From Rhodospirillales bacterium (GTDB lineage Bacteria > Pseudomonadota > Alphaproteobacteria > Rhodospirillales > Magnetovibrionaceae): a stretch of DNA of 64,000 nucleotides. A program made the translations under genes and the position numbers. Of the stretch, positions 1-64,000 are shown one piece after another (position 1 is the first letter of the stretch; the number at the start of each line of letters is the position of its first letter). The notes beneath the pieces were generated by a model that ran no database searches, was not told the origin of the DNA, and saw only the letters and a program-made list of their open reading frames with translations. The DNA lies in the NCBI GenBank assembly GCA_024653965.1, contig JANLGW010000071.1:1-64000 (forward strand). The letters run 5' to 3'.

Positions 1-1
1 C

Positions 2-673
2 ACCACCTTCACGGTGGAAAAAATGACCATCGGCGCCGATGGCCGCCCGCAAGCCACCGGCGAATTTGAAACCCTTGAGGCCGATACCTTGATCATGGCG
101 CTGGGCCAGGATGTGGACACGTCATTTCTGCAAAAGGTTCCGGGCGTCGTCATCGCCCGCGACGGCGTAGTTCAGGTCGATGAGCGCATGATGACCGGCT
201 ACACCGGTTTGTTCGCGGGCGGCGACATGGTGCCGTCGGAGCGCACCGTCACCGTCGCCGTGGGTCACGGCAAAAAAGCCGCGCGCCATATCGATGCGTG
301 GCTGCGCGGTGAACCGTATGTCAAACCCGCCAAACATCCGTTAGCCACATTTGAAAAACTCAACACGTGGTATTACGACGACGCGCCGCAATCGGTGCAG
401 CCGCAATTGGACATCATCCGCCGCCAGACCAGCTTCGATGAAGTCATCGGCGACTTCGACAAAGACACCGCGCTGTTCGAAGCGCGGCGCTGCCTGTCGT
501 GCGGCAACTGCTTTGAGTGCGACAACTGCTACGGCGTGTGTCCCGACAATGCGGTGATCAAACTCGGCCCCGGCAACCGGTTTAAGTTCGACTACGATTA
601 CTGCAAGGGCTGCGGCATCTGCGTTGCGGAATGCCCCTGCGGCGCGATCGAGATGGTGCCCGAAAGCACCTAA
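2..673 (+). CDS. GltD-like FAD/NAD(P) oxidoreductase fused to a two-cluster ferredoxin domain, 5' end outside window
   Basis: The reading frame is open to the window edge, so only the C-terminal ~223 residues are visible. The first half is the end of a pyridine-nucleotide-disulfide oxidoreductase fold like the glutamate synthase small subunit: an IMALGQ stretch, then GLFAGGDMV, the FAD-contacting GD motif. The last ~60 residues are a PorD-type ferredoxin with CLSCGNCFECDNCYGVCP and CKGCGICVAECP, enough cysteines for two [4Fe-4S] clusters. Such fusions usually pass electrons between NAD(P)H and ferredoxin or serve 2-oxoacid:acceptor oxidoreductases. The electron partner would be encoded upstream, outside the window. 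The gene ends 10 bp before the convergent CBS-DUF294 gene. Confidence 0.85.
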   Translation, partial: TTFTVEKMTIGADGRPQATGEFETLEADTLIMALGQDVDTSFLQKVPGVVIARDGVVQVDERMMTGYTGLFAGGDMVPSERTVTVAVGHGKKAARHIDAWLRGEPYVKPAKHPLATFEKLNTWYYDDAPQSVQPQLDIIRRQTSFDEVIGDFDKDTALFEARRCLSCGNCFECDNCYGVCPDNAVIKLGPGNRFKFDYDYCKGCGICVAECPCGAIEMVPEST

Positions 674-682
674 TTAAATACC

Positions 683-2149
683 TTAACCGCCGGGCACCAC
701 GCCAGACTTGCCGAGACTGTCGCGCACCAACAATTTTAGCCCTTCGGCGGTCTTGAAGGCCTGTTTGATGAGGTGCTGACGGCGGGCGTCCAGACGCCGC
801 ACGTCCACATGGGTGGAAGGCTCCAGCCCCGCTTCGATGTCCGTCGCCTGCTGGTTGAGTACCGCGCACAGCAGCACTTCCAGCGCATCGGTCAACTGAC
901 GCTCATCGTTTTCGCTCAACGCGCCGCGCGTCGCCAGCCCCTTGAGCCGTTCGGAGGTGGAGGTCAGCGCCAAGCCGTGCTGCAACGCCATCACCCGCAC
1001 CCCGGCGGTAATGGGCAGCAAGCCGTTGAGTTTCAAATCGATGCGATTGTCCACGGTCTTGATCTTGCCCAACATGCCGATGGGCGCCACGTAAGCATCG
1101 AGCTTAAGGCCAATCGCGTGCAAAAACGTAACCGAACCATGCACCGCCTTAAGCGCCACCTCATGCAATTGCTCGGCGGGACCGCTATCGCCCGCCGCAC
1201 GCTTTAAATCGAAGAAAATATCCGTCATCAACAAGGCTTCCGGATCGTGGGATTTCACCCAGCGGCCGATCTCTTGGCGCCAACCTTCCAGCGAACGACG
1301 CCAATCGGCATTGGACGCCATAACCTTGCCTTTGCAAAAAGGCACCCCTGCCGCATCCAAGGTCGCGTTCATCCGTTCGGCGGCATCCTTAAACCAAATG
1401 TCCGCGTGCGCATCGCCCAAATGCACGATGGCATTATCCTGATCGGGCTTGAGCAGGCTTTCGCCGCGCCCGCCGGAACCCAACACCAATACGCTATAGG
1501 GCGCGGGCGGCGCACCCTTGCCCTCGTCTTGCAGGGCGGCAACGGCAAAATCCCACGCCCGGCGCGTCAGGTCGCAATAAACCGCGCTGATCACCGATGC
1601 GGCGCCCAGCGCGCCGACGTTCTCCGCCAAAAGCTGCCGCGCCAGCCCCGGCAATTGGGTGCGCACAAGGCCCAAATCATGCGCGTCGAGGGCAGCGTCA
1701 ATTTCATCGCCAAGGCGCAGCGTATCGCCCACACGCACCTTCAACAAACCGCGCGGCGTCACCATGCCGACGGCGCGCCCTGCGTCATCCACCACCACCA
1801 GATGACGAATGCCGCGCCGTTCAATCCGGCCCATCGCGATAAATACATAGTCGTTTTCAGCCACCGTAAAAACCGGCGCCGCCATCAAGTCGGAAACGTT
1901 GGCGTTTTCCATTTTACTGGAACCGTCGGCGCTAAAAGCGCGCAGTAGGTCGCGTTCGGTGACGATGCCCAAAGGCTTGCCTGCATCATCCGCCACGACC
2001 AACGAGCTGATCTTTGCCGCCGTCATCCGTCGCGCCGCATCGATACCGGAAACTTCCGCGCCAACGGTCGCAAGCGGCGCGGTCATCACGTCGCACACCC
2101 GGTGGCGATACGGGAAACTGTCGATGCGGTCCAGGGCGTCGATTTCCAT
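683..2149 (-). CDS. CBS-pair and DUF294 putative nucleotidyltransferase
   Basis: 488 residues. Residues ~18-140 hold two CBS motifs (VCDVMTAPLATV, then VSDLMAAPVFTV), an adenosyl-nucleotide-sensing pair. A nucleotidyltransferase-like domain follows with GSGGRGESLLKPDQDNAI, the GS...DxD signature of GlnD-like enzymes, and then the DUF294 C-terminal helical domain. It lies 7 bp downstream of the exonuclease gene on the same strand, so the two are probably one operon. CBS-DUF294 and PolC-like exonuclease genes are frequent neighbours of DUF4212/ActP-type symporters, which are transcribed divergently here. Family knowledge suggests a regulatory nucleotidyl transfer linked to the transporter; the substrate is unknown. 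Confidence 0.85.
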   Translation of the reverse strand: MEIDALDRIDSFPYRHRVCDVMTAPLATVGAEVSGIDAARRMTAAKISSLVVADDAGKPLGIVTERDLLRAFSADGSSKMENANVSDLMAAPVFTVAENDYVFIAMGRIERRGIRHLVVVDDAGRAVGMVTPRGLLKVRVGDTLRLGDEIDAALDAHDLGLVRTQLPGLARQLLAENVGALGAASVISAVYCDLTRRAWDFAVAALQDEGKGAPPAPYSVLVLGSGGRGESLLKPDQDNAIVHLGDAHADIWFKDAAERMNATLDAAGVPFCKGKVMASNADWRRSLEGWRQEIGRWVKSHDPEALLMTDIFFDLKRAAGDSGPAEQLHEVALKAVHGSVTFLHAIGLKLDAYVAPIGMLGKIKTVDNRIDLKLNGLLPITAGVRVMALQHGLALTSTSERLKGLATRGALSENDERQLTDALEVLLCAVLNQQATDIEAGLEPSTHVDVRRLDARRQHLIKQAFKTAEGLKLLVRDSLGKSGVVPGG

Positions 2150-2156
2150 CCGCTTG

Positions 2157-3527
2157 TTACTCCATTACCCAGCCGAGTTTCTTTTGCCGCGTCATAATAT
2201 GTTGGGCATTATTTTGAAACGCCAAAGCGTCGCCCAACGTAACGACCTTCGCTTCTTCCAACAAGGGCTGCAGCCGCACCCAAATTTCCGCCGTGACCAA
2301 AGCATCGCCCAGCGCCGTATGACGGCCCTGCACATCCACGCCCAAATGCCCAGCGATGGTTTCCAGGTTCAAATCCTGCCAATCGGGAAACAGCCCCACG
2401 GCGAGACGCAGGGTATCGAGAAATTTTGGCGTGTGCCACACCAGCCCCGCCCGCTCGGCTTCGCGTTTAAGCACGGCCAGATCGAAACCGATGTTGTGGC
2501 CGATCACCACGCGCTCGGCAAACGGGCCTTGCAAATCTTGCCACACTTGGGCGAACGGCAGTGCATCCGCCACCATTTCATCGGTAATGCCGTGAATGGC
2601 GGTCGAACGCGGCGGGATAGGCATGGCCGGGTTGATCAGGCGGTCGACGTTCAGCCCCGGCGCCACATGGCCGCCGTTCACCAGCACCGCGCCCACCGAT
2701 ACGATACGATCTTCCATTACATCAAGGCCGGTGGTTTCACTGTCGAACACCAACCCCGCCAAGGCGGCAAGCGGCGTTTCCAGCGTCGCCGAGGGTGCGT
2801 GGGGAATGTCATGCAAGCGCATGTCGTGGTCCACCCGTCCGCCGTCGGCGCCTTTGCCGAGCGGCGCTAGGCGCAGCACCGCGCCGGTATGCCCCGGCAG
2901 ATCCGCGACCGTGGCGGCAATTGTGTCGCCATCGACGCTAAGCAGATTGGTGGCAAAAGGCCGCCCCTGTTCACGCGCCTGTTCCATCGCGCCATGCAGC
3001 ACATGGCGTTCCAGACTGGCGAAAATCGACGTGCCGATATCGACGCGCGGGCCACCCAACCGTTCCCGCGCCGCCTGATTGACCAAACTGATCTGGCCCG
3101 CATCCGTCATCACGACGATGCCTTCGTCCAGGGTGGAAAGCACCGCCACCAATTTTGCCGACGGGCGCACCCCTGGGCCAATGCGTTTATCGATCAGCGT
3201 CGCCACGGCGGTACGCAACCGGGCAATTTCGGGTGAAGGCGGAAAATCGGGATGTGGCGCAGGCAGCCGGGCGTCGTCGGCAACGGCCGCCACCAAAATA
3301 TTGGCGCGCAGGCGCTCTAAATCGTCAAAATGGCTGTCTAAAATTGCGAATAATGCCCACAACGCGCCCAATACCAAAAACGCGCCCACAATCACCCACA
3401 CAAAATCTTCGTATCCGCCGCCCATATGGGCAAGGCTCCACGCCGCCGCCCCAGCCAGCAGCACCGCGCCGACCCCGATCGCCGTCAAACCCAACGTTAG
3501 CGCCTTGCGGATGCCGCCTTTTGCCAT
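2157..3527 (-). CDS. Membrane-anchored DEDDh 3'-5' exonuclease (DnaQ-like) with PAS-like region
   Basis: 456 residues. Two hydrophobic segments at ~10-32 and ~38-62 anchor the N-terminus. A PAS-like region follows (~125-200, TLDEGIVVMTDAG...LVNQAA). The C-terminal ~200 residues form a DnaQ exonuclease domain with motif I FDSETTGL, motif II IGHNIGFDLAVL and motif III HTALGDALVTAEI, giving the four acidic residues and the histidine of the DEDDh class. The residue between the two acids of motif I is serine rather than the usual threonine or valine. It is first in the operon with the CBS-DUF294 gene. The membrane/PAS/exonuclease layout suggests a sensory role, not replication proofreading. Confidence 0.85.
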   Translation of the reverse strand: MAKGGIRKALTLGLTAIGVGAVLLAGAAAWSLAHMGGGYEDFVWVIVGAFLVLGALWALFAILDSHFDDLERLRANILVAAVADDARLPAPHPDFPPSPEIARLRTAVATLIDKRIGPGVRPSAKLVAVLSTLDEGIVVMTDAGQISLVNQAARERLGGPRVDIGTSIFASLERHVLHGAMEQAREQGRPFATNLLSVDGDTIAATVADLPGHTGAVLRLAPLGKGADGGRVDHDMRLHDIPHAPSATLETPLAALAGLVFDSETTGLDVMEDRIVSVGAVLVNGGHVAPGLNVDRLINPAMPIPPRSTAIHGITDEMVADALPFAQVWQDLQGPFAERVVIGHNIGFDLAVLKREAERAGLVWHTPKFLDTLRLAVGLFPDWQDLNLETIAGHLGVDVQGRHTALGDALVTAEIWVRLQPLLEEAKVVTLGDALAFQNNAQHIMTRQKKLGWVME

Positions 3528-3540
3528 CTGCAGTCCTTAA

Positions 3541-3961
3541 TTTCACGCCATCGACATTCGTTTTATGCGTTTTATGCCGATTCGCTCATATAACTCATAT
3601 AATATGGGGATCGATCCGATTTTGGCCCCAATCAAGCTGCTGCACTTTTCGCATAAAGCTTGCCCGATCCGCGAAAGATGATCCAGATTTAATCAAAAAT
3701 ACCCCAATTTATGCCTTTTCATCCCGCATCGTGGAAACACCCCCCCATTTTGGGCGGTCATCCACAGTGCTAAGGCTTTACACCTCAGGCTCCAAACGGT
3801 AGGGTTTTGCACCTGCGAATAACAGGCGGCCTCCCCATTCGCCGAAATTAAAAGTCTCTATAGGCACCATCCGAATGGGTTGATCCGCTTTTATCGGCAG
3901 GACGATCGCACCCAGATGCGTGGTCGTATAATATAATGTGGGCAACATACGAGGGGGAGAT
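3541..3961. other. Intergenic region between divergent transporter-related operons
   Basis: About 420 bp without a convincing gene. It is AT-richer than its flanks and must hold the promoter of the exonuclease operon (left) and of the DUF4212/symporter operon (right). A TATAAT-rich stretch lies near 3927-3937. I see no strong -35 element and no clear operator. Confidence 0.6.
3927..3937 (+). promoter_or_regulatory. Overlapping TATAAT -10 candidates for the DUF4212/symporter operon
   Basis: Two overlapping TATAAT hexamers lie 25-35 bp upstream of the small ORF at 3962. No good TTGACA-like -35 was found at 17 bp, so this is a -10-only candidate; an activator or an alternative sigma factor is possible. 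Confidence 0.3.
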
Positions 3962-4081
3962 ATGGCTGAACCAGCCTCAATCTCTCATAAAATTTGGAGT
4001 GAAGTAACCTGCTGTTCAGGCTGCTTGCGCTTGGCAAAACTTCTAGAAAGTTTCAATCACCGGGAGACAGAGAATGTCTGA
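3962..4081 (+). CDS. Possible 39-codon leader ORF overlapping the DUF4212 start
   Basis: An ATG preceded by a very strong purine-rich ribosome site (GAGGGGGAGAT) opens a 39-codon frame whose stop overlaps the first codons of the DUF4212 gene (4074). The peptide contains a CCSGC cysteine group and has no signal peptide or membrane segment. The overlap would permit translational coupling. It may be a leader peptide for the symporter operon or a chance frame; I know no family for it. Confidence 0.3.
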   Translation: MAEPASISHKIWSEVTCCSGCLRLAKLLESFNHRETENV

Positions 4082-4337
4082 CGTATCACAAGATAAGGCT
4101 GTGGCCCATTGGGCTAAGACCAAAAACCTGATGTGGATCACGTTGGCTGTGTGGGCCGTATTCAGCTTTTTAATTCACTTTTTCGTCGATGCCCTAAACA
4201 GCATCGTAATCTTCGGCTTCCCGCTCGGCTGGTACATGGCTGCGCAGGGCTCATTGATCGTTTTCGTGGTCCTAATCTTCTGGTTCTCAAGCACCCAGAA
4301 CGATATCGACGCCGAATTCGGTTTCGATGAAGACTGA
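4074..4337 (+). CDS. DUF4212 small membrane subunit of a sodium/solute symporter
   Basis: 87 residues with two transmembrane helices (~20-42 and ~48-72). A hydrophilic acidic C-terminus (FWFSSTQNDIDAEFGFDED) is typical of DUF4212. The family is encoded immediately before large SSS-family symporters and is thought to be their small subunit. The ribosome site GGGAGACAGAGA precedes the ATG. The symporter gene follows after a 22-bp gap that contains its own ribosome site. The membrane location is seen directly from hydrophobicity; the partner role is inferred from gene order. Confidence 0.9.
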   Translation: MSDVSQDKAVAHWAKTKNLMWITLAVWAVFSFLIHFFVDALNSIVIFGFPLGWYMAAQGSLIVFVVLIFWFSSTQNDIDAEFGFDED

Positions 4338-4359
4338 GAGAGGGAACAGGGGAACGACT

Positions 4360-6216
4360 ATGAAAACTTCATTTCTCGACAATCTCGGCAAAGTCTACGG
4401 TATTTACACCGGCGGCTTTCTTGGGTTTGTGATTATACTCGCCATCCTTGAGCAGATGGGCCTTCCCGACAAGATGATCGGTTACGCCTTTGTGTTCATG
4501 ACCATCGCGGTGTATGCCACCATCGGCTTCATCTCGCGCACGGCTCAGGTTTCTGAGTATTACGTCGCGGGTCGCGTGGTGCCCGGTTTCTACAATGGCA
4601 TGGCCACCGGCGCAGACTGGATGTCTGCGGCATCGTTCATCGCCATGGCAGGCGGCATCTACGCTGCGGGCTACAATTACCTTGCATTCGTAGTGGGCTG
4701 GACCGGCGGTTATGTGCTGGTGGCGGTGCTGATCGCGCCGTACCTGCGCAAGTTCGGTGCCTATACCGTGCCCGACTTCTTGGGCGCGCGTTACGGCGGC
4801 AACTTCGCCCGCTTCATCGGCATCGTCATCTTGTTTTCGTGTTCGTTCACCTACATCTTGGGCCAGATCAAAGGCACCGGCGAAATCGCATCGCGCTTCT
4901 TGGACATCCCGTTCGAAGTGGCCGTGTTCGTCGGCCTGGCCGGTATCTTGGTGTGTTCGATGTTGGGCGGCATGCGTGCCGTCACCTGGACCCAGGTGGC
5001 GCAGTACATCGTGTTGATTACGGCCTACTTCGTGCCGGTGGTGATCTTGTCGGCGCAGAAAACCGGCATCCCCATTCCGCAGCTGATGTACGGCCAGGTG
5101 TTGCAAGACATCGCCAACTTAGAACAAACCAAACCCGCACTCGCGGGCGTTAAACCGTTCATGGCGACGCCGAAAGATGCGACCGAAGCGTTTAACTTCT
5201 TCGCTTTGGTGTTCTGTCTGATGATCGGCACCGCATCCTTGCCGCACGTTCTGATGCGCTTCTTCACCACGCCAAGCGTGAAAGAAGCCCGTAAGTCCGT
5301 TGGTTGGGCATTGCTGTTCATCTTCATGCTGTACTTCACGGCGCCGGCCTATGCGGCGTTCGCCAAGCTGGAAGTCTACCAGAACGTTCTGGGGTCGAGC
5401 TTGGCCACGGTGGAAGCCGTGCAGGCCATGTTGGACACCAACAGCTGGATCGTGTCGTTCGGCAATCTAGGCCGCATCAGTATTTGCGGCTTTACCGGCA
5501 ACAAGAGTGCAGATGTGCTCATGACCGCCCAGGCTATTTTCGCGGCCTGTCAAGCGGGCGGCATTACCGAGTTGGTTCACACCGCGTTTACCATTCAGAC
5601 CGACGTGATCGTTATTGCAACGCCGGAAATTGCCGGTCTGCCTTATGTCGTCGCCGGTCTGGTGGCCGCCGGCGGTTTGGCTGCTGCGCTTTCGACGGCA
5701 GACGGTTTGCTGCTCGCGATCGCCAACGCGCTTAGCCATGACGTCTATTACCGCATGATCGATCCAGAAGCTTCAACGCACAGGCGTCTGGTCGTTTCTC
5801 GTATCTTGCTGGTGGTGGTCGCCGTGATGGGCGCTACGATGATCGCGTTCTTTGAACTCGGCAACATCTTGGCGCTGGTTTCCTATGCGTTCTCTCTGGC
5901 GGCGGGCGGTTTGTTCCCGGCGCTGGTCATGGGCGTGTGGTGGACCCGCACCTCCAAACAGGGTGCTATCGCGGGCATGATTGCCGGCTTCGGTGTCACG
6001 CTGTTCTACATCCTATGGACCCATAAGCTGGGCTTTGCTCAGCCGGAACTGTGGGGCGTGAAGAACATCTCCGCCGGTATCTTCGGCATCCCCGTGGCCT
6101 TCATCGCGACCTATGTTGTCTCGATGATGACCCCGGCGCCGTCGGCGGAAATGCAGGCCTTCGTTCGCGAACTGCGCATTCCTTCGGGCAAGAACATGAT
6201 GGAAGAAAAGGTCTAA
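4360..6216 (+). CDS. Sodium:solute symporter, SSS family (ActP/VC_2705-like)
   Basis: 618 residues from this ATG; an in-frame ATG at 4327 overlaps the previous gene and has no ribosome site. The protein is almost wholly membrane-embedded. It carries SSS features: SEYYVAGRVVPGFYNGMATGADWMSAASFI near the N-terminus (the Na+/substrate core) and AALSTADGLLLAIANALSHD in the second half. It is longer than E. coli ActP and matches the symporters paired with DUF4212. Acetate or another monocarboxylate is the likely substrate, by family and by the neighbouring DUF294/exonuclease pair. A strong terminator follows at 6242. Confidence 0.92.
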   Translation: MKTSFLDNLGKVYGIYTGGFLGFVIILAILEQMGLPDKMIGYAFVFMTIAVYATIGFISRTAQVSEYYVAGRVVPGFYNGMATGADWMSAASFIAMAGGIYAAGYNYLAFVVGWTGGYVLVAVLIAPYLRKFGAYTVPDFLGARYGGNFARFIGIVILFSCSFTYILGQIKGTGEIASRFLDIPFEVAVFVGLAGILVCSMLGGMRAVTWTQVAQYIVLITAYFVPVVILSAQKTGIPIPQLMYGQVLQDIANLEQTKPALAGVKPFMATPKDATEAFNFFALVFCLMIGTASLPHVLMRFFTTPSVKEARKSVGWALLFIFMLYFTAPAYAAFAKLEVYQNVLGSSLATVEAVQAMLDTNSWIVSFGNLGRISICGFTGNKSADVLMTAQAIFAACQAGGITELVHTAFTIQTDVIVIATPEIAGLPYVVAGLVAAGGLAAALSTADGLLLAIANALSHDVYYRMIDPEASTHRRLVVSRILLVVVAVMGATMIAFFELGNILALVSYAFSLAAGGLFPALVMGVWWTRTSKQGAIAGMIAGFGVTLFYILWTHKLGFAQPELWGVKNISAGIFGIPVAFIATYVVSMMTPAPSAEMQAFVRELRIPSGKNMMEEKV

Positions 6217-6241
6217 TTCGGCCTTTGTTAAACTTAAGGCA

Positions 6242-6274
6242 GGGGGTCCGGGTTTCCGGGCCCCCTTTCTTTTT
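6242..6274 (+). terminator. Rho-independent terminator after the symporter
   Basis: The arms GGGGGTCCGG and CCGGGCCCCC pair around a GTTT loop (one G-T pair) and are followed by a T-rich tail (TTTCTTTTT). Confidence 0.85.
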
Positions 6275-6325
6275 AAGTGGTTTTTGCTATATCAGAACGA
6301 CAGTTAACGATTGGGGTGCGTCCGC

Positions 6326-6652
6326 ATGGCTTGGGATTTTTGGCAATACTGGTATTACAACATTCCCAACTATCTGTTGGCGGCGTTGTCCTACACCATG
6401 CTGGGCCGTTTCCTGCTGGGGTTTTTTGTCCCCGATGAGTGGAATAACTACATTTGGCAGGCCTTCATCCGCCTGACCAATCCGGTGGTGGCGGTGGTCC
6501 GTTACATCACGCCGTTGGTGGTCACACACCTGTGGATATTAATCCTGGCGGCGCTGTGGCTTCACCTGATCCGCATCGGCTTTACCATCATCATGCTTTC
6601 TTTTGGCCTTATCCCCATCATCGATACCAGCGTCGAACCGTTGCCGCGATAA
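6326..6652 (+). CDS. Small multi-pass membrane protein, YggT-like
   Basis: 108 residues starting at the ATG that follows TTGGGGTGCG; a TTG at 6311 is a less likely start. An aromatic N-terminus (WDFWQYWYYNIP) precedes three hydrophobic stretches. The segment FIRLTNPVVAVVRYITP resembles the repeated core of YggT family proteins, which usually read P.R...P. Function is unknown; YggT relatives are linked to osmotic tolerance and cell-division protein placement. The next small membrane protein starts 30 bp downstream. Confidence 0.65.
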   Translation: MAWDFWQYWYYNIPNYLLAALSYTMLGRFLLGFFVPDEWNNYIWQAFIRLTNPVVAVVRYITPLVVTHLWILILAALWLHLIRIGFTIIMLSFGLIPIIDTSVEPLPR

Positions 6653-6682
6653 AAAGGCCACAACAAAAGGAATAGACAGGTC

Positions 6683-6991
6683 ATGCTGCCCTTGATCCTC
6701 ATCGTGTGTATGTTAAACGGCCTCGCTTCGCCTTGGCTTCCCATGTTGTGGGGAACGGCGCCCTTTTGGATGGCTGGCATGATGCCCGACAATATGGAGG
6801 CCATCACCTATCTCAGCTCGCTGGCGTTTTCGACCCTGACCTTAATGCTGTCGGGCGTGCCCGCGGCGCTTTATGAACGCCATATTCAAGCGAAAGAATC
6901 GACGACGATCTCGCTTAGCATCTGGCTTGCGGCGGCGCTGCTGATGAGCCTGCCCGCGCTGCCCAATGTTCTTAAGCTGGCAAGTTTATAA
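6683..6991 (+). CDS. Small membrane protein of unknown function
   Basis: 102 residues with three to four hydrophobic segments (~1-25, ~42-62, ~78-98) and the polar stretch YERHIQAKEST. An AAAGGAA or ACAGG ribosome site precedes the ATG. I do not recognise the family. It follows the YggT-like gene closely, and its last codons overlap the convergent gene at 6986 by 6 bp. Confidence 0.6.
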   Translation: MLPLILIVCMLNGLASPWLPMLWGTAPFWMAGMMPDNMEAITYLSSLAFSTLTLMLSGVPAALYERHIQAKESTTISLSIWLAAALLMSLPALPNVLKLASL

Positions 6992-7603
6992 AGCGGGTGG
7001 GATCAGCATATCCACAGCCTGTTTAAAATCGATTTGTTCCAAAATTTTGCCGTGAACGCCCATCATCAAAAAACGCACGGAATTGACGACCAATTCTTGA
7101 TCGTAATGGCTCAACCGACTGTGAATGGGCAACACCTTAAAAACTTTTTCGCCGCTGACCTTGGCAATTTCCCGGGTCGAATGGGGTGGGCCTTCCTGTA
7201 AAAATCCGATGCGGCTTTTCAGCTCATGTAAATGCTCGCTCCATCCCCCTTCCGGGATGATGGGAATCGTATGCCTCTTGATGACGTCGCTTTCCAAAAC
7301 CACCAAGGCATTGGCTAATTCCTCCAGGCGGTTTTCGCAGTGCGGACGCAACAGGGCCTCAAGCATGACCACGATATCGTCCAACACATGAACGTAGGCC
7401 TGCCAGCGGCTGACGTTGATGACGTCGATGAAATCCGCCTCCAACATCAGCTTGTCCCAGTTCAAGCCGGCCTTTGAGCGACAGTATTCGGTGACGCATT
7501 TTTGCGACACAAACGAGGTATGGCGATCCAAAAAATCCACCAACTCCGCGTGGTTCGTAACCGGCTGCGATTTTCCAAACAGGCGCTTAAGCATGGAAAG
7601 CAT
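6986..7603 (-). CDS. Conserved-looking soluble protein of unknown function
   Basis: 205 residues from the ATG at 7603, which has GGGGA six bases upstream; an ATG at 7621 gives six more residues. It is predicted soluble and largely helical, with no signal peptide. Motifs such as LVDFLDRHTSFVSQKCVTEYC and VVNSVRFLMMGVHGKILEQID do not point me to a named family. It stands alone between convergent and same-strand neighbours. Confidence 0.6.
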   Translation of the reverse strand: MLSMLKRLFGKSQPVTNHAELVDFLDRHTSFVSQKCVTEYCRSKAGLNWDKLMLEADFIDVINVSRWQAYVHVLDDIVVMLEALLRPHCENRLEELANALVVLESDVIKRHTIPIIPEGGWSEHLHELKSRIGFLQEGPPHSTREIAKVSGEKVFKVLPIHSRLSHYDQELVVNSVRFLMMGVHGKILEQIDFKQAVDMLIPPAL

Positions 7604-7720
7604 CTTGTATCCCCAAAGCATTCCGTCAAATCATACGGATCAATACACTGTGGGAGCCGGGATGTCTTGGGTCAAGTCTTTGCGGTGTGGTTTTGCAAGG
7701 GAATGGCGCTCCGCTTATCC

Positions 7721-8860
7721 TTATGGCAGCGGTGACGTCGAATACACTTTGACCGATATGCCGCCATGGGACACCGGCGCACTTTCATGCGCAAACGGCA
7801 GGCCGGTCTTTTTGGCCAATACATCCGAATTCGTGATCAGGCCGACACGCCAGCCGTGAAACCGCGTCATGAGCGTTTGTCCGAGGGCCTGGTATAGCGG
7901 ATAGAGGCTTTTCACACTGCCAAGGCGCGTGCCGTAAGGCGGATTGACGATGACGAGGCCCGGTGGGGTATCTAGTGGGGTATCTGGCGGACCCTCTGGC
8001 GGAACAAGCTCGCTGATGGGCTGCTGGCGGAACTCCGTCAAAGCCTCCACCCCTGCACGTTCCGCATTGGCGCGGCTCATGCGGATCGCCCCGGCGTCGC
8101 GATCGTAGCCGAAAAAACGAACGTTGGGCGTCATACGGGTTGCGCGGGCGCGCAATTGCTGCCATGCCTCTTCATCGAAACTCACCAGATGCTCAAAAGC
8201 GAAGTGCCGGGATCGGCCCGGCAGAAGGCCTGCGGCAATCTCGGCGGCTTCGATAACGAACGTGCCGGACCCACACATGGGATCGACGACAGGCTCGCTA
8301 CCGTCGAACCCGCATTGCCGCAAGAACAGCGAAGCCAGGGTTTCGCGCATCGGCGCTTTATTGACCGCTTCCTTGTGGCCGCGTTTGTGCAGCGTCGAAC
8401 CCGAGGTATCGATGCTGATGGTGCAAAGGTCATCGTCGATCCGCGCCTTGATGCAAACTTCGGCGTCGGGCGAAATCGGTGCGCCAAGCTCTTCGTGGAT
8501 GGCTTTGGCGATGCGTTGCGTGGCGGCCCCGGAATGATAAATGCGCGAGCTCGTGCAGGAGGTTTCGACACGGACCGGAACGTCCGGGCGCAGAAACTCG
8601 CCCCAAGCCACACGGCGCGCGCGTTTGTCGAGTTGCGAAAGATGCAGGGCGCGAAACGCATCGATGCGCACGAGCACCCGGCTGGCGCCACGAAGCTCAA
8701 AATTCGCCCGCCACGCCTCGGCCCAGTCGCCCCGGATGGTCACGCCGCCCTTGCCGGGTTTGGGATCTTTAAATCCTTTTTCCGTCGCTTCCGCGCACAA
8801 AAGAGCCTCAGCGCCTGGAGCCGCGACCAGAAAAATTTCAAGGGTATTGCCAGAGTTCAT
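7721..8860 (-). CDS. THUMP-domain class I SAM-dependent RNA methyltransferase (RlmL/YpsC-like)
   Basis: 379 residues. The N-terminal ~165 residues match a ferredoxin-like plus THUMP RNA-binding region (FLVAAPGAEALLCAEA at the start). The Rossmann methyltransferase part carries VDPMCGSGTFVIEAA (SAM binding) and VNPPYGTRLG, the NPPY motif of base-amino methyltransferases. Length and order fit the single-domain RlmL/YpsC family that makes N2-methylguanosine in 23S rRNA. No obvious operon partner is present. The exact target nucleotide cannot be read from sequence. Confidence 0.85.
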   Translation of the reverse strand: MNSGNTLEIFLVAAPGAEALLCAEATEKGFKDPKPGKGGVTIRGDWAEAWRANFELRGASRVLVRIDAFRALHLSQLDKRARRVAWGEFLRPDVPVRVETSCTSSRIYHSGAATQRIAKAIHEELGAPISPDAEVCIKARIDDDLCTISIDTSGSTLHKRGHKEAVNKAPMRETLASLFLRQCGFDGSEPVVDPMCGSGTFVIEAAEIAAGLLPGRSRHFAFEHLVSFDEEAWQQLRARATRMTPNVRFFGYDRDAGAIRMSRANAERAGVEALTEFRQQPISELVPPEGPPDTPLDTPPGLVIVNPPYGTRLGSVKSLYPLYQALGQTLMTRFHGWRVGLITNSDVLAKKTGLPFAHESAPVSHGGISVKVYSTSPLP

Positions 8861-9094
8861 CGTGCATGAGTATCGCGAAGGCGCACAGACGTCGATAGCT
8901 TTGTTGTGGTGCGCAGGGGTTGAGAGGGTTGTGATGGTAACACATGATAAAAAGGTGACTTTGTGGGCTTAATAAAATTGTTTCGTTTAAACAGTCAGTT
9001 CCAATAAAGTCCGGGGATTATTCCAAAGGTTGTGTTTGCACATACGATTCATGCATCTATAAGAGTAAGTTTTGGGCGGCGGAGAAGTAGTAAA

Positions 9095-9853
9095 ATGACA
9101 ACACCAGAAGGCATTTACCAAATTGCGTTTGCAGGGAATGCAGATAGCGGGACTGGCGTTATTGTGTTGGCTGACGGTCGAGTCCGAGGTGAAGACGCAG
9201 CCGGTGTTCAATATGATGGTTCATACGAATATCATAGTGTCACGGATAGCACTGCAGCAAGGATCAGAATGACTGTTCCTCCGGGAGTGGAACTTGTTCA
9301 AGGGGTTCCGAAACAAGCGGCAGAGTATTCATTTGAGGTGAATGTAACGCTGCCTTCCAATTTTTCATCGGGGCAGAGAATTTCAATTACTACAGAATTC
9401 GGTCCAGTGAACGTTGTTTTTAAGCCTCTTAACTTTGAACTGCACGGGATTTTTCAAGCTGCGGGGCTATACCTGTTCATTAACGACGAAACTCTCAGGT
9501 CACGATGCTCCGACTTGTTAAAAGCAGACAATCACTTTGATCGCGTTATAAATCAGGCAACGCAGATTCTTGAGGAGCGGATTCGGCAACGGACCTGCCT
9601 TCAGGGGCAGAGTACGGAACTCGTTAATAGGGTGATCAAGGCGGATATTGATAAAACAATTCTCAAATTCAGCGATGACCCCGCTGAACAGGAAGGCCTA
9701 TCTTTTATCTACAAAGGAGTAATGTTGGCATTGCGGAATCCAACCCATCACAGACTGAGCGACAGTGTTACGCGAGATCGTGCGTTGAAAATTTGCGGCT
9801 TTATCGATGCTCTTCTTGAAATGATCGATACAGCCGAATTAAAGCAGCAATAA
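9095..9853 (+). CDS. HEPN-like (Ymh/TIGR02391-type) protein with GrlR-like N-terminus
   Basis: 252 residues from the ATG at 9095 (GGAGAAG ribosome site). Residues ~1-110 form a small beta-rich domain (GIYQIAFAGNADSGTGVIVLADGRV...) that resembles GrlR-type domains. The C-terminal ~120 residues resemble the Ymh/TIGR02391 HEPN group and contain RNPTHH, which fits the R-x4-H active-site pattern of HEPN ribonucleases. Base composition is AT-richer than the neighbours. The gene sits alone between the methyltransferase and the 3' end of tRNA-Arg, as expected for a small transferred unit. RNase activity is an inference; no antitoxin gene is adjacent. Confidence 0.6.
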   Translation: MTTPEGIYQIAFAGNADSGTGVIVLADGRVRGEDAAGVQYDGSYEYHSVTDSTAARIRMTVPPGVELVQGVPKQAAEYSFEVNVTLPSNFSSGQRISITTEFGPVNVVFKPLNFELHGIFQAAGLYLFINDETLRSRCSDLLKADNHFDRVINQATQILEERIRQRTCLQGQSTELVNRVIKADIDKTILKFSDDPAEQEGLSFIYKGVMLALRNPTHHRLSDSVTRDRALKICGFIDALLEMIDTAELKQQ

Positions 9854-9873
9854 GGGTGCTGGCATCGCTTCTC

Positions 9874-9884
9874 GGGGGGGGGGG
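9874..9884. repeat. Run of 11 G
   Basis: A homopolymer of 11 G lies 20 bp after the HEPN-like gene and 15 bp before the tRNA 3' end. It may be length-variable or a sequencing-error spot. Confidence 0.8.
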
Positions 9885-9899
9885 ATTTGTACAGAGAAA

Positions 9900-9976
9900 T
9901 GGTGCGCCCGGCGAGATTCGAACTCACGACCCCCGGTTTAGGAAACCGGTGCTCTATCCAGCTGAGCTACGGGCGC
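9900..9976 (-). tRNA. tRNA-Arg (anticodon CCU)
   Basis: Read on the minus strand, the acceptor arms GCGCCCG and CGGGCGC pair. The D arm contains AGCTCAGCTGGATAGAGC, the anticodon loop is TTCCTAA (anticodon CCT) and the T arm contains GTTCGAATC. The encoded CCA lies at 9900-9902. The 77-nt length is normal. Its 3' end faces the HEPN-like gene. Confidence 0.95.
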
Positions 9977-10028
9977 CCGGGACGATGTTAAGGGTTTGAC
10001 GGCCTGTTTTGTACCCTGAAGTGCAGGA

Positions 10029-10556
10029 TTATTTAAAGAATTCGACGGGATACGAATAATACAAGAGCGCCGATTCCGTGCCGGGATTGGTTTTGCCTAG
10101 GCTCGCGTTGGAATAGTGCGACACTGCCAACCCTAACCTTGAGCGGTCGTCAAAGCGGTAGGCCATTTCCAGCTGCGAGCGAAATTCCAACGCGTAGTCC
10201 AAATCCAGCTTGCTGTTGCCGCCATGATAATAATGCGGCGCAAAGCTCGGCGTGACGACCAAGCGGTTGCCGAAATAAATGTCCATCAACACGCCCACGC
10301 CCACAAAGGTCTGGGTGGTATCGTTTTTCGACACCGCTGCGGCGATGAAGGGCTTTAGGGGGCCGAGGATTTTTTTGTCGTGGCGATATTCGATACGCGC
10401 TTCAACGCCTTCGTCTTTTTGGCGGTTCCAATCATACGAGCCTGCGCCGACCGACAGGAAAGCCGGATCGTCGGCCACAGCCGGTGCGGCAAGATTGAAA
10501 GACAGCGCCGCCGCGATAAATGCGAACGTGGCCAAGGTGGTGCGTTGAATGCGCAT
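10029..10556 (-). CDS. PagL-like lipid A 3-O-deacylase (acyloxyacyl hydrolase family)
   Basis: 175 residues with an N-terminal signal peptide ending near AAPAVADD. The rest alternates like an outer-membrane beta-barrel and ends in aromatic residues (YYSYPVEFFK). The C-terminal part has SHYSNASLGKTNPGTES, matching the PagL active-site region with the H-x-S pair and a downstream Glu. PagL removes the 3-position acyl chain of lipid A in the outer membrane, altering immune recognition or permeability. Single gene; the identity of the catalytic Glu is by analogy. Confidence 0.82.
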   Translation of the reverse strand: MRIQRTTLATFAFIAAALSFNLAAPAVADDPAFLSVGAGSYDWNRQKDEGVEARIEYRHDKKILGPLKPFIAAAVSKNDTTQTFVGVGVLMDIYFGNRLVVTPSFAPHYYHGGNSKLDLDYALEFRSQLEMAYRFDDRSRLGLAVSHYSNASLGKTNPGTESALLYYSYPVEFFK

Positions 10557-10659
10557 GAAAGATCGGCTCCCCCAAGGGTGGTCTAAGTGGTGGCACGCAT
10601 TTAAGGGGAAATCGGCGCTAAAATCAACGCCCTTAGGCGTAAATTAATAAAATGATGCC

Positions 10660-11655
10660 TTAAACCGGGCGGGCCAGGAGTTGGGCCAGTTGTTCGGCGA
10701 GGGAATCGGCACCTTGGGTGAGGGCGCGCGCGATGCCCGGCTCCATGCCGGAATGCCCGGCGTCCGGCACGACGTGCAACTGCGAATCGGGCCATGCTAA
10801 GTGCAGCCGATAGGCGGTTTCCATCGGGCAAACGATGTCGTAACGGCCCTGCACGATGTGGGCGGGCAGGTGGCGGACGGTCTCTAAACGGTCCAAAAGT
10901 TCGTTGGGCCGCAAAAAACAGTGGTGTTGGAAATAATGCGCTTCCAGGCGCGCCAGCGACAGGGCGTAAGCGTTGAAGGTTGCGCTGGTTTCCCCATCAT
11001 CCGAGCCGCCGTTTAAGGGGCGCAGGGTCGAACAGCGGCTTTCATACCGTGCCCACGCCCGTGCGGCGGGCAGGTGACGGTTGGGGTCGTCATCGGACAA
11101 ACGCTCCAGGTAGGCCTCAAACAATGCCCGTCCGGCCAATCCGCCCACATGGGCGGAAAAATCGCTATAGGCTTCGGGAAAGATTTTGCCCATGCCGTCC
11201 AAAAACCACTCGATTTCGCTATCGGCGCCCAAAAACACGCCGCGCAGCAAAAAGCCCAAACAGTGCGGCGCGTGGGTGGTGCCATACGCCAGCGCCAGGG
11301 TGGAGCCCCACGATCCGCCCGCCACCAGCCATTGATCGATGCCCAAATGTTGGCGCAGGCTTTCGATATCGGCCACCAGGTCTTGGGTGGTGTTGTGCCG
11401 GGTGCTGGCGAACGGCGTGGAACGGCCGCTGCCGCGCTGGTCGAACAGCACGATCAAATAACGATCGGGATTGAAATAACGCCGTTGTGCAGGCATGCAG
11501 CCCGCCCCCGGCCCACCGTGCAGATAAACGACGGGGATGCCCTGGGGGTTGCCCGACAGTTCATAATACAAACGATGGCCGTCGCTCACGTCTAGATAGC
11601 CCTCGCCATAAGGTTTGAGCGGCGGGTACAGGTCGGGTTTGTGCGGGGTGTCCAT
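10660..11655 (-). CDS. pip: Proline iminopeptidase
   Basis: 331 residues, alpha/beta hydrolase fold. The oxyanion region is VYLHGGPGAG, the nucleophile elbow is GGSWGS (Ser ~115), FDQRGSGRS is the family signature, and the C-terminal GRYDIVCP and DAGHSG supply the Asp and His of the triad. Length matches the S33 family aminopeptidases that release N-terminal proline from peptides. Predicted cytoplasmic, no signal peptide. Divergent from the nuclease gene at 11745. Confidence 0.92.
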   Translation of the reverse strand: MDTPHKPDLYPPLKPYGEGYLDVSDGHRLYYELSGNPQGIPVVYLHGGPGAGCMPAQRRYFNPDRYLIVLFDQRGSGRSTPFASTRHNTTQDLVADIESLRQHLGIDQWLVAGGSWGSTLALAYGTTHAPHCLGFLLRGVFLGADSEIEWFLDGMGKIFPEAYSDFSAHVGGLAGRALFEAYLERLSDDDPNRHLPAARAWARYESRCSTLRPLNGGSDDGETSATFNAYALSLARLEAHYFQHHCFLRPNELLDRLETVRHLPAHIVQGRYDIVCPMETAYRLHLAWPDSQLHVVPDAGHSGMEPGIARALTQGADSLAEQLAQLLARPV

Positions 11656-11744
11656 GTGGTGCCTTTTGCGCCTTTTGTTCGGGTGTTTTATGATCTTGGA
11701 CGGGTATAGTATAGGGGGTGCCGACCCCTGTGGGAAAGAAGCAT

Positions 11745-12569
11745 ATGCTGCGTTTTTTAAGCTTTTTTGCGGCCCTGGTGATGTTGGCCCTGGTTATGGT
11801 GGTGTCGCCCGCGTTTGCGGCGGACCCTATGGATTTGACCGATGGCGGCACGGCCACGGTCAAGGCGGTGATCGACGGCGATACGGTGATTTTGGACGAT
11901 GGCCGTCAGGTGCGCTTGGTGGGCATTCAGGCCCCTAAACTGCCCCTGGGGCGTGAGGGCTTCGCAGCCTGGCCGTTGAGCACTGAGGCCAAGGTCCATT
12001 TGGAAAGTTTGGTGCTGGGCCATGCGGTCGAGCTGCGTCTGGCCGCTCAAGCCATGGACCGCCATGGCCGTCTGCTGGCGCATGTGTTGTTGCCTTCGCA
12101 GGGTTCTTTGTCGGGTCCGGGCGATCGCGTTTGGGTGCAGGGCGCAATGCTGGCGGCGGGTTTGGCGCGGGTTTACACCTTTCCCGACAACCGCCTGTTG
12201 GCGACCGAAATGCTGGCGCTGGAGCGTCAGGCCCGGGCCGATGGTTCCGGGTTGTGGGCCTTGCCGTATTATGCGCTGCGCAATGAAGACAACGTGCGTT
12301 TTGACGCCGGTTCGTTTCAAATCGTCGAAGGCCGGGTGTTCTCCGTTACCCGCATCAAAGACCGGGTGTATGTGAACTTCGGAGCCAATTGGCGCACCGA
12401 TTTTACCGTCAAGGTGATGGCCCGCGATGAGCCGGCCTTTGGGCAAAGCGGCATCGATTTGGTGGCGCTGAAGGATCGGCGGGTGCGGGTGCGCGGCTGG
12501 GTCGATTCTGAAAATGGGCCGATGATCGAACTCGATCATCCGCAACGACTGGAAGTCTTAAATCCGTAG
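11745..12569 (+). CDS. Secreted thermonuclease-family (SNase-like) protein
   Basis: 274 residues from the ATG at 11745, which has an AAGAAG ribosome site; an in-frame ATG at 11718 would add nine polar residues before the signal peptide. A hydrophobic signal ends near SPAFAA. The SNase core shows VIDGDTVILDDGRQVRLVGI, followed by a conserved region ending in ALERQARADGSGLW. Canonical staphylococcal nuclease uses Arg35/Glu43/Arg87; here GREGFA-type residues are only partly conserved, so activity is uncertain. It extends ~90 residues past the SNase core with an OB-like tail ending ENGPMIELDHPQRLEVL. The M48 protease gene follows after 14 bp. Confidence 0.82.
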   Translation: MLRFLSFFAALVMLALVMVVSPAFAADPMDLTDGGTATVKAVIDGDTVILDDGRQVRLVGIQAPKLPLGREGFAAWPLSTEAKVHLESLVLGHAVELRLAAQAMDRHGRLLAHVLLPSQGSLSGPGDRVWVQGAMLAAGLARVYTFPDNRLLATEMLALERQARADGSGLWALPYYALRNEDNVRFDAGSFQIVEGRVFSVTRIKDRVYVNFGANWRTDFTVKVMARDEPAFGQSGIDLVALKDRRVRVRGWVDSENGPMIELDHPQRLEVLNP

Positions 12570-12583
12570 GCTATATTAAGCTC

Positions 12584-14068
12584 ATGATGAATGTATTCAA
12601 ATCCCCACTGTTGTTGCTTTTGCCCGTGCTGCTGGCATTGGGCGCGTGCTCGGCCAATCCCGCTACCGGCAAACAAAGTTTTACCGCGTTCATGTCGCCG
12701 GAAAAGGAAGTTCAGGTCGGCACCGAAGAGCATCCCAAGATGGTCCAGCAGTTCGGCGGGGAATATGGCGACCGCGCGCTTAAGGCCTATGTGCGCAATT
12801 TAGGCCTGTCGTTGGCCAAGACCTCCGAAATGCCCGATCTGCCGTGGACCTTCACGGTCTTGAACGACACCCAGGTGAACGCCTTTGCCCTGCCGGGCGG
12901 GTTTGTCTATGTCACCCGCGGATTGCTGGCGCTGGCCAGCGACGAAGCGGAACTGGCGGGGGTGCTCAGTCACGAAATCGGCCACGTCACCGCGCGGCAT
13001 TCCGCCCAACGGTATAGCTCCACCGTCGCCGCCAACATTGGCGTGCAGGTGCTCGGCGTGCTCAGCCAGGCGGCGGGTTTGGGCCGCGCGGGCGGCGATC
13101 TCGCCTCCATCGGCGCAAACTTGGCGCTGAAAAGCTATTCGCGCGAACAGGAATTGGAAAGCGACATGCTCGGCGTGCGCTACATGACCCGCATCGGTTA
13201 TGACCCCCAGGCGTTGGTCAGTTTCTTTGACAAGTTGCGCGCCCATCAGGCCATCGAGGCCAAGCTGGCGGGAAAAGGCGCCAGCCAAGTGGATGAAAAC
13301 AACATCCTTTCCACCCACCCGCGCACGACGGATCGCATTCAGCAGGCCATCAAATTGGCGCAGCAAAACGGTCAAACGGCGACCCGGCGCGATGCGGACG
13401 ATTATCTGAACCGCATTGACGGCATGGTGTTTGGCGATGATCCCGAACAGGGCTTGGTGCGCGGCAACGTCTTTATCCATCCCACCTTAGGGTTCCGTTT
13501 TGAGGTCCCCGACGGCTTCAAAATCAACAATTTGCCGGATATCGTCATCGCCGTGGAAGAATCGGGCGCGTTGATCAAGTTTGCGAGCGCCGATGCCCAA
13601 GAAGTGCGCAACGCGGGCGGCATGGAAAAGTTTATGCGCCACAAATGGGGCGATAATTTCAGCCTCGACAATGTCGAATGGCTGGACATCAACGGCATGA
13701 AGGCGGTGACCGGCACGGCTTCGGTATGGTCGGGAAAAGGCAACGTGGATGTGCGCCGGATCTTGATTGAACAAAACAAGGATACGTACTGGCGGTTCCA
13801 GTTTGAAACGCCGCCGAAAGAATCGGCGCGGTTAAGTGAGGCGTTGCGCCGCACCACCTACAGCCTGCGTGCGCCGACAAAGTCTGAAATAGCCAACGCG
13901 CAGGCCTATCGTGTGCGGGTGGTTACGGTTGGGCGCGGGGTTAGCGTCGCCGATATGGTCAACACGATGGTCATTCCTGATTTGAAGGCCGATTGGTTCG
14001 AGGCTCTAAACAACCTTAGGCCGGGCGATACCTTGGTTACGGGCCAGAAGATTAAGGTCATTAAATAG
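12584..14068 (+). CDS. M48-family metalloprotease, lipoprotein
   Basis: 494 residues. A lipobox LALGAC with Cys ~22 marks an outer-membrane-targeted lipoprotein. The zinc site is HEIGH at ~130-134, and a downstream ESDMLG supplies the third ligand. This is the BepA/LoiP-like M48 layout, which degrades misassembled outer-membrane proteins. After the protease domain there are ~200 extra residues; the end (VSVADMVNTMVIP...GDTLVTGQKIKVI) resembles a LysM-like or peptidoglycan-contact region. It forms an operon-like pair with the nuclease gene and ends at a bidirectional terminator shared with carD. Confidence 0.9.
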   Translation: MMNVFKSPLLLLLPVLLALGACSANPATGKQSFTAFMSPEKEVQVGTEEHPKMVQQFGGEYGDRALKAYVRNLGLSLAKTSEMPDLPWTFTVLNDTQVNAFALPGGFVYVTRGLLALASDEAELAGVLSHEIGHVTARHSAQRYSSTVAANIGVQVLGVLSQAAGLGRAGGDLASIGANLALKSYSREQELESDMLGVRYMTRIGYDPQALVSFFDKLRAHQAIEAKLAGKGASQVDENNILSTHPRTTDRIQQAIKLAQQNGQTATRRDADDYLNRIDGMVFGDDPEQGLVRGNVFIHPTLGFRFEVPDGFKINNLPDIVIAVEESGALIKFASADAQEVRNAGGMEKFMRHKWGDNFSLDNVEWLDINGMKAVTGTASVWSGKGNVDVRRILIEQNKDTYWRFQFETPPKESARLSEALRRTTYSLRAPTKSEIANAQAYRVRVVTVGRGVSVADMVNTMVIPDLKADWFEALNNLRPGDTLVTGQKIKVIK

Positions 14069-14091
14069 CCAAAGACTTAATGCTTCAAAAC

Positions 14092-14126
14092 AAAAGGCCG
14101 GAGCGTGACGCTCCGGCCTTTTTTAT
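14092..14126. terminator. Bidirectional terminator between the M48 protease and carD
   Basis: An AAAAGGCCGGAGC / GCTCCGGCCTTTT stem with a GTGAC-type loop has A and T runs on either side, so it can serve both convergent genes. Confidence 0.85.
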
Positions 14127-14142
14127 GCATTTGACGAACCGC

Positions 14143-14640
14143 TTAGGCCGCCGTCAGCAGCTTTTCCAGTTTGGTCTGGGCCTTTTCCATGTCGATCTTT
14201 TCGACCGCGGCCACTTCACTGGCCAGACGCTCCAGCGCTTGTTCGTAAATCTGACGTTCCGAGAACGACTGGTCCGGTTGATCGGCGCGGCGGTGCAGGT
14301 CGCGCACCACTTCGGCGATGGATACGGGGTCGCCGGAATTGATCTTGGCTTCGTATTCCTGGGCGCGACGGCTCCACATGGTGCGTTTGACGCGCGCGCG
14401 GCCTTTGAGCGTGCTCAAGGCGCCATCCATGATTTTTTTGGAGCTTAACTTACGCAAGCCGGAATCCGTGGCCTTTTCGACCGGGACGCGCAACGTCATG
14501 CGTTCATGCTCGAACGAGATTACGAACAATTTCAGCGCATGGCCTGCAATTTCTTGTTTTTCAATGCCGAGAACTTTACCCACGCCGTGGGTCGGGTACA
14601 CGACGAAGTCACCGGTGCCGAACATCAATTTTTCTGCCAT
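14143..14640 (-). CDS. carD: CarD/CdnL family transcriptional regulator
   Basis: 165 residues. The N-terminus FGTGDFVVYPTHGVGKVLGIE is the RNAP-binding Tudor-like (RID) module that contacts the beta subunit. The helical C-terminal half binds DNA near the -10 upstream edge (KINSGDPVSIAEVVRDLHRR). CarD/CdnL proteins stabilise open complexes, commonly at rRNA promoters. Length and architecture are standard for alphaproteobacteria, where carD is usually near fdxA, as here. Its 5' leader is the 520-bp gap to fdxA. Confidence 0.93.
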   Translation of the reverse strand: MAEKLMFGTGDFVVYPTHGVGKVLGIEKQEIAGHALKLFVISFEHERMTLRVPVEKATDSGLRKLSSKKIMDGALSTLKGRARVKRTMWSRRAQEYEAKINSGDPVSIAEVVRDLHRRADQPDQSFSERQIYEQALERLASEVAAVEKIDMEKAQTKLEKLLTAA

Positions 14641-15160
14641 TTGTCGCCTTCTGGGTTAGAGCCAACAGATATGTCTTCGTTTTGGCGGTCGGCTGGGTGG
14701 CAAAACGTCCTAAATCCCAGAACGTTGAGACCAAGAACGTTGAGGCCGAAACGCCCCAAGCACAGCATGCATATGGGATGCATCACGCGCCAACACGCCT
14801 TCTCGCAAACGCGCCCGCCTTCTTGCAAACGCGAAAGTCAGCGGCAGAGCCGCTTTATGTTTCCCCGGGAGCGCCGGGGCATTGAATTGAGCCGCGTAAC
14901 TGCCCGAAGTCTCTTGGTCTTGGTGACGCAAAAACCACCAAGGGTTCAACCGGTTATCAACATGGGCCGAAAGGGTGCATGGACCAAAAAGACGCCTTGT
15001 TACACAGCAAAGCCGGCCCCCCCAAGGACCAGCGCTTGAAGACTATACCACAAATTAACGAAAAATACACCCCTTTCGGTCTGTGGGGACCGTAAGGGGT
15101 GTGGGTTTTTGCGTAAAAATGCCTGAAAGTCGTTTTATTTCAAGCGGATACCAAAAGAGA
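14641..15160. other. carD leader / fdxA trailer region
   Basis: About 520 bp with no convincing gene. It should contain the carD promoter. Two copies of AGAACGTTGAG lie 15 bp apart near 14719-14744. The fdxA terminator is at 15061-15102. Confidence 0.55.
15061..15102 (-). terminator. Terminator after fdxA
   Basis: On the minus strand the arms ACACCCCTT/AAGGGGTGT enclose an inner CGGT/ACCG pair and are followed by five T (A run at 15061-15065). A T run on the plus side also suits the opposite direction. Confidence 0.75.
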
Positions 15161-15496
15161 TCAGGTGCCCTTGCCGGGGTTCGGGCTCAACATGGCTTCC
15201 TTGCCGGGTTTCTTGTCCCAATCGGCGGCATCGGCGGCAATTTCGCCTTTGCGCGTGATATTGGGCCACTCGGCGGCAAATTTTGCGTTGATGCCTAGCC
15301 ATTTATCCAAATTGGGCTCGGTATCGGGCAAAATGGCTTCGGCCGGGCATTCGGGTTCACAAACGCCACAATCGATGCACTCGTCGGGATTGATGACCAG
15401 GAAGTTTTCGCCTTCGTAAAAGCAGTCCACGGGGCAGACTTCAACACAGTCTTGGTATTTGCACTTGATGCAATTTTCGACGACGACGTAGGTCAT
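15161..15496 (-). CDS. fdxA: Seven-iron ferredoxin FdxA
   Basis: 111 residues from the ATG at 15496, which has GGAG upstream; longer frames lack the family start MTYVV. It shows [18 protein letters not shown] then [16 protein letters not shown], giving one [3Fe-4S] and one [4Fe-4S] cluster as in the Azotobacter-type 7Fe ferredoxins. The C-terminal ~50 residues form the usual extension. A soluble one-electron carrier. Gene order next to carD and the S4 protein is conserved in related bacteria. Confidence 0.95.
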
Positions 15497-15641
15497 AAAA
15501 ATCTCCGCAAATTGGGTAACCGTTAGGCGTTGTTTACGCGATTTCGGCGTTTGTCTCAAGCTTACAAAAAAAGAGGCTATTTTAGGCCCGGTGTCTTGCC
15601 CCAGAAATACGGTGCCTTCAATGCAACGTATTTCGGAACCA

Positions 15642-16094
15642 TCACCCTAGTTTGGCCAAAACGCGTTTGCGCGCTTCGCCGCTGTCGCGGTCGGAAACAT
15701 AAAGCTGCCCGGCCAGCCGACGCACCAGGTTGGCTTCATAATCGTGCAATTCGCCATCGGCGTAGGCGACTTCCCACAACATTTCGATGATGGCGGTACG
15801 CTCTGAAATTTCCAGGCCATCTTTGACCGTGCGCGCCAGCGTGTACAGTTCGTTGGCGTCTTCGATGGTGCTTTCCGCATCGCGGATCAGGTCCGTCACA
15901 TCAGCGTCGGTTAAGTTGAAATGCCCCTTGAGCAGGCGTTCGATGACGGCGCGTTCAGCGTCGTCAAAGGTTCCGTCCAAGACGGCGGCTTCGACCAATA
16001 GGGCCGCGGCGGCAAGCTCCATGTCGGATTTTCCGCGCGGTTTTTTGCTCTTGGTCCCGTCCGCGAGCAACAGCTGTTTGATGCGATTTAACAT
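15642..16094 (-). CDS. TerB-like (tellurite-resistance fold) helical protein
   Basis: 150 residues from the ATG at 16094; an ATG at 16124 would overlap terC. It is all-helical, with the TerB/DjlA-type core: [28 protein letters not shown] and [25 protein letters not shown]. The repeated acidic D-G-x-(F/L)-x-D-x-E motifs suggest metal binding. It sits 10 bp downstream of terC on the same strand, so the pair is probably co-transcribed. The role in tellurite or metal-stress handling is inferred from family names only. Confidence 0.75.
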
Positions 16095-16104
16095 GGTCGT
16101 ATTC

Positions 16105-16848
16105 TTATTCCTCAACTTCCTCAAATTCTTCGCTGGCGCGGCGGCGGCGCGCCGACATCCATAAATTGAGGCTTTCCACCAGCACCGAGAAGCCCATGGC
16201 GAAGTACAAATAGCCTTTGGGGATGTGCATGCCCAGGCCGTCGCCGATCAGCGCCATGCCGACCAGCAGCAAGAAGCTCATGGCCAGCATTTTCACCGTG
16301 GGATGGCGCGACACGAATATGGAAAGCGGCCCGGAAGCCAACAACATCAACGCCACGGCGATGATAATGGCCAGGGTCATGATGGTTAAATCGTTGACCA
16401 TGCCGACGGCGGTGATGACGCTGTCTAGGGAAAAGATGATATCGATCAGGGCAATTTGCACCACCACCGACAGAACCGAGGCCAAGGGTTTGGCTTCGGG
16501 CATGTGGACGCCGGCTTCATCGATGCTGTCGTGAATTTCGCGTGTGGATTTCGCCAGCAAAAACATGCCGCCGCCGATTAAGATCAAATCACGCCAGGAA
16601 ATTTCTTCGCCGATGATGGTGAACAGCGGCGCCGTCAGCCCGGCAATCCACGCCAATACGAACAACAGCGCCAGCCGGGTGCCCAACGCCATGGCGATGC
16701 CCAATCTGCGGGTTACGGTGCGTTGTTCTTGAGGAACACGGTCCACCAAAATGGCGATAAACACCAGATTGTCGATGCCCAAAACGGCTTCCAGGGCCAC
16801 TAAGGTGACCAAGCTGATCCAGGCTTCGGGACTGAGCAGAAGTTCCAT
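16105..16848 (-). CDS. TerC family membrane protein
   Basis: 247 residues with seven or so transmembrane segments. The start LVALEAVLGIDNLVFIAILVDRVP and the middle LIDIIFSLDSVITAVGM contain the conserved intramembrane acidic residues of TerC/Alx proteins, which export manganese or other metals. The C-terminus is charged (RRRRASEEFEEVEE). First gene of a two-gene unit with the TerB-like protein. Substrate unknown. Confidence 0.88.
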   Translation of the reverse strand: MELLLSPEAWISLVTLVALEAVLGIDNLVFIAILVDRVPQEQRTVTRRLGIAMALGTRLALLFVLAWIAGLTAPLFTIIGEEISWRDLILIGGGMFLLAKSTREIHDSIDEAGVHMPEAKPLASVLSVVVQIALIDIIFSLDSVITAVGMVNDLTIMTLAIIIAVALMLLASGPLSIFVSRHPTVKMLAMSFLLLVGMALIGDGLGMHIPKGYLYFAMGFSVLVESLNLWMSARRRRASEEFEEVEE

Positions 16849-16985
16849 AAATTAAGCTCCAAAACGATATGCGCCCATCATGCGGCGTGACGGGGGTATT
16901 GATACCGTGCAGGCGCGCGCGTGACTAGGGCAATAATGGAAAATTGTAGGGAAAGCCTAGTTCCGCTGTCGCCTCAATCATCGCC

Positions 16986-17381
16986 TCAATCATCACCCAT
17001 GAGACGATCCAGGGCGCGGCGTTGCGCCTTGGTGGGGCGGCCGCTGCCCGGTTCACGGTGGCCCGCTGGGGCGCTTAAATTCGGATCGGCCTTTTTGGGC
17101 GGCGGCGGGCTTAAATCTTCATAGAGTGCACGTGCCTCCGGCGCGGGGCCGCGGCGCTGGCCGATGTCGAGGATTTTTACCACCTTGATCGCCGCGCCCT
17201 TGGCGAAGGTCAGCACATCGCCCGGTTCCACCGCAACATGGGCCTTGGCGATCAGTTGATCGTTGAGGCGCAGTTTGCCCGTTTGGCAAAATTTACTCGC
17301 CAGCGTGCGGCTTTTGAAAAAGCGCGCGTGCCATAGCCATTTATCGATTCTGATGCGCGATTGCGGCGATAGCCCGGTCAT
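16986..17381 (-). CDS. hslR: S4-domain RNA-binding protein, heat shock protein 15-like
   Basis: 131 residues. The S4 motif RIDKWLWHARFFKSRTLASKFCQTGKLRLN is followed by a basic tail (GRPTKAQRRALDRLM). Hsp15 binds stalled 50S subunits carrying nascent chains and helps recycle them. It lies 10 bp downstream of the Suv3-like helicase gene, a pairing common in alphaproteobacteria. Confidence 0.85.
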   Translation of the reverse strand: MTGLSPQSRIRIDKWLWHARFFKSRTLASKFCQTGKLRLNDQLIAKAHVAVEPGDVLTFAKGAAIKVVKILDIGQRRGPAPEARALYEDLSPPPPKKADPNLSAPAGHREPGSGRPTKAQRRALDRLMGDD

Positions 17382-17391
17382 CGCTCAAACC

Positions 17392-20070
17392 CTATTTTTT
17401 GAATTTGAAGTCCTGGAGCTTAGCGAACGGGCTATCGGGATCGATTTTCACCGGGCGCGGCATTGGCGGCTGGGCGGGCTGGCGCCCTTTGCCGTTGTCC
17501 TTGCCACGCGGGGGGCGGAACTTTTGTTTTGGCTTGTCGCCGGGTTTGCTGGCCAGGGGCGTTTTGGTCAGGGGTGTTTCGGCCTGAGGTTTGTCGTTTA
17601 AGGGTTTGTCGTTCGCGGGCTTGTTGTTTGTAGGCTGGGTTTTGGCGGCGCGGGGTTTATGGACGCGCGGGCGCAGGTGCCATTTGCCTTCTTCGGCGGC
17701 GGGCGCGAAGCCCAGGCTTTTTAAGATGCCCGGCAATTCTTCCGCGCTTGAGCCGGCTAGCGACAAAAATTCGGCCCCAGCTTCAAACGGACCTTTGGCG
17801 TCTTCGAGTTTTTTCCACGCCAGCTCGGCCATGCGTTCAAGCATGTCGGCGCGCACGAACAGCGTCCCCGCCGGGCGGAAGCCCGCCGCGCGCAGCCAGC
17901 CTTCGGGTTCGTGTTTTTCGCGTTTTAGCGACACCCGGCCCGCCGGGGGCGGAGCCAGCCGTTCTACATCTTCATGCACGGCCCACAGCAAAACCGAAAG
18001 TTCCACCGCCGCCGGGCGCAGCAACACGGGCAAATAAACCAAGTGGCGGCCAATGCGGATGCCGAGTTTGCGCAGCGCGTGGCGGTCGTCCTTGGATAGG
18101 GAGCGGATTTCTCCGTCCGCTTCATGGCGCGGCAACGCGCCCAAACTTTCGGTCAGTTGAAAGACCAGCCCGCGCGCTACCCCGGTCAGCGGCGCTTCGG
18201 CGGCGGCCAGCAACAGGCCCAAGCGGTCGTGGATCAAATCCTTCGCCCACAAATTTAGCCGCGCTTCGATCTGGTCTTTTTGCTCGGCATCCAGCAGATC
18301 GGACGATAGCGCCTTGACCAAAGGGTGCAGCAGGCTTGGACCTTTGGCAAAACGGGCAATCGCCTCGCCGCGCCACAAGATGTCGCCATTGGCGTTGAAG
18401 GTAAAGGCGGCATCGGCATCGGCGTCGAGCACGCTTAAGCGTTCGGTGATTTTGTCGCGCAGCACCATGCTGGCGGCACTGCCCAGAACCTTGGCCGCGA
18501 GCGAGGTTTCGCTGGCGGTGGGCGCAAAACGAAAGCCGTTCAAGGTGCCTAGATTATGGCCTTCGACATGCAATGCGCCGTCATCGTGCAGGGCGGCGGC
18601 CAGCGGCGTGTCGGCCTTCAGCGTCTTGGCCAGATGGCTGGTGCGCTGGTCGACGAAACGCTGGGTCAAGCGTTCGTGTAGGACATCGGAAAGTTTATCT
18701 TCGATGGCGCGGGTGCGTTCTTGCCAGTGCAGCGGATCGTCCAGCCATGTTCCCTGGTGCGAAACGTAGGTCCACGTGCGCACGGCGGCAATGCGCGCCA
18801 TTAAGGTATCGATGTCGCCGTCGGTATGCTCCACGCGGTTGACCCGTTCGGCCATCCAGTCGGTGGGGATGCGTCCTGCCGGGCTGGTCAGGTGGTCGAA
18901 CAGCCGCGCCAAAAGCTGCGGGTGTTCGTCGGTATGGATCTTGCGAAAATCGGGAATGCGCGCGACATCCCACAGTAAGCGCACCGTGTCGGTGGTGACG
19001 GCGCGCGCGGCGCAAGTTTCGTCGGCAATCAGATAATCCAGCACCCGTTCGTCGTCGGCTTCGCGCGCCCGGCGCAGTGCGGCGTGTTCGGGGCGTTCGG
19101 CAAGGCTCTGTTTAAGCCGTTTGGTCGAGGCAAAATCCAACGCGCCATTGCGCCAGAAAATGTGGGGCAGCGCCTGAAACTTATGTTCTTGGATGTGTTC
19201 CACCGTCGTGGCGCCCAAGCCGGTGACGTCGCCGGTGGTGCCGAAGGTGCCGTCGTTCAGGTGGCGGCCCGCGCGGCCCGCGATTTGCGCTAATTCGGCG
19301 GGGTTCAGGTCGCGCATCATGCGCCCGTCAAACTTGCGCGTGGCGGCCAGCGCCACATGATCGACATCCATATTCAGACCCATGCCCACCGCGTCGGTGG
19401 CCACCAAATAATCGACGTCGCCCGATTGGAACATATCGACCTGGGCGTTGCGGGTGCGCGGGCTGAGCGCGCCCATGACGATGGCCGCTCCGCCCGATTG
19501 GCGGCGGATCAATTCGGCGATGGCGTAAACGTCGTTGGCGGAAAATGCGACGATGCAGCTGCGCGACTTTAGGCGGGTGAGTTTTTTGTAGCCGGTATAC
19601 CGTAGGGTCGAAAGGCGCGGGCGCGAGACGAACTCGACCCCGGGCACCAATTGGCTAATCAGCCCGCGGATGGTGTCGGCGCCCAAAAATAAAGTTTCGC
19701 GGGCGCCGCGATAATGCAGCAAGCGGTCGGTGAAGACATGGCCGCGGTCGGGGTCGGCGCACATCTGAATTTCGTCGATGGCGGCAAACTCGAAGGTACG
19801 ATCAGTCGGCATGCTTTCGGTGGTGGTGAGAAAATATTTGGCCCCGTTGGGCACGATCTTTTCTTCACCTGTGACCAAGGCCACTTGGCCCGCGCCTTTG
19901 ATTTTGACTGCGCGTTCGTAATTTTCGCGCGCCAGCAGACGCAGGGGAAAACCGATGACGCCCGACGCACGGGCAAGCATGCGTTCCATCGCCAGATGGG
20001 TCTTGCCGGTATTGGTCGGGCCCAATACGGCCTGGATCAATGTACGGTCACGGGAAGTATCGATTTGCAT
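17392..20070 (-). CDS. Suv3-like superfamily 2 RNA helicase
   Basis: 892 residues from the ATG at 20070; an ATG at 20115 would overlap pcm by 35 bp. Motif I is LGPTNTGKTHLAMERML, motif II is AAIDEIQMCADPDRG (DEIQ box), and QIAGRAGRH is motif VI. This layout is that of mitochondrial Suv3, the degradosome helicase, and its alphaproteobacterial relatives. About 350 residues of family-specific region follow. The last ~120 residues are a low-complexity Lys/Pro/Thr tail with repeated NKPxND-type blocks. A role in RNA decay is inferred from homology. Confidence 0.85.
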   Translation of the reverse strand: MQIDTSRDRTLIQAVLGPTNTGKTHLAMERMLARASGVIGFPLRLLARENYERAVKIKGAGQVALVTGEEKIVPNGAKYFLTTTESMPTDRTFEFAAIDEIQMCADPDRGHVFTDRLLHYRGARETLFLGADTIRGLISQLVPGVEFVSRPRLSTLRYTGYKKLTRLKSRSCIVAFSANDVYAIAELIRRQSGGAAIVMGALSPRTRNAQVDMFQSGDVDYLVATDAVGMGLNMDVDHVALAATRKFDGRMMRDLNPAELAQIAGRAGRHLNDGTFGTTGDVTGLGATTVEHIQEHKFQALPHIFWRNGALDFASTKRLKQSLAERPEHAALRRAREADDERVLDYLIADETCAARAVTTDTVRLLWDVARIPDFRKIHTDEHPQLLARLFDHLTSPAGRIPTDWMAERVNRVEHTDGDIDTLMARIAAVRTWTYVSHQGTWLDDPLHWQERTRAIEDKLSDVLHERLTQRFVDQRTSHLAKTLKADTPLAAALHDDGALHVEGHNLGTLNGFRFAPTASETSLAAKVLGSAASMVLRDKITERLSVLDADADAAFTFNANGDILWRGEAIARFAKGPSLLHPLVKALSSDLLDAEQKDQIEARLNLWAKDLIHDRLGLLLAAAEAPLTGVARGLVFQLTESLGALPRHEADGEIRSLSKDDRHALRKLGIRIGRHLVYLPVLLRPAAVELSVLLWAVHEDVERLAPPPAGRVSLKREKHEPEGWLRAAGFRPAGTLFVRADMLERMAELAWKKLEDAKGPFEAGAEFLSLAGSSAEELPGILKSLGFAPAAEEGKWHLRPRVHKPRAAKTQPTNNKPANDKPLNDKPQAETPLTKTPLASKPGDKPKQKFRPPRGKDNGKGRQPAQPPMPRPVKIDPDSPFAKLQDFKFKK

Positions 20071-20080
20071 GGGCAGAGTT

Positions 20081-20782
20081 TTAGCCGCTTTCCGGGCGCG
20101 ATACCAGTGGAACAAATGATACCGGCAAGACGGGCTCGTGGGTGAATTGTCCAGCCGCGTCTTTTTGTCCCAAATGCAGCATCTGCGGCCCCCACTTCGG
20201 CCCCAGCGGAATGACCATGCGGCCTTCGGGATTAAGTTGTTCGATCAGCGCCTTGGGGATAGGGCCGTCCTGGCAGGCAGTGACCAAAATGCCGTCGAAC
20301 GGGGCATGTTCCGCCCAGCCCTTGGCACCGTCCGCGCATTTGACGGTGACGCGCTCGTACCCCAGTTTTGCCAATGTCAGGCGCGCTAGGTCGGCCAAAG
20401 GTTCTAAGCGTTCCACCGCGTACACTTCGCAGCCCAGTTGCGCCAGCACCGCACTTTGATAACCGCAGCCCGCGCCGATTTCCAGCACCCGCTCGTTATT
20501 GTGTAAATTGAGCAGGTCCGTCATCAAAGCGACGATATAAGGTTGGGAAATGGTCTGGCCGAAGCCGATGGGTTGGGGGTGATTGGCGTAGGCTTGGTTT
20601 AGCGTCAGCGGTTCGGGAATGAAGGCATGGCGCGGCACCTGCGCGATGGCGTTCAGCACGCGTTCGTCAAAACAGTCACGCCCGGTCCAAAATGCGGTTT
20701 CACGGGCTTGGGCGCGAATTTCATCCACCAGGGCATCGCGGTAGGCCTGAGCATCATCCTCTGGGGGTCGATGGTTCATCAT
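20081..20782 (-). CDS. pcm: Protein-L-isoaspartate O-methyltransferase
   Basis: 233 residues. It shows the PCMT signatures FIPEPLTLNQAYANHPQPIGFGQTISQPYIVALM and VLEIGAGCGYQSAVLAQLG (SAM-binding motif I). The enzyme methylates isoaspartyl residues in damaged proteins. The N-terminal ~40 residues precede the usual Pcm core. It ends 10 bp before the helicase start chosen here. Confidence 0.93.
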   Translation of the reverse strand: MMNHRPPEDDAQAYRDALVDEIRAQARETAFWTGRDCFDERVLNAIAQVPRHAFIPEPLTLNQAYANHPQPIGFGQTISQPYIVALMTDLLNLHNNERVLEIGAGCGYQSAVLAQLGCEVYAVERLEPLADLARLTLAKLGYERVTVKCADGAKGWAEHAPFDGILVTACQDGPIPKALIEQLNPEGRMVIPLGPKWGPQMLHLGQKDAAGQFTHEPVLPVSFVPLVSRPESG

Positions 20783-20819
20783 GAGCCCGCCGCACTCTCA
20801 ACCTTGCTTGCAAACGAAC

Positions 20820-21167
20820 TCAGCTCGCCGCTTGGCGTTCCTCGTCGCGACGTTTGGTGACGATCTTTTTCACCTGCGCTTCGACGGCGTTGAAGGCATC
20901 GCGCACCGCCACATGAATTTCGGTATGCGCCGGGTCTTGCCCCCGGTCGTTATGCACCACGTGGCCGGCGCCCGGCAGCGCCATGTCGACGTTGACGTGG
21001 AAAAGTTTGCCCTGGGCGTGGGATTTGTGGGGCAATTCCACGACCACGCGGCACGACATGATGCGTCCGTAAAATTCTTCTATTTTGGTGACATGAGCCC
21101 GAATTTCACGTTCCAGCGCATCGGAATGATCGCATCCATGAAAGCTCAGTTCGATGGGGATTTGCAT
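20820..21167 (-). CDS. Ribosome hibernation factor-like protein (HPF/RaiA family)
   Basis: 115 residues from the ATG at 21167 with a GGGAGAA ribosome site. MQIPIELSFHGCDHSDALEREIRAHVTKIEEFYGRI begins the beta-alpha-beta core of the S30AE family, followed by FHVNVDMALPG and DAFNAVEAQVKKIV. It lacks the long C-terminal dimerisation domain, so it is a short HPF/YfiA type that would bind the 30S decoding centre in stationary phase. The C-terminus is basic (KRRDEERQAAS). Confidence 0.8.
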   Translation of the reverse strand: MQIPIELSFHGCDHSDALEREIRAHVTKIEEFYGRIMSCRVVVELPHKSHAQGKLFHVNVDMALPGAGHVVHNDRGQDPAHTEIHVAVRDAFNAVEAQVKKIVTKRRDEERQAAS

Positions 21168-21401
21168 AGTGGTTCTCCCATTTTGGCGTGGCCCTACTTT
21201 TATATAGGCCTGCGGACGTTGCATCCGCACCACATCGTTATTATAGGCCGCCGTTGCGATTCCTGCGAGTCAAAAGCCGAGGGATGTGGGAGAGTTGTGG
21301 GCTTTTGGGGCTTGCGCGGCGGGTATTTTCGGCCCATATCCGCCGAACCGAACAATGCCCGCAAAAGGGCTTATAGGGAACCTATGAGGAAAAGACCGAG
21401 A

Positions 21402-23255
21402 ATGAGCAAAGAAACCTTTTCATTTCAAACCGAAGTCGGGCGCTTGTTGGATATCGTTGCGGGGTCGTTGTATTCGAACCGTGAAATCTTCTTGCGCGAA
21501 CTGATTTCCAACGCATCCGACGCGTGCGACAAGCTGCGCCATGCCGCGCTGACCGCACCGTCGTTGATCGAAGGCGATCACGAATTCAAGATCGTGCTGG
21601 CTCTTGACGCCAAGGCTAAAACCTTAAGCGTCAGTGACAACGGCGTCGGCATGAACCATGACGAATTGCTCGAAACGCTGGGCACCATCGCGCGTTCCGG
21701 TACCGGGGCGTTTTTGGAACAACTGGGCAAAGACGACAAAAAGAACCTAAATTTGATCGGCCAGTTCGGCGTCGGTTTCTATTCGGCGTTCATGGTTTCC
21801 GACAAAGTGGAAGTCACCACGCGCAAGGCGGGCGAAGCGGAAGCCTGGCTGTGGACATCGGACGGCAAGGGCGAGTTCACCATCGAACCGGCCAGCCGCG
21901 ATGAGCGCGGCACCTCGGTGGTGCTGTACTTGAAAAAAGACGCCAAAGAATATCTGGAAGAGGTGCGCATTTCGCACATCGTCAGAACGTATTCCGATCA
22001 CATCGGTTTTCCGGTCAAGTTTGGCGATAAAACGCTCAACGAAGGTTCCGCCATTTGGACCCGCGCGGCCAAAGACATCAACGAAGAACAGTACAAAGAG
22101 TTCTATCATCACTCCTCGCATGCGTTCGACGATCCGTGGCTGACCCTGCACAATCGGGTCGAAGGCGTGGTGAGCTACACTAACTTACTTTATGTGCCAA
22201 CCCATCGCCCGTTCGATCTGTTCGAGCCGGAGCGTAAAAGCCACGTGAAGCTTTATGTCAACCGGGTGTTCATCACCGAACATGCCGATGGCCTGTTGCC
22301 GCCCTATCTGCGGTTCTTGCGCGGGGTGGTGGATTCCGAAGATTTATCGCTCAACATCTCGCGCGAGATGCTGCAGACCGATCCCAAATTGGCCAAGATC
22401 AATTCCGGCCTAGTGAAGCGCGTCTTGGGCGAATTGGAAAAGAAAGCCGAAAAAGCGCCGGATGAATTCGCTAAGTTTTGGAGCGCGTTCGGCGTGGTGC
22501 TTAAAGAAGGCCTGCTCGAAACCAGCCCGCACCAAGAACGCCTGTTGAAGCTCTGCCACTTCGCCTCCACCAACGGCGACGGTTTGACGACACTGGGCGC
22601 TTATATGGAGCGCATGAAAGAGGGCCAGGAGGCGATCTATTACATCTCCGGCGACGATGCGGCCCAGCTTACCCATTCGCCCCACCTGGAAGGCTTTAAG
22701 GCCAAGGGTGTCGAGGTGTTGCTGCTGTGCGATCCGGTGGATGAGTTTTGGGTGCGCTCGATGGATAAGTTTGAGGGCAAGGCGCTGAAATCCATCACCC
22801 GAGGTGTTGCGGATCTCGATAAAATCCAAGGCGCGGACAAAACCGAAGATAAAAAAGACGAGGCCCAGGCTCCGGCGCTCGATAGCCTCATCGCTGCGTT
22901 TAAGATGGCGTTGGGCGAAAGTGTCAAGGATGTGCGCCCATCCAAACGGTTGACCGAAAGTGCGGTGTGTCTGGTCGCCGATGAAAACGACATGGATGTG
23001 AACTTGGAACGCATGTTGCGCCGTCAAGGACAGTTGGATGGCCCGATGCCGCGCGTGTTGGAACTGAACCCCGATCACGCCATCGTCGCCAAGCTGGCGG
23101 CGCGCGCTGGCGTGGATGGCGGCGCGGAAGATGCGTTGCTTAAAGACGCCGCGTATTTATTGCTGGATCAGGCGCGCATCGCCGATGGCGAAGCTCCTGC
23201 CGACCCGGTGGCCTTTGCCAAACGCTTGGCGAGCGTGCTGGAGCGCGCCCTGTAA
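21402..23255 (+). CDS. htpG: Hsp90 family chaperone HtpG
   Basis: 617 residues from the ATG at 21402 (GAGGAAAAG ribosome site); the open frame extends ~200 codons further upstream through non-coding sequence and across the hpf-like gene. N-terminal GHKL ATPase: ELISNASDACDKLR (N box), VSDNGVGM (G1) and GQFGVGFYSAFM (G2). The middle domain contains NISREMLQ and the C-terminal dimerisation region ends in LASVLERAL. An acidic linker (DKTEDKKDEAQ) is present. The start was chosen by family alignment and the ribosome site. Confidence 0.95.
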   Translation: MSKETFSFQTEVGRLLDIVAGSLYSNREIFLRELISNASDACDKLRHAALTAPSLIEGDHEFKIVLALDAKAKTLSVSDNGVGMNHDELLETLGTIARSGTGAFLEQLGKDDKKNLNLIGQFGVGFYSAFMVSDKVEVTTRKAGEAEAWLWTSDGKGEFTIEPASRDERGTSVVLYLKKDAKEYLEEVRISHIVRTYSDHIGFPVKFGDKTLNEGSAIWTRAAKDINEEQYKEFYHHSSHAFDDPWLTLHNRVEGVVSYTNLLYVPTHRPFDLFEPERKSHVKLYVNRVFITEHADGLLPPYLRFLRGVVDSEDLSLNISREMLQTDPKLAKINSGLVKRVLGELEKKAEKAPDEFAKFWSAFGVVLKEGLLETSPHQERLLKLCHFASTNGDGLTTLGAYMERMKEGQEAIYYISGDDAAQLTHSPHLEGFKAKGVEVLLLCDPVDEFWVRSMDKFEGKALKSITRGVADLDKIQGADKTEDKKDEAQAPALDSLIAAFKMALGESVKDVRPSKRLTESAVCLVADENDMDVNLERMLRRQGQLDGPMPRVLELNPDHAIVAKLAARAGVDGGAEDALLKDAAYLLLDQARIADGEAPADPVAFAKRLASVLERAL

Positions 23256-23301
23256 AAACGCTATAGTGTTGCGACCAAGGCTAACAGGGGAGAAAATTGA
23301 C

Positions 23302-23478
23302 GTGCGGTGTTTGAAAAAAGTGATCGCGTTAAGCGTTGTTGCCGGGTTTGCTTTTGGTGTGGCCGCTTGCTCACCCGAAGTCGGCTCGCCGGAATGGTGT
23401 ACACAGATGAAAGAAAAGCCCAAGGGTGACTGGTCTGCCAATGAGGCGGCTGATTTTACCAAAAATTGCTTAATGTAA
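23302..23478 (+). CDS. DUF3012-type small lipoprotein
   Basis: 58 residues from a GTG start behind AGGGGAGA. A lipoprotein signal with a VAAC lipobox is followed by CSPEVGSPEWCTQMKEKPKG and a NEAADFTKNCL end, the DUF3012 pattern. Three cysteines are available besides the lipidated one or included with it. The protein would be periplasmic or membrane-tethered. Function unknown. A terminator follows at 23500. Confidence 0.8.
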   Translation: MRCLKKVIALSVVAGFAFGVAACSPEVGSPEWCTQMKEKPKGDWSANEAADFTKNCLM

Positions 23479-23499
23479 GGCCAAAGCATAACTAAAATA

Positions 23500-23532
23500 A
23501 AAGGGCGCCGGGTCACTCCCGCGCCCTTTTTA
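23500..23532. terminator. Shared terminator between the DUF3012 gene and the Sel1-repeat gene
   Basis: AAGGGCGCCGGG and TCCCGCGCCCTT form a stem with one bulge and A/T runs on both sides, serving the two convergent genes. Confidence 0.8.
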
Positions 23533-23546
23533 TTGGATGGGTAAGC

Positions 23547-24203
23547 CTATTGGTTTTTCAGGTTGTCGGGCAGACGCTTCAATTCGATTAGCCGGGTGCG
23601 TGCCGCGGCATATTTTTTTTCCGCCGCCTTGATGTACCATTCGACCGCCATGTCGATATCTTGGGGGGTGTCGGGGTAACCTTTTTCATAAAGCTGCCCG
23701 GCATGAAAATAAGCCGCGACGTACCCGCCGTCACCGGCAAGTTCGTAGAGGTTGGCCGCCATTTCGGTGTCTTGCTCCACGCCCCAGCCGTTTTCAAAAC
23801 ACTGGCCTAAGTTGTCCTTGGCCTGGGCATGTTCGCCGCCCGCTTTTTCAAACAGCTTGAAGGCGACTTCTTGATTTCTGGCCACGTATTCGCCGTTCAG
23901 ATACATCATGCCCAAGTTGTTCATGGCGGGGGCGTGGCTTTGCAGGGCGGCCTTTTTATACCATTCGTAAGCGATTTTGCTGTCTTGTTTGATGCCGCGC
24001 CCCAAGTGATAGAGCAGGCCCATCGAAAATTGCGAGGCCGAATGGCCTTCTTCGGCCAAGGGCATAAACTCCGAATAGGCTTGTTGATATTTGGCTTCGC
24101 GCACCATTTTCAGGGCGTCTTCGTAGCCCGCAAACACGGGTGCCGCGCCCAGCAGGGTGAGCGCGCTTGCGATGAGGGCCAGTCGTTTCAGTCGGCGTGT
24201 CAT
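23547..24203 (-). CDS. Secreted Sel1-like repeat protein
   Basis: 218 residues. The signal peptide ends at ...AAPVFAG. Four Sel1-like repeats follow (A...MG.LY..G.G...D...A..WY pattern), such as SQFSMGLLYHLGRGIKQDSKIAYEWYKKAA and YEKGYPDTPQDIDMAVEWYIKAA. The predicted periplasmic alpha-solenoid would mediate protein-protein contacts; no partner is identifiable from context. Confidence 0.88.
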   Translation of the reverse strand: MTRRLKRLALIASALTLLGAAPVFAGYEDALKMVREAKYQQAYSEFMPLAEEGHSASQFSMGLLYHLGRGIKQDSKIAYEWYKKAALQSHAPAMNNLGMMYLNGEYVARNQEVAFKLFEKAGGEHAQAKDNLGQCFENGWGVEQDTEMAANLYELAGDGGYVAAYFHAGQLYEKGYPDTPQDIDMAVEWYIKAAEKKYAAARTRLIELKRLPDNLKNQ

Positions 24204-24266
24204 GGCTGCAGCATAACAAAATCCCCCGACCGATAACAGCCGGGTGATCGTTAAAATTTTAGGCGC

Positions 24267-26930
24267 TTACGCTTTGATCAAATTACGCAGCACGTAGGAT
24301 AGAATGCCGCCGTGACGGTAGTATTCGACCTCGTCCAAGGTGTCGATGCGGCATTTGAACGTCACCGCTTCGCTTTTGCCGTCGGCGCGGGTGATCGTTC
24401 CTTGAACGTCCTGGCCCGGCGTGATGCCGCCTTCGATGCCGGTCAGATCGAAGGTTTCGCTGCCCACCAAGCCCAGCGATTGGCGCGTCTGGCCGTTTTT
24501 AAACTCCAACGGCAACACGCCCATACCGACTAGGTTGGAACGGTGGATGCGTTCATAGGTTTCCGCGATCACCGCTTTCACGCCCAACAGCTTGGTGCCC
24601 TTGGCCGCCCAATCGCGGCTCGACCCGGTACCGTATTCTTTGCCCGCCACCACGATCAAGGGCGTGCCGTCGGCTTGGTGCATCATGGCCGCCTCGTAGA
24701 TGGAGGTCATGCCATCCTTGTACAGGGTCACCCCACCTTCGGTGCCGGGACACATCTCGTTTTTGATGCGGATGTTGGCGAACGTGCCGCGCATCATCAC
24801 TTCGTGGTTGCCGCGCCGCGAACCGTAGGAGTTGAAGTCCTCGGGACGCACTTGATAGCTGAGCAGGTATTCCCCCGCCGGACCGTTCTTTTTGATGCCG
24901 CCTGCGGGTGAAATGTGGTCGGTGGTGACCGAATCGCCCAACAGCGCCAAAAGTTTTGCGCCGTGGATGTCCGTTACCGCATCGGGTTCCGGGGCCAAGC
25001 CGGTGAAGAACGGCGGATTGGCGATGTAGGTCGAGCCTTCTTTCCAGGTGAACGTTTCGCCCGTCGGCGCGGAAACGCGGCCCCAAGCAGGCGTGCCTTT
25101 GAACACGTCGGCGTAGCGTTTGGCGAACATGTCCGCCGTGACCACGCGCATCACGGTCTCGGCGACTTCGGCGTCGCTGGGCCAGATGTCTTTGAGATAG
25201 ATCAACTGGCCGTCCTTGCCCTTGCCCAACGGATCGTTGAACAGATCGCGCGTCAGCGATCCGGCGATGGCGTAAGCCACCACCAGCGGCGGCGAGGCCA
25301 GATAGTTGGCTTTGACGTGCGGGCTGATGCGGCCTTCGAAGTTGCGGTTGCCCGACAGCACGGCGGTGGCGATCAAATCGCCCGCTTTGATGGCGTCCGC
25401 GATTGCGGGGGCCAACGGGCCGGAGTTGCCGATACAGGTGGTACAGCCGAAGCCCGCGATGTTGAAGCCCAGGGCGTCCAAGTGCGGTTGCAGCCCGGCG
25501 GCGTTTAGATAATCCGCCACCACTTGGCTGCCCGGCGCCAGCGAGGTTTTCACCCACGGTTTGGATTGCAGGCCCAGTTCGTGCGCTTTTTTGGCGACCA
25601 GCCCGGCGGCGATCAAAACGGAAGGGTTCGAGGTGTTGGTGCAGCTGGTGATCGCGGCGATGACCACGTCGCCGTCGCGCAAGGGATAATCGCTGCCGTC
25701 GATGGCTTCGGCGCGCGGGGCATCGGCTCCGACCATGGCTTTCAGGGCGGCGGCGAAGGCGGGCGCGGCATTTTTCAGATCGATGCGGTCTTGCGGGCGC
25801 TTCGGTCCGGAAATGGCCGGTTCGATGGTGGAAAGATCAAGCTCCAGCGTGTCGGTATAGACCGCATCCGGCGTGGTGGCGTCGCGCCACATGCCTTGCG
25901 CCTTGGCGTAGGCTTCGACTAGGTGGATGCGTTTGTCGTCGCGCGCGGTGAGTTTCAGATAGGTGATGGTCGCCGCGTCCACTGGGAAAATGCCGCAGGT
26001 GGCGCCGTATTCCGGGGCCATGTTGGCGATGGTGGAACGGTCGGGCAGGCTTAAGGTGTCCAGCGCCGGGCCGAAAAATTCGACAAACTTGCCGACCACG
26101 CCCTTTTTGCGCAGCATCTCGACGATGCGCAGCACCAAATCGGTGGCGGTGTTGCCTTCTTTCATTGCGCCGGTGAGCTTGAAGCCCACCACTTCGGGAA
26201 TCAGCATGGAAATGGGCTGGCCCAGCATGGCCGCTTCGGCTTCGATGCCGCCCACGCCCCAGCCCAATACGCCCAAGCCGTTGACCATGGTGGTGTGGCT
26301 GTCGGTGCCGACCAAGGTGTCGGGATAGGCGAGGTTTTCATCGTCGGTCCACACCACTTGGGCTAGGTGTTCGACGTTGACCTGATGGCAGATGCCGGTG
26401 CCGGGCGGCACCACGCGGAAATTGTCAAATGCCTGCTGGCCCCAGCGCAGAAACTCATAGCGTTCTTTGTTGCGTTCAAATTCCAAGGCTTCGTTTTTCT
26501 GCAAGGCATCGGCGGTGCCGGAAAAATCGATCATCACCGAATGGTCGATGACCAAATCGACCGGGGAAAGCGGATTGATCTTTTTAGGATTCCCGCCCAC
26601 CGCCACCATGGCGTCGCGCATGGCGGCCAAATCGACCACGGCGGGAACGCCGGTGAAATCTTGCATCAGTACGCGCGCGGGGCGGTAAGCGATTTCGCGC
26701 CCGCCTTTGGCATCGTCCGCCCAGGTGACGCAGGCCTTGACGTCGTCGGTCGAAACCGTGCGGCCATCTTCAAAGCGCAAGAGGTTTTCCAGCAGCACCT
26801 TGATCGAATACGGCAGTTTGGAGACATCGCCGAGGCCTGCTTGGGACGCGGCCTCCAGGCTGAAATAGTCGTAAGTCGTGCCGTTGACGTTGAGCGTGCG
26901 GCGGGTATTGAGCGTGTCCTGTCCGGCCAT
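24267..26930 (-). CDS. acnA: Aconitate hydratase A
   Basis: 887 residues, the usual AcnA/IRP-type length. The [4Fe-4S] ligands are the Cys of [12 protein letters not shown] and the two of [12 protein letters not shown]. Substrate-side signatures include [23 protein letters not shown] and the swivel-domain [17 protein letters not shown]. It interconverts citrate and isocitrate in the TCA cycle. Single gene; the region upstream of it also carries the RNA candidate at 27271, read in the opposite direction. Confidence 0.97.
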
Positions 26931-27270
26931 GGAAAAGGTCCCCTTGAAGGCGCGATTTTATCGAAATGGTGATCATCATGCGGAAATGCTGCAGTGCAGC
27001 ATAGGCGCGCCCGAAGATCAATGCAAAAACGGGTGTGCGGTCATATATCTTACATAATCTTACATCACGTACCATATTTCACGCGAATTTCACGGCATAA
27101 TCGATTTTTTAATCAAGCCTCCCTGCGCCCGATGATTTCATGACAATACCCCGTTTGTGACACATTCGGGCCACATTTGGGCGCTTTACTCTTATGCATC
27201 GGACGGCATGCTTAGGCTCCCTCCCCAGCATGTTCAGCTAAAACGACCCACGTAAAACGACCTAAACTCA
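26931..27270. other. acnA promoter region and upstream region of the RNA candidate
   Basis: About 340 bp without a gene. It contains a short palindromic GCATGC next to GCATCGGACG near 27196-27213. I could not find a convincing -35/-10 pair for either direction. Confidence 0.5.
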
Positions 27271-27420
27271 GATCAAGTCTTTAAAGGTGAATTGCAGAAT
27301 TTCTCCTGGTGGCCCATTCCCCGGTTTAGCTCTCCCCTCATAAGCCAATCCGGGGAATGCCGCCTTCACTCGCAGTGTACTTCATACGACGGACCCGCAG
27401 TACAGACTTAACAGACAGAT
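27271..27420 (+). ncRNA. Candidate structured RNA, possibly 6S-like
   Basis: Arms AAGTCT (27275-27280) and AGACTT (27404-27409) can close a ~135-nt structure. Inside, GGTGG plus CATTCCCCGG pair with CCGGGGAATG plus CCGCC to give a long apical stem. A small CACT-CGC-AGTG hairpin and a GTAC...GTAC pair lie on the 3' side of a central open region. A closing stem, internal bubble and apical stem, with a terminator right after, is the layout of 6S RNA, which sequesters RNA polymerase. The 6S identity is a guess from shape; only the pairings are seen. Confidence 0.45.
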
Positions 27421-27422
27421 CC

Positions 27423-27458
27423 ATTGGCCGGGCTCTTCGGAACCCGGCCAATTTGTTT
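27423..27458 (+). terminator. Rho-independent terminator after the RNA candidate
   Basis: Perfect 10-bp arms ATTGGCCGGG/CCCGGCCAAT with a 10-nt loop are followed by TTGTTT. There is no protein gene upstream on this strand for ~570 bp, so it should end a non-coding transcript. Confidence 0.8.
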
Positions 27459-27497
27459 AGGCTCTGACCTTGGCTTGTTATTTTTCGAAGATCGTTT

Positions 27498-28205
27498 ATG
27501 GTCGCGGGCTTAATTCAGGGGAATGTAAAAATCCAACCGATGACCCGATTTTCAAGTGCCAAATTTCACGGTGAAGGCCTTGTCTGCGTGCGCGGCGAAC
27601 GCACCGTGTTTCAGGGTCTCGACTTCACGGTTGAGCCCGGCGGCGCACTGATTTTAATCGGCCCCAACGGGGCGGGCAAATCGTCGCTGTTGCGCTTGAT
27701 GGCGGGGTTGCTGAAACCTTACGCCGGGCGGTTGTTGTGGGATGATGCCGATGCGCTCGATGATATCGACGAACACGGCGCCAAGCTGCACTACGTCGGC
27801 CATCACGACGCGATCAAACCGGTGCTGACGGCCAATGAAAACATCCGTTTTTGGGCCGAATTGCGCGGCGCCGATGCGGGCGGCATCGAACGCGCGCTCG
27901 ATGCCTTAGATATCAAACACCTCTACGATGTGCCGGGGCGTTTTCTTTCGGCGGGGCAAAAGCGCCGGGTGAACTTGGCGCGCATCATCGCCGCACCCGC
28001 ACCGTTGTGGTTGTTGGACGAACCCACCTCGGCGCTGGATAAAGCCACCATCAAACGCCTGGAACACGCCATTCAAGCGCACCGCGACGCGGGCGGCATG
28101 GTGGTGCTGTCAACCCACGCCGACGTGGTCATGCCCGGCGCGAAGATATTGGACGTCTCTCAATTCGCCTGCTCTGCGGTGTTTGATGAACGGGTGATGG
28201 TGTAA
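27498..28205 (+). CDS. ccmA: Cytochrome c maturation ABC ATPase CcmA
   Basis: 235 residues (221 if the ATG at 27540 is used; neither has an ideal ribosome site). Walker A GPNGAGKSSLLRLMAG, signature FLSAGQKRRVNLARI and Walker B PLWLLDEPTSALD are all present. CcmA with CcmB powers release of haem-loaded CcmE. It opens a nine-gene ccm cluster and ends 2 bp before ccmB. Confidence 0.95.
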   Translation: MVAGLIQGNVKIQPMTRFSSAKFHGEGLVCVRGERTVFQGLDFTVEPGGALILIGPNGAGKSSLLRLMAGLLKPYAGRLLWDDADALDDIDEHGAKLHYVGHHDAIKPVLTANENIRFWAELRGADAGGIERALDALDIKHLYDVPGRFLSAGQKRRVNLARIIAAPAPLWLLDEPTSALDKATIKRLEHAIQAHRDAGGMVVLSTHADVVMPGAKILDVSQFACSAVFDERVMV

Positions 28206-28207
28206 CG

Positions 28208-28873
28208 ATGAGCGCATTTTTCACCCTGGTCCGTCGCGATCTCAGTTTGGCTTTTCGCCAAGGGTTTGACTCACTCATGGTGGTGGCGTTTTTTGTCATT
28301 GCGGTGGTGCTGTTTCCGTTCGGCGTCGGCCCGGAACCCAATACCCTGGCACGCATCGCGGCGGGCACCATCTGGGTCGCGGCGCTGCTGGCCAGCATGT
28401 TGTCGTTGGAGCGCCTGTTTCAAACCGATTATGAAGACGGCACGCTGGAATTGCTGGCCTTAGCGCCGGTGCCGTTGGAAGTCACCGTCATCGCCAAGGT
28501 GGTGGCGCATTGGCTCACCACCGGTTTGCCGCTGATTTTGACCGCGCCCTTGCTGGCGGTGCTGATGCAATTGCCGAGCGAGGGTTATCTGGTGCTGATT
28601 GCGGCGTTGAGTTTGGGCACACCGACGTTGAGCCTGATCGGCGCGGTCGGGGCGGCGTTGATTTTGGGCTCGCGCCGGGGCGGGGTGTTGTTATCCTTGC
28701 TGGTGTTGCCGCTTTATATTCCGGTGCTGATTTTTGGCGTTTCGGCGGTGGATGCCGCCATCGGCGATATGGGCGTGCGTCCGCACCTGTTGATTTTAGC
28801 GGCGCTGTTTGTCGGCACCCTGGCGCTGACGCCGTGGGCATCGGCGGCGGCCCTTAGACAGGCGCTGGAGTAA
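28208..28873 (+). CDS. ccmB: Haem exporter membrane subunit CcmB
   Basis: 221 residues with six hydrophobic segments, including the family stretch FFVIAVVLFPFGVGPEPNTLARIAAGTIWVAALLA and the RLFQTDYEDGTLELL loop. Forms the CcmAB(C)D complex. There is a 131-bp gap to ccmC, the largest in the cluster. Confidence 0.95.
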   Translation: MSAFFTLVRRDLSLAFRQGFDSLMVVAFFVIAVVLFPFGVGPEPNTLARIAAGTIWVAALLASMLSLERLFQTDYEDGTLELLALAPVPLEVTVIAKVVAHWLTTGLPLILTAPLLAVLMQLPSEGYLVLIAALSLGTPTLSLIGAVGAALILGSRRGGVLLSLLVLPLYIPVLIFGVSAVDAAIGDMGVRPHLLILAALFVGTLALTPWASAAALRQALE

Positions 28874-29004
28874 GGCTTGCCTCAATTACGCCATGCTTAG
28901 CGGCGAAAGTCTGGAAAATTGGCCCGCTAGGCGTTACAACAACGCGCCCATTTTATAAAACGGACCCCTAAACGCACCAATCGACAGGAAGCCACAGGAA
29001 ACTC

Positions 29005-29727
29005 ATGCATCGTTTTGCCAATCCCACCCGTTTTTTACGCATCGCCGCTGCGGTTCAGCCGTGGGTGATGTGGATCACCGTCGCGCTGTTCGGCGCAGGC
29101 CTTTATATGGCGTTGTTCACCGCGCCGGCGGATTACCAGCAAGGTGAAAGCGTGCGCATTATGTATGTGCATGTACCCGCCGCGTGGATGGGCATGTTTT
29201 GTTATGCCGCGATGGCGGTGGCCTCGGCGGTGGCGTTGATTTGGAAACACCCTTTAGCCGATGTTGCGGCTAAGGCGACCGCCCCGGTGGGGGCTGCGTT
29301 CACGTTTTTGTCACTGGCTACCGGCTCGTTATGGGGTAAACCCATGTGGGGCACGTGGTGGGTGTGGGATGCACGCCTGACCTCGATGCTGATTTTGCTG
29401 TTTTTGTATGTCGGTTATATGGCCTTGCAAGGCGCGTTTGATGATCGTGCGCGCGGCGCCAAGGCGTCGGCCATTTTGGCGTTGGTCGGCGCGGTCAATC
29501 TGCCGATCATCAAGTTTTCGGTCGATTGGTGGAACACCCTGCACCAGCCCGCCAGCGTGATCAAGATGGGCGGGCCGTCCATTCATGCTTCGATGTTGTG
29601 GCCGCTGCTTTTGCTGGCATTGGCCTATAAGGGTTATTACATCTGGGTTCTTTTGGTGCGCATGCGCGAAGAACTCACCGCCAACAAGGTCCGGATCCTG
29701 CGCTTAAAGCAGGTTCACGGCGGTTGA
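29005..29727 (+). CDS. ccmC: Haem-handling protein CcmC
   Basis: 240 residues, six transmembrane segments. The periplasmic tryptophan-rich haem motif reads WGTWWVWDARLTSML; flanking histidines on the periplasmic loops (MYVHVPAAWMG, WWNTLHQPASV) are the haem ligands in the family. CcmC transfers haem to CcmE. Confidence 0.95.
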   Translation: MHRFANPTRFLRIAAAVQPWVMWITVALFGAGLYMALFTAPADYQQGESVRIMYVHVPAAWMGMFCYAAMAVASAVALIWKHPLADVAAKATAPVGAAFTFLSLATGSLWGKPMWGTWWVWDARLTSMLILLFLYVGYMALQGAFDDRARGAKASAILALVGAVNLPIIKFSVDWWNTLHQPASVIKMGGPSIHASMLWPLLLLALAYKGYYIWVLLVRMREELTANKVRILRLKQVHGG

Positions 29728-29748
29728 TGGGCGGTTGAGGGAGTACGA

Positions 29749-29955
29749 ATGATGCAGGAATTTTTGTCGATGGGCGGATACGGCGCTTATGTGTGGCCGT
29801 CGTACGTCATGAGCGCGGTGTTGCTGGTGGCGCTGTTGGCGGCCTCGGTGCGCGGCCTGAAATCCACCGAAACGGAGTTTGATCGCCTAAGGGCGGCCAA
29901 CGCTCCGCAAAAACAAAAACAAGAAACGGAGTCTCTCAATGGCGATGAAGCGTAA
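29749..29955 (+). CDS. ccmD: Haem exporter small subunit CcmD
   Basis: 68 residues with one membrane helix preceded by the family motif MGGYGAYVWPSY. It releases holo-CcmE from the CcmABC complex. GAGGGAG ribosome site; the 3' end overlaps the ccmE start by 17 bp. Confidence 0.92.
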   Translation: MMQEFLSMGGYGAYVWPSYVMSAVLLVALLAASVRGLKSTETEFDRLRAANAPQKQKQETESLNGDEA

Positions 29956-30418
29956 GCACAAACGCCTTACTTTTGTCATTATCGCGCTGGCCTTGGTGGG
30001 TCTGGCGACGGGTTTGATCCTGTTTGCCCTGGGCGATGGCGTGTCGCTGTTTCACAGCCCCACCGACATCGTTAATAAACAACCCGGCCCCGATCAACGG
30101 TTGCGCTTGGGCGGATTGGTCGAAGAAGGTTCCGTGGTGCGTGAAGAAGGCTCCGCCCTGGTGCGTTTTGTGGTGACGGATTTGGAAAACACGGTAGCCG
30201 TCAGTTATGAAGGGCTGTTGCCTGATTTGTTCCGCGAAGGTCAGGGCATCGTCGCCGAAGGGCGCATGCAAAACGGCGTGTTCGTCGCTTCCGAGGTGCT
30301 GGCCAAACACGATGAAAACTATATGCCGCCCGAAGTGGCCGACGCCTTGAAAAAATCCGGTCAGTGGAAGGGCGGCGACGGCGCTGCCGGTCCCGCGGAC
30401 GGAGCATTGGGAAAATGA
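29939..30418 (+). CDS. ccmE: Periplasmic haem chaperone CcmE
   Basis: 159 residues: an N-terminal membrane anchor (~11-32) and an OB-fold periplasmic domain. LAKHDENYMP carries the His (~124) that binds haem covalently and the Tyr (~128) axial ligand, the canonical H-x3-Y form. Its stop overlaps the ccmF start. Confidence 0.96.
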   Translation: MAMKRKHKRLTFVIIALALVGLATGLILFALGDGVSLFHSPTDIVNKQPGPDQRLRLGGLVEEGSVVREEGSALVRFVVTDLENTVAVSYEGLLPDLFREGQGIVAEGRMQNGVFVASEVLAKHDENYMPPEVADALKKSGQWKGGDGAAGPADGALGK

Positions 30419-32421
30419 TCGTCGAACTCGGACATTTCGTATTGATCTTGGGGCTGATGGTGGCCCTGTTTCAAGCAACCGTGCCGATGGTCGGCGCGGC
30501 GCGCGGAGATCGCCAGTGGATGGCGTTTGCCGGACCCGCCGCCATGGTGCAGGCGGTGCTGGCCCTCTCGTCGTTCTCGGCGCTGACGTATGCCTATGTG
30601 GTATCCGATTTTTCGGTCTTGAACGTGGTCGCCAACTCGCATTCGCAAAAGCCGATGCTGTATAAAATCTCGGGCGTGTGGGGCAACCACGAAGGCTCGA
30701 TGATGTTGTGGGTGCTGATCTTGGCGCTCTATGGTTTGGCGGTGGCGGTGTTTGGCCGCAACCTGCCGCCCAGCCTCAAGGCCCGCGTGCTGGGCATTCA
30801 GGCGTTGATCGCGCTGGGTTTTTATCTGTTTATTTTGTTTACCTCCAACCCGTTTGAACGGGTGTTCCCGCCGCCCATGGACGGCAACGGCCTAAATCCG
30901 CTGTTGCAAGACCCCGGTCTGGCCTTTCATCCGCCGTTGCTCTATTTGGGCTATGTCGGTTTTTCCATCGCCTTTTCGTTCGCCATCGCGGCGCTGATCG
31001 AAGGCCGCGTCGACGCGGCGTGGGCGCGGTGGGTGCGGCCCTGGACCTTGGCGGCATGGGGCTCGCTGACGGGCGGCATCGTGCTGGGCTCGTGGTGGGC
31101 GTATTACGAGCTCGGCTGGGGCGGCTGGTGGTTCTGGGATCCGGTGGAAAACGCCTCGTTTATGCCGTGGCTGGTGGGCACCGCGTTGCTGCATTCCTCC
31201 ATCGTGGTGGAAAAGCGCAACACCTTGAAGGGGTGGACGATCTTTTTGTCCATCGTAGCATTTTCGTTTTCGCTGTTGGGCACGTTCATCGTGCGCTCGG
31301 GCGTGCTTTCAAGCGTGCATTCGTTCGCTTCCGATCCCGCCCGCGGCGTGTTTATTTTAGGCCTGTTGCTGGCCGTGGTGGGCGGTTCGTTCACGCTGTT
31401 CGCGATCCGCGGGCCGCAGTTGAAATCGGGCGGCCTGTTTCAACCGGTGTCGCGCGAAGGTTCGCTGTTGCTCAACAATCTGTTGATGACGGTAGCGGCG
31501 GCGGCGGTGTTGCTGGGCACGCTTTATCCGCTGTTTCTGGATGCCGTTGGCGGCGGCAAAGTGTCGGTGGGCGCGCCGTTTTTCAATTCGGTGTTTATCC
31601 CGCTGATGGCGCCGGCGATTTTGGTCATGGCCGTTGGCCCGCTGTTGGCGTGGAAACGCGGCGATTTGGGCCGAGCCTTAAAACAATTGATTGCGGCGCT
31701 GATTGCCGTGGTCTTGGTGATGGTCATCAATCTGCTGCTGGTCGAGCGCGCCTCGGTTCTGTCGGTGCTGGGCATCGGTTTGGGGGCGTGGCTGATTTCG
31801 GGCACGCTGGTCGAGATCGCGGTGCGCATTAAATTGTTTCAGGTGGGTTTGGGCCAAAGCCTGCGCCGTTTGGCGACCATGCCACGCTCCAGTTGGGGCA
31901 TGACGTTGGCGCACGGCGGTCTTGGCATCATCGTGTTGGGCATGATCGGCTCGACGGTGTGGGGCTTGGAAAGCATTCAGGTGATGAAGCCGGGTGAGCA
32001 TGTCGAGGTGGCGGGTTATACCTATACCTTCCAGGGCGTGCGCGAGGCCCAGGGCCCCAACTACATCGCCACGGTGGGCATGATGGAAGTCACGCAGGAC
32101 GGCCAGCCCTATACCGTGTTGTATCCGGAAAATCGCGTTTATCCGGTGGAAAATCGTCCCACCACCGAAGCCGCGATTGAGACCACGTTAGCCGCCGATC
32201 TTTATGTGGCGCTGGGTAACGAAGATCCTCAAACCGGCGGTTATGTGGTGCGCATTTATCACAAGCCGTTGGTGGTGTGGATGTGGATTGGCGCGCTGAT
32301 GTTGGTGCTGGGCTCGATGGTGAGCCTTACCGATCGCCGTCACCGCATCGGTGCGCCGACCAAATCGCCGGGTAAATCGAAGGCGCACGGGGCGGCGGCT
32401 CAAGCCGCGCCGGCGGAGTGA
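30415..32421 (+). CDS. ccmF: Cytochrome c haem lyase subunit CcmF
   Basis: 668 residues from the ATG at 30415, overlapping the ccmE stop (ATGA); longer in-frame starts give a basic non-family N-terminus. About 15 membrane segments. The tryptophan-rich haem motif is GWGGWWFWDPVENASFMPW, and SGVWGNHEGSMMLWVL is the conserved N-terminal histidine region. It forms the lyase with CcmH/CcmI that attaches haem to apocytochromes. Confidence 0.96.
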   Translation: MIVELGHFVLILGLMVALFQATVPMVGAARGDRQWMAFAGPAAMVQAVLALSSFSALTYAYVVSDFSVLNVVANSHSQKPMLYKISGVWGNHEGSMMLWVLILALYGLAVAVFGRNLPPSLKARVLGIQALIALGFYLFILFTSNPFERVFPPPMDGNGLNPLLQDPGLAFHPPLLYLGYVGFSIAFSFAIAALIEGRVDAAWARWVRPWTLAAWGSLTGGIVLGSWWAYYELGWGGWWFWDPVENASFMPWLVGTALLHSSIVVEKRNTLKGWTIFLSIVAFSFSLLGTFIVRSGVLSSVHSFASDPARGVFILGLLLAVVGGSFTLFAIRGPQLKSGGLFQPVSREGSLLLNNLLMTVAAAAVLLGTLYPLFLDAVGGGKVSVGAPFFNSVFIPLMAPAILVMAVGPLLAWKRGDLGRALKQLIAALIAVVLVMVINLLLVERASVLSVLGIGLGAWLISGTLVEIAVRIKLFQVGLGQSLRRLATMPRSSWGMTLAHGGLGIIVLGMIGSTVWGLESIQVMKPGEHVEVAGYTYTFQGVREAQGPNYIATVGMMEVTQDGQPYTVLYPENRVYPVENRPTTEAAIETTLAADLYVALGNEDPQTGGYVVRIYHKPLVVWMWIGALMLVLGSMVSLTDRRHRIGAPTKSPGKSKAHGAAAQAAPAE

Positions 32422-32429
32422 CGAACGAT

Positions 32430-32987
32430 ATGGGTATGAAGCGCTTTCTCTACGTCATTCCCTTGCTGGTGCTGCTGGCGGTTGGCGGATTTTCAATTGC
32501 ACAGTTGAACCGCGTCGGCTCCGGCCAAGCGGTGAACGTGCTGCCGTCGGTGCTGATCGACAAAGCTGTGCCCGAGTTTGATCTGGCGGCCATCCAGGGC
32601 CGCGAACGTGGATGGGGCACGAAGGATTTGCTGGGTCAAGTGACGCTGGTGAACATTTTTGGTTCGTGGTGCGTCGCCTGTCAGGTCGAGCATCCGTTTT
32701 TGGTGCGCATCAAGGAACAAGGCCTAGTGCCGATCTATGGCATCGACTGGCGGGAAAAAGACCTGCAAGCCGGGCCGCGCTGGCTGGCGAAATTCGGCGA
32801 TCCGTACACCTTGGTGGGTGATGATCCAAAATCCCATGCGGCCATCGCGTTTGGCGTCACCGGCGCGCCGGAAAGTTTCGTCGTCGATAAACAGGGGGTG
32901 ATCCGCTACAAGCAGATCGGCCCCATCAACGCTCAGGTCTGGGAACAAACCCTGTGGCCCTTGATTTCGGAACTGCAACAGCAATGA
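32430..32987 (+). CDS. ccmG: Thiol:disulfide oxidoreductase CcmG/DsbE
   Basis: 185 residues from the ATG at 32430; a GTG at 32418 overlapping the ccmF stop is possible. Signal anchor, then a thioredoxin fold with active site GSWCVACQVEHP (CxxC) and the family insert YGIDWREK. It reduces apocytochrome CXXCH cysteines in the periplasm. Its stop overlaps the ccmH start. Confidence 0.94.
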   Translation: MGMKRFLYVIPLLVLLAVGGFSIAQLNRVGSGQAVNVLPSVLIDKAVPEFDLAAIQGRERGWGTKDLLGQVTLVNIFGSWCVACQVEHPFLVRIKEQGLVPIYGIDWREKDLQAGPRWLAKFGDPYTLVGDDPKSHAAIAFGVTGAPESFVVDKQGVIRYKQIGPINAQVWEQTLWPLISELQQQ

Positions 32988-33481
32988 AACTGAAAGCCCT
33001 CATCGGCGCCTTGATCTTAGGCGTAGCCCTGCCGTTCGCTGCCGCTGCGCTGGAACCCAGCGAGGTTCTGTCCGATCCGGCGCTTGAAGCGCGCGCCCGC
33101 GAGGTCGGTAAACAATTGCGCTGCGTGGTGTGTCAAAACCAGTCGATCGACGATTCCAATGCCGAGCTGGCGGGCGATATGCGCCTGTTGGTGCGTGAAC
33201 GCATTCAGGCCGGGGACAGCAATAGCGAAGTGCTGGCCTATATGGTCGATCGTTATGGCGATTACGTGCTGCTCAACCCGCCGTTCAAGGCCTCGACGGT
33301 CGTGTTATGGGTTGGCCCGCCGGCGATCGGAATTTTAGGCCTCTTGTGGGTGGTGTCGTTTTACCGCCGCCGCGCGGGCGATGCCGGTGGAGATGATGTT
33401 GGGCAGACCTCTCAAGCCGCCACCCTTTCGGATGAAGAGCGCCGCCGCCTAAACGCCTTGTTGAAGGACGATAACGAATGA
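32984..33481 (+). CDS. ccmH: Cytochrome c maturation thioredoxin-like CcmH
   Basis: 165 residues. A cleavable signal is followed by LRCVVCQNQSIDDSNAELAGDMR, the LRCxxCQ redox motif of CcmH/CycL. One membrane helix (~105-125) follows, then a charged cytoplasmic tail. The downstream CcmI is a separate gene, the alphaproteobacterial split arrangement. Starts inside the ccmG stop (ATGA). Confidence 0.95.
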   Translation: MKLKALIGALILGVALPFAAAALEPSEVLSDPALEARAREVGKQLRCVVCQNQSIDDSNAELAGDMRLLVRERIQAGDSNSEVLAYMVDRYGDYVLLNPPFKASTVVLWVGPPAIGILGLLWVVSFYRRRAGDAGGDDVGQTSQAATLSDEERRRLNALLKDDNE

Positions 33482-34635
33482 CCGCCTTTTGGATCGCCGC
33501 CGCCGCCGCTACACTTTTGGTGCTGGCCTTTTTGGTGCTGCCGTTGGCGCGCAAAGCCAAAGGCGGCGCATTGCCCCAGCGGGCGGATTTCGACCTGACG
33601 GTTTACAAAGACCAATTGAGCGAAGTGGACCGCGATTTGGAACGCGGCGTGCTGAATGAAAATCAAGCCCTGGCCGCGCGTACCGAGATCGAGCGCCGCA
33701 TGCTTGCCGCCGCTGCGGATGGGGATAAAGATGCGGCGGCCATAACGCCCGCCAATGCGCGGCTGACGGGCGCATTGATCATCGCTATTTTGGTCGTCGT
33801 GCCGCTGGGCGCGGCGGGTCTTTATTTCACCGTGGGCAATCCCGGCCTGGCCGACCGACCGTTGAGCGAGCGCACGGCGGAACGCACCCAACAGGCTGAC
33901 CCTGCGGTTCGCGAAGCTCAACTGCGCGCCATGATTCAAGACATCAAAGCGCGTCTGGAAAAAGACCCTAAGGATCCGCGCAATTGGAACATCCTGGGCA
34001 AAGCGTATGAAATGTTGGGCGATCAGAAAAACGCCATCGGCGCGTTTGAAAAATTGGTGGAGGTGACGGATCGTCACCCCGATGCCCTGCTCATCTTAGC
34101 CGAGGCTTTGTTCGCCGATGCCGGTCAGGTTGTCACGCCGGATGCTTTGGCGTTGTTTAAAGAAGCGCGCACTCAAGATCCCACCAATCCGATGACCTAT
34201 TATTACGCCGCCCTGGAACGCCAGCAGGTGGACGATTTGCAAGGGGCCATGAACGAATATTTAGGCCTGCTGTCGGTCAGCCCGTCCAACGGTCCGTGGG
34301 TGCCCGATATTCAAGGCCGCATCAAGGCGCTGGCCGGCGAGCTGGGCGTCGAAGCCCCGGTGGCGCACATGTTGCCGCCGGCGGATTTGGCGCCCGCAGC
34401 GGAAGCTTCCGCGCCGGGACCGTCCGCCGCGCAGGTCGAGCAGGCCCAGGAGATGTCGCCCGAAGAACAACAGGCGATGATCCGCACCATGGTCGAGCGC
34501 CTAGCCGCCAAGATGAAGGAAAACCCGGATGATTTGGCGGGCTGGCAACGGCTGGCGCAGGCGTATACCGTGTTGGGCGATAAAACCGGACTGGCCGAGG
34601 CCGAGGCGCAGATCAAGCGGCTTGGCGGACAGTAA
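33478..34635 (+). CDS. ccmI: Cytochrome c maturation TPR protein CcmI/CycH
   Basis: 385 residues. Two N-terminal membrane segments (~1-22 and ~97-118) flank a short helical region (QLSEVDRDLERGVLNENQALAARTEIERR). TPR repeats (RNWNILGKAYEMLGDQKNAIGAFEKL...) follow in the periplasm. CcmI presents apocytochrome C-termini to CcmFH. Last gene of the ccm cluster. Confidence 0.94.
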   Translation: MTAFWIAAAAATLLVLAFLVLPLARKAKGGALPQRADFDLTVYKDQLSEVDRDLERGVLNENQALAARTEIERRMLAAAADGDKDAAAITPANARLTGALIIAILVVVPLGAAGLYFTVGNPGLADRPLSERTAERTQQADPAVREAQLRAMIQDIKARLEKDPKDPRNWNILGKAYEMLGDQKNAIGAFEKLVEVTDRHPDALLILAEALFADAGQVVTPDALALFKEARTQDPTNPMTYYYAALERQQVDDLQGAMNEYLGLLSVSPSNGPWVPDIQGRIKALAGELGVEAPVAHMLPPADLAPAAEASAPGPSAAQVEQAQEMSPEEQQAMIRTMVERLAAKMKENPDDLAGWQRLAQAYTVLGDKTGLAEAEAQIKRLGGQ

Positions 34636-34740
34636 ACGCACCCTTCGCGCGATCCCGTACATCGAAAAAGGTTACAACCCTCTTTTTAATGCACACTTAT
34701 GCGTGTACAATCCGTCTTTCCCATAACAGGGGAAACGGCA

Positions 34741-36081
34741 ATGTCGCAAACCTCGGTCAAAGTAACGGTTCTTTACGTTGCATTTGCGGCGCTGTGGATC
34801 GTTTTGTCCGATTGGCTCGTTCAGACCTCGTTTCCCCATGCGGTCAGCGCGCTGCAAAGTTATAAAGGGCTGATCTTCGTTATCGTCACCGCACTTTGTC
34901 TTTATGGCGTGTTGCGGGCGGAGCTGGCGCAGCGCGAGCGCCTACAGCAAAATTTGCAGGCGATCCTCGACAACGTCGAGCAGGGCGTAGCCATGTTCGA
35001 CGACAATCTAAAATTAAGATTTTGGAACAAGCGCTGGCGCGACGTCGTCGATGTTCCCGAAGAAATTTATCATGTCGGGCTTTCGCTGCAAAATGCGTTG
35101 CGCATGTTTGCCGATAAGGGCTTTTGCGGCGAGGGCAATCCCGCGGTTCTTGCGGCCAAACGGGCCGAGCAATTGCTGGCCGGGGTCAATGAGACCTTCA
35201 CCGTAGGCGACGCCAGTTATCATGTTTTCTCGCAGCGTCTTGCGGGCGGCGGTTTGGTGATCACCTATACCGACGTGAGCGAAACGCGCAAGATGGAATC
35301 GCGGCTGCGTCAGGCGGAAAAAATGGATGCCATCGGCAACTTGGCGGGCGGTGTCGCCCACGATCTTAAAAACATGCTGCTGCCGATCGTCAGCCTGACG
35401 GGCATGACGATGAACGATTTGCCCAACGGAAGCCGGGAACGGCTGCGGTTGGAAAAGGTGCTGCAGGCCGCCGAACGCGCCCGCGCCTTGGTGGAACGCA
35501 TCCATGCCTTTAGTTACAAACAAGATGATAGGAAAGAGATCGTCGACGTGCGCGATATTATGGATGAAGCGCTCAATATCCTTCAATCTTCCATGCCTAA
35601 AACGATTACCCTTGAATCGCGCATCTGGCCGGGAAAAATGCCGGTATGTGTAGAGGCCACACTCATTGAAGCGGCCCTGTTGAACTTGGCGTCCAATGCC
35701 GCCGACGCCATGAAAGGCAATACGGGGAAAGTCACGTTTTCGGCAGAACCGGTGCATGTCGATGCGGAAACGAAACTCCGACTGTCCGTTCCAAAGTTGG
35801 GGGCTTATGCAAAATTATCGGTTATGGATACGGGCTCTGGAATGGATGCCGAAACCATTCAGCGGATTTTTGAACCCTATTTCACCACCAAACAGCGCGG
35901 CGAGGGCAGCGGGCTTGGCTTGGCTTTGGTGCAGAAAGCCGCCTTGGAACACGGCGGCGGCGTTTCGGTGAGCAGCGCTTTGGGCAGGGGCGCAACCTTC
36001 GATGTGTATCTGCCGCTTCATGAAGAGATCGCGCCTTGCGCGGTATCGCCTTCGCTCTTTGTGGGTGAGTTCATAACATAA
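34741..36081 (+). CDS. Membrane PAS-domain sensor histidine kinase
   Basis: 446 residues from the ATG at 34741 (AGGGGAAACG ribosome site). Two membrane helices (~8-25 and ~40-55), a PAS domain (LQAILDNVEQGVAMFDDNLKLRFWNKRW), the dimerisation box NLAGGVAHDLKNMLLPI with the phosphorylated His, then HATPase_c with NAADAMKGN, DTGSGM and GEGSGLGLALV. The partner regulator is not adjacent. A terminator sits at its stop codon. Confidence 0.88.
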   Translation: MSQTSVKVTVLYVAFAALWIVLSDWLVQTSFPHAVSALQSYKGLIFVIVTALCLYGVLRAELAQRERLQQNLQAILDNVEQGVAMFDDNLKLRFWNKRWRDVVDVPEEIYHVGLSLQNALRMFADKGFCGEGNPAVLAAKRAEQLLAGVNETFTVGDASYHVFSQRLAGGGLVITYTDVSETRKMESRLRQAEKMDAIGNLAGGVAHDLKNMLLPIVSLTGMTMNDLPNGSRERLRLEKVLQAAERARALVERIHAFSYKQDDRKEIVDVRDIMDEALNILQSSMPKTITLESRIWPGKMPVCVEATLIEAALLNLASNAADAMKGNTGKVTFSAEPVHVDAETKLRLSVPKLGAYAKLSVMDTGSGMDAETIQRIFEPYFTTKQRGEGSGLGLALVQKAALEHGGGVSVSSALGRGATFDVYLPLHEEIAPCAVSPSLFVGEFIT

Positions 36082-36112
36082 AGGCCCGGGTTTCCCCGGG
36101 CCTTGTTTTTTG
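36081..36112 (+). terminator. Terminator after the PAS histidine kinase
   Basis: AAGGCCCGGG/CCCGGGCCTT arms around TTTC, then GTTTTTTGTTT. It starts at the last base of the stop codon and may also serve the convergent SHP gene. Confidence 0.82.
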
Positions 36113-36128
36113 TTTAGCTGTGCAAACT

Positions 36129-36533
36129 TTACTGCGACTTCATATAGGCGATGAAGTCGTCTTTTTCCTGAGCCGTGCATTCGCGTCCCAGCACGCCGTT
36201 GCAGTTGCGCTTGAACCATTTTTCCGTCTTTTGGCTGTCGGCGTAGCGCGGCTGATTGGTATCCGGATCACGCCACCCGGCGCTGGCGGCCATCGGCCCG
36301 CTTTCATTGCCCGTTTTGATGTGCCGCGTATTTTGTTTCGGGTTCGTTTGGTGGCAGCTTACGCAACCCACCGCGTTGACGCCGGCGCTCTGGGCGTAAT
36401 TGTTGCCGGAGTATACTTTTTCGTAGAAGGCTTTGCCCGCAGCCGCGTCGCCAGCGGCCTGAGCTGGTGCTGTCGCGACCATTGTGGCGGCGCCAAGGGT
36501 TAAAGCGCAAACGAGGGTTTTTAGGGTGTTCAT
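36129..36533 (-). CDS. SHP-type monohaem cytochrome c (DUF1924)
   Basis: 134 residues from the ATG at 36533. The signal peptide ends APAQAAGD. One haem site CVSCH (~57-61). The C-terminal FKRNCNGVLGRECTAQEKDD matches sphaeroides haem protein (SHP), where an Asn in this region is the sixth haem ligand and is displaced by oxygen or NO; the two Cys probably form a disulfide. It lies 5 bp after the cytochrome b-DHC gene, its known redox partner type. The ligand is assigned by analogy. Confidence 0.88.
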   Translation of the reverse strand: MNTLKTLVCALTLGAATMVATAPAQAAGDAAAGKAFYEKVYSGNNYAQSAGVNAVGCVSCHQTNPKQNTRHIKTGNESGPMAASAGWRDPDTNQPRYADSQKTEKWFKRNCNGVLGRECTAQEKDDFIAYMKSQ

Positions 36534-36538
36534 GATGG

Positions 36539-37699
36539 TTACTCCTTCGGTATTTTGATTTTTTGATCGTCGAAGCGGCCGCTGTAATGATCGGTATGGC
36601 AGCCGCCGCAATTGGATTTCGCGCCCACTTTCTTGAGCTTGAAAAAATTCGGATCGACGCCTTCGTGTTTACGCACCCAATAAGGCGTCGCGGTGATTTG
36701 ATAAGGCGCCTTGGGATCGACGATGTTGAACCGATTGGACGCCTCGGTATCCCATTTGTCGCCGCCGTAGTTGGTGAGGTAGGCGGTGACTTCGATCAAG
36801 GTGTCGCCGGAAATCGTCGCGTCATCGCCGAAATGGTCGTCTAAGTTTTCCAACATCTGCTTCCAGCTGTCGGAAGACAACAGGCTGGGGTGGAACGGCA
36901 GGTGGCAGTCGCCGCATTCCGATTCATACGTTTTGTTGGCGGGCAGCGTGAGCAGGCCCGAAGGCGGCATGGTGGAAAAAACCCACAACATGGATCCGGC
37001 CAACGACACAAACGCGGCAATCACGGTCAAGGCGGCCAGGGGTCTGGCCTGACGGTGGAGCAGCTCAGGCGTACCGGCAGGAACTTTCTTGAGCCCGGAA
37101 ATCATCGACTTCACCAGGTTTTCGCCGGTGAGTTTGATTTCCATGTAAACCCCGCCCACGTGGGCGACGATCATCACCGCTAGCAAAATGACGAAGGCGC
37201 TATGCACGCCCTTGGCCAGATCGCCCACTTCAAAAGAGGCGGCGCCCGCCAGCGGGCCTTGGTTTTCTTCACCGCCCAGCACCAGCAGGCCCGACAGGGT
37301 GATGGTCGCCAGCACAAACAGCAAGCCGAACACCATGATCGATCCGGTGGGGTTGTGGCCGATGTAGTGTTTTACCGGGCGCAGCGTCGCCAGTTCTTTC
37401 ATGTGTTCTAAAATGTGAACGGGGCTGAAGGTAAACGTTTCCAGGCGCGAATATTCGCTGCCGAACAGGCCCCAGGTGAGGCGAAAAACCAATAAAACAA
37501 CGGTGATGTATCCGGCCCACAGGTGGATGCCCATGGTATTTTCCGGGAAAAGATAGCCGGTCAGATAACCCAGCAGCACCATCGCCACCAAGGTCCAGTG
37601 GAACAGGCGTGTGGGTAAATCCCAGACTTTTACCAACCGTTCCGGAGCGTCTTTATGGCGCTCTTTGGTTGTTTCGTGTGGCGTCGTATTTTCGGCCAT
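36539..37699 (-). CDS. Cytochrome b561 fused to a dihaem DHC-type cytochrome c
   Basis: 386 residues. Residues ~25-205 are a four-helix b561-type cytochrome (KVWDLPTRLFHWTLV, GIHLWAGYITVVLL; histidines on helices). After a fifth helix (~222-245), the C-terminal ~130 residues are periplasmic with CGDCH and CGGCH haem sites and the ATPYWVRKHEGVDPNFF and GRFDDQKIKIPK signatures of DHC. DHC is normally a separate gene, so the fusion gives a direct quinol-to-SHP path. Divergent from the second cytochrome b gene. Confidence 0.88.
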   Translation of the reverse strand: MAENTTPHETTKERHKDAPERLVKVWDLPTRLFHWTLVAMVLLGYLTGYLFPENTMGIHLWAGYITVVLLVFRLTWGLFGSEYSRLETFTFSPVHILEHMKELATLRPVKHYIGHNPTGSIMVFGLLFVLATITLSGLLVLGGEENQGPLAGAASFEVGDLAKGVHSAFVILLAVMIVAHVGGVYMEIKLTGENLVKSMISGLKKVPAGTPELLHRQARPLAALTVIAAFVSLAGSMLWVFSTMPPSGLLTLPANKTYESECGDCHLPFHPSLLSSDSWKQMLENLDDHFGDDATISGDTLIEVTAYLTNYGGDKWDTEASNRFNIVDPKAPYQITATPYWVRKHEGVDPNFFKLKKVGAKSNCGGCHTDHYSGRFDDQKIKIPKE

Positions 37700-37951
37700 C
37701 CTGGCCTCCCGAGATCAATCGTTTCACGCTGTCCATATGACGATCACAAACAGGCCGCCAGGGTGGTTTCCCTTTTTTGTGTCGTGGTGAAATACTATGC
37801 CGGGTAAACTGAACCGAGGCTTAATCTGTTTATTCAGCATAGGTTCATGTAGGTTTAACCATACTAATGCTTATGAGGCCCCGGCGGCAATCGACAGACT
37901 ACGACGGATTTTAAGGTCGTGCCGTACAAAGAACAAAGTGAGGCGCCCAAC
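37700..37951. promoter_or_regulatory. Divergent promoter region of the SHP/DHC and cytochrome b units, with phased direct repeat
   Basis: TAGGTTCATG at 37840-37849 is followed directly by TAGGTTTAAC at 37850-37859. The 10-bp phased direct repeat is the type OmpR-family regulators bind, and an OmpR-family regulator lies 1.2 kb away. No promoter hexamers are certain. Confidence 0.4.
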
Positions 37952-38674
37952 ATGACCCCAGACTTGAACAAACCTTTTAATTTTGACGCCGAGGGCCTTA
38001 ACGCTAAGGGCCTTAACGCTAAGGGACAGGCGCGCACTGTTTCGGTGTGGGATTTTCCGACGCGTATTTTTCATTGGTCCTTTGCGGTGATGGTGTTCAT
38101 CGCTTATGTGTCTTCGGAAGCGGACGGCGGGGCGTTTTGGATCCACGTCTATGCTGGAACGGCGTTGATCGGGTTTGTCGCCTTTCGGGTTGTGTGGGGG
38201 GTAATCGGCAGCCGATATGCTCAGTTCGGCGACTTCGTGCGGGGTCCGGCTACGGTATCTGAATATAGCAAACGACTGATGGCCTTCCATCCGCCTTACA
38301 GCGTCGGCCACAACCCGCTGGGCGGTTGGATGGTGATGGCCCTGTTGGCGATCGTGTTGTTGGCGTCGCTGACCGGATTGATGACCCGTGAAGACGATTA
38401 TATAGGCCCACTTTCGCATATCGCGGGCGGCCTGTTCGGCGAAGCGCATGAAGGTTTTGGTTCATTCGTCATAGTGTTGGTCGGGGCGCATGTTTTGGGC
38501 GTTGTTGCGCACGGGTTGATTTCGCGGGAAAATCTGGTGCGCTCCATGATTACCGGATTAAAATCCGTTCCGGCCGGGGTGAAGGCGGTTAGCATTGGCT
38601 CCGTCGGCGTTGTACGTCCTGCAATCGCGCTGGTCATCGGCCTAGCGGTTGTGCTGTACTTCATGCAGTTGTAA
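37952..38674 (+). CDS. Cytochrome b561-family membrane protein
   Basis: 240 residues from the ATG at 37952; a GTG at 37919 is an alternative. A 30-residue polar N-terminus contains a duplicated GLNAK block. Then VSVWDFPTRIFHWSFAVMVF, IHVYAGTALIGFVAFRVVWG and YSVGHNPLGGWMVMALLAI give the four-helix b561 core with haem-b histidines. It parallels the first half of the divergent cytochrome b-DHC protein. The PepSY gene follows after 12 bp. Confidence 0.87.
   Translation: MTPDLNKPFNFDAEGLNAKGLNAKGQARTVSVWDFPTRIFHWSFAVMVFIAYVSSEADGGAFWIHVYAGTALIGFVAFRVVWGVIGSRYAQFGDFVRGPATVSEYSKRLMAFHPPYSVGHNPLGGWMVMALLAIVLLASLTGLMTREDDYIGPLSHIAGGLFGEAHEGFGSFVIVLVGAHVLGVVAHGLISRENLVRSMITGLKSVPAGVKAVSIGSVGVVRPAIALVIGLAVVLYFMQL
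37993..38022 (+). repeat. Two tandem 15-bp units inside the cytochrome b gene
   Basis: GGGCCTTAACGCTAA is present twice in a row; it keeps frame and duplicates five residues in the N-terminal tail. Confidence 0.85.
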
Positions 38675-38686
38675 CGAGAATTGCGG

Positions 38687-39058
38687 ATGATCAAGGTCCA
38701 CATGATAGCCCGTTTGTTGTTTGCCGCCCTGGTTTTGGCCGGGGTATCCACTGCGCCGTTGTCGGCTTGGGCCGATTCCAAGGATCAGGCGCGCGCCCGC
38801 GAAGCCATGTTACGGGGTGATATTTCTCCTTTGTCCGAAGCCCTTGGCGTTATCGAGAAAGAATATCCCGGCGAGATTCTTGAAGTGGAGCTGGAGGAAG
38901 CGGATAATTTTGATCCTCCGGTATTTCTCTACGAGATCAAGGTGCTTATGGCGGAGGGCGAGGTCATCAAAGTGAAACTGCACGCCAAGTCCCTTGAGAT
39001 TATCGGGGTCAAAGGGCACGATAGTAAACATAACAAAAATGATAATGACAACGACTGA
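38687..39058 (+). CDS. Periplasmic PepSY-domain protein
   Basis: 123 residues: a signal peptide ending APLSAWADS, then one PepSY-type domain (LSEALGVIEKEYPGEILEVELEEAD... YEIKVLMAEGEVIKVKLHAKSLEII). The hydrophilic Asn/Asp/Lys-rich end (HDSKHNKNDNDND) may bind metal. PepSY proteins of this size often precede OmpR-type two-component pairs, as here (regulator starts 12 bp later), and act as periplasmic sensors or inhibitors. The start could also be the ATG at 38702. Confidence 0.8.
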   Translation: MIKVHMIARLLFAALVLAGVSTAPLSAWADSKDQARAREAMLRGDISPLSEALGVIEKEYPGEILEVELEEADNFDPPVFLYEIKVLMAEGEVIKVKLHAKSLEIIGVKGHDSKHNKNDNDND

Positions 39059-39070
39059 CGGGGTACGTTC

Positions 39071-39742
39071 ATGCGGGTGCTGGTTGTAGAAGATGAACCG
39101 GGGTTGCGTCGGCAAGTCAGTCGCGCGTTGTCGGAAGCCGGCTTTAGCGTTGATGAAGCCCCGGACGGCGAGGAAGGCGAGTTTCTCGGCGACACGGAAC
39201 CCTATGACGCCGTGGTGCTGGATTTGGGCCTGCCCAAGATAGACGGCATTACGGTGCTGAAACACTGGCGCACCGCCGGGCGCGATATGCCGGTGCTGAT
39301 TCTCACCGCGCGCGACGGCTGGAATGAAAAGGTCGCGGGCTTCGATGCGGGCGCGGACGATTACCTCACCAAGCCCTTTCACGTCGAAGAACTGTTGGCG
39401 CGGGTGCGCGCCTTGATCCGCCGTTCCGCCGGGCATGCTTCGCCGATTTTGGAGTGCGGCCCGGTGAGCCTCGATACCCGTGCGGGCAAAGTGACCATCG
39501 ACGGCGCGTCGGTGACGCTGACCGCGCATGAACTCAAGGTGCTGTCGTATTTTATGCATCATCAAGACCGCGTGGTATCTCAGACGGAGTTGATCGAACA
39601 TATTTACGATCAGGACTTCGACCGCGATTCCAACACCATTGAGGTGTTTATTGCGCGGCTGCGCAAAAAACTCGCCCCGGATTTGATCAAGACCCACCGT
39701 GGCCGGGGCTATTCCATGTCTGCGACGGGGGAGGGCACGTAA
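39071..39742 (+). CDS. OmpR-family response regulator
   Basis: 223 residues. Receiver with EDEPG acids, phosphoacceptor in AVVLDLGLPKIDG, Thr in LILTARDG and Lys in LTKPFHVEE. The winged-helix output domain contains LTAHELKVLSYFMHH and NTIEVFIARLRKKL. Last base touches the GTG of the cognate kinase. Likely controls the neighbouring cytochrome genes. Confidence 0.94.
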   Translation: MRVLVVEDEPGLRRQVSRALSEAGFSVDEAPDGEEGEFLGDTEPYDAVVLDLGLPKIDGITVLKHWRTAGRDMPVLILTARDGWNEKVAGFDAGADDYLTKPFHVEELLARVRALIRRSAGHASPILECGPVSLDTRAGKVTIDGASVTLTAHELKVLSYFMHHQDRVVSQTELIEHIYDQDFDRDSNTIEVFIARLRKKLAPDLIKTHRGRGYSMSATGEGT

Positions 39743-41119
39743 GTGCCGTTTTCACCTTTATTGCGCCGCTCCGTCAGCCTTCGCCTGATTCTTTTGTCGG
39801 CGGCGTGGATTATTTCGGCCCTGGTCGTGGGCGGCGTTTTTTTAACCCAGCATTTTCGCACCCATGTGGAAAACTCGTTTGATTACGGGTTGTCCCGTCA
39901 CGTCGAAGAACTGTTGTCCTACGCCGACTTGGTGGATGGTCGGGTGCAACTGACCAAGCAGCCCGTTGACCCCGTTTATTCGCGCCCACTGTCGGGTTGG
40001 TACTGGGAAATAACGGCGGACGGTCAGGTGGTGGATCGTTCGCGTTCGTTATGGGATGAAGTTTTGCCCCCCGCTCAACAGCAACCCCGGCGCGGCGAAA
40101 CGTTGAGTTATTTTCAAGACGGCCCGCGCGGCGATCTCTTGCGCGTGGTTGCCGCGACCTACACCTTGCCGGGTTATGACGGCGACGTGACGATCCGCTT
40201 TACCGGTCCGGCCGAGGTGATCCAGTCGGCGACGGAAGAATTTAGTGAAACGCTGGTGATGTCTTTGATGCTGCTGGGGCTGGGCCTGATCGGCGCGGTG
40301 GTGTTGCAAGTGATCTTAGGCCTGCGTCCCTTAAAGCTGTTGCGCACGCGCTTGGCGGAAGTTCATGAAGGACGCACCCACCGCCTGAGCGGTCATTATC
40401 CCAGCGAGGTTGAACCCTTGGTGGCGGATTTGAACGAATTGCTGGACCACAATGCCCAGGTGATCGAACGCGCCCGCACCCATGCGGGCAATCTGGCGCA
40501 CGCCCTGAAAACGCCGTTGGCGGTGTTGAGCAACGAAGCGGACCGGATGGAAGGTGAAACCGCCAAGACCTTCGGCGAACAGATCAGCATCATGAACGAA
40601 CAGGTCAAACGCCATCTGGCGCGCGCCCGTGCCGCAGGGGGGCTGGGCGCACCGGGGGCAAAGGCGGATATCGGCGATATTGTATCGGGATTGAAACGCA
40701 CGTTGCATCGCATTTATCAGCACAAACCGCAAAAGTCCGGCGATGGCACAGGCGTTTCCATCGCCTTGGTCGATGTGTTGGACAAGTTTGTCGCCGGGGA
40801 TCGTCAGGATGTCGAAGAAATGCTCGGCAATTTGATGGATAACGCCTGTAAGTGGGCCGCCACGCGGGTGCGGGTTTCCGCCTTGCGCAAAGGCCGGGAC
40901 ATCGTGATCAGTGTCGACGACGATGGCCCCGGTGTGCCCGAAGAACGGCGCGCCGAGGTGCTGGCGCGCGGCAAGCGGCTGGATGAAGCCACGCCGGGCA
41001 GCGGTTTGGGGCTGAATATCGTTCATGAACTGGCGGAATTGTACCAAGGCTCGTTGGTGCTGGATCGTTCGGATTTGGGCGGATTGTGCGTGCGCCTGAC
41101 GCTTCCCGCCGCCCTTTGA
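39743..41119 (+). CDS. Sensor histidine kinase (PhoQ/QseC-like)
   Basis: 458 residues with a GTG start directly after the regulator stop. Two membrane helices (~14-34 and ~165-190) flank a ~130-residue periplasmic sensor. HAMP region, then the H-box HAGNLAHALKTPLAVLSNEA and HATPase_c motifs NLMDNACKWA, VDDDGPGVPEE and GSGLGLNIV. The HALKTPL box is typical of kinases paired with PepSY proteins. Predicted partner of the regulator. Confidence 0.92.
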   Translation: MPFSPLLRRSVSLRLILLSAAWIISALVVGGVFLTQHFRTHVENSFDYGLSRHVEELLSYADLVDGRVQLTKQPVDPVYSRPLSGWYWEITADGQVVDRSRSLWDEVLPPAQQQPRRGETLSYFQDGPRGDLLRVVAATYTLPGYDGDVTIRFTGPAEVIQSATEEFSETLVMSLMLLGLGLIGAVVLQVILGLRPLKLLRTRLAEVHEGRTHRLSGHYPSEVEPLVADLNELLDHNAQVIERARTHAGNLAHALKTPLAVLSNEADRMEGETAKTFGEQISIMNEQVKRHLARARAAGGLGAPGAKADIGDIVSGLKRTLHRIYQHKPQKSGDGTGVSIALVDVLDKFVAGDRQDVEEMLGNLMDNACKWAATRVRVSALRKGRDIVISVDDDGPGVPEERRAEVLARGKRLDEATPGSGLGLNIVHELAELYQGSLVLDRSDLGGLCVRLTLPAAL

Positions 41120-41311
41120 ACCCGCAACCGCAATCGCTTTTAATCGCTTAAAAATGGTTAGGCGATGAACTGTACCCTTGCCTTTTGGGGTGGGAATCCG
41201 CATAAACTGCGCCACAAACGCGCCGCAGGCTTTTCGTTTCAGCCGTGCCGGTGAAAAAGTTTTCATTGAAACAGGTAAAGTGGGGGCAACCCCGCGAAGA
41301 GGACAATGACC

Positions 41312-42505
41312 ATGAGCACTTTTAAGACCATTGATAACTTGGATGTGGCCGGCAAGCGCGTTTTGGTGCGCTCGGACTTGAACGTTCCGATGCACGACGG
41401 CAAACCTTCCGACACCACCCGCATTGACCGTTCCGCCGAGACCATCCGGGACTTGGCCGCCAAGGGTGCAAAAGTCATCATTCTGTCGCACTTCGATCGT
41501 CCGAAGGGCAAGGTCGTTCCTGAAATGAGCCTGAAACCCGTGGCCGAGGCCATGGCGTCGGCGTTGGGGCGGGCCGTGACGTTCGCCACCGACACCATCG
41601 GCGATAGCGCCAAGGCGGTTGTCGCGGCGATGAAAGATGGCGACGTGGCGATGCTGGAAAATGTCCGTTTTCACGCCGAAGAAGAAAAGAACGATCCCGA
41701 ATTCGCCAAAAAGCTGGCTCAGCTTGGCGATATTTATGTCAACGATGCCTTTTCCACCGCGCACCGCGCCCATGCTTCGACCGAAGCGCTGGCGCGCCAT
41801 TTGCCCGCCGCCGCCGGCCGTTTGATGCAGGCCGAGCTGGAAGCATTGGGCAATGCGCTCGAAAAACCGCAAAAGCCGGTTGCCGCCGTGGTCGGCGGGG
41901 CCAAGGTTTCCACCAAGATGGAAGTGCTGGGCAACCTGTCCAAAAAGGTCGATATGATCATCATCGGCGGCGGCATGGCCAATACCTTCCTGTTTGCGCA
42001 AGGCCACGATGTGGGCAAATCTTTGTGCGAAAAAGACATGGCCGCCGAAGCGCTGAAGATCATCGCTGACGCCGCCGCCAATGGCTGCGAAATCGTGCTT
42101 CCGGTGGATTTGGTGGTTGCCGCCGAGTTCGCCGCCGGCGCCGCCAACAAGGTCGTGGGCATCGACGGCATTCCGGCCGATATGATGGCCCTGGATGTCG
42201 GCCCGGCGACCATTGCCGATGTGGAAAAGCGCCTGGCGCGCTGCAAGACGTTGGTGTGGAACGGCCCGTTCGGTGCGTTTGAAATCGCGCCGTTCGACAA
42301 AGGCACCAATGCTGCCGCTCAGGCCGCCGCGCGCTTGACGCGGGAAGGCAAGCTGCTGTCCGTCGCCGGTGGCGGCGATACGGTGGCCGCCCTTGCCCAC
42401 GCGGGTGCTGCGGATGATTTCAGCTATATCTCCACCGCCGGTGGCGCGTTCTTGGAATGGATCGAAGGCAAAACGCTTCCGGGCGTGGCCGCTTTGGAAG
42501 GCTGA
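41312..42505 (+). CDS. pgk: Phosphoglycerate kinase
   Basis: 397 residues from the ATG at 41312, nine bases after AGAGG; the ATG at 41306 is too close to it. Contains [36 protein letters not shown] and the nucleotide-site [10 protein letters not shown]. Glycolysis/gluconeogenesis and Calvin-cycle step 1,3-BPG to 3-PG. gap is not adjacent within the window. A strong terminator follows. Confidence 0.97.
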
Positions 42506-42528
42506 TTTTACCAAAAATTCGATTAAAG

Positions 42529-42563
42529 CGCCTCCGGCAAGGCATCGCCGGAGGCGTTTTTTT
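42529..42563 (+). terminator. Terminator after pgk
   Basis: Perfect 10-bp arms CGCCTCCGGC/GCCGGAGGCG, 8-nt loop, then seven T. Confidence 0.92.
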
Positions 42564-42776
42564 ATGGAGTTTCAGGGTGTTGCTGAGGCGTCTTCCCTTT
42601 TTGCGTCGATTATGGTAAACAAATGATTACCGACGGTTATTGCCCCGGGTATTTTCGGGGTGCGTGTCGGTTAGGTTTTTGCAAAGGGCGACAGAAGTCT
42701 CGCCCATGAATCGCCGCTTTGAAGGGTTCATGTTGGACCGCTTGAAGGTGAGGTTCCCAGAACAGGAGTGTCGATT

Positions 42777-42983
42777 ATGTCTGTATCTGCTGCAGGCTCC
42801 GCCCAAAACGCACAACAAGCCGTGGCCATGCTTCGCCAGACCGTTCAGGCGGAACAGGTTGCTGCTTCGGCGGTGGTTGAAGCCGCAACCCAGGCCGGCA
42901 AGGATGCCGCCGCGCAAAATGCCGTGCCCGACAACGGCCCTAAGACCGAAGGCATTGGCGAACACGTCGACGTGCGGGCTTAA
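42777..42983 (+). CDS. YjfB-like small putative motility protein
   Basis: 68 residues from the ATG at 42777, eight bases after CAGGAG. The helical, Ala/Gln-rich sequence (AQNAQQAVAMLRQTVQAEQVAASAVVEAA) and size resemble the YjfB_motility family. No flagellar gene is near, so the motility link is only by family resemblance. Confidence 0.6.
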   Translation: MSVSAAGSAQNAQQAVAMLRQTVQAEQVAASAVVEAATQAGKDAAAQNAVPDNGPKTEGIGEHVDVRA

Positions 42984-43082
42984 GCGCGCTCCGAAAGGAA
43001 CGGCTTGAGGGTTGTCTGCGTCGGTGTGTGCGTGCGTTGTCGTTTTGATCTTTGATTAACAATTTCTTGTTATGATCCTAAG

Positions 43083-43361
43083 ATGGCTGATCTGTCCCGC
43101 ATCTCGACGCCTTTTGTCGCGCCCTCCACGCAGGGCGGTGGTCGTGCGTCTGCGTCCTCGTCTGGGCCCTTGTCCGCGCCCTCGTCCGCGCCCATGGGCT
43201 ACTCCTTCGCCGAGGAAGTTTCGCGGCGCGCCAATGTCATAAGCGACCAGGAAAGCCCGCGCAATCAAGCGTCGCTTCAGCGTTTGGATCGGGCATTGAA
43301 TTCGGGGCAAGCTCTGCGGGGCGATGTGCCGCGCGGTTTTTATCTCGACCTGCAAATCTGA
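43083..43361 (+). CDS. Small protein of unknown function
   Basis: 92 residues. The first ~40 residues are Ser/Ala/Gly/Pro-rich and probably disordered. The C-terminal half (YSFAEEVSRRANVISDQESPRNQASLQRLDRALNSGQALRGDVPRGFYLDLQI) is charged and looks folded. I recognise no family. A hairpin terminator follows at 43396. Confidence 0.5.
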   Translation: MADLSRISTPFVAPSTQGGGRASASSSGPLSAPSSAPMGYSFAEEVSRRANVISDQESPRNQASLQRLDRALNSGQALRGDVPRGFYLDLQI

Positions 43362-43395
43362 GCGTTTCACTCTTTTGCCGTCGGCCCATGTGCTG

Positions 43396-43421
43396 CGCCC
43401 CTTAAGGGGCGTTTTGCGTTT
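43396..43421 (+). terminator. Terminator after the 92-residue gene
   Basis: GCGCCCC TTAA GGGGCGT stem then TTTGCGTTTTT. Confidence 0.65.
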
Positions 43422-43473
43422 TTAAGAAAGGGCATGATAAACTGTCGGCTGAAACATCGCGAAAGGATAGCTT

Positions 43474-43665
43474 ATGGCCACGCACGCCCAAATCGCCGCC
43501 AACCTGTTGCGCAATGCGGCGACTTTTTTTCGCGACATCGGCGGACAAAACGCCGAGTTGAAAGAACAGATGGACGTGAACGCGCGCACCTACGACGCGG
43601 TGGCCAGTCTGCTGGAGCAAGACCCGAACGGGAAAATGCCGCTGCCGACCGATCAGGCCAATTAG
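43474..43665 (+). CDS. Small conserved-looking soluble protein
   Basis: 63 residues with an AAAGGA ribosome site. Predicted mostly helical (IAANLLRNAATFFRDIGGQNAELKEQMDVNARTYDAVASLLEQDP). No recognised family. It ends 13 bp before the convergent cytochrome c'-like gene. Confidence 0.55.
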   Translation: MATHAQIAANLLRNAATFFRDIGGQNAELKEQMDVNARTYDAVASLLEQDPNGKMPLPTDQAN

Positions 43666-43678
43666 GTAGACTGCCGAA

Positions 43679-44128
43679 TTAGCGAATGCGGAAACTCGTG
43701 TGGCAGGCATTGCACGCGGCGGTGATGCCCTGCAGCGCATCGAACACCTTTTGTTGCGCTTCGAAGGTATGATCCAGTTCGGCATTTTGGGCAGCCTGAA
43801 TGAAACGGCTGGCGGCCTTGTGCAGTTCGGTTCCGGCGGCTTGCATCTGGGGTGGCATGAAGCCCGCCAGATGGGCCGCGCCATGATCATCCAAAGAAGA
43901 AAGCCCTAAGCGTTGTTCGGCGACGGTGCTTGCCTCGGCGGTGTCGCCTTGCGCTAGTGCTGCCAAAATTTCGTCGAGCGCATAGAGATGGTCGCGCATG
44001 TTGCCGAGCATGTGCTCTTGCATCGGCGCGGGCATTTCCACCAGTGTGCGTTCGTCGGCCTGCGCAAGCGGCGCAGCAAGTAAGATGGCAAGCATCGCGG
44101 CGGGAACGAGGGTGAATAGGGCGCGCAT
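43679..44128 (-). CDS. Cytochrome c'-like periplasmic haem protein
   Basis: 149 residues from the ATG at 44128 (GAGG ribosome site). Signal peptide ends APLAQADE. The rest is helical with a single haem site CNACH close to the C-terminus, followed by TSFRIR, the placement seen in four-helix-bundle cytochromes c'. Such proteins bind NO. It is divergent from a Crp/Fnr regulator with a palindrome between, which fits a nitrosative-stress or denitrification role. Confidence 0.72.
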   Translation of the reverse strand: MRALFTLVPAAMLAILLAAPLAQADERTLVEMPAPMQEHMLGNMRDHLYALDEILAALAQGDTAEASTVAEQRLGLSSLDDHGAAHLAGFMPPQMQAAGTELHKAASRFIQAAQNAELDHTFEAQQKVFDALQGITAACNACHTSFRIR

Positions 44129-44201
44129 GATAAACCTCATCTGAAATGGCCTCATTTGAAATAGACGATACGGCACTGTAGCTTGCCGCGTCGACAATGC
44201 G

Positions 44202-44217
44202 TATGATTGCAATCATA
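44202..44217. promoter_or_regulatory. 16-bp perfect palindrome, probable Crp/Fnr operator
   Basis: TATGATTGCAATCATA is a perfect inverted repeat in the 110-bp gap between the cytochrome c'-like and Crp/Fnr-type genes. It fits the FNR/DNR half-site spacing TGAT-N4-ATCA. Its centre is about 81 bp from the cytochrome start and 29 bp from the regulator start, suiting activation of the former and autoregulation of the latter. Confidence 0.7.
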
Positions 44218-44238
44218 TTGCTGGATTAGAGGTGAAGG

Positions 44239-44835
44239 ATGGACGTAACGCAACTGGCGCAGCAATTGGGTGGTGCGGCAAAAACCAAGCGGGTGGATCA
44301 AGACACCCTTTTGTTCCGTCGCGGCGATCGCACCCGCAATATGTACGGCTTGCTTTCGGGAAGTGCTAGGCTGTTGCGCTACACGGTGGATGGCGCGCCG
44401 ATCACCTTGCACCGCGCCAAACCCGGCGGCTTTTTTGCCGAGGCTTCTTTGTTTGCCTCCGCCTACCATTGTGACGGCGAAGCCTCTGCCGGATCGGTGG
44501 TGGTGGTGTTTCCCAAAGCGGCGGTGCTGGCCATCATGGCGCAGGATGCAAGCTTCGCCCATGCCTTTTGCCAACACATGGCGCGTCAGGTGCAGGGCTT
44601 GCGCTCCAACCTGGAACTGCGCGGCATCCGTTCCGCCGAAGAACGCATTATGGCGGCGCTTTCTTTAAAATTGGGCGATGGCGAAAGCCGGGTGGCGTTG
44701 CCCGGCACATGGAAAGATTTTGCCGAAGACGTTGGCCTGACTCACGAAGCGCTGTATCGCGCCTTGAAGCGTTTGGAAGATATCGGGCGCTTGCGCCGCG
44801 ATGGGTCCGCAGTATGGATCAACGGCGTAGATTAA
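44239..44835 (+). CDS. Crp/Fnr-family transcriptional regulator, no Fe-S cysteines
   Basis: 198 residues. The cyclic-nucleotide-binding-like beta-roll (DTLLFRRGDRTRNMYGLLSGSARL) and C-terminal winged helix (WKDFAEDVGLTHEALYRALKRLEDIGRLRRDG) are clear. No N-terminal Cys cluster like FNR, so it is closer to DNR/NNR-type sensors. The recognition helix keeps the E and R (E-A-L-Y-R) but has Tyr where FNR has Ser. Its 3' end overlaps ftsY by 4 bp. Confidence 0.85.
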   Translation: MDVTQLAQQLGGAAKTKRVDQDTLLFRRGDRTRNMYGLLSGSARLLRYTVDGAPITLHRAKPGGFFAEASLFASAYHCDGEASAGSVVVVFPKAAVLAIMAQDASFAHAFCQHMARQVQGLRSNLELRGIRSAEERIMAALSLKLGDGESRVALPGTWKDFAEDVGLTHEALYRALKRLEDIGRLRRDGSAVWINGVD

Positions 44836-45752
44836 TCCTCAAGGCCCATCAGATTGCGCGCGAAGTCGCGGGCGGAAAATGGGCGCAGATCGTCCACCCC
44901 TTCGCCCACGCCGATGGCATGTACCGGCAGATGAAACTTGTCGGCCAGCGCCACCACCACGCCGCCCTTGGCGGTGCCGTCGAGCTTGGTCATCACTAAT
45001 CCGGTAATGTTGACCGCTTCTTTGAAGGTTTCGACCTGGGCGTGGGCGTTTTGCCCCACCGTGGCGTCGAGCACCAAAATCGTGTTGTGCGGCGCGCTGG
45101 CATCGACCTTCTTGATCACGCGCACCACTTTTTCCAGTTCTTCCATCAGGCCTTTTTTATTTTGCAGCCGCCCGGCGGTATCGATCAGCAGCACGTCGAT
45201 GTTTTTTTGCTTGGCCTGTTCCACCGCGTCATAAGCAAGACCTGCCGCATCCGCGCCAATTTCGCGCGCGATCACCGGCACGCCGGTGCGTTCGCCCCAC
45301 ACCTGCAATTGCTCGATGGCGGCGGCGCGGAAGGTATCGCCAGCCGCCAGCATCACCGATTTTCCTTCGCCCTGAAAATGTTTGGCCAGTTTGCCGATGG
45401 TGGTGGTTTTGCCCGAACCGTTGACGCCGCACACCAGCACCACATGGGGTCTTAGCGCGGGATTAATGACGAGCGGTTGAGCCACCGGGGCCAAGATCGC
45501 GGCAATGTCGGCGGCGAAGGTTTCGCGCACATCGTGTTCGCCGACTTCTTGACCAAAGCGCGTCTTGGCCAGTTGCGCGGTCAGCTTGGCGGCGGTGGTC
45601 ACGCCGATATCGGACGTGATGAGCACCTCTTCCAATTCTTCCAGCGCGGCATCGTCCAAGCGGCGCTTGCCGGTAAACAGCGCGCCGATGGAATTGGTGA
45701 TGCGCCCCGAGGTCTTGCCCAGCCCGGCTTTGAGTTTTGCAAACCAGCTCAT
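44832..45752 (-). CDS. ftsY: Signal recognition particle receptor FtsY
   Basis: 306 residues. N-domain helices, then the NG GTPase: GVNGSGKTTTIGKLAKHF (G1), DTFRAAA, DTAGRLQNK (G3), TKLDGTAKGG (G4). The acidic A-domain is short. Receptor for the SRP at the inner membrane. Starts directly after the mtaB stop, in a dapF-mtaB-ftsY operon. Confidence 0.97.
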   Translation of the reverse strand: MSWFAKLKAGLGKTSGRITNSIGALFTGKRRLDDAALEELEEVLITSDIGVTTAAKLTAQLAKTRFGQEVGEHDVRETFAADIAAILAPVAQPLVINPALRPHVVLVCGVNGSGKTTTIGKLAKHFQGEGKSVMLAAGDTFRAAAIEQLQVWGERTGVPVIAREIGADAAGLAYDAVEQAKQKNIDVLLIDTAGRLQNKKGLMEELEKVVRVIKKVDASAPHNTILVLDATVGQNAHAQVETFKEAVNITGLVMTKLDGTAKGGVVVALADKFHLPVHAIGVGEGVDDLRPFSARDFARNLMGLED

Positions 45753-47042
45753 TTATTCGGCGGCCCTAAAAAAATACTCACCCGTGAGTGTGGTCGCATC
45801 GCTTCCCGTCAGGCGCACGTCGATGATGGTCCCCGGTTCGCCGTCGCCGGAAAGCGTGACTTCGGCAAAACTTTCGGTGCGGCCGAAATTGGGTTTTTCC
45901 AACAGTACCGGCTGGACCGTGCCGACCAAGTTTTGCAGATGGCGCGCCAAGGCGGCATCGCCCGCGTCGCGCAAGTGCTTGGCGCGGGCTTTCGCCACGT
46001 CGCCCGGCACTTGCGGCATGCGTGCGGCGGGTGTGCCGGGGCGGGCGGAATAGGGGAATACGTGCAGATATTGCACATCCCATCGGCTGATGTTGGTCAG
46101 CGTGGTCGCGAATAGGTCATCCGTTTCGGTGGGGAACCCGGCGATCAGGTCGGCGCCGAAGACGACGTCAGGGCGCGCGGCGCGGGCGCGGGCCATCAGC
46201 GTTTCGATGTCGGCCACGCGGTGGCGGCGTTTCATGCGCGTCAGCACCATGTCGTCGGCGGCTTGCAGGCTTAAGTGCAAGTGCGCCATCAGGCGCGGCT
46301 CGTCGGCCAGCAGGCGGAAAAAGTCGTCATCCAAACGCGCCGGGTCGAGCGAGCTTAAGCGCAGGCGCTTCAATTGCGGCGCGGCGGCCAGCACGTTGCG
46401 GATGACCGCTGTGAGGCCGGTGCCGTTTTCACCGCATAAGCCTAAGTCTGCGCCGTAAGCCGCGATGTCGACGCCGGTCAGCACCACTTCGTTGTGTCCG
46501 GCGGCGACCAGCTTGGCGACTTGGCGGGTGATCTGATCGATCGGTGCGGCACGGTTCGGCCCGCGTGCTGCGGGGATGATGCAAAACGTGCAGCTGTTGT
46601 CGCAGCCCTGTTGCACCATGACGAAGGCGCGGGTGCGCCCCTCGATGCCCGATACCAGATGGCCCGCCGTTTCGCGCACCTGATGGATGTCGGAAACCAA
46701 AATGTCGCCCTCGCCCAGCAAGGTGGCGGCGTCGAGTTTGTCGGCGTTGCCCACCACCCGGTCGACTTCGGCCATGGCGGCGAACTTCGCCGGGTCCAGT
46801 TGCGCGGCACAGCCGGTGACGATGATGCGCGCATCGGGGCGTTCGCGTTTTAAACGCCGGATCGTTTGGCGCGCCTGACGTTCGGCTTCGCCCGTCACCG
46901 CGCAGGTGTTGATGATGATGGCATCAACAATGCCGGCCTTGGCCAGTTCGTCGCGCATCACTTCGCTTTCCAGCGTGTTGAGGCGGCAGCCGAGGGTGAT
47001 GATTTCGGGGCTGGCTTTAAGCGGGGCTTGCGGGGCGCTCAT
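45753..47042 (-). CDS. mtaB: tRNA t6A37 methylthiotransferase MtaB
   Basis: 429 residues from the ATG at 47042, overlapping the dapF stop (ATGA). MTTase N-domain cysteines (LGCRLN, INTCAVT, VTGCAAQ) and the radical-SAM site GCDNSCTFCIIP bind two [4Fe-4S] clusters. C-terminal TRAM-like domain ends LTGEYFFRAAE. Makes ms2t6A in tRNAs. Confidence 0.94.
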   Translation of the reverse strand: MSAPQAPLKASPEIITLGCRLNTLESEVMRDELAKAGIVDAIIINTCAVTGEAERQARQTIRRLKRERPDARIIVTGCAAQLDPAKFAAMAEVDRVVGNADKLDAATLLGEGDILVSDIHQVRETAGHLVSGIEGRTRAFVMVQQGCDNSCTFCIIPAARGPNRAAPIDQITRQVAKLVAAGHNEVVLTGVDIAAYGADLGLCGENGTGLTAVIRNVLAAAPQLKRLRLSSLDPARLDDDFFRLLADEPRLMAHLHLSLQAADDMVLTRMKRRHRVADIETLMARARAARPDVVFGADLIAGFPTETDDLFATTLTNISRWDVQYLHVFPYSARPGTPAARMPQVPGDVAKARAKHLRDAGDAALARHLQNLVGTVQPVLLEKPNFGRTESFAEVTLSGDGEPGTIIDVRLTGSDATTLTGEYFFRAAE

Positions 47043-47881
47043 GCGTCGTCCCTCAGCAAGGCAGGGTCGATGTGACCTGAAAAACTGGTGGCCACCGGGC
47101 CGGTCATCGACACCGTGTTGTCGGGCAGCCATTCGATGCTCAAGGTGCCGCCGTCTAAAATCACCTCGGCCTTGCGTTCGGTAAAACCACGGCGGGCGGT
47201 GGCGACCAGCGCCGCACATGCGCCCGATCCGCACGCCCGGGTGATGCCCGCGCCGCGTTCCCACACCCGCATGCGGATGCGCGAACGGTCCAGCACTTGC
47301 ACCGCTTCGACGTTGGTGCGTTCGGGAAACAGCGGGTGTGTTTCAATGACCGGGCCAAAGGTTGCCAAGTCCACCGCCTCGGCATCGTTGACGATGAACA
47401 CCGCGTGCGGATTGCCGACGTTGACGCCCACCGCGTTTTTTAACGGTCCGGCCTCGACGTCGATGTTGTCGGTGTCCTGCGCTTTGCTCAAGGGCAGGTC
47501 GCGCCAGTCTTGCCGCACCGGCCCCATGTCCACGCGGTACAGTCCGCCGCCTAAGTTTTCGCAATCGAGCAGCCCGGCGATGGTTTCGACGATGACGTGG
47601 CTTTCGCCCTTTTCTTTCATGACCAGCGAGGCGACGCAGCGCGTGGCGTTGCCGCACGCGCCGGATTGCGAACCGTCGGGGTTGTAGATGCGCATGAACA
47701 CGTCGGCGGAGCTATCGTGCGCGGCTTCCATGACGATCAGCTGGTCGCAGCCGACCCCGGTACGGCGGTCAGAAATCGCGCGCACGACGTCCTGGGACAG
47801 GTTCAATGAACCGTCCCGACCGTCGAGGATGACGAAATCGTTGCCGAGTCCGTGCATCTTAATGAACGCAAGCGCTGTCAT
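47039..47881 (-). CDS. dapF: Diaminopimelate epimerase
   Basis: 280 residues. Catalytic cysteines in GACGNATRCVA and ACGSGACAAL; N-terminal MHGLGNDFVILD signature. Converts LL- to meso-DAP for lysine and peptidoglycan. First gene of the dapF-mtaB-ftsY operon. Confidence 0.97.
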   Translation of the reverse strand: MTALAFIKMHGLGNDFVILDGRDGSLNLSQDVVRAISDRRTGVGCDQLIVMEAAHDSSADVFMRIYNPDGSQSGACGNATRCVASLVMKEKGESHVIVETIAGLLDCENLGGGLYRVDMGPVRQDWRDLPLSKAQDTDNIDVEAGPLKNAVGVNVGNPHAVFIVNDAEAVDLATFGPVIETHPLFPERTNVEAVQVLDRSRIRMRVWERGAGITRACGSGACAALVATARRGFTERKAEVILDGGTLSIEWLPDNTVSMTGPVATSFSGHIDPALLRDDA

Positions 47882-48077
47882 AAGGCCGTTTATATGGGGC
47901 TAAGGGGCGCGGAGTCTAGCAGGGAAGTCCGAAAAGGTCGTTTTGCCCCTTAGTTTTTGGGGGAAATGGGGATCAGAGCGCCTGCTCGGTCAAATCTGTG
48001 CGCTGTACACAGGATCGCATGGTCCGGGCACCATCTCCATCATTGCAATTTTAAATAAATGATTTAAATTTACAACC

Positions 48078-49256
48078 ATGATTCGCCGCCGAATAGACCA
48101 GACCGTCCGTAACGCCTTGCGCCGCCAGGCCGCCGTCGCCTTGATTGGCCCGCGCCAGGTGGGAAAAACAACGCTGGCGCGCGCGATCGGCGATGAGGTG
48201 GGTGGGCTTTATCTCGATCTGGAGGCCCGCGCGGACCGCGACAAACTCGCCAATCCGGCCCTGTTCCTCAGCGCCTACGAAGACCGTCTCGTCATCTTGG
48301 ATGAAATCCACCGCGTGCCGGAGGTGTTTCAGGACCTGCGGGGCGTGATCGACGAGGGGCGGCGGCGCGGCAACCGAACGGGGCGGTTTTTGATTCTCGG
48401 CTCCGCTTCCCTAGATTTGCTCAGGCAATCGGGGGAAAGTCTGGCGGGACGGATTGAATACGTCGAACTTCACCCGCTCGACGTGTTGGAGGCGGCTTCA
48501 GACGCAGAGGCGTTGCGCGCGCTTTGGGTGCGCGGCGGCTTTCCCGACAGCTTTCTGGCGGCCAGCGACGCCGACAGCCTAAACTTCCGCCTGAACTTTA
48601 TCCGAACCTATCTGGAGCGCGATGTGCCCCAGTTCGGACCGCGCATTCCGGCCGAAACACTCGAACGCCTGTGGACCATGTTAGCGCACAGCCAAGGCGC
48701 GCTGCTCAACGCTTCCAAGCTAGCTGCCGGTCTCGCCATCAGCTCGCCGACTGTGACCAACTACATCGACCTGCTGGCCGATCTGCTGCTGGTGCGCCGG
48801 TTGGCCCCTTATCACACCAACGTGAAAAAACGGTTGGTCAAATCGCCGAAGGTCTATGTGCGCGATAGCGGCTTGGTTCACGCCCTGTTGGGCGTCGAGA
48901 ATTACAACGCTCTGGCGGGTCATCCGGTGGTGGGCGCGAGTTGGGAGGGCTTCGTGATCGAAAACCTTCTTGCCGTCGCGCCACCCCGCACCCAAGCGAG
49001 TTTCTACCGCACCTCGTCGGGGGCAGAGATCGATCTGCTGGTGGAGTTGCCGGGCTCGCAGCGACCATGGGCCGTGGAGATCAAACGCGGGCTTTCCGCC
49101 ACGCCCAGCAAGGGGTTTTACAATGCCTTGCAGGACATAAAGCCCGAACGCGCGTTCGTCGTTACCTCCGGCGAGGAGCGCTATCCGATCGCCGAGGGCG
49201 TCGAGGCCATCGGCCTGAAAGACATGGCGGAGCTTCTGATCGGCGCCAAGTCCTAG
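48078..49256 (+). CDS. AAA+ ATPase of the DUF4143 family
   Basis: 392 residues. Walker A GPRQVGKTTLARAIG and Walker B LVILDEIHRVPEVF in the N-terminal AAA_14 domain, followed by the DUF4143 C-terminal region (YRTSSGAEIDLLVELPG has the E-x-D...nuclease-like core). Widespread, function unknown, often in accessory DNA. A TTTAAAT/ATTTAAA inverted repeat lies at 48050-48068 just before the start. It marks the last GC-rich gene before the AT-richer island. Confidence 0.8.
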   Translation: MIRRRIDQTVRNALRRQAAVALIGPRQVGKTTLARAIGDEVGGLYLDLEARADRDKLANPALFLSAYEDRLVILDEIHRVPEVFQDLRGVIDEGRRRGNRTGRFLILGSASLDLLRQSGESLAGRIEYVELHPLDVLEAASDAEALRALWVRGGFPDSFLAASDADSLNFRLNFIRTYLERDVPQFGPRIPAETLERLWTMLAHSQGALLNASKLAAGLAISSPTVTNYIDLLADLLLVRRLAPYHTNVKKRLVKSPKVYVRDSGLVHALLGVENYNALAGHPVVGASWEGFVIENLLAVAPPRTQASFYRTSSGAEIDLLVELPGSQRPWAVEIKRGLSATPSKGFYNALQDIKPERAFVVTSGEERYPIAEGVEAIGLKDMAELLIGAKS

Positions 49257-49817
49257 AACTAGGTGACCTGCTCCCCTGAAACATCCCCATTTTTGATCCG
49301 CAAATGCAAAACCGGCCAACACCCTGATTTTTCAGAATATTGACCGAATCTCGCGACACGCTAAGCTGTGAATACGACAAACTAAGCTGTTGTCGGGAAC
49401 ATTTTTAATTGAGACTGACGGCCTCATTTAGCCCATTTTGCACATTGATCTGTGGGAATGAGAGATAAGAAATATGGGAATGCACGGCAAAACACATTGA
49501 TAATTGAGAACATCCGCATATTAACATTATATATTTCAATTCATTATATGAAACGCGCGCCTAAATTGGATTTATTTTCTGGACCGAAAGCGGAGAGCTT
49601 TTAGTAATAATCCGAAAGCCAACTATAATTGGCATACTCGCTTAAGTTCAAAAAGGCGCAGAAAAATCCAGTGCCAAATGCGCCAATATGGCATGCAACC
49701 AATAGGAGATATTTTGCCATAGGAAGCTTCATACTAATAGGCTATGACTAAAGCTGTCACTCGATGGATAGAGTGCTGGGGCACCAACCTTCATAGGTGA
49801 GATCAGAGGGGGCGGCT
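49257..49817. other. AT-rich island leader with repeated transposon-end-like sites
   Basis: About 560 bp without a gene. It holds two 16-bp direct repeats 21 bp apart (see next entry) and the putative promoter of the kinase-helicase operon. Base composition drops sharply relative to dapF. Confidence 0.65.
49353..49390. repeat. Tandem transposase-binding-like repeats; one copy forms a 19-bp inverted repeat with 56737-56755
   Basis: CGACACGCTAAGCTGT (49354-49369) and CGACAAACTAAGCTGT (49375-49390) differ at two positions and are 21 bp apart. GCGACACGCTAAGCTGTGA (49353-49371) is found as its exact reverse complement at 56737-56755. Multiple ~20-bp spaced sites are typical of TniA/TnsB-bound transposon ends. 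Confidence 0.7.
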
Positions 49818-52800
49818 ATGTGGATAATAGCCTCGAGATTCGTTGTTAATGAGACAGTCGAACAACGAGAGGGCGGTATGGCTGATGTTTTGTGCGCCGT
49901 CGATACCAAGCGCTCTATGGAACCAGTCGCAGTTAAACTTTTTCGTGATGGTATTGTCGGCCCCAGCTTTGTTCTGGAAGCCTTTTCGAGGGAGTGTAGA
50001 TCGTTAGCCGAACTTAATAATCATCCAAGCATCATTCCTCTAATCGACTTTGGCACTGACCAGGATAGTGAACGTAAATATATAGCTTTGGCATGGGCAC
50101 CAGAAAATTTAGTTGATTATGTTAAAGCGCATCCTCTACTTGGTTGGGATGATTTTTATAACCGTTTTGGACGGGCAACGCTTAATGCGCTAGCATTTGC
50201 ATATTCTCGAAACATCATTCACCGCGACGTTAAACCGCAAAATGTCCTTTTGGATAGTGAATGTCATGTCAGGGTAGCAGATTTTGGTATCTCAAAGTTT
50301 CGCAAATACTATCGTCCTGGCGTCACTTTAGCGCACTTCAAAAGCATCCCATATGCGCCGGAGTTTGATTCCGAGGAATTTGCTGATAGTCGAGATGTCT
50401 ATAGTTATGCAGTGTTAGCGCTAGAGTGCTTGTCACCAAAACAGTTCACAGATTATGGCGACGTCTATCAATTCCTGGAGGATGAGGCGGACCTCCCTGA
50501 GGATGTTTACAACATCCTAAAAAAAGCACTCGAGCAGCAACCAACTGACCGATTCGCCAATGTATCCGATCTTCTCCATGAAATTGAAACTGCACAACGG
50601 GAACGCCAAAGGGCAACTGCGAACCGGTTACCCTGTCCTGTCTTGATCACCAATAACGCTTTGGACACCTGGATGTCTGAGATAGGAGTGCGTTCTGAAC
50701 AGAAGGCAAAAGATCGGCTGATTAACGAACTTAACGAACAATGTGGTATTGATCGCTGGCAGCACGCTGGCAAAGATACCGATCACTATGTGTTCATTAC
50801 TTCCGAGTTTAGATTTCAGGTAGATATTGCCAGGGAGGGTGAAGATAAGCTCATGATCTTAAATGTTGTCCGCGGGCAACCATCCCGTATGGAGCGTCTT
50901 AGAGAAAGTGCGTGGGTCGCGAATTTTGAATATCGATATGGTGCGCAAGGGGTAGATAGTGAAGGACCCGCAGCCATGCGGTGGCTTCAAGATGGTTTTG
51001 ACGAATTTCTAGTCGAAAGAAAGAAGCTGGAGGTTCAACGTCAGGAAGAAAAACTATTTGAGCGGTGGGGCGCACTTCTCAGACTGAAGTCTGAGATGGA
51101 GCAGTTGAGAGAAACTCCGATTGAGTATGATGGTGCTGGAGTCAATGGACATCGGATTTATCTAACAGTCGTGCGTGGAATTAGCTTAGCTCCTGAACTA
51201 ATGAATCAACCACGGATGATTAAGCACAATGACGGCAGAACGTTTACGGGTGTCATAGAAAACGTCGATAAAAATATTATCACTCTCTATTGCGATGTTC
51301 ACTACGCGCAGGAAATAATTCCCGCTCGAGGGCGATTAGTCTACGACACGCGCCGTGCTCAGGTTTCTATTAAACGTCAATTTTACTCATTAGATGCAGT
51401 TAAATACGATCGCGCATCACGGGCTGACCTCAGACATCTGTTGGTGGGCATTCAAGAGCCGCGAGTCCCAACGAATATTGCCGGACTCGACTACTTTCAA
51501 GCTGACCTAGATGAGGATAAACAGAAAGCCGTATTAGCTGCGTTGGGAACGCATGACTTTCTTGTAGTGGAAGGACCGCCTGGAACAGGGAAGACCAAGT
51601 TCATCACGGAACTGATTCTTCAATATGCGAGGCGCAATCCTGGCGCACGAATCTTGCTCTCATCTCAAACTCATAATGCCCTTGATAACGCACTTCACAA
51701 AGTTCGTGTGCTAGCGAAAGAGAAAAATATTCCGCTACGATTGGCTAGGATTGGACGGCGTGGTGAAGAGAAAATCGCAGCTGATGTTACGGATCTGATA
51801 CTAGAAAACAGTGTTGAGGCTTGGCTCCAATCCGCAGAGAAATCGTCCGAACTTTTTCTCGAGACCTGGGCGGTTAAAAATGGAATTAAGCTTGATATGG
51901 TTCGCACGGCAATGGCACTCGCCAATTTAAGACTTGCGAGCGGTCGGTTGCGTGAGGCAGAAGCAGATATGATAAGACTCAGCTCATTCAGGGATGAGCT
52001 AGAAATTGCGAAGCAAGACCTAGAAACTAGGCCAGAAAGGGGTGACGAACTCAGGGAAGCCCAAGAAAAACTTAATGTTTGCCTCCGTGATCTTTCCATC
52101 TCAGAAGCCGAGCTTAAGGATAAGACAGAGAAACGGAAAAAAGCATTTGAAAATGCTCAAAAGTTTCAAGATTTAAAAGACGATCTAGCTACCTTAGATG
52201 AGGCGGACATGGAAAGCCTTGAACAAGATTTTCTAGAACATGCTGAAGGTGGGGCTAAATGTCGACAATTAATAGATATAGTAGAAGAGTGGCGAGAGCG
52301 ATTTGGGCGTTCTTCAGATTTTAACGGCGCATATCTTTCGGGCTGCGATCTGGTTGCAGGCACCTGTCTTGGCATTGCAGGAATGGCATTGCAGTCTATT
52401 GAATTTGATTTGTGCATTGTTGACGAAGCGTCAAAAGCCACCCCAACAGAGATGCTTGTTCCCATTTCCAAGTCGAAGCGCTGGGTCGTGGTGGGAGACC
52501 CTAAACAACTTCCTCCTTATGTGGGCGACGTGATGGAGGACACCAAGTTATTAGTGGATTTTGGGATAAGCAGAGACGCCGTGAAGGAAACGTTGCTCGA
52601 TCACCTTCTCCAGAAATTGCCTGATTTTGCGAAAACTTCACTATTAACGCAGCATCGCATGATTCGGCCTATTGGTGAGCTGGTAAGCCATTGTTTTTAT
52701 GATGGAGCTTTACGTAACGTGAACGATAGCGTGGACCCTTGGATCACAAAGTTAGTTATGCCGAAGCCTGTAACATGGTTCACAACCTCCAAGATGAGTA

Positions 52801-53285
52801 ATCGCCAAGAACATGATTATCGTTCAGGTCAAAGGCGCGAGTTTAAGAACTATGCCGAACTTAAAGTTACAGAAAACTTTCTTAAGCGCCTCCAGTTTGC
52901 TGCAGAGCAAGGAAATAAGACTTATGAAGTGATTTTGCTATCTGGATATGTTGCCCAGGTTGGAGAATTAGAGAATTTAGCGCTTCGGCTCGCAAGGAAT
53001 ATTCCGAGACTACGAGTATTGCCAGGGACCGTTGATTCATTCCAGGGACGAGAGGCAGATGTGGTCATCTACTCGGTAACTAGGTCTAATGATGAGGGCA
53101 AAATTGGCTTCTTGAAGGAATGGCAGCGATTAAACGTAGCGCTTTCTCGGGCAAAAATTGGTCTTGCGATCATTGGCGACTCGCTTTTTTGTGAAAGTAT
53201 AAAAGGTCAAAATCCGTTCTCTGAAGTTTTGTCTTACATCAGGAGGCATCCGGAAGACTGCAAAATTGAGGAGGCTTTAACATGA
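49818..53285 (+). CDS. Ser/Thr protein kinase fused to SF1 (COG1112, Upf1-like) helicase
   Basis: 1155 residues from the ATG at 49818 (AGAGGGGG site). Kinase domain ~10-265: VAVKLF Lys ~40, HRDVKPQNVLL ~135 (catalytic Asp ~137), ADFGIS ~154, APE-like SIPYAPE. A middle region with coiled-coil-like helices precedes the helicase: Walker A GPPGTGKT ~585, an additional coiled coil ~700-800, Walker B VDEASKA ~867, GDPKQLPP ~893, SFQGREADVV ~1074 and LNVALSRAK. Such SF1B proteins act on RNA or DNA. In operon with a PLD protein and a PP2C phosphatase; overlaps the next gene by 4 bp. This resembles the MkoA-type protein of Mokosh defence systems, recalled from memory. AT-rich codon use differs from the core genome. 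Confidence 0.88.
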   Translation: MWIIASRFVVNETVEQREGGMADVLCAVDTKRSMEPVAVKLFRDGIVGPSFVLEAFSRECRSLAELNNHPSIIPLIDFGTDQDSERKYIALAWAPENLVDYVKAHPLLGWDDFYNRFGRATLNALAFAYSRNIIHRDVKPQNVLLDSECHVRVADFGISKFRKYYRPGVTLAHFKSIPYAPEFDSEEFADSRDVYSYAVLALECLSPKQFTDYGDVYQFLEDEADLPEDVYNILKKALEQQPTDRFANVSDLLHEIETAQRERQRATANRLPCPVLITNNALDTWMSEIGVRSEQKAKDRLINELNEQCGIDRWQHAGKDTDHYVFITSEFRFQVDIAREGEDKLMILNVVRGQPSRMERLRESAWVANFEYRYGAQGVDSEGPAAMRWLQDGFDEFLVERKKLEVQRQEEKLFERWGALLRLKSEMEQLRETPIEYDGAGVNGHRIYLTVVRGISLAPELMNQPRMIKHNDGRTFTGVIENVDKNIITLYCDVHYAQEIIPARGRLVYDTRRAQVSIKRQFYSLDAVKYDRASRADLRHLLVGIQEPRVPTNIAGLDYFQADLDEDKQKAVLAALGTHDFLVVEGPPGTGKTKFITELILQYARRNPGARILLSSQTHNALDNALHKVRVLAKEKNIPLRLARIGRRGEEKIAADVTDLILENSVEAWLQSAEKSSELFLETWAVKNGIKLDMVRTAMALANLRLASGRLREAEADMIRLSSFRDELEIAKQDLETRPERGDELREAQEKLNVCLRDLSISEAELKDKTEKRKKAFENAQKFQDLKDDLATLDEADMESLEQDFLEHAEGGAKCRQLIDIVEEWRERFGRSSDFNGAYLSGCDLVAGTCLGIAGMALQSIEFDLCIVDEASKATPTEMLVPISKSKRWVVVGDPKQLPPYVGDVMEDTKLLVDFGISRDAVKETLLDHLLQKLPDFAKTSLLTQHRMIRPIGELVSHCFYDGALRNVNDSVDPWITKLVMPKPVTWFTTSKMSNRQEHDYRSGQRREFKNYAELKVTENFLKRLQFAAEQGNKTYEVILLSGYVAQVGELENLALRLARNIPRLRVLPGTVDSFQGREADVVIYSVTRSNDEGKIGFLKEWQRLNVALSRAKIGLAIIGDSLFCESIKGQNPFSEVLSYIRRHPEDCKIEEALT

Positions 53286-54754
53286 CCAATGCGGCACAAA
53301 TCGCTCAATTGTTCGACGATCTAAAACCTGCTTTCTCACTAGTGGATTATGAGGAGGTCGGCTTGCCTGTGTATAAGCTAACGGCTACCGTTTTAACCTT
53401 GGAGTCCAAAAAATATTCGCCGATCGATGAGTTTGTGCTCAGAAGCATAGATGCGGGCATGATCATTGCGGATGATGTTGCAGGATTGCTGGGTATAGAA
53501 ACCCGAATTGTAGAAGGGTGTCTTACTAATCTCATCCAGGATGACGATGTGTTCGTATCTCCGACCGGAGACCTCTCTTTAACAAAAAAAAGTCGCTTGG
53601 TGCTTGAGGGAGAAAAACCCGTAAAGCCGAGAGAACAGGCTGTGGTGTTTACCTATGATGCGCTTACTCGTCGCCCGCGCTACATAGGTCTTCCTCTTAT
53701 TGGTCCCCGGGACCTTAAGGCAATGGGTTTCCGAGAAATACGTGCTATGCCACCTAGAAAGCCAGAGGCTGATGAAGTTGATGCCCGTGACCTTGAGGAA
53801 GCATTGGAAATGGAGGCTGGCACTAGAAAAAGGGATGTTGATATTCTTCGCGTTCGTGAAGTAAGACGCAAGGAAAACCACTTTCTACGCGCGGTAATGC
53901 TCATCTATCGATCTGGAGTTGGCGACGATGTACGGGTCCGGTTTGCGGTGGATGGGCGTTTGTCTGCGGAGCACGAAAAATCATTTTTAGCGGCGGGCGG
54001 TGTTGAGAGGCTGGGTATTCGAGATTCTATTCTCGACTCTGAACCGATCCCACCTCTAGTTGACTTAATCGGTGAGCAGTTAGTAACGGAGATTTCGGGC
54101 CATCTTTCTCCGGATGAAGATGCCGTGAAACTTAAAAGAAAATCCTCGATTGCACGATTTAAAGTCGAAACCGCTAAAAAAGGAGCTGTGTCGGAAGCTG
54201 ATTTAGACAAAGATTTGTCTTATTTAGCTGCAATTTCCGAAGTCGAGACAGCAGAACGGGAATTGGCCTCACTAAAAGTTCGTCCCATTGCTGTTTATGA
54301 ACATCCTCCATTGTTAGAAGATGCACTGGAGAGTGCTGAAAAGCGGGTGTTAATCATCTCGCCATGGATTACATCAGCTGTTGTTGACAAACGCTTCCTC
54401 AAGAGGCTGGAAGTTGCGTTGGAACGTGGCGTAGATGTGCGTATTGGATATGGGCTTGATGATAATCGAAGAGGCGGTCGCCCAGAACCGAATGCAGCCG
54501 AAAAGGCGCTTTATGATCTCGCCAAAAAGCATTCTCGATTGAAAGTGGTTTGGTTAGGTAATACTCATGCAAAGATACTGCTGAAAGACAGTGAATGGTT
54601 TGTTGTTTCAAGTTTCAACTGGCTGTCGTTTAGAGGCGATCCTCGTCGAACATTCCGTGAAGAATGGGGAACCTTTGTTGGCGTGAGCTCTGCTGTAGAT
54701 AAATATTTTGCTGAGTTTGCCCCGCGCTTTGAAATGACAGGAGCACGTGGATGA
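53282..54754 (+). CDS. Phospholipase D-family (HKD) protein
   Basis: 490 residues. The C-terminal ~170 residues are a PLD-like domain: RVLIISPWITSAVVDKRFLKRL, then the HKD motif HAKILLKD (H-x-K-x4-D), then SSFNWLS. Only one HKD motif is seen, so an active enzyme would need to dimerise. The N-terminal ~300 residues resemble no family I know. Start overlaps the kinase-helicase stop (ATGA), as does its end with the PP2C start, so translation is coupled. Predicted nuclease effector of the operon. Confidence 0.85.
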   Translation: MTNAAQIAQLFDDLKPAFSLVDYEEVGLPVYKLTATVLTLESKKYSPIDEFVLRSIDAGMIIADDVAGLLGIETRIVEGCLTNLIQDDDVFVSPTGDLSLTKKSRLVLEGEKPVKPREQAVVFTYDALTRRPRYIGLPLIGPRDLKAMGFREIRAMPPRKPEADEVDARDLEEALEMEAGTRKRDVDILRVREVRRKENHFLRAVMLIYRSGVGDDVRVRFAVDGRLSAEHEKSFLAAGGVERLGIRDSILDSEPIPPLVDLIGEQLVTEISGHLSPDEDAVKLKRKSSIARFKVETAKKGAVSEADLDKDLSYLAAISEVETAERELASLKVRPIAVYEHPPLLEDALESAEKRVLIISPWITSAVVDKRFLKRLEVALERGVDVRIGYGLDDNRRGGRPEPNAAEKALYDLAKKHSRLKVVWLGNTHAKILLKDSEWFVVSSFNWLSFRGDPRRTFREEWGTFVGVSSAVDKYFAEFAPRFEMTGARG

Positions 54755-55494
54755 TCAATGGATATGATTCTATCATCCGTGTGTGGGCAGCTACAGATGT
54801 TGGTAAAGTGCGCGAAGAAAATGAAGATTGTGTTGGTGCGGGTGATCAAATCCTTCAATCCTCTTCGGGGCGTTTTGATCTTAGGTTCTCGATTGGTGAT
54901 GAGGCCATCGCTGTTGTCGTAGCAGATGGTGTAGGAGGAAGCCGCGGCGGAAAGGTAGCATCTGGATTGGCAGTCTCGGGCTTTCTTAGCCGGTGCATTT
55001 ATGGTGCTGATGTACCGTCTTTAGTATCAGTTCTTGGTGAGATTTCTGAGCGTATTCGTCTTGCATGCGCGCAAGACTCGGCCACCAGAGGCGGCTCCAC
55101 TACATTAGCAGGGTTGGTTTTTACTCGTTCAGGTGGAATCGCTTTCAATGTAGGCGACAGCCGTATCTATCTACTTATTGAAAATGAACTTATCACGCTG
55201 TCCCGAGATCATGTTTCTACTGCTGATCCCCGTATGTTGACGAAGTTTCTCGGTGGCAGTGGAAGCGCTGCTATGCCGCATGTTCATCAATTTAATTTTG
55301 AGAAAAGTGTACGTTTTCTCATTTGCTCTGATGGACTTTATAGTGTCTTGCCACATGCGGCTTTAGTTCAAATGACATCGCTATTGAATGGAGAAGTTGC
55401 AGTGAATTCTCTCATGGATGCAGCTTTGACAGCAGGGGCTCCCGATAATGTTTCGCTCGCTGTTTGTGACTATTTATACGCCAGTCACACGTAA
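54751..55494 (+). CDS. PP2C-type Ser/Thr phosphatase
   Basis: 247 residues. Metal-binding and catalytic motifs of PPM phosphatases: ATDVGKVREENED, VVVADGVGG, NVGDSRIYLL, SDGLYSVLP and APDNVSLAVC. It would reverse the phosphorylation made by the upstream kinase-helicase. Start overlaps the PLD gene. Its stop at 55492-55494 directly abuts a tniB remnant. Confidence 0.88.
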   Translation: MINGYDSIIRVWAATDVGKVREENEDCVGAGDQILQSSSGRFDLRFSIGDEAIAVVVADGVGGSRGGKVASGLAVSGFLSRCIYGADVPSLVSVLGEISERIRLACAQDSATRGGSTTLAGLVFTRSGGIAFNVGDSRIYLLIENELITLSRDHVSTADPRMLTKFLGGSGSAAMPHVHQFNFEKSVRFLICSDGLYSVLPHAALVQMTSLLNGEVAVNSLMDAALTAGAPDNVSLAVCDYLYASHT

Positions 55495-55632
55495 CCGATC
55501 TCCTGGCGACGTCCACCGGATTTCACCGAGCATATCAAAACTTAATTTCTTGCGCCCCGTGGTTTCAGCAAGCTCAATGAGCCTGCAGACGATTTCCCGG
55601 GTTTCGCCGGTGAGGCCATCACTCATGGTATG
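55495..55632 (-). pseudogene. 3' remnant of a tniB transposition ATPase
   Basis: Aligns without gaps to 62195-62332 of the intact tniB, offset exactly 6,700 bp, with about 11 mismatches by eye. The remaining reading frame is intact with two residue changes (A to T, N to G). It keeps ~45 C-terminal codons (MSDGLTGETREIVCRLIE...) but loses the last six and everything upstream. It is the relic of a related transposon, not a recent copy of the intact gene. Confidence 0.88.
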
Positions 55633-55750
55633 TGACCTGAGACCCGAGGTGGGGATACAGTCCGATATGGCTATGGCTCAAGGAGCATTATGATGAGCAG
55701 TACCTCAAAGTCAGATTAGGTCGGAATTACTACACGTTGATTCACAATGG

Positions 55751-56197
55751 TTAGTCGTCTTTCGACTTCTGTCTTTCGAGGTAAGCTCCGATTGCAGAGC
55801 CGATTAAACCGCCAAGCACTGTGCCAATAACCGGAATTGCCGAACCAGCAACGACACCAAACGCCGCCCCACTGGCTCCGGAGATAATCGAACCGGCCAG
55901 CGCCCCCCCTCCAACTGCACCAACGACGACCTTCAACCCCTTTCTTACGGCGCCTATCTCCCCTTCCCTAGCAGCACCGAGGATAGCTTCGGAAGTGGTG
56001 TCGAGAAAATCTGCAGCAATCCGAAGTTGGTCAACGGAGAGCGTAGCCTCTCCTTTTTCAATCCGCGACCAATTGGACGGACTTACACCGACAGCTGCTG
56101 CTAGATCGCTTTGCCTGAGGTTCTTCGCCTTACGTAATACGACTAAGGTTTGGCCGAGCACAGCGCCTGTCGTGGTAACTAGGGTAGGGGTTTCCAC
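55751..56197 (-). CDS. XRE-type regulator with glycine-zipper membrane tail
   Basis: 148 residues. HTH at ~12-70 (LVVLRKAKNLRQSDLAAAVGVSPSNWSRIEKGEATLS). The C-terminal ~60 residues are a hydrophobic Gly/Ala zipper (GAVGGGALAGSIISGASGAAFGVVAGSAIPVIGTVLGGLIGSAIG). The combination of repressor and membrane-inserting tail is unusual and could couple DNA binding to membrane state. A 14-bp inverted repeat lies 74 bp upstream. Confidence 0.72.
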   Translation of the reverse strand: METPTLVTTTGAVLGQTLVVLRKAKNLRQSDLAAAVGVSPSNWSRIEKGEATLSVDQLRIAADFLDTTSEAILGAAREGEIGAVRKGLKVVVGAVGGGALAGSIISGASGAAFGVVAGSAIPVIGTVLGGLIGSAIGAYLERQKSKDD

Positions 56198-56270
56198 ATT
56201 GTTCTCCAGAAATTTATCTCACGATATTCTAACACAGCATGCATCAAGGGAAAATGGGCATATTTCGTAA

Positions 56271-56304
56271 TTAAGCATAGTTGCTGTATTGCAATTATGC
56301 TTAA
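56271..56304. promoter_or_regulatory. Long inverted-repeat operator between the XRE gene and the 85-residue gene
   Basis: TTAAGCATAGTTGC and GCAATTATGCTTAA are 14-bp inverted repeats with one mismatch around TGTATT. Placed between divergent genes, it is the likely binding site for the XRE regulator. Confidence 0.7.
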
Positions 56305-56361
56305 TTGGCATTATCCTAGCTTCAGAAATTACTACATGACCTTTCAACCAGGAGTACAAAC

Positions 56362-56619
56362 ATGACTGCCATTCCCCCGGATAACAAACCCTCTCAAACT
56401 AAACGCCTCCTCAAGTTTCTCGCGCTCGGAGGATTGTGCGTGGCGGCAACCGCTATCTTATTGAGATTCCCTTCCGCCAGGGGCAGTCTGGTTAAAGGTC
56501 TTATCGTTACCAAGGATGTAACAGAGGATATGGCAAGCTGGGCAGGCTCTGTACTGAGCGATCCAGATGCCCCGGAGTGGATGAAAAGCATTGCAGGCTC
56601 AATCCTCTCCCAGGCTTGA
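56362..56619 (+). CDS. Small membrane protein, divergent partner of the XRE gene
   Basis: 85 residues with one membrane helix (~17-38, LLKFLALGGLCVAATAILL) and an amphipathic C-terminus (VTEDMASWAGSVLSDPDAPEWMKSIAGSILSQ). CAGGAG ribosome site. Unknown family. The operator and divergence suggest it is the gene controlled by the XRE regulator. Confidence 0.55.
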   Translation: MTAIPPDNKPSQTKRLLKFLALGGLCVAATAILLRFPSARGSLVKGLIVTKDVTEDMASWAGSVLSDPDAPEWMKSIAGSILSQA

Positions 56620-56747
56620 TGGCAGTGATTGATCTGAAAGAGCGGGCGATGCAGCCCGTGGCGCTCGGGCGCAAAAATTGGCTGTTCGCTGGTTCCGAGG
56701 GCGGCGGAAAGGCCATGGCCATCGCCTTTAACAAAATCACAGCTTAG
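56619..56747 (+). pseudogene. IS66-type transposase fragment
   Basis: Translation from 56619 contains ERAMQPVALGRKNWLFAGSEGGG, matching the conserved C-terminal block of IS66 TnpC (RAMRPVALGRKNWLFAGSDEGG). After GGG the match is lost. Only ~40 codons remain. Confidence 0.75.
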
Positions 56748-56755
56748 CGTGTCGC
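56737..56755. repeat. 19-bp inverted repeat partner of 49353-49371
   Basis: TCACAGCTTAGCGTGTCGC is the exact reverse complement of the left copy. It lies at the 3' edge of the IS66 fragment, 54 bp from the methyltransferase stop. Confidence 0.75.
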
Positions 56756-56808
56756 TAATTTTACGACTTTTTCAATGCTATCAATCCGCTATGGATGCGC
56801 TTGATTTG

Positions 56809-57882
56809 TTAGGCCGCGCGTTTCTTCTTTCGGTCCTTACTGCTCGACACCGCCTCAAGATGCTTAATGATAGAAAGCCCAATTATCTCTCCAAGTCGTA
56901 CAGGAACAGCGTTTCCTATCAGGCGACCTACGGTCTTGAAATTGGGTTTTGAGCCAGGGGGAATGAATTGATAATCCTTAGGGAAAGTTTGAAGCATTGC
57001 AGCCTCCCGAAGAGATATGGCCCTATCTTGTTTAGGATGCCCAAAACGACCATTCCCGAAGCCGTAGCATTGCGTTGTCATCGTTGGAGAAGGCGCATCC
57101 CACCGCATCCGACCATAAACTCCAGAATAGGTCTTGCCCGATTTCTTCTTATGGCAACGTGCAACTAGGCTCTTCGGCCAATCTCGCCAAGTCCCCCCTG
57201 GCTTGGAGGCTTTGATGCGTTTTAGATTTGTACTTGAGAGAACGCTCGCTACGTGAAGTGGGTCCTTCGGATCTTTATCACCAGCATAAAGATGGGCAAG
57301 GCCCTCAATCGTATTGCGAACAGTTTGCCAACTGTTCTTCTCAAGATGTGTCGGTTTGATTATTTCGATTGGGCCAAGCAATGAGGCGAGCAAGACGAGG
57401 CGGCGGCGTGTTTGAGGTACGCCATAATGGTGGCAATTTACTTGGTCGAACCAAACATGATAGCCAAGGTCCTCTAATGTTTTTTTGAACTTTTGGAAGA
57501 CAGCGTGCTTTTTGAGTTGAGCAACGTTCTCCATACTGACGAGCTCTGGGCGAACATCCTTAACGATTCTGCTGAATGCATTCAGCAAGCCCCACTTCTC
57601 TTTTCCATAATCGATTTTACCGCGGGTGTAAGAAGAGAAGGGTTGACACGGTGCACAGCCTGCTATGAGTCTTACATCGTTCCCGGTTAAATAGGCTGAG
57701 ATAGTTTCGGATGTAAGAGTGGTTACATCCTCTTTTAAAAATGTGGCATCGTTATTGAATTCATAAGGATATTTGCATGCCGAATCAATGTCGATGCCCA
57801 TACGAACATCAATGCCTACATTTGCAAGTCCTCTGGTAAGCCCGCCGGCACCGCAGAACAAATCGACTGCTTTGATTTTCAT
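56809..57882 (-). CDS. C5 cytosine DNA methyltransferase
   Basis: 357 residues from the ATG at 57882. AVDLFCGAGGLTRGL (motif I), GCAPCQPFSSYTRG (motif IV, catalytic Cys ~79), MENVAQL (motif VI), QTRRRLVLLAS (motif VIII) and a C-terminal RLIGNAVPV block (motif X). The target-recognition region lies between ~215 and 265. No obvious restriction gene is next to it, although the 213-residue gene upstream is unidentified. AT-richer than the core. Confidence 0.92.
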   Translation of the reverse strand: MKIKAVDLFCGAGGLTRGLANVGIDVRMGIDIDSACKYPYEFNNDATFLKEDVTTLTSETISAYLTGNDVRLIAGCAPCQPFSSYTRGKIDYGKEKWGLLNAFSRIVKDVRPELVSMENVAQLKKHAVFQKFKKTLEDLGYHVWFDQVNCHHYGVPQTRRRLVLLASLLGPIEIIKPTHLEKNSWQTVRNTIEGLAHLYAGDKDPKDPLHVASVLSSTNLKRIKASKPGGTWRDWPKSLVARCHKKKSGKTYSGVYGRMRWDAPSPTMTTQCYGFGNGRFGHPKQDRAISLREAAMLQTFPKDYQFIPPGSKPNFKTVGRLIGNAVPVRLGEIIGLSIIKHLEAVSSSKDRKKKRAA

Positions 57883-58002
57883 GATTTCCCCATGGCAACA
57901 TAGCTCGCTTGTACATTGTAGCACTAGCGAGAATCGACATCGAGAGGAAATATGAACCCTGAAAATTAATATTATATATAGTGTATATGGGAAATTATAC
58001 GT

Positions 58003-58644
58003 TTATGCGACATCATTCAAAGGGAGAAGCTTTTTGAGCGATATGCTGTATATGGCTGTTTTTAACTTCGTCAATAGGTCATTATGCATTTCTCGTCCGT
58101 AAAGAGAAACGGTTGCATAGGCAGCAACGTCTTTCGGGGTAACCCCTATTTCCTCTGTGACTAATATGGGAAATGCTGGAGTGCTGTCATCTATGTAGGG
58201 TGCCGACGCTGGCCAAAATTGGGAATTAGAGAAATTATTATTGAACTGCGCGTGCCAATATTTATGTTTATTACGAGCATGCGGAGATTCAAATCGAAAG
58301 CCATAAACTTGATTTTCTGCACGTTTGATCATTATTTCAAGTTTGCAGGTTGAAAAATCTTTATCAGTTTTTTTATCAAAACTCCATTCAGCCCAAAGGG
58401 CTATTACTGCGTTTTGCATCCCGCTTGGGGGGCGGAGGTAAAAAACTTTATTTCCGAAAGTCCCCGACGAGTGGGTTAGTAATCTGTTGATCTCATATTC
58501 AGAGGCAATCCACTGCCAACTTCCAAGTTCGGCAACGCGGTTCCGTATCCCGGGAGTTGTAATTCTTTCGTTTCGAGCTTTCTCGCCGTCTCGATACAAG
58601 GCAACTATCAAGTCCTTAAAATGCTTCATGCCTGTCGCATCCAT
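58003..58644 (-). CDS. Unknown protein in the GHKL/receiver operon
   Basis: 213 residues with a GAGGGGGG ribosome site, 16 bp after the receiver-like gene. Mixed alpha/beta; motifs such as VIALWAEWSFDKKTDKDFSTCKLEIMIKRAENQVYGFRFESPHARNKHKYWHAQFNNNF do not match a family I know. Acidic and Lys residues are present but no clear PD-(D/E)xK motif could be assigned. Could be an effector or restriction-like partner; not claimed. Confidence 0.6.
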   Translation of the reverse strand: MDATGMKHFKDLIVALYRDGEKARNERITTPGIRNRVAELGSWQWIASEYEINRLLTHSSGTFGNKVFYLRPPSGMQNAVIALWAEWSFDKKTDKDFSTCKLEIMIKRAENQVYGFRFESPHARNKHKYWHAQFNNNFSNSQFWPASAPYIDDSTPAFPILVTEEIGVTPKDVAAYATVSLYGREMHNDLLTKLKTAIYSISLKKLLPLNDVA

Positions 58645-58660
58645 ATGCTTTCCCCCCTCA

Positions 58661-59923
58661 TTAGGCTAGCCGAACCTTTGGGGCATAGCGGATGTCTGGA
58701 TTGCTCAGCCCGGCCTTAGAAATATATCGACTGGCCCATAATGAATTGAAGGCTGCAGTGAATTCCTCGCACTCAGCAATTGGCGCAAAGCGAGAAAAAT
58801 CTTCCTGAAAGACATAGCCCGCGTCACTGCTGTCTTTAAATGACAGATAGGCATTGTCTATTTCAGGGCTAGTTTGGACGTCGTTCAGCCAGTACGTTGT
58901 TTTCGATAACCAGCACTCTTTATCGAACTTAAAACTATTTTTGATTAGGCTATTCTTGAAAAGGTCGTTCCCGGAAAGTGACACATATTTATCCCATGTC
59001 TCCTGTGATGAAGTGTCACCTTCGACAAGCCAGGGCATACGTTGTGCCAGATGAGGAACATCAATAAGGGTGTCTTGTGCGGCAAGAACCATATCATTTA
59101 ACCAGCGACGCAGTTCTGAAACGACAATGCGTATTGCAGTAAGTCGCATTATGTCATCTGAAAGTTGGTCTGCAAGATATGTTCTGATGTCAGCATCAAT
59201 ACTAACACATCCATTCTTCAAGAAATCGGCGAAGGTTGCTTTTTCTGGAGCAGAGCTTTCGGGGTTAAGAATGCCAAGAGCGGAGCGCGAAAGGGAACCC
59301 AAACGCTCTTCACTGAAGTCAAAATAATCTAGGATACGTGTGGTGAAATCCACTTTGGCCATGCTTGATATGCACGTTTCTACATCGTTGATTACTTGTG
59401 GCAGTGATGGCCATTGCCATGGGCGGAAATTGCATTTTTCTCCGGTTGTCATCGCTGATGTAGACAGTGTCCAAAGGCCTGGATTTTCGAGAAATTTGTC
59501 ATTCATATGCAAATCTGCTGCAGTTTGAGTTGGCGGCAGCATTGATAGGTCGAAGTCGCGCTCTTGGAATCGATTCAGGACAATGACAAAGGGAATTCCT
59601 GCAAAGGCTCGGAATAGTCCCGCAAGGTCTTCTGCGGTTAACCATCCGTGGTCTGCAAGCTGAGGCAACTGAAAGTCAATAAATAAAACGTCAGTATCAT
59701 GAAGAGCCTCAAGATTATTGTGCCAGGTATTAGGCTCGTTTTCCCAGTTATCGCCATCGTTCTTCCGCATTCCAGCCGCAAACTTAACGAGAGATGCCGC
59801 GAGCTCATGATCGCAGGGGTGAACCTGAGCATCAATGGTGGCCGCTTTAAGTGCATTCTTAATGCTGTTAGTGCTCGCCTCTTCATTTGCTTGGCGATCA
59901 TCGAGAACTCGAATCTTCATCAT
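58661..59923 (-). CDS. Receiver-like N-terminus with unknown C-terminal region
   Basis: 420 residues from the ATG at 59923 (or 59920), overlapping the end of the GHKL gene; AAAGGAAA ribosome site. Residues ~1-130 resemble a receiver: acidic pair in VLDDR (~8-9) and a phosphoacceptor-like Asp in VLFIDFQLP (~83). A ~30-residue insertion precedes the Asp, and the usual Thr/Ser and Lys are not clear (VIVLNRF). The C-terminal ~290 residues (helical, Trp-rich) match nothing I know. Likely receives phosphate from the upstream histidine-kinase-like protein. Confidence 0.65.
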   Translation of the reverse strand: MMKIRVLDDRQANEEASTNSIKNALKAATIDAQVHPCDHELAASLVKFAAGMRKNDGDNWENEPNTWHNNLEALHDTDVLFIDFQLPQLADHGWLTAEDLAGLFRAFAGIPFVIVLNRFQERDFDLSMLPPTQTAADLHMNDKFLENPGLWTLSTSAMTTGEKCNFRPWQWPSLPQVINDVETCISSMAKVDFTTRILDYFDFSEERLGSLSRSALGILNPESSAPEKATFADFLKNGCVSIDADIRTYLADQLSDDIMRLTAIRIVVSELRRWLNDMVLAAQDTLIDVPHLAQRMPWLVEGDTSSQETWDKYVSLSGNDLFKNSLIKNSFKFDKECWLSKTTYWLNDVQTSPEIDNAYLSFKDSSDAGYVFQEDFSRFAPIAECEEFTAAFNSLWASRYISKAGLSNPDIRYAPKVRLA

Positions 59924-59924
59924 G

Positions 59925-62117
59925 TTATTTTTCCTTTGGCGCCGACCAAGAAAGTTCGAAAGTAGTCGAAAAACCAGATTCAGGTTCAATGAATCGAGCT
60001 CTGCATTTTCGGTTTTCGGCAATCATTCTTACGATTGTGAGGCCAAGACCATGCCCGCCTAGCCCCATTGATTTTCTATCTTTGGAAATGTCCCCCTTAC
60101 GCTTGAAGGGTTCGAAAAAGTCTTCGGAGTGGGAAAGATCAATGCCGCTTCCGTTGTCCGAAATACGAACCCAGGCCCTTAAGCCGGGCCCACGGCCTGA
60201 GGAAATTCGAAGCTGTCGTTTGCCTCGTGTCTCGACCATAGCGTTCAGTGCATTCGTAATAACATTTTGGAATAGGCCGTGCCATTCAGCGAGTGTCGCA
60301 TAGGGAAGGCGCATTTTTTCGTCAACAGTGAAATCAATATCAACCCCACCTAAAAACGGTGAAAGGTTGCTTTGAGCGAGTTTCAATACACGCTCTGCTC
60401 TAAGCGAAGATATTGTTTCACGATCCTCTTTATCGGCGAGGGGTTCGAATACCTGCCTCATTCGACGGATGCGTGCGATCCACTCACACATTTCCTGGTA
60501 GATTTCGTTAGACAGACGTTTGTCACCACTCAAGCCTTTGATGCGGAGAGCAATGTTATCCAAAACGCTCAGTTCGCGCCCCATCTCGTGATCAAGAGCT
60601 AGGGCTGCCATTCCGGCCGTTGCCAGAGGGCCAAGCATTGCGGCAAGAACATCTCGATAATTCTGCTCGCGTTTTGCCGTATCCACGAACGAGCTGAGTT
60701 CATGAGTGAGGTCGTGGTATACATCCTCTGGAATGGCGGCTTTATGTGCAACCAGAACATGTTGTACCTTCTCAAGACCTGCGTCAGCGCTTTCATCTGG
60801 CCGATCATATTTTGCCTGTTCGAGATTTCGACGCATGGACTCGACAGCGTAAAGATCCAGAGAGAGACGGACAGCGTTGCGTAATTGCTCATAGGCAGTA
60901 TTGATTTGTAGCCTATCGCGCGTTACCTGCATTTTGAGAAAATGCCGTGCTGATTTCTTGTTTTTGGGTGCGCGCTGCATTTCATGGCCAGTGTCAACTC
61001 GCACTACCCCTAAAATTCGCCCTTGTGTTGGGAGATCATTCAGCGCTCGTTCGACGTGGTAGTGATCGGGGAGTAACTTTGATTTTACCTTGCGGTGCGA
61101 GTGGTCGTACTCCAAACCGAGCCAATCTTGCTGGATGCCATAGTAGGGCAGCCTGAAGGGGCCATCGTAAACATGAACACCGCCAAATTCAGAAAAGTAC
61201 TCTCGAGCATCTCCAACCTTTATGTGCTGTCCTAAATGACCGGACAAATTGAAGATACGAATTTCCCAGGTGGCATTATCAACTTGACAGTTCTCAATCG
61301 GGAAGGATTCCCTGACGGTCGTTCCATCTTTGAATGTAACGGTTACTAACTGGCGTTGAGTTTTCCAGCCATTTTCAATCTTACCTTCAATTTTTGCTAT
61401 CCACAGGCCAATTGCAGCTTTGACTTGGGTTTCAAAGGTATCGCTACCTGGAATGGAAGGTGCAATGAGGTGAATTCGAAAATCTTTCGCCTTATCGTGC
61501 CCCCCCTTACCCGCGAAGCCATCAAAGGGGGGGCGTAGCGTCCATACCTCTTTTGCTAGTCCTGCAAGTGAAGCAGAATCCCACTCTTGCTGAAGTCCGC
61601 TGAGGATAATGCGAAAACCGTGCTTTTGCTCTTCGGTATAGCGGATGTCTTTGTTTACTAATTCATACTCGGCGGTGGCTTCTGTCAGGTATTCATGCTC
61701 TACGGCTGAATCCCAGTCGACATCAACGAGTAGTGTTTTCGTGCTCCCTTTGGCGGTGGTCTCTATGTGAACTTTGTGAGCCAAAAACTGGACGGCGAGC
61801 CTCCCAACGCCTTTGGAGCCTGTCATCGGGCGCTCAAGTTCGGGAGAAATAGCTTTCTGTTGCTTATGCGTTGTGCCGACTCTCATCCAATATTTGGTAA
61901 AGTCGTCCAGCCCCATTCCGTGGCCATTATCCACAATTTCGACTGTATCATTGCCGAAAGTAATCTTACAGGCGAGAGCGTCGGCGTCGTACGCATTCTT
62001 TACTAACTCAGCAAGTGCAATATGAGCTTTTCCAACCAAACGTTCGCCCAATTCTTTAAGCAGGGCGGAATCTACCGTGAAGGTTAAAATATCTTTGGAT
62101 TTTTGTTCCAATTCCAT
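59925..62117 (-). CDS. Dual-GHKL histidine-kinase-like ATPase
   Basis: 730 residues from the ATG at 62117. N-terminal Hsp90/MutL/MORC-style ATPase: ELVKNAYDADA (N box, ~37), IVDNGHGM (~63), GSKGVGRLAVQF (~100). A ~250-residue middle region, then an H-box-like ALDHEMGRELSVL with His ~510, and a second, histidine-kinase HATPase_c: NALNAM, ISDNGSGI and GLGGHGLGLTIV (~686). Two ATPase folds in one protein, one sensor-like and one kinase-like, are unusual. Its receiver-like partner overlaps its 3' end. Directly downstream of tniB with a 50-bp gap. Confidence 0.8.
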   Translation of the reverse strand: MELEQKSKDILTFTVDSALLKELGERLVGKAHIALAELVKNAYDADALACKITFGNDTVEIVDNGHGMGLDDFTKYWMRVGTTHKQQKAISPELERPMTGSKGVGRLAVQFLAHKVHIETTAKGSTKTLLVDVDWDSAVEHEYLTEATAEYELVNKDIRYTEEQKHGFRIILSGLQQEWDSASLAGLAKEVWTLRPPFDGFAGKGGHDKAKDFRIHLIAPSIPGSDTFETQVKAAIGLWIAKIEGKIENGWKTQRQLVTVTFKDGTTVRESFPIENCQVDNATWEIRIFNLSGHLGQHIKVGDAREYFSEFGGVHVYDGPFRLPYYGIQQDWLGLEYDHSHRKVKSKLLPDHYHVERALNDLPTQGRILGVVRVDTGHEMQRAPKNKKSARHFLKMQVTRDRLQINTAYEQLRNAVRLSLDLYAVESMRRNLEQAKYDRPDESADAGLEKVQHVLVAHKAAIPEDVYHDLTHELSSFVDTAKREQNYRDVLAAMLGPLATAGMAALALDHEMGRELSVLDNIALRIKGLSGDKRLSNEIYQEMCEWIARIRRMRQVFEPLADKEDRETISSLRAERVLKLAQSNLSPFLGGVDIDFTVDEKMRLPYATLAEWHGLFQNVITNALNAMVETRGKRQLRISSGRGPGLRAWVRISDNGSGIDLSHSEDFFEPFKRKGDISKDRKSMGLGGHGLGLTIVRMIAENRKCRARFIEPESGFSTTFELSWSAPKEK

Positions 62118-62173
62118 CCCCAAGGAGCTGCAATTATGTTAACTTGACTCTACAACAATGTTTTAAATGAATG

Positions 62174-63067
62174 TTACACACCCGTCACCTTCAACCTATC
62201 TCCAGGCGAAGTCCATCGGATTTCATTGAGCATATCAAAACTCAATTTTTTGCGCCCTGTGGTTTCAGCAAGCTCTATGAGCCTGCAGACGATTTCCCGG
62301 GTTTCGCCGGTAAGGCCATCACTCATGGCATGGACCCGACGGATAAATTTTGGCGATGTTACGACAGCGTCTATTCCCTCAAAATCGAGACTTAAACATA
62401 GACTTGCGACGAATTCGCCGTATTCATCTCCAAGCTCCCACTGCGGCAGGTAAAAGGGCTCAAATCGGCTACCGAATTGGCGGTCCAAGTGTATGGCGCG
62501 ATGTGCCTCCTCCGTGCCGACGGCAATAATGGAAATGCGCAATTGATTCGAAAGGGCCTTGATCGCGTTCAGGAACTGACCTTGCTGGTCCAATCCGCCA
62601 TCGAGGATGTGGTGAATTTCATCAATAATCAGAATCCTAGTTTTTAACCGGCGGAGCAAGGTGATGACTTGATCCCGCTTTCTATCAACGGACATCGTTG
62701 CGCGGACCGCGGCCCCAAAGCTGTCGAGGATATTGCTGTACAGCGAACCTATTCGTGGCGCTTCAGGGGTTTGCACCATGAGTACTGGTATGATGGAAGC
62801 CTCGGAGTGTTCTTTTACGGCAGGGTTGGCTTCCAACATGAATCGTTCGCACAATAGCGACTTTCCAGCATTTGCTTTCCCGTAAACTAGGCAACACGGC
62901 GGTCGGTTAGTTTCTGGATATGCTAAAATTCGGTGGAAGCGATTGAGGCCTTCATCAGCAATCTTATAGTTCACCCAGCGTTGTCCAAAAAAACGTCGCA
63001 TATGCTCGAATAGATCGAGTCGCGTTTCGTTGGAAGAAACAATTGAAATTGGGTCTTTTAACGGCAT
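62174..63067 (-). CDS. tniB: TniB/TnsC-like transposition ATPase
   Basis: 297 residues from the ATG at 63067 (GGAGGG site), overlapping the tniA stop by 10 bp. Walker A VYGKANAGKSLLCERF, Walker B ILIIDEIHHIL, sensor IIAVGTEE. It activates and targets the TniA transposase in Tn5053/Tn402-type and CRISPR-associated transposons. No tniQ follows; the GHKL gene takes its place. Confidence 0.92.
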   Translation of the reverse strand: MPLKDPISIVSSNETRLDLFEHMRRFFGQRWVNYKIADEGLNRFHRILAYPETNRPPCCLVYGKANAGKSLLCERFMLEANPAVKEHSEASIIPVLMVQTPEAPRIGSLYSNILDSFGAAVRATMSVDRKRDQVITLLRRLKTRILIIDEIHHILDGGLDQQGQFLNAIKALSNQLRISIIAVGTEEAHRAIHLDRQFGSRFEPFYLPQWELGDEYGEFVASLCLSLDFEGIDAVVTSPKFIRRVHAMSDGLTGETREIVCRLIELAETTGRKKLSFDMLNEIRWTSPGDRLKVTGV

Positions 63068-64000
63068 TTTTGTTCCCTCCACCGTTTCTTCAGTGCTTCA
63101 AGATCGATATTGAGCGGTTTCTCGTTTTCATCCTCCACTGTGTTATCAACGACCACCTGAGGGGTGATGGGTGCAACAGGAAAGTCCCGCAGGGAATTGT
63201 TGCGGTTTTTCACTTTTTGTTTTTCTAGAGCTTGTTTTTTAGACACTTTTTTCTTGGATTTCTTGGCAGACTCAACGAGTTCGTCACGTCGATCACGAGA
63301 TCGATCAATTCGTTCGAGGTGATCAGGGTTCTGCCCTGTTGATTTTTTTAGCTTTTGATAAGCCCTGAGTTCCCAAAGGGTGTTAACAGCTGGCGACCTT
63401 CGGCTCATCGCGATTTCTTCGTATTCCTTGGTGTCTGGATTTTTAAAATAGATTTTGGTGATGTCACGTGGGTCATACTTGACCGTAAATTTTTCATTGA
63501 TTCGTCCTCGCTTTCTCTTAATGAATTTTTTTAGGCTGGGTGAATAGTAGTGCATCGTGTCCCAGGAAATTCCGTCGCGCTGAACTGTCCGTTCAATGTG
63601 GGGGAGAAACGAGATTTTAAATGCTTCAGGATTCTGTATTGGAGGAAGCTGCCCGATCGAACGACCTTTCGAGCCAAACTTAAGACCATCGTTCCATTTT
63701 TGTATTGGGGACATTCCAATCCCACGATGTTCCGTCAGGTGATAGTCGTTCACGATCCAATCAACGATCCAGTGGTATAAAATGTCATATGTTAAAGCTG
63801 CTTCCTTGGGTGAGTTGTATTCCCCTTTTTGCTTGGGGTTCGAAAATGTTGTGCCTGGTAGCGTATGAATCTCATCTCCTAATCGCTTCATCATGCGCTC
63901 TATATGGCCGCCAAATTCAGGCCGCTTAACGGGCCTTCGCTGGAGATTAATCCCATGTTCCTCGCAAGCCGTTAGGATCAGGTTGCTGCATAAATCTTTG
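63058..64000 (-). CDS. tniA: TniA/TnsB-like DDE transposase, 5' part outside window
   Basis: Open to the window edge, so only the C-terminal ~314 residues are present. They include the end of the rve catalytic core (RPVKRPEFGGHIERMMKRLGDEIHTLPGTTF, with the last catalytic Glu in HIERMM) and the Mu-type C-terminal beta-barrel (IQKWNDG, KKFIKRKRGRINEKFTVKYDPRDITKIYF). The Lys/Ser-rich tail KKSKKKVSKKQALEKQK probably contacts TniB. Confidence 0.92.
   Translation of the reverse strand, partial: KDLCSNLILTACEEHGINLQRRPVKRPEFGGHIERMMKRLGDEIHTLPGTTFSNPKQKGEYNSPKEAALTYDILYHWIVDWIVNDYHLTEHRGIGMSPIQKWNDGLKFGSKGRSIGQLPPIQNPEAFKISFLPHIERTVQRDGISWDTMHYYSPSLKKFIKRKRGRINEKFTVKYDPRDITKIYFKNPDTKEYEEIAMSRRSPAVNTLWELRAYQKLKKSTGQNPDHLERIDRSRDRRDELVESAKKSKKKVSKKQALEKQKVKNRNNSLRDFPVAPITPQVVVDNTVEDENEKPLNIDLEALKKRWREQKCR

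What the first reader, a model, noticed from the sequence alone, without database searches (positions are those of the whole stretch)
59925..62117. One polypeptide with two GHKL ATPase folds
The N-terminal ATPase (NAYDAD, DNGHGM, GSKGVGRLA) is of the chaperone/MutL type, while the C-terminal one (DNGSGI, GLGGHGLGLTIV) is of the histidine-kinase type. The first could sense a ligand or infection signal by ATP-driven clamp closure and gate phosphorylation by the second.
Basis: partly seen in the sequence, partly recalled or inferred. Interest (0 to 1): 0.6.

Follow-up and report, generated by a model that had tools for sequence, protein, structure and literature searches.

The report
Double-ATPase sensor kinase of defence operon
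One protein joins a DNA-clamp-type ATPase to a histidine kinase and sits in an operon with a receiver protein, an unknown small protein and a DNA methyltransferase, so it is probably the sensor of a bacterial antivirus module; the same domain layout was predicted in 2021, but this is a separate branch that the published family models do not detect.

Summary
The 730-aa ORF lies on the MINUS strand (59925-62117) and carries two GHKL domains: HATPase_c_3 (residues 32-154, E=2.4e-23; MutL/PMS2/MORC3-like) and HATPase_c (615-722, E=1.2e-18). The second belongs to a histidine-kinase core: residues 464-705 match FixL/CpxA/EnvZ, and a phosphoacceptor-type His510 is present in all 28 close and 113 distant relatives. 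The layout is not new: Bellieny-Rabelo 2021 (PMC8011034) predicted such proteins paired with receiver-like proteins and C5 methyltransferases. The two Pfam models from that work (PF19191, PF19192) do not match these proteins, and this subfamily forms its own clade (SH-aLRT 100). The gene heads an operon: kinase, 420-aa receiver protein (pLDDT 90, CheY-like residues 1-184, Asp83 invariant), 213-aa protein with an invariant R...HxxxHxQ motif, C5 methyltransferase. It is the first gene after tniB of a Tn7-like element, between Mokosh and a type I R-M. In related operons the third gene is an HNH (PtuB-like) or MBL-fold protein, which points to an effector slot. Best reading: a methylation-linked defence module that signals by phosphotransfer. 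Sensing, phosphotransfer and effector activity are untested.

The parts
59925..62117 (-). Dual-GHKL sensor kinase ORF, 730 aa, stop included (ATG at 62117; TTG at 62123 also possible)
61656..62024 (-). N-terminal GHKL (HATPase_c_3, residues 32-154); E37/N41, D63xGxG, GxKGxGR
60588..60590 (-). His510, phosphoacceptor-type His of the DHp (H-box) segment, 108 residues before the N box
59952..60275 (-). C-terminal GHKL / histidine-kinase CA domain (HATPase_c, residues 615-722)
58661..59923 (-). Receiver-type partner protein, 420 aa; starts 1 nt after the kinase stop
59372..59923 (-). Receiver (REC) fold, residues 1-184; D8/D9, D83, N117 invariant or nearly so; canonical Lys not conserved
58664..59371 (-). 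Conserved C-terminal domain of the receiver protein (W274, D288xPH, E374-D375, R399), no assigned fold
58003..58644 (-). Third protein, 213 aa, invariant R117...H127xxxH131xQ133; likely effector slot
56809..57882 (-). C5-cytosine DNA methyltransferase (PCQ, ENV, QTRRR motifs intact; closest PADLOC model DrmMII)
62174..63082 (-). TniB (TnsC-like) AAA ATPase of the Tn7-like element carrying the operon
63058..63999 (-). TniA/TnsB-like transposase, continues beyond the window

Best explanation
A cytoplasmic sensor kinase of a DNA-methylation-linked antiviral signalling module. The N-terminal MutL/MORC-type GHKL module, related to the ATPase module of BbrUII/HgiDII-type restriction enzymes, probably engages foreign or unmodified DNA (or a protein-DNA complex) and changes shape with ATP (inferred). 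That change lets the C-terminal kinase domain phosphorylate His510 (inferred), the phosphate passes to Asp83 of the adjacent receiver protein (inferred), and the receiver's C-terminal domain together with the 213-aa HxxxHxQ protein carries out the antiviral act (inferred). The C5 methyltransferase marks self DNA (inferred). Shown: the domains, their conserved catalytic residues, the operon, the conserved gene order, and the swapping of the third gene for HNH or MBL proteins in related operons.
For: Both GHKL domains and the kinase core. His510, N618 and N622 conserved in 141 of 141 dual-GHKL proteins of all classes; E37/N41 too, but the collection scan was seeded on that motif. Receiver fold from AlphaFold (pLDDT 90, pTM 0.91); almost all top structural rows are receiver domains at Z 8.4-9.2; hhalign to canonical receivers E=1.3e-6, 90%. 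Kinase-receiver-third gene order in nearly all close relatives, C5 MTase within about 5 kb in at least 25 of 28 (L039 has an annotated dcm as well). Third gene is HNH/PtuB-like or MBL (RTasMBL/LmuA-like) in related clades. N terminus hits the BbrUII/HgiDII restriction enzyme model, E=3.7e-28 over residues 14-191. Defence-island setting: Mokosh (MkoA 2e-211, MkoB 1e-72), type I R-M, Tn7-like genes. Many relatives lie on IMG/VR (viral or proviral) contigs.
Against: No biochemistry or phage assay. The receiver lacks the conserved Lys and has Asn117 where canonical receivers have Thr/Ser, so phosphotransfer may be atypical or absent. The DHp segment alone matches HisKA only weakly (hhalign E=0.045). 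No fold or enzyme could be assigned to the 213-aa protein or to the receiver's C-terminal domain. DNA sensing by the N-terminal module is by analogy only.
Confidence: 0.6

Rival explanations
1. Ordinary regulatory two-component system that controls expression or activity of the neighbouring restriction-modification genes (the speculation of Bellieny-Rabelo 2021).
For: Histidine-kinase core and receiver partner next to a C5 MTase; authors' proposal.
Against: No recognised DNA-binding output domain in the receiver protein; the third gene is swapped for HNH or MBL proteins in related operons, which suits an effector better than a transcription regulator.
Confidence: 0.15
2. A multi-subunit restriction enzyme in which the histidine-kinase and receiver folds serve assembly and allostery, not phosphotransfer; cutting is done by the receiver C-terminal domain or the 213-aa protein.
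For: N terminus resembles GHKL restriction enzymes; MTase in the operon; receiver has lost the Lys and the Thr/Ser.
Against: His510 and the acidic receiver sites D8 and D83 are invariant in 28 of 28; all kinase boxes intact.
Confidence: 0.17
3. Mismatch-repair-like helper of the C5 methyltransferase (MutL/Vsr-style repair of deaminated 5mC).
For: MutL/PMS2 similarity of the N-terminal GHKL; Vsr genes near related loci (PMC8011034).
Against: Histidine-kinase core and receiver have no place in such a scheme; mobile, patchy distribution.
Confidence: 0.04

Closest known systems
HEF_HK / Response_reg_2 predicted two-component systems (Bellieny-Rabelo 2021, PMC8011034; Pfam PF19191, PF19192)
   Same: HATPase_c_3 + DHp-like segment + HATPase_c in one soluble protein; adjacent receiver-like gene; C5 MTase close by.
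   Different: Neither Pfam model detects this kinase or its partner; HEF members found here are about 980-990 aa with a 525-647 aa partner, against 730 and 420 aa; separate clade; extra HxxxHxQ gene.
MORC/paraMORC GHKL ATPases of R-M systems (Iyer 2008, PMC2292703) and GHKL-type restriction enzymes (BbrUII/HgiDII; GHKL Shedu VcSduA, PMC12137116)
   Same: N-terminal GHKL module with all motifs, R-M context.
   Different: C terminus is a histidine kinase, not a nuclease; the effector is in separate genes.
Detocs (defensive two-component system; own knowledge, paper not held in the library)
   Same: Kinase, receiver and interchangeable effector, as a concept.
   Different: Different sensor; methyltransferase in the operon; homology not tested.
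Canonical sensor kinases FixL, CpxA, EnvZ
   Same: DHp+CA core, H510 to N618 spacing of 108 residues.
   Different: No membrane or PAS sensor; the sensor position holds a second ATPase.

Membership tests
GHKL ATPase, MutL/MORC type (N-terminal domain) | Motif E-x2-KN-x2-DA-D, DxGxG, GxKGxGR and profile match | tested here: met
MORC/paraMORC | S5-type domain following GHKL | tested here: inconclusive
   Residues 195-430 are conserved but no PDB sequence match covers them; no model of the kinase was made.
Histidine kinase | CA domain with N, G1, F, G2 boxes | tested here: met
Histidine kinase | DHp helices with phosphoacceptor His | tested here: met
   H510-E511 invariant; residues 464-705 align to FixL/CpxA DHp+CA; DHp alone vs HisKA weak
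Histidine kinase | Autophosphorylation | not testable with these tools
   needs protein
Response regulator receiver (partner protein) | (beta-alpha)5 CheY-like fold, DD and phosphoacceptor Asp | tested here: met
Response regulator receiver (partner protein) | Conserved Thr/Ser and Lys of the active site | tested here: not met
   Asn117 invariant in place of Thr/Ser, no conserved Lys
HEF_HK / Response_reg_2 family | Pfam PF19191 over cut-off in the kinase | tested here: not met
   no hit at E<=1 in the window protein; 2 of 27 relatives at E<=0.1, best 0.0038
HEF_HK / Response_reg_2 family | Pfam PF19192 in the partner | tested here: not met
HEF_HK / Response_reg_2 family | HATPase_c_3 + DHp + HATPase_c layout, adjacent receiver-like gene, C5 MTase near | tested here: met
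Type II restriction-modification system | Methyltransferase with intact catalytic motifs | tested here: met
Type II restriction-modification system | Recognisable endonuclease in the operon | tested here: inconclusive
   none recognised by Pfam, PADLOC or fold search; two domains unassigned
Detocs | Homology to DtcA/DtcB | not tested
   no Detocs model or paper known to be at hand; no Detocs hit among the PADLOC rows

The most novel reading that the evidence does not exclude
A restriction-modification system in which the restriction enzyme is replaced by a phosphorelay: a DNA-sensing MORC-type ATPase switches on a histidine kinase, and the phosphorylated receiver unleashes an exchangeable effector (HxxxHxQ protein here, HNH or MBL proteins in sister operons), with DNA methylation as the self mark.
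Probability: 0.4. Interest if true: 0.75.

Novelty: new variant of a known kind. Interest (0 to 1): 0.47.

Why it matters
If right, it would link self/non-self DNA recognition to two-component signalling, show a MORC-type ATPase acting as the input of a kinase, and add a widespread, modular and apparently untested defence chassis (bacteria, archaea, plasmids, proviral contigs). The locus makes a compact test case: four genes with clear point mutations in each step. It also shows that the published Pfam models cover only part of the family.

Tried and rejected
Reading the + strand: full of stops. Filing it as HEF_HK: Pfam models do not match. Function of the 213-aa protein by fold: AlphaFold pLDDT 82.9, pTM 0.84, but no Foldseek hit at E<=0.001 in PDB or BFVD and best VIA Z 4.3; several weak E2-like rows (Z about 3) were not taken as evidence. 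Receiver C-terminal domain: structural rows cover residues 1-184 only, so it is untested rather than fold-less. DHp alone against HisKA gives E=0.045, so the DHp claim rests on the joint DHp+CA match. Ends of the Tn7-like element were not found by a simple repeat scan. TniB/TniA relatives were not found in the other fetched loci, so the transposon looks like a local carrier, not part of the system. Literature: one 2026 paper (PMC13092281) lists a predicted, unvalidated system with HATPase and REC domains in a figure legend; whether it is this family could not be told.

Full report
OBSERVATION. The ORF lies on the minus strand, 59925-62117 (732 aa if the TTG at 62123 is used). hmmscan finds HATPase_c_3 (2.4e-23) and HATPase_c (1.2e-18) in one chain. 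A profile of 27 relatives (A6) searched against PDB chains matches MutL, PMS2, MORC3 and HtpG with residues 28-127 and FixL, CpxA, EnvZ and others with residues 464-720. The second GHKL is therefore the CA domain of a histidine-kinase core that includes a DHp segment; His510 (LDHEMGREL) lies 108 residues before the N box, a normal spacing for sensor kinases (own knowledge).

PRIOR WORK. The layout HATPase_c_3 + DHp-like + HATPase_c, paired with a receiver-like gene and enriched near C5 methyltransferases, was published as a prediction in 2021 (PMC8011034; [quoted passage not shown] The window proteins do not match these models. True HEF_HK proteins found in the same class of bacteria are about 980-990 aa and have 525-647 aa partners. 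In a tree of 68 dual-GHKL kinases the window protein sits in a clade of its own type (support 100), away from HEF.

OPERON. On the minus strand the kinase is followed after 1 nt by a 420-aa protein, then 16 nt later by a 213-aa protein, then a C5 MTase with intact PCQ, ENV and QTRRR motifs. The same kinase-receiver-third gene order recurs in the relatives fetched from Pseudomonadota, Actinomycetota, Chloroflexota, Acidobacteriota, Poribacteria, a Hodarchaeota MAG and IMG/VR contigs. A C5 MTase relative lies within about 5 kb in at least 25 of 28 loci; in many it is the same close MTase family (E below 1e-100).

RECEIVER PARTNER. AlphaFold gives pLDDT 90.0 and pTM 0.91. Residues 1-184 align to CheY, PhoB, Spo0F and other receivers (VIA Z 8.4-9.2, rmsd about 3-3.5 over 103-122 residues for most rows); profile alignment to 29 canonical receivers of the same genome gives 90% and E=1.3e-6 and places D8/D9 and D83 on the acidic pair and the phosphoacceptor. 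D8 and D83 are invariant in 28 sequences, D9 in 27. The canonical Thr/Ser is an invariant Asn117 and the Lys is missing, so phosphorylation needs direct proof. The C-terminal half is conserved but unassigned.

THIRD GENE AND EFFECTOR SWAPPING. The 213-aa protein has four invariant residues, R117, H127, H131 and Q133; a good model (pLDDT 82.9) has no clear structural relative. In the nearest sister class the third gene often carries HPxxHxQ, with a local profile match to ours (E=8.4e-5, probability 60%). In two other clades the receiver is a free ~210-240 aa protein and the next gene is an HNH protein resembling PtuB of Septu, or an MBL-fold protein resembling RTasMBL/LmuA; each of these classes is monophyletic in the kinase tree. 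By position, the 213-aa protein is therefore likely an effector or effector partner.

BOTH ATPASES KEPT. Over 141 dual-GHKL proteins, E37, N41, H510, N618 and N622 are invariant and the glycine boxes nearly so. The collection scans were seeded on N-terminal motifs, so conservation of E37/N41 is partly by construction; that of H510 and the C-terminal boxes is not.

SETTING. The operon follows tniB by 56 nt in a Tn7-like set (TniB, TniA/TnsB, a putative TnsA, TniQ). On one side lies a Mokosh system (MkoA E=2e-211, MkoB 1e-72, plus a PP2C-like gene), on the other a type I R-M. This is a defence island. The N-terminal module also hits the BbrUII/HgiDII restriction enzyme model over residues 14-191 (E=3.7e-28) and two PADLOC type II restriction enzyme models.

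MECHANISM. Shown: domains, catalytic residues, operon, conserved order, effector-slot swapping, defence neighbourhood. Inferred: DNA or infection sensing by the N-terminal clamp, gating of the kinase, phosphotransfer H510 to D83, effector release, self-marking by the MTase.

VERDICT. A real, conserved double-GHKL sensor kinase; a distinct, unmodelled subfamily of a published predicted kind. New variant of a known kind, interest 0.47.

Noticed in passing
window 49797-55494 (+): Mokosh type I defence system: MkoA kinase-helicase (PADLOC 2e-211), MkoB PLD protein (1e-72), followed by a PP2C-like phosphatase gene overlapping its end by 4 nt, with no PADLOC match.
   Followed up: partly
window 62174-64000 and L209:4175-8945 (C71 62174-66944): Tn7-like transposition set on the minus strand: TniB, TniA, a putative TnsA-like nuclease (judged by eye), TniQ; the kinase operon is the first cargo after tniB. 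Element ends not found.
   Followed up: partly
L209:9385-15789 (C71 67384-73788): Type I R-M locus (HsdR supported by PADLOC; HsdS-like and HsdM-like by eye, plus a 267-aa gene between S and M) next to the Tn7-like element.
   Followed up: no
L107, L095, L113, L135, L140, L151, L152, L081, L117: Dual-GHKL kinase, stand-alone receiver and MBL-fold protein as a three-gene operon; a clade of its own in cyanobacteria, Pseudomonadota and Actinomycetota.
   Followed up: partly
L141, L161, L164, L168, L171, L180, L189, L196-L199, L201 (viral contigs): Dual-GHKL kinase, stand-alone receiver and HNH protein like PtuB (Septu) as an operon on (pro)viral contigs.
   Followed up: partly
window 55751-56197 (-): HTH protein with a glycine/alanine-rich C-terminal half, weakly like CapH-type regulators, between Mokosh and the MTase.
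   Followed up: no
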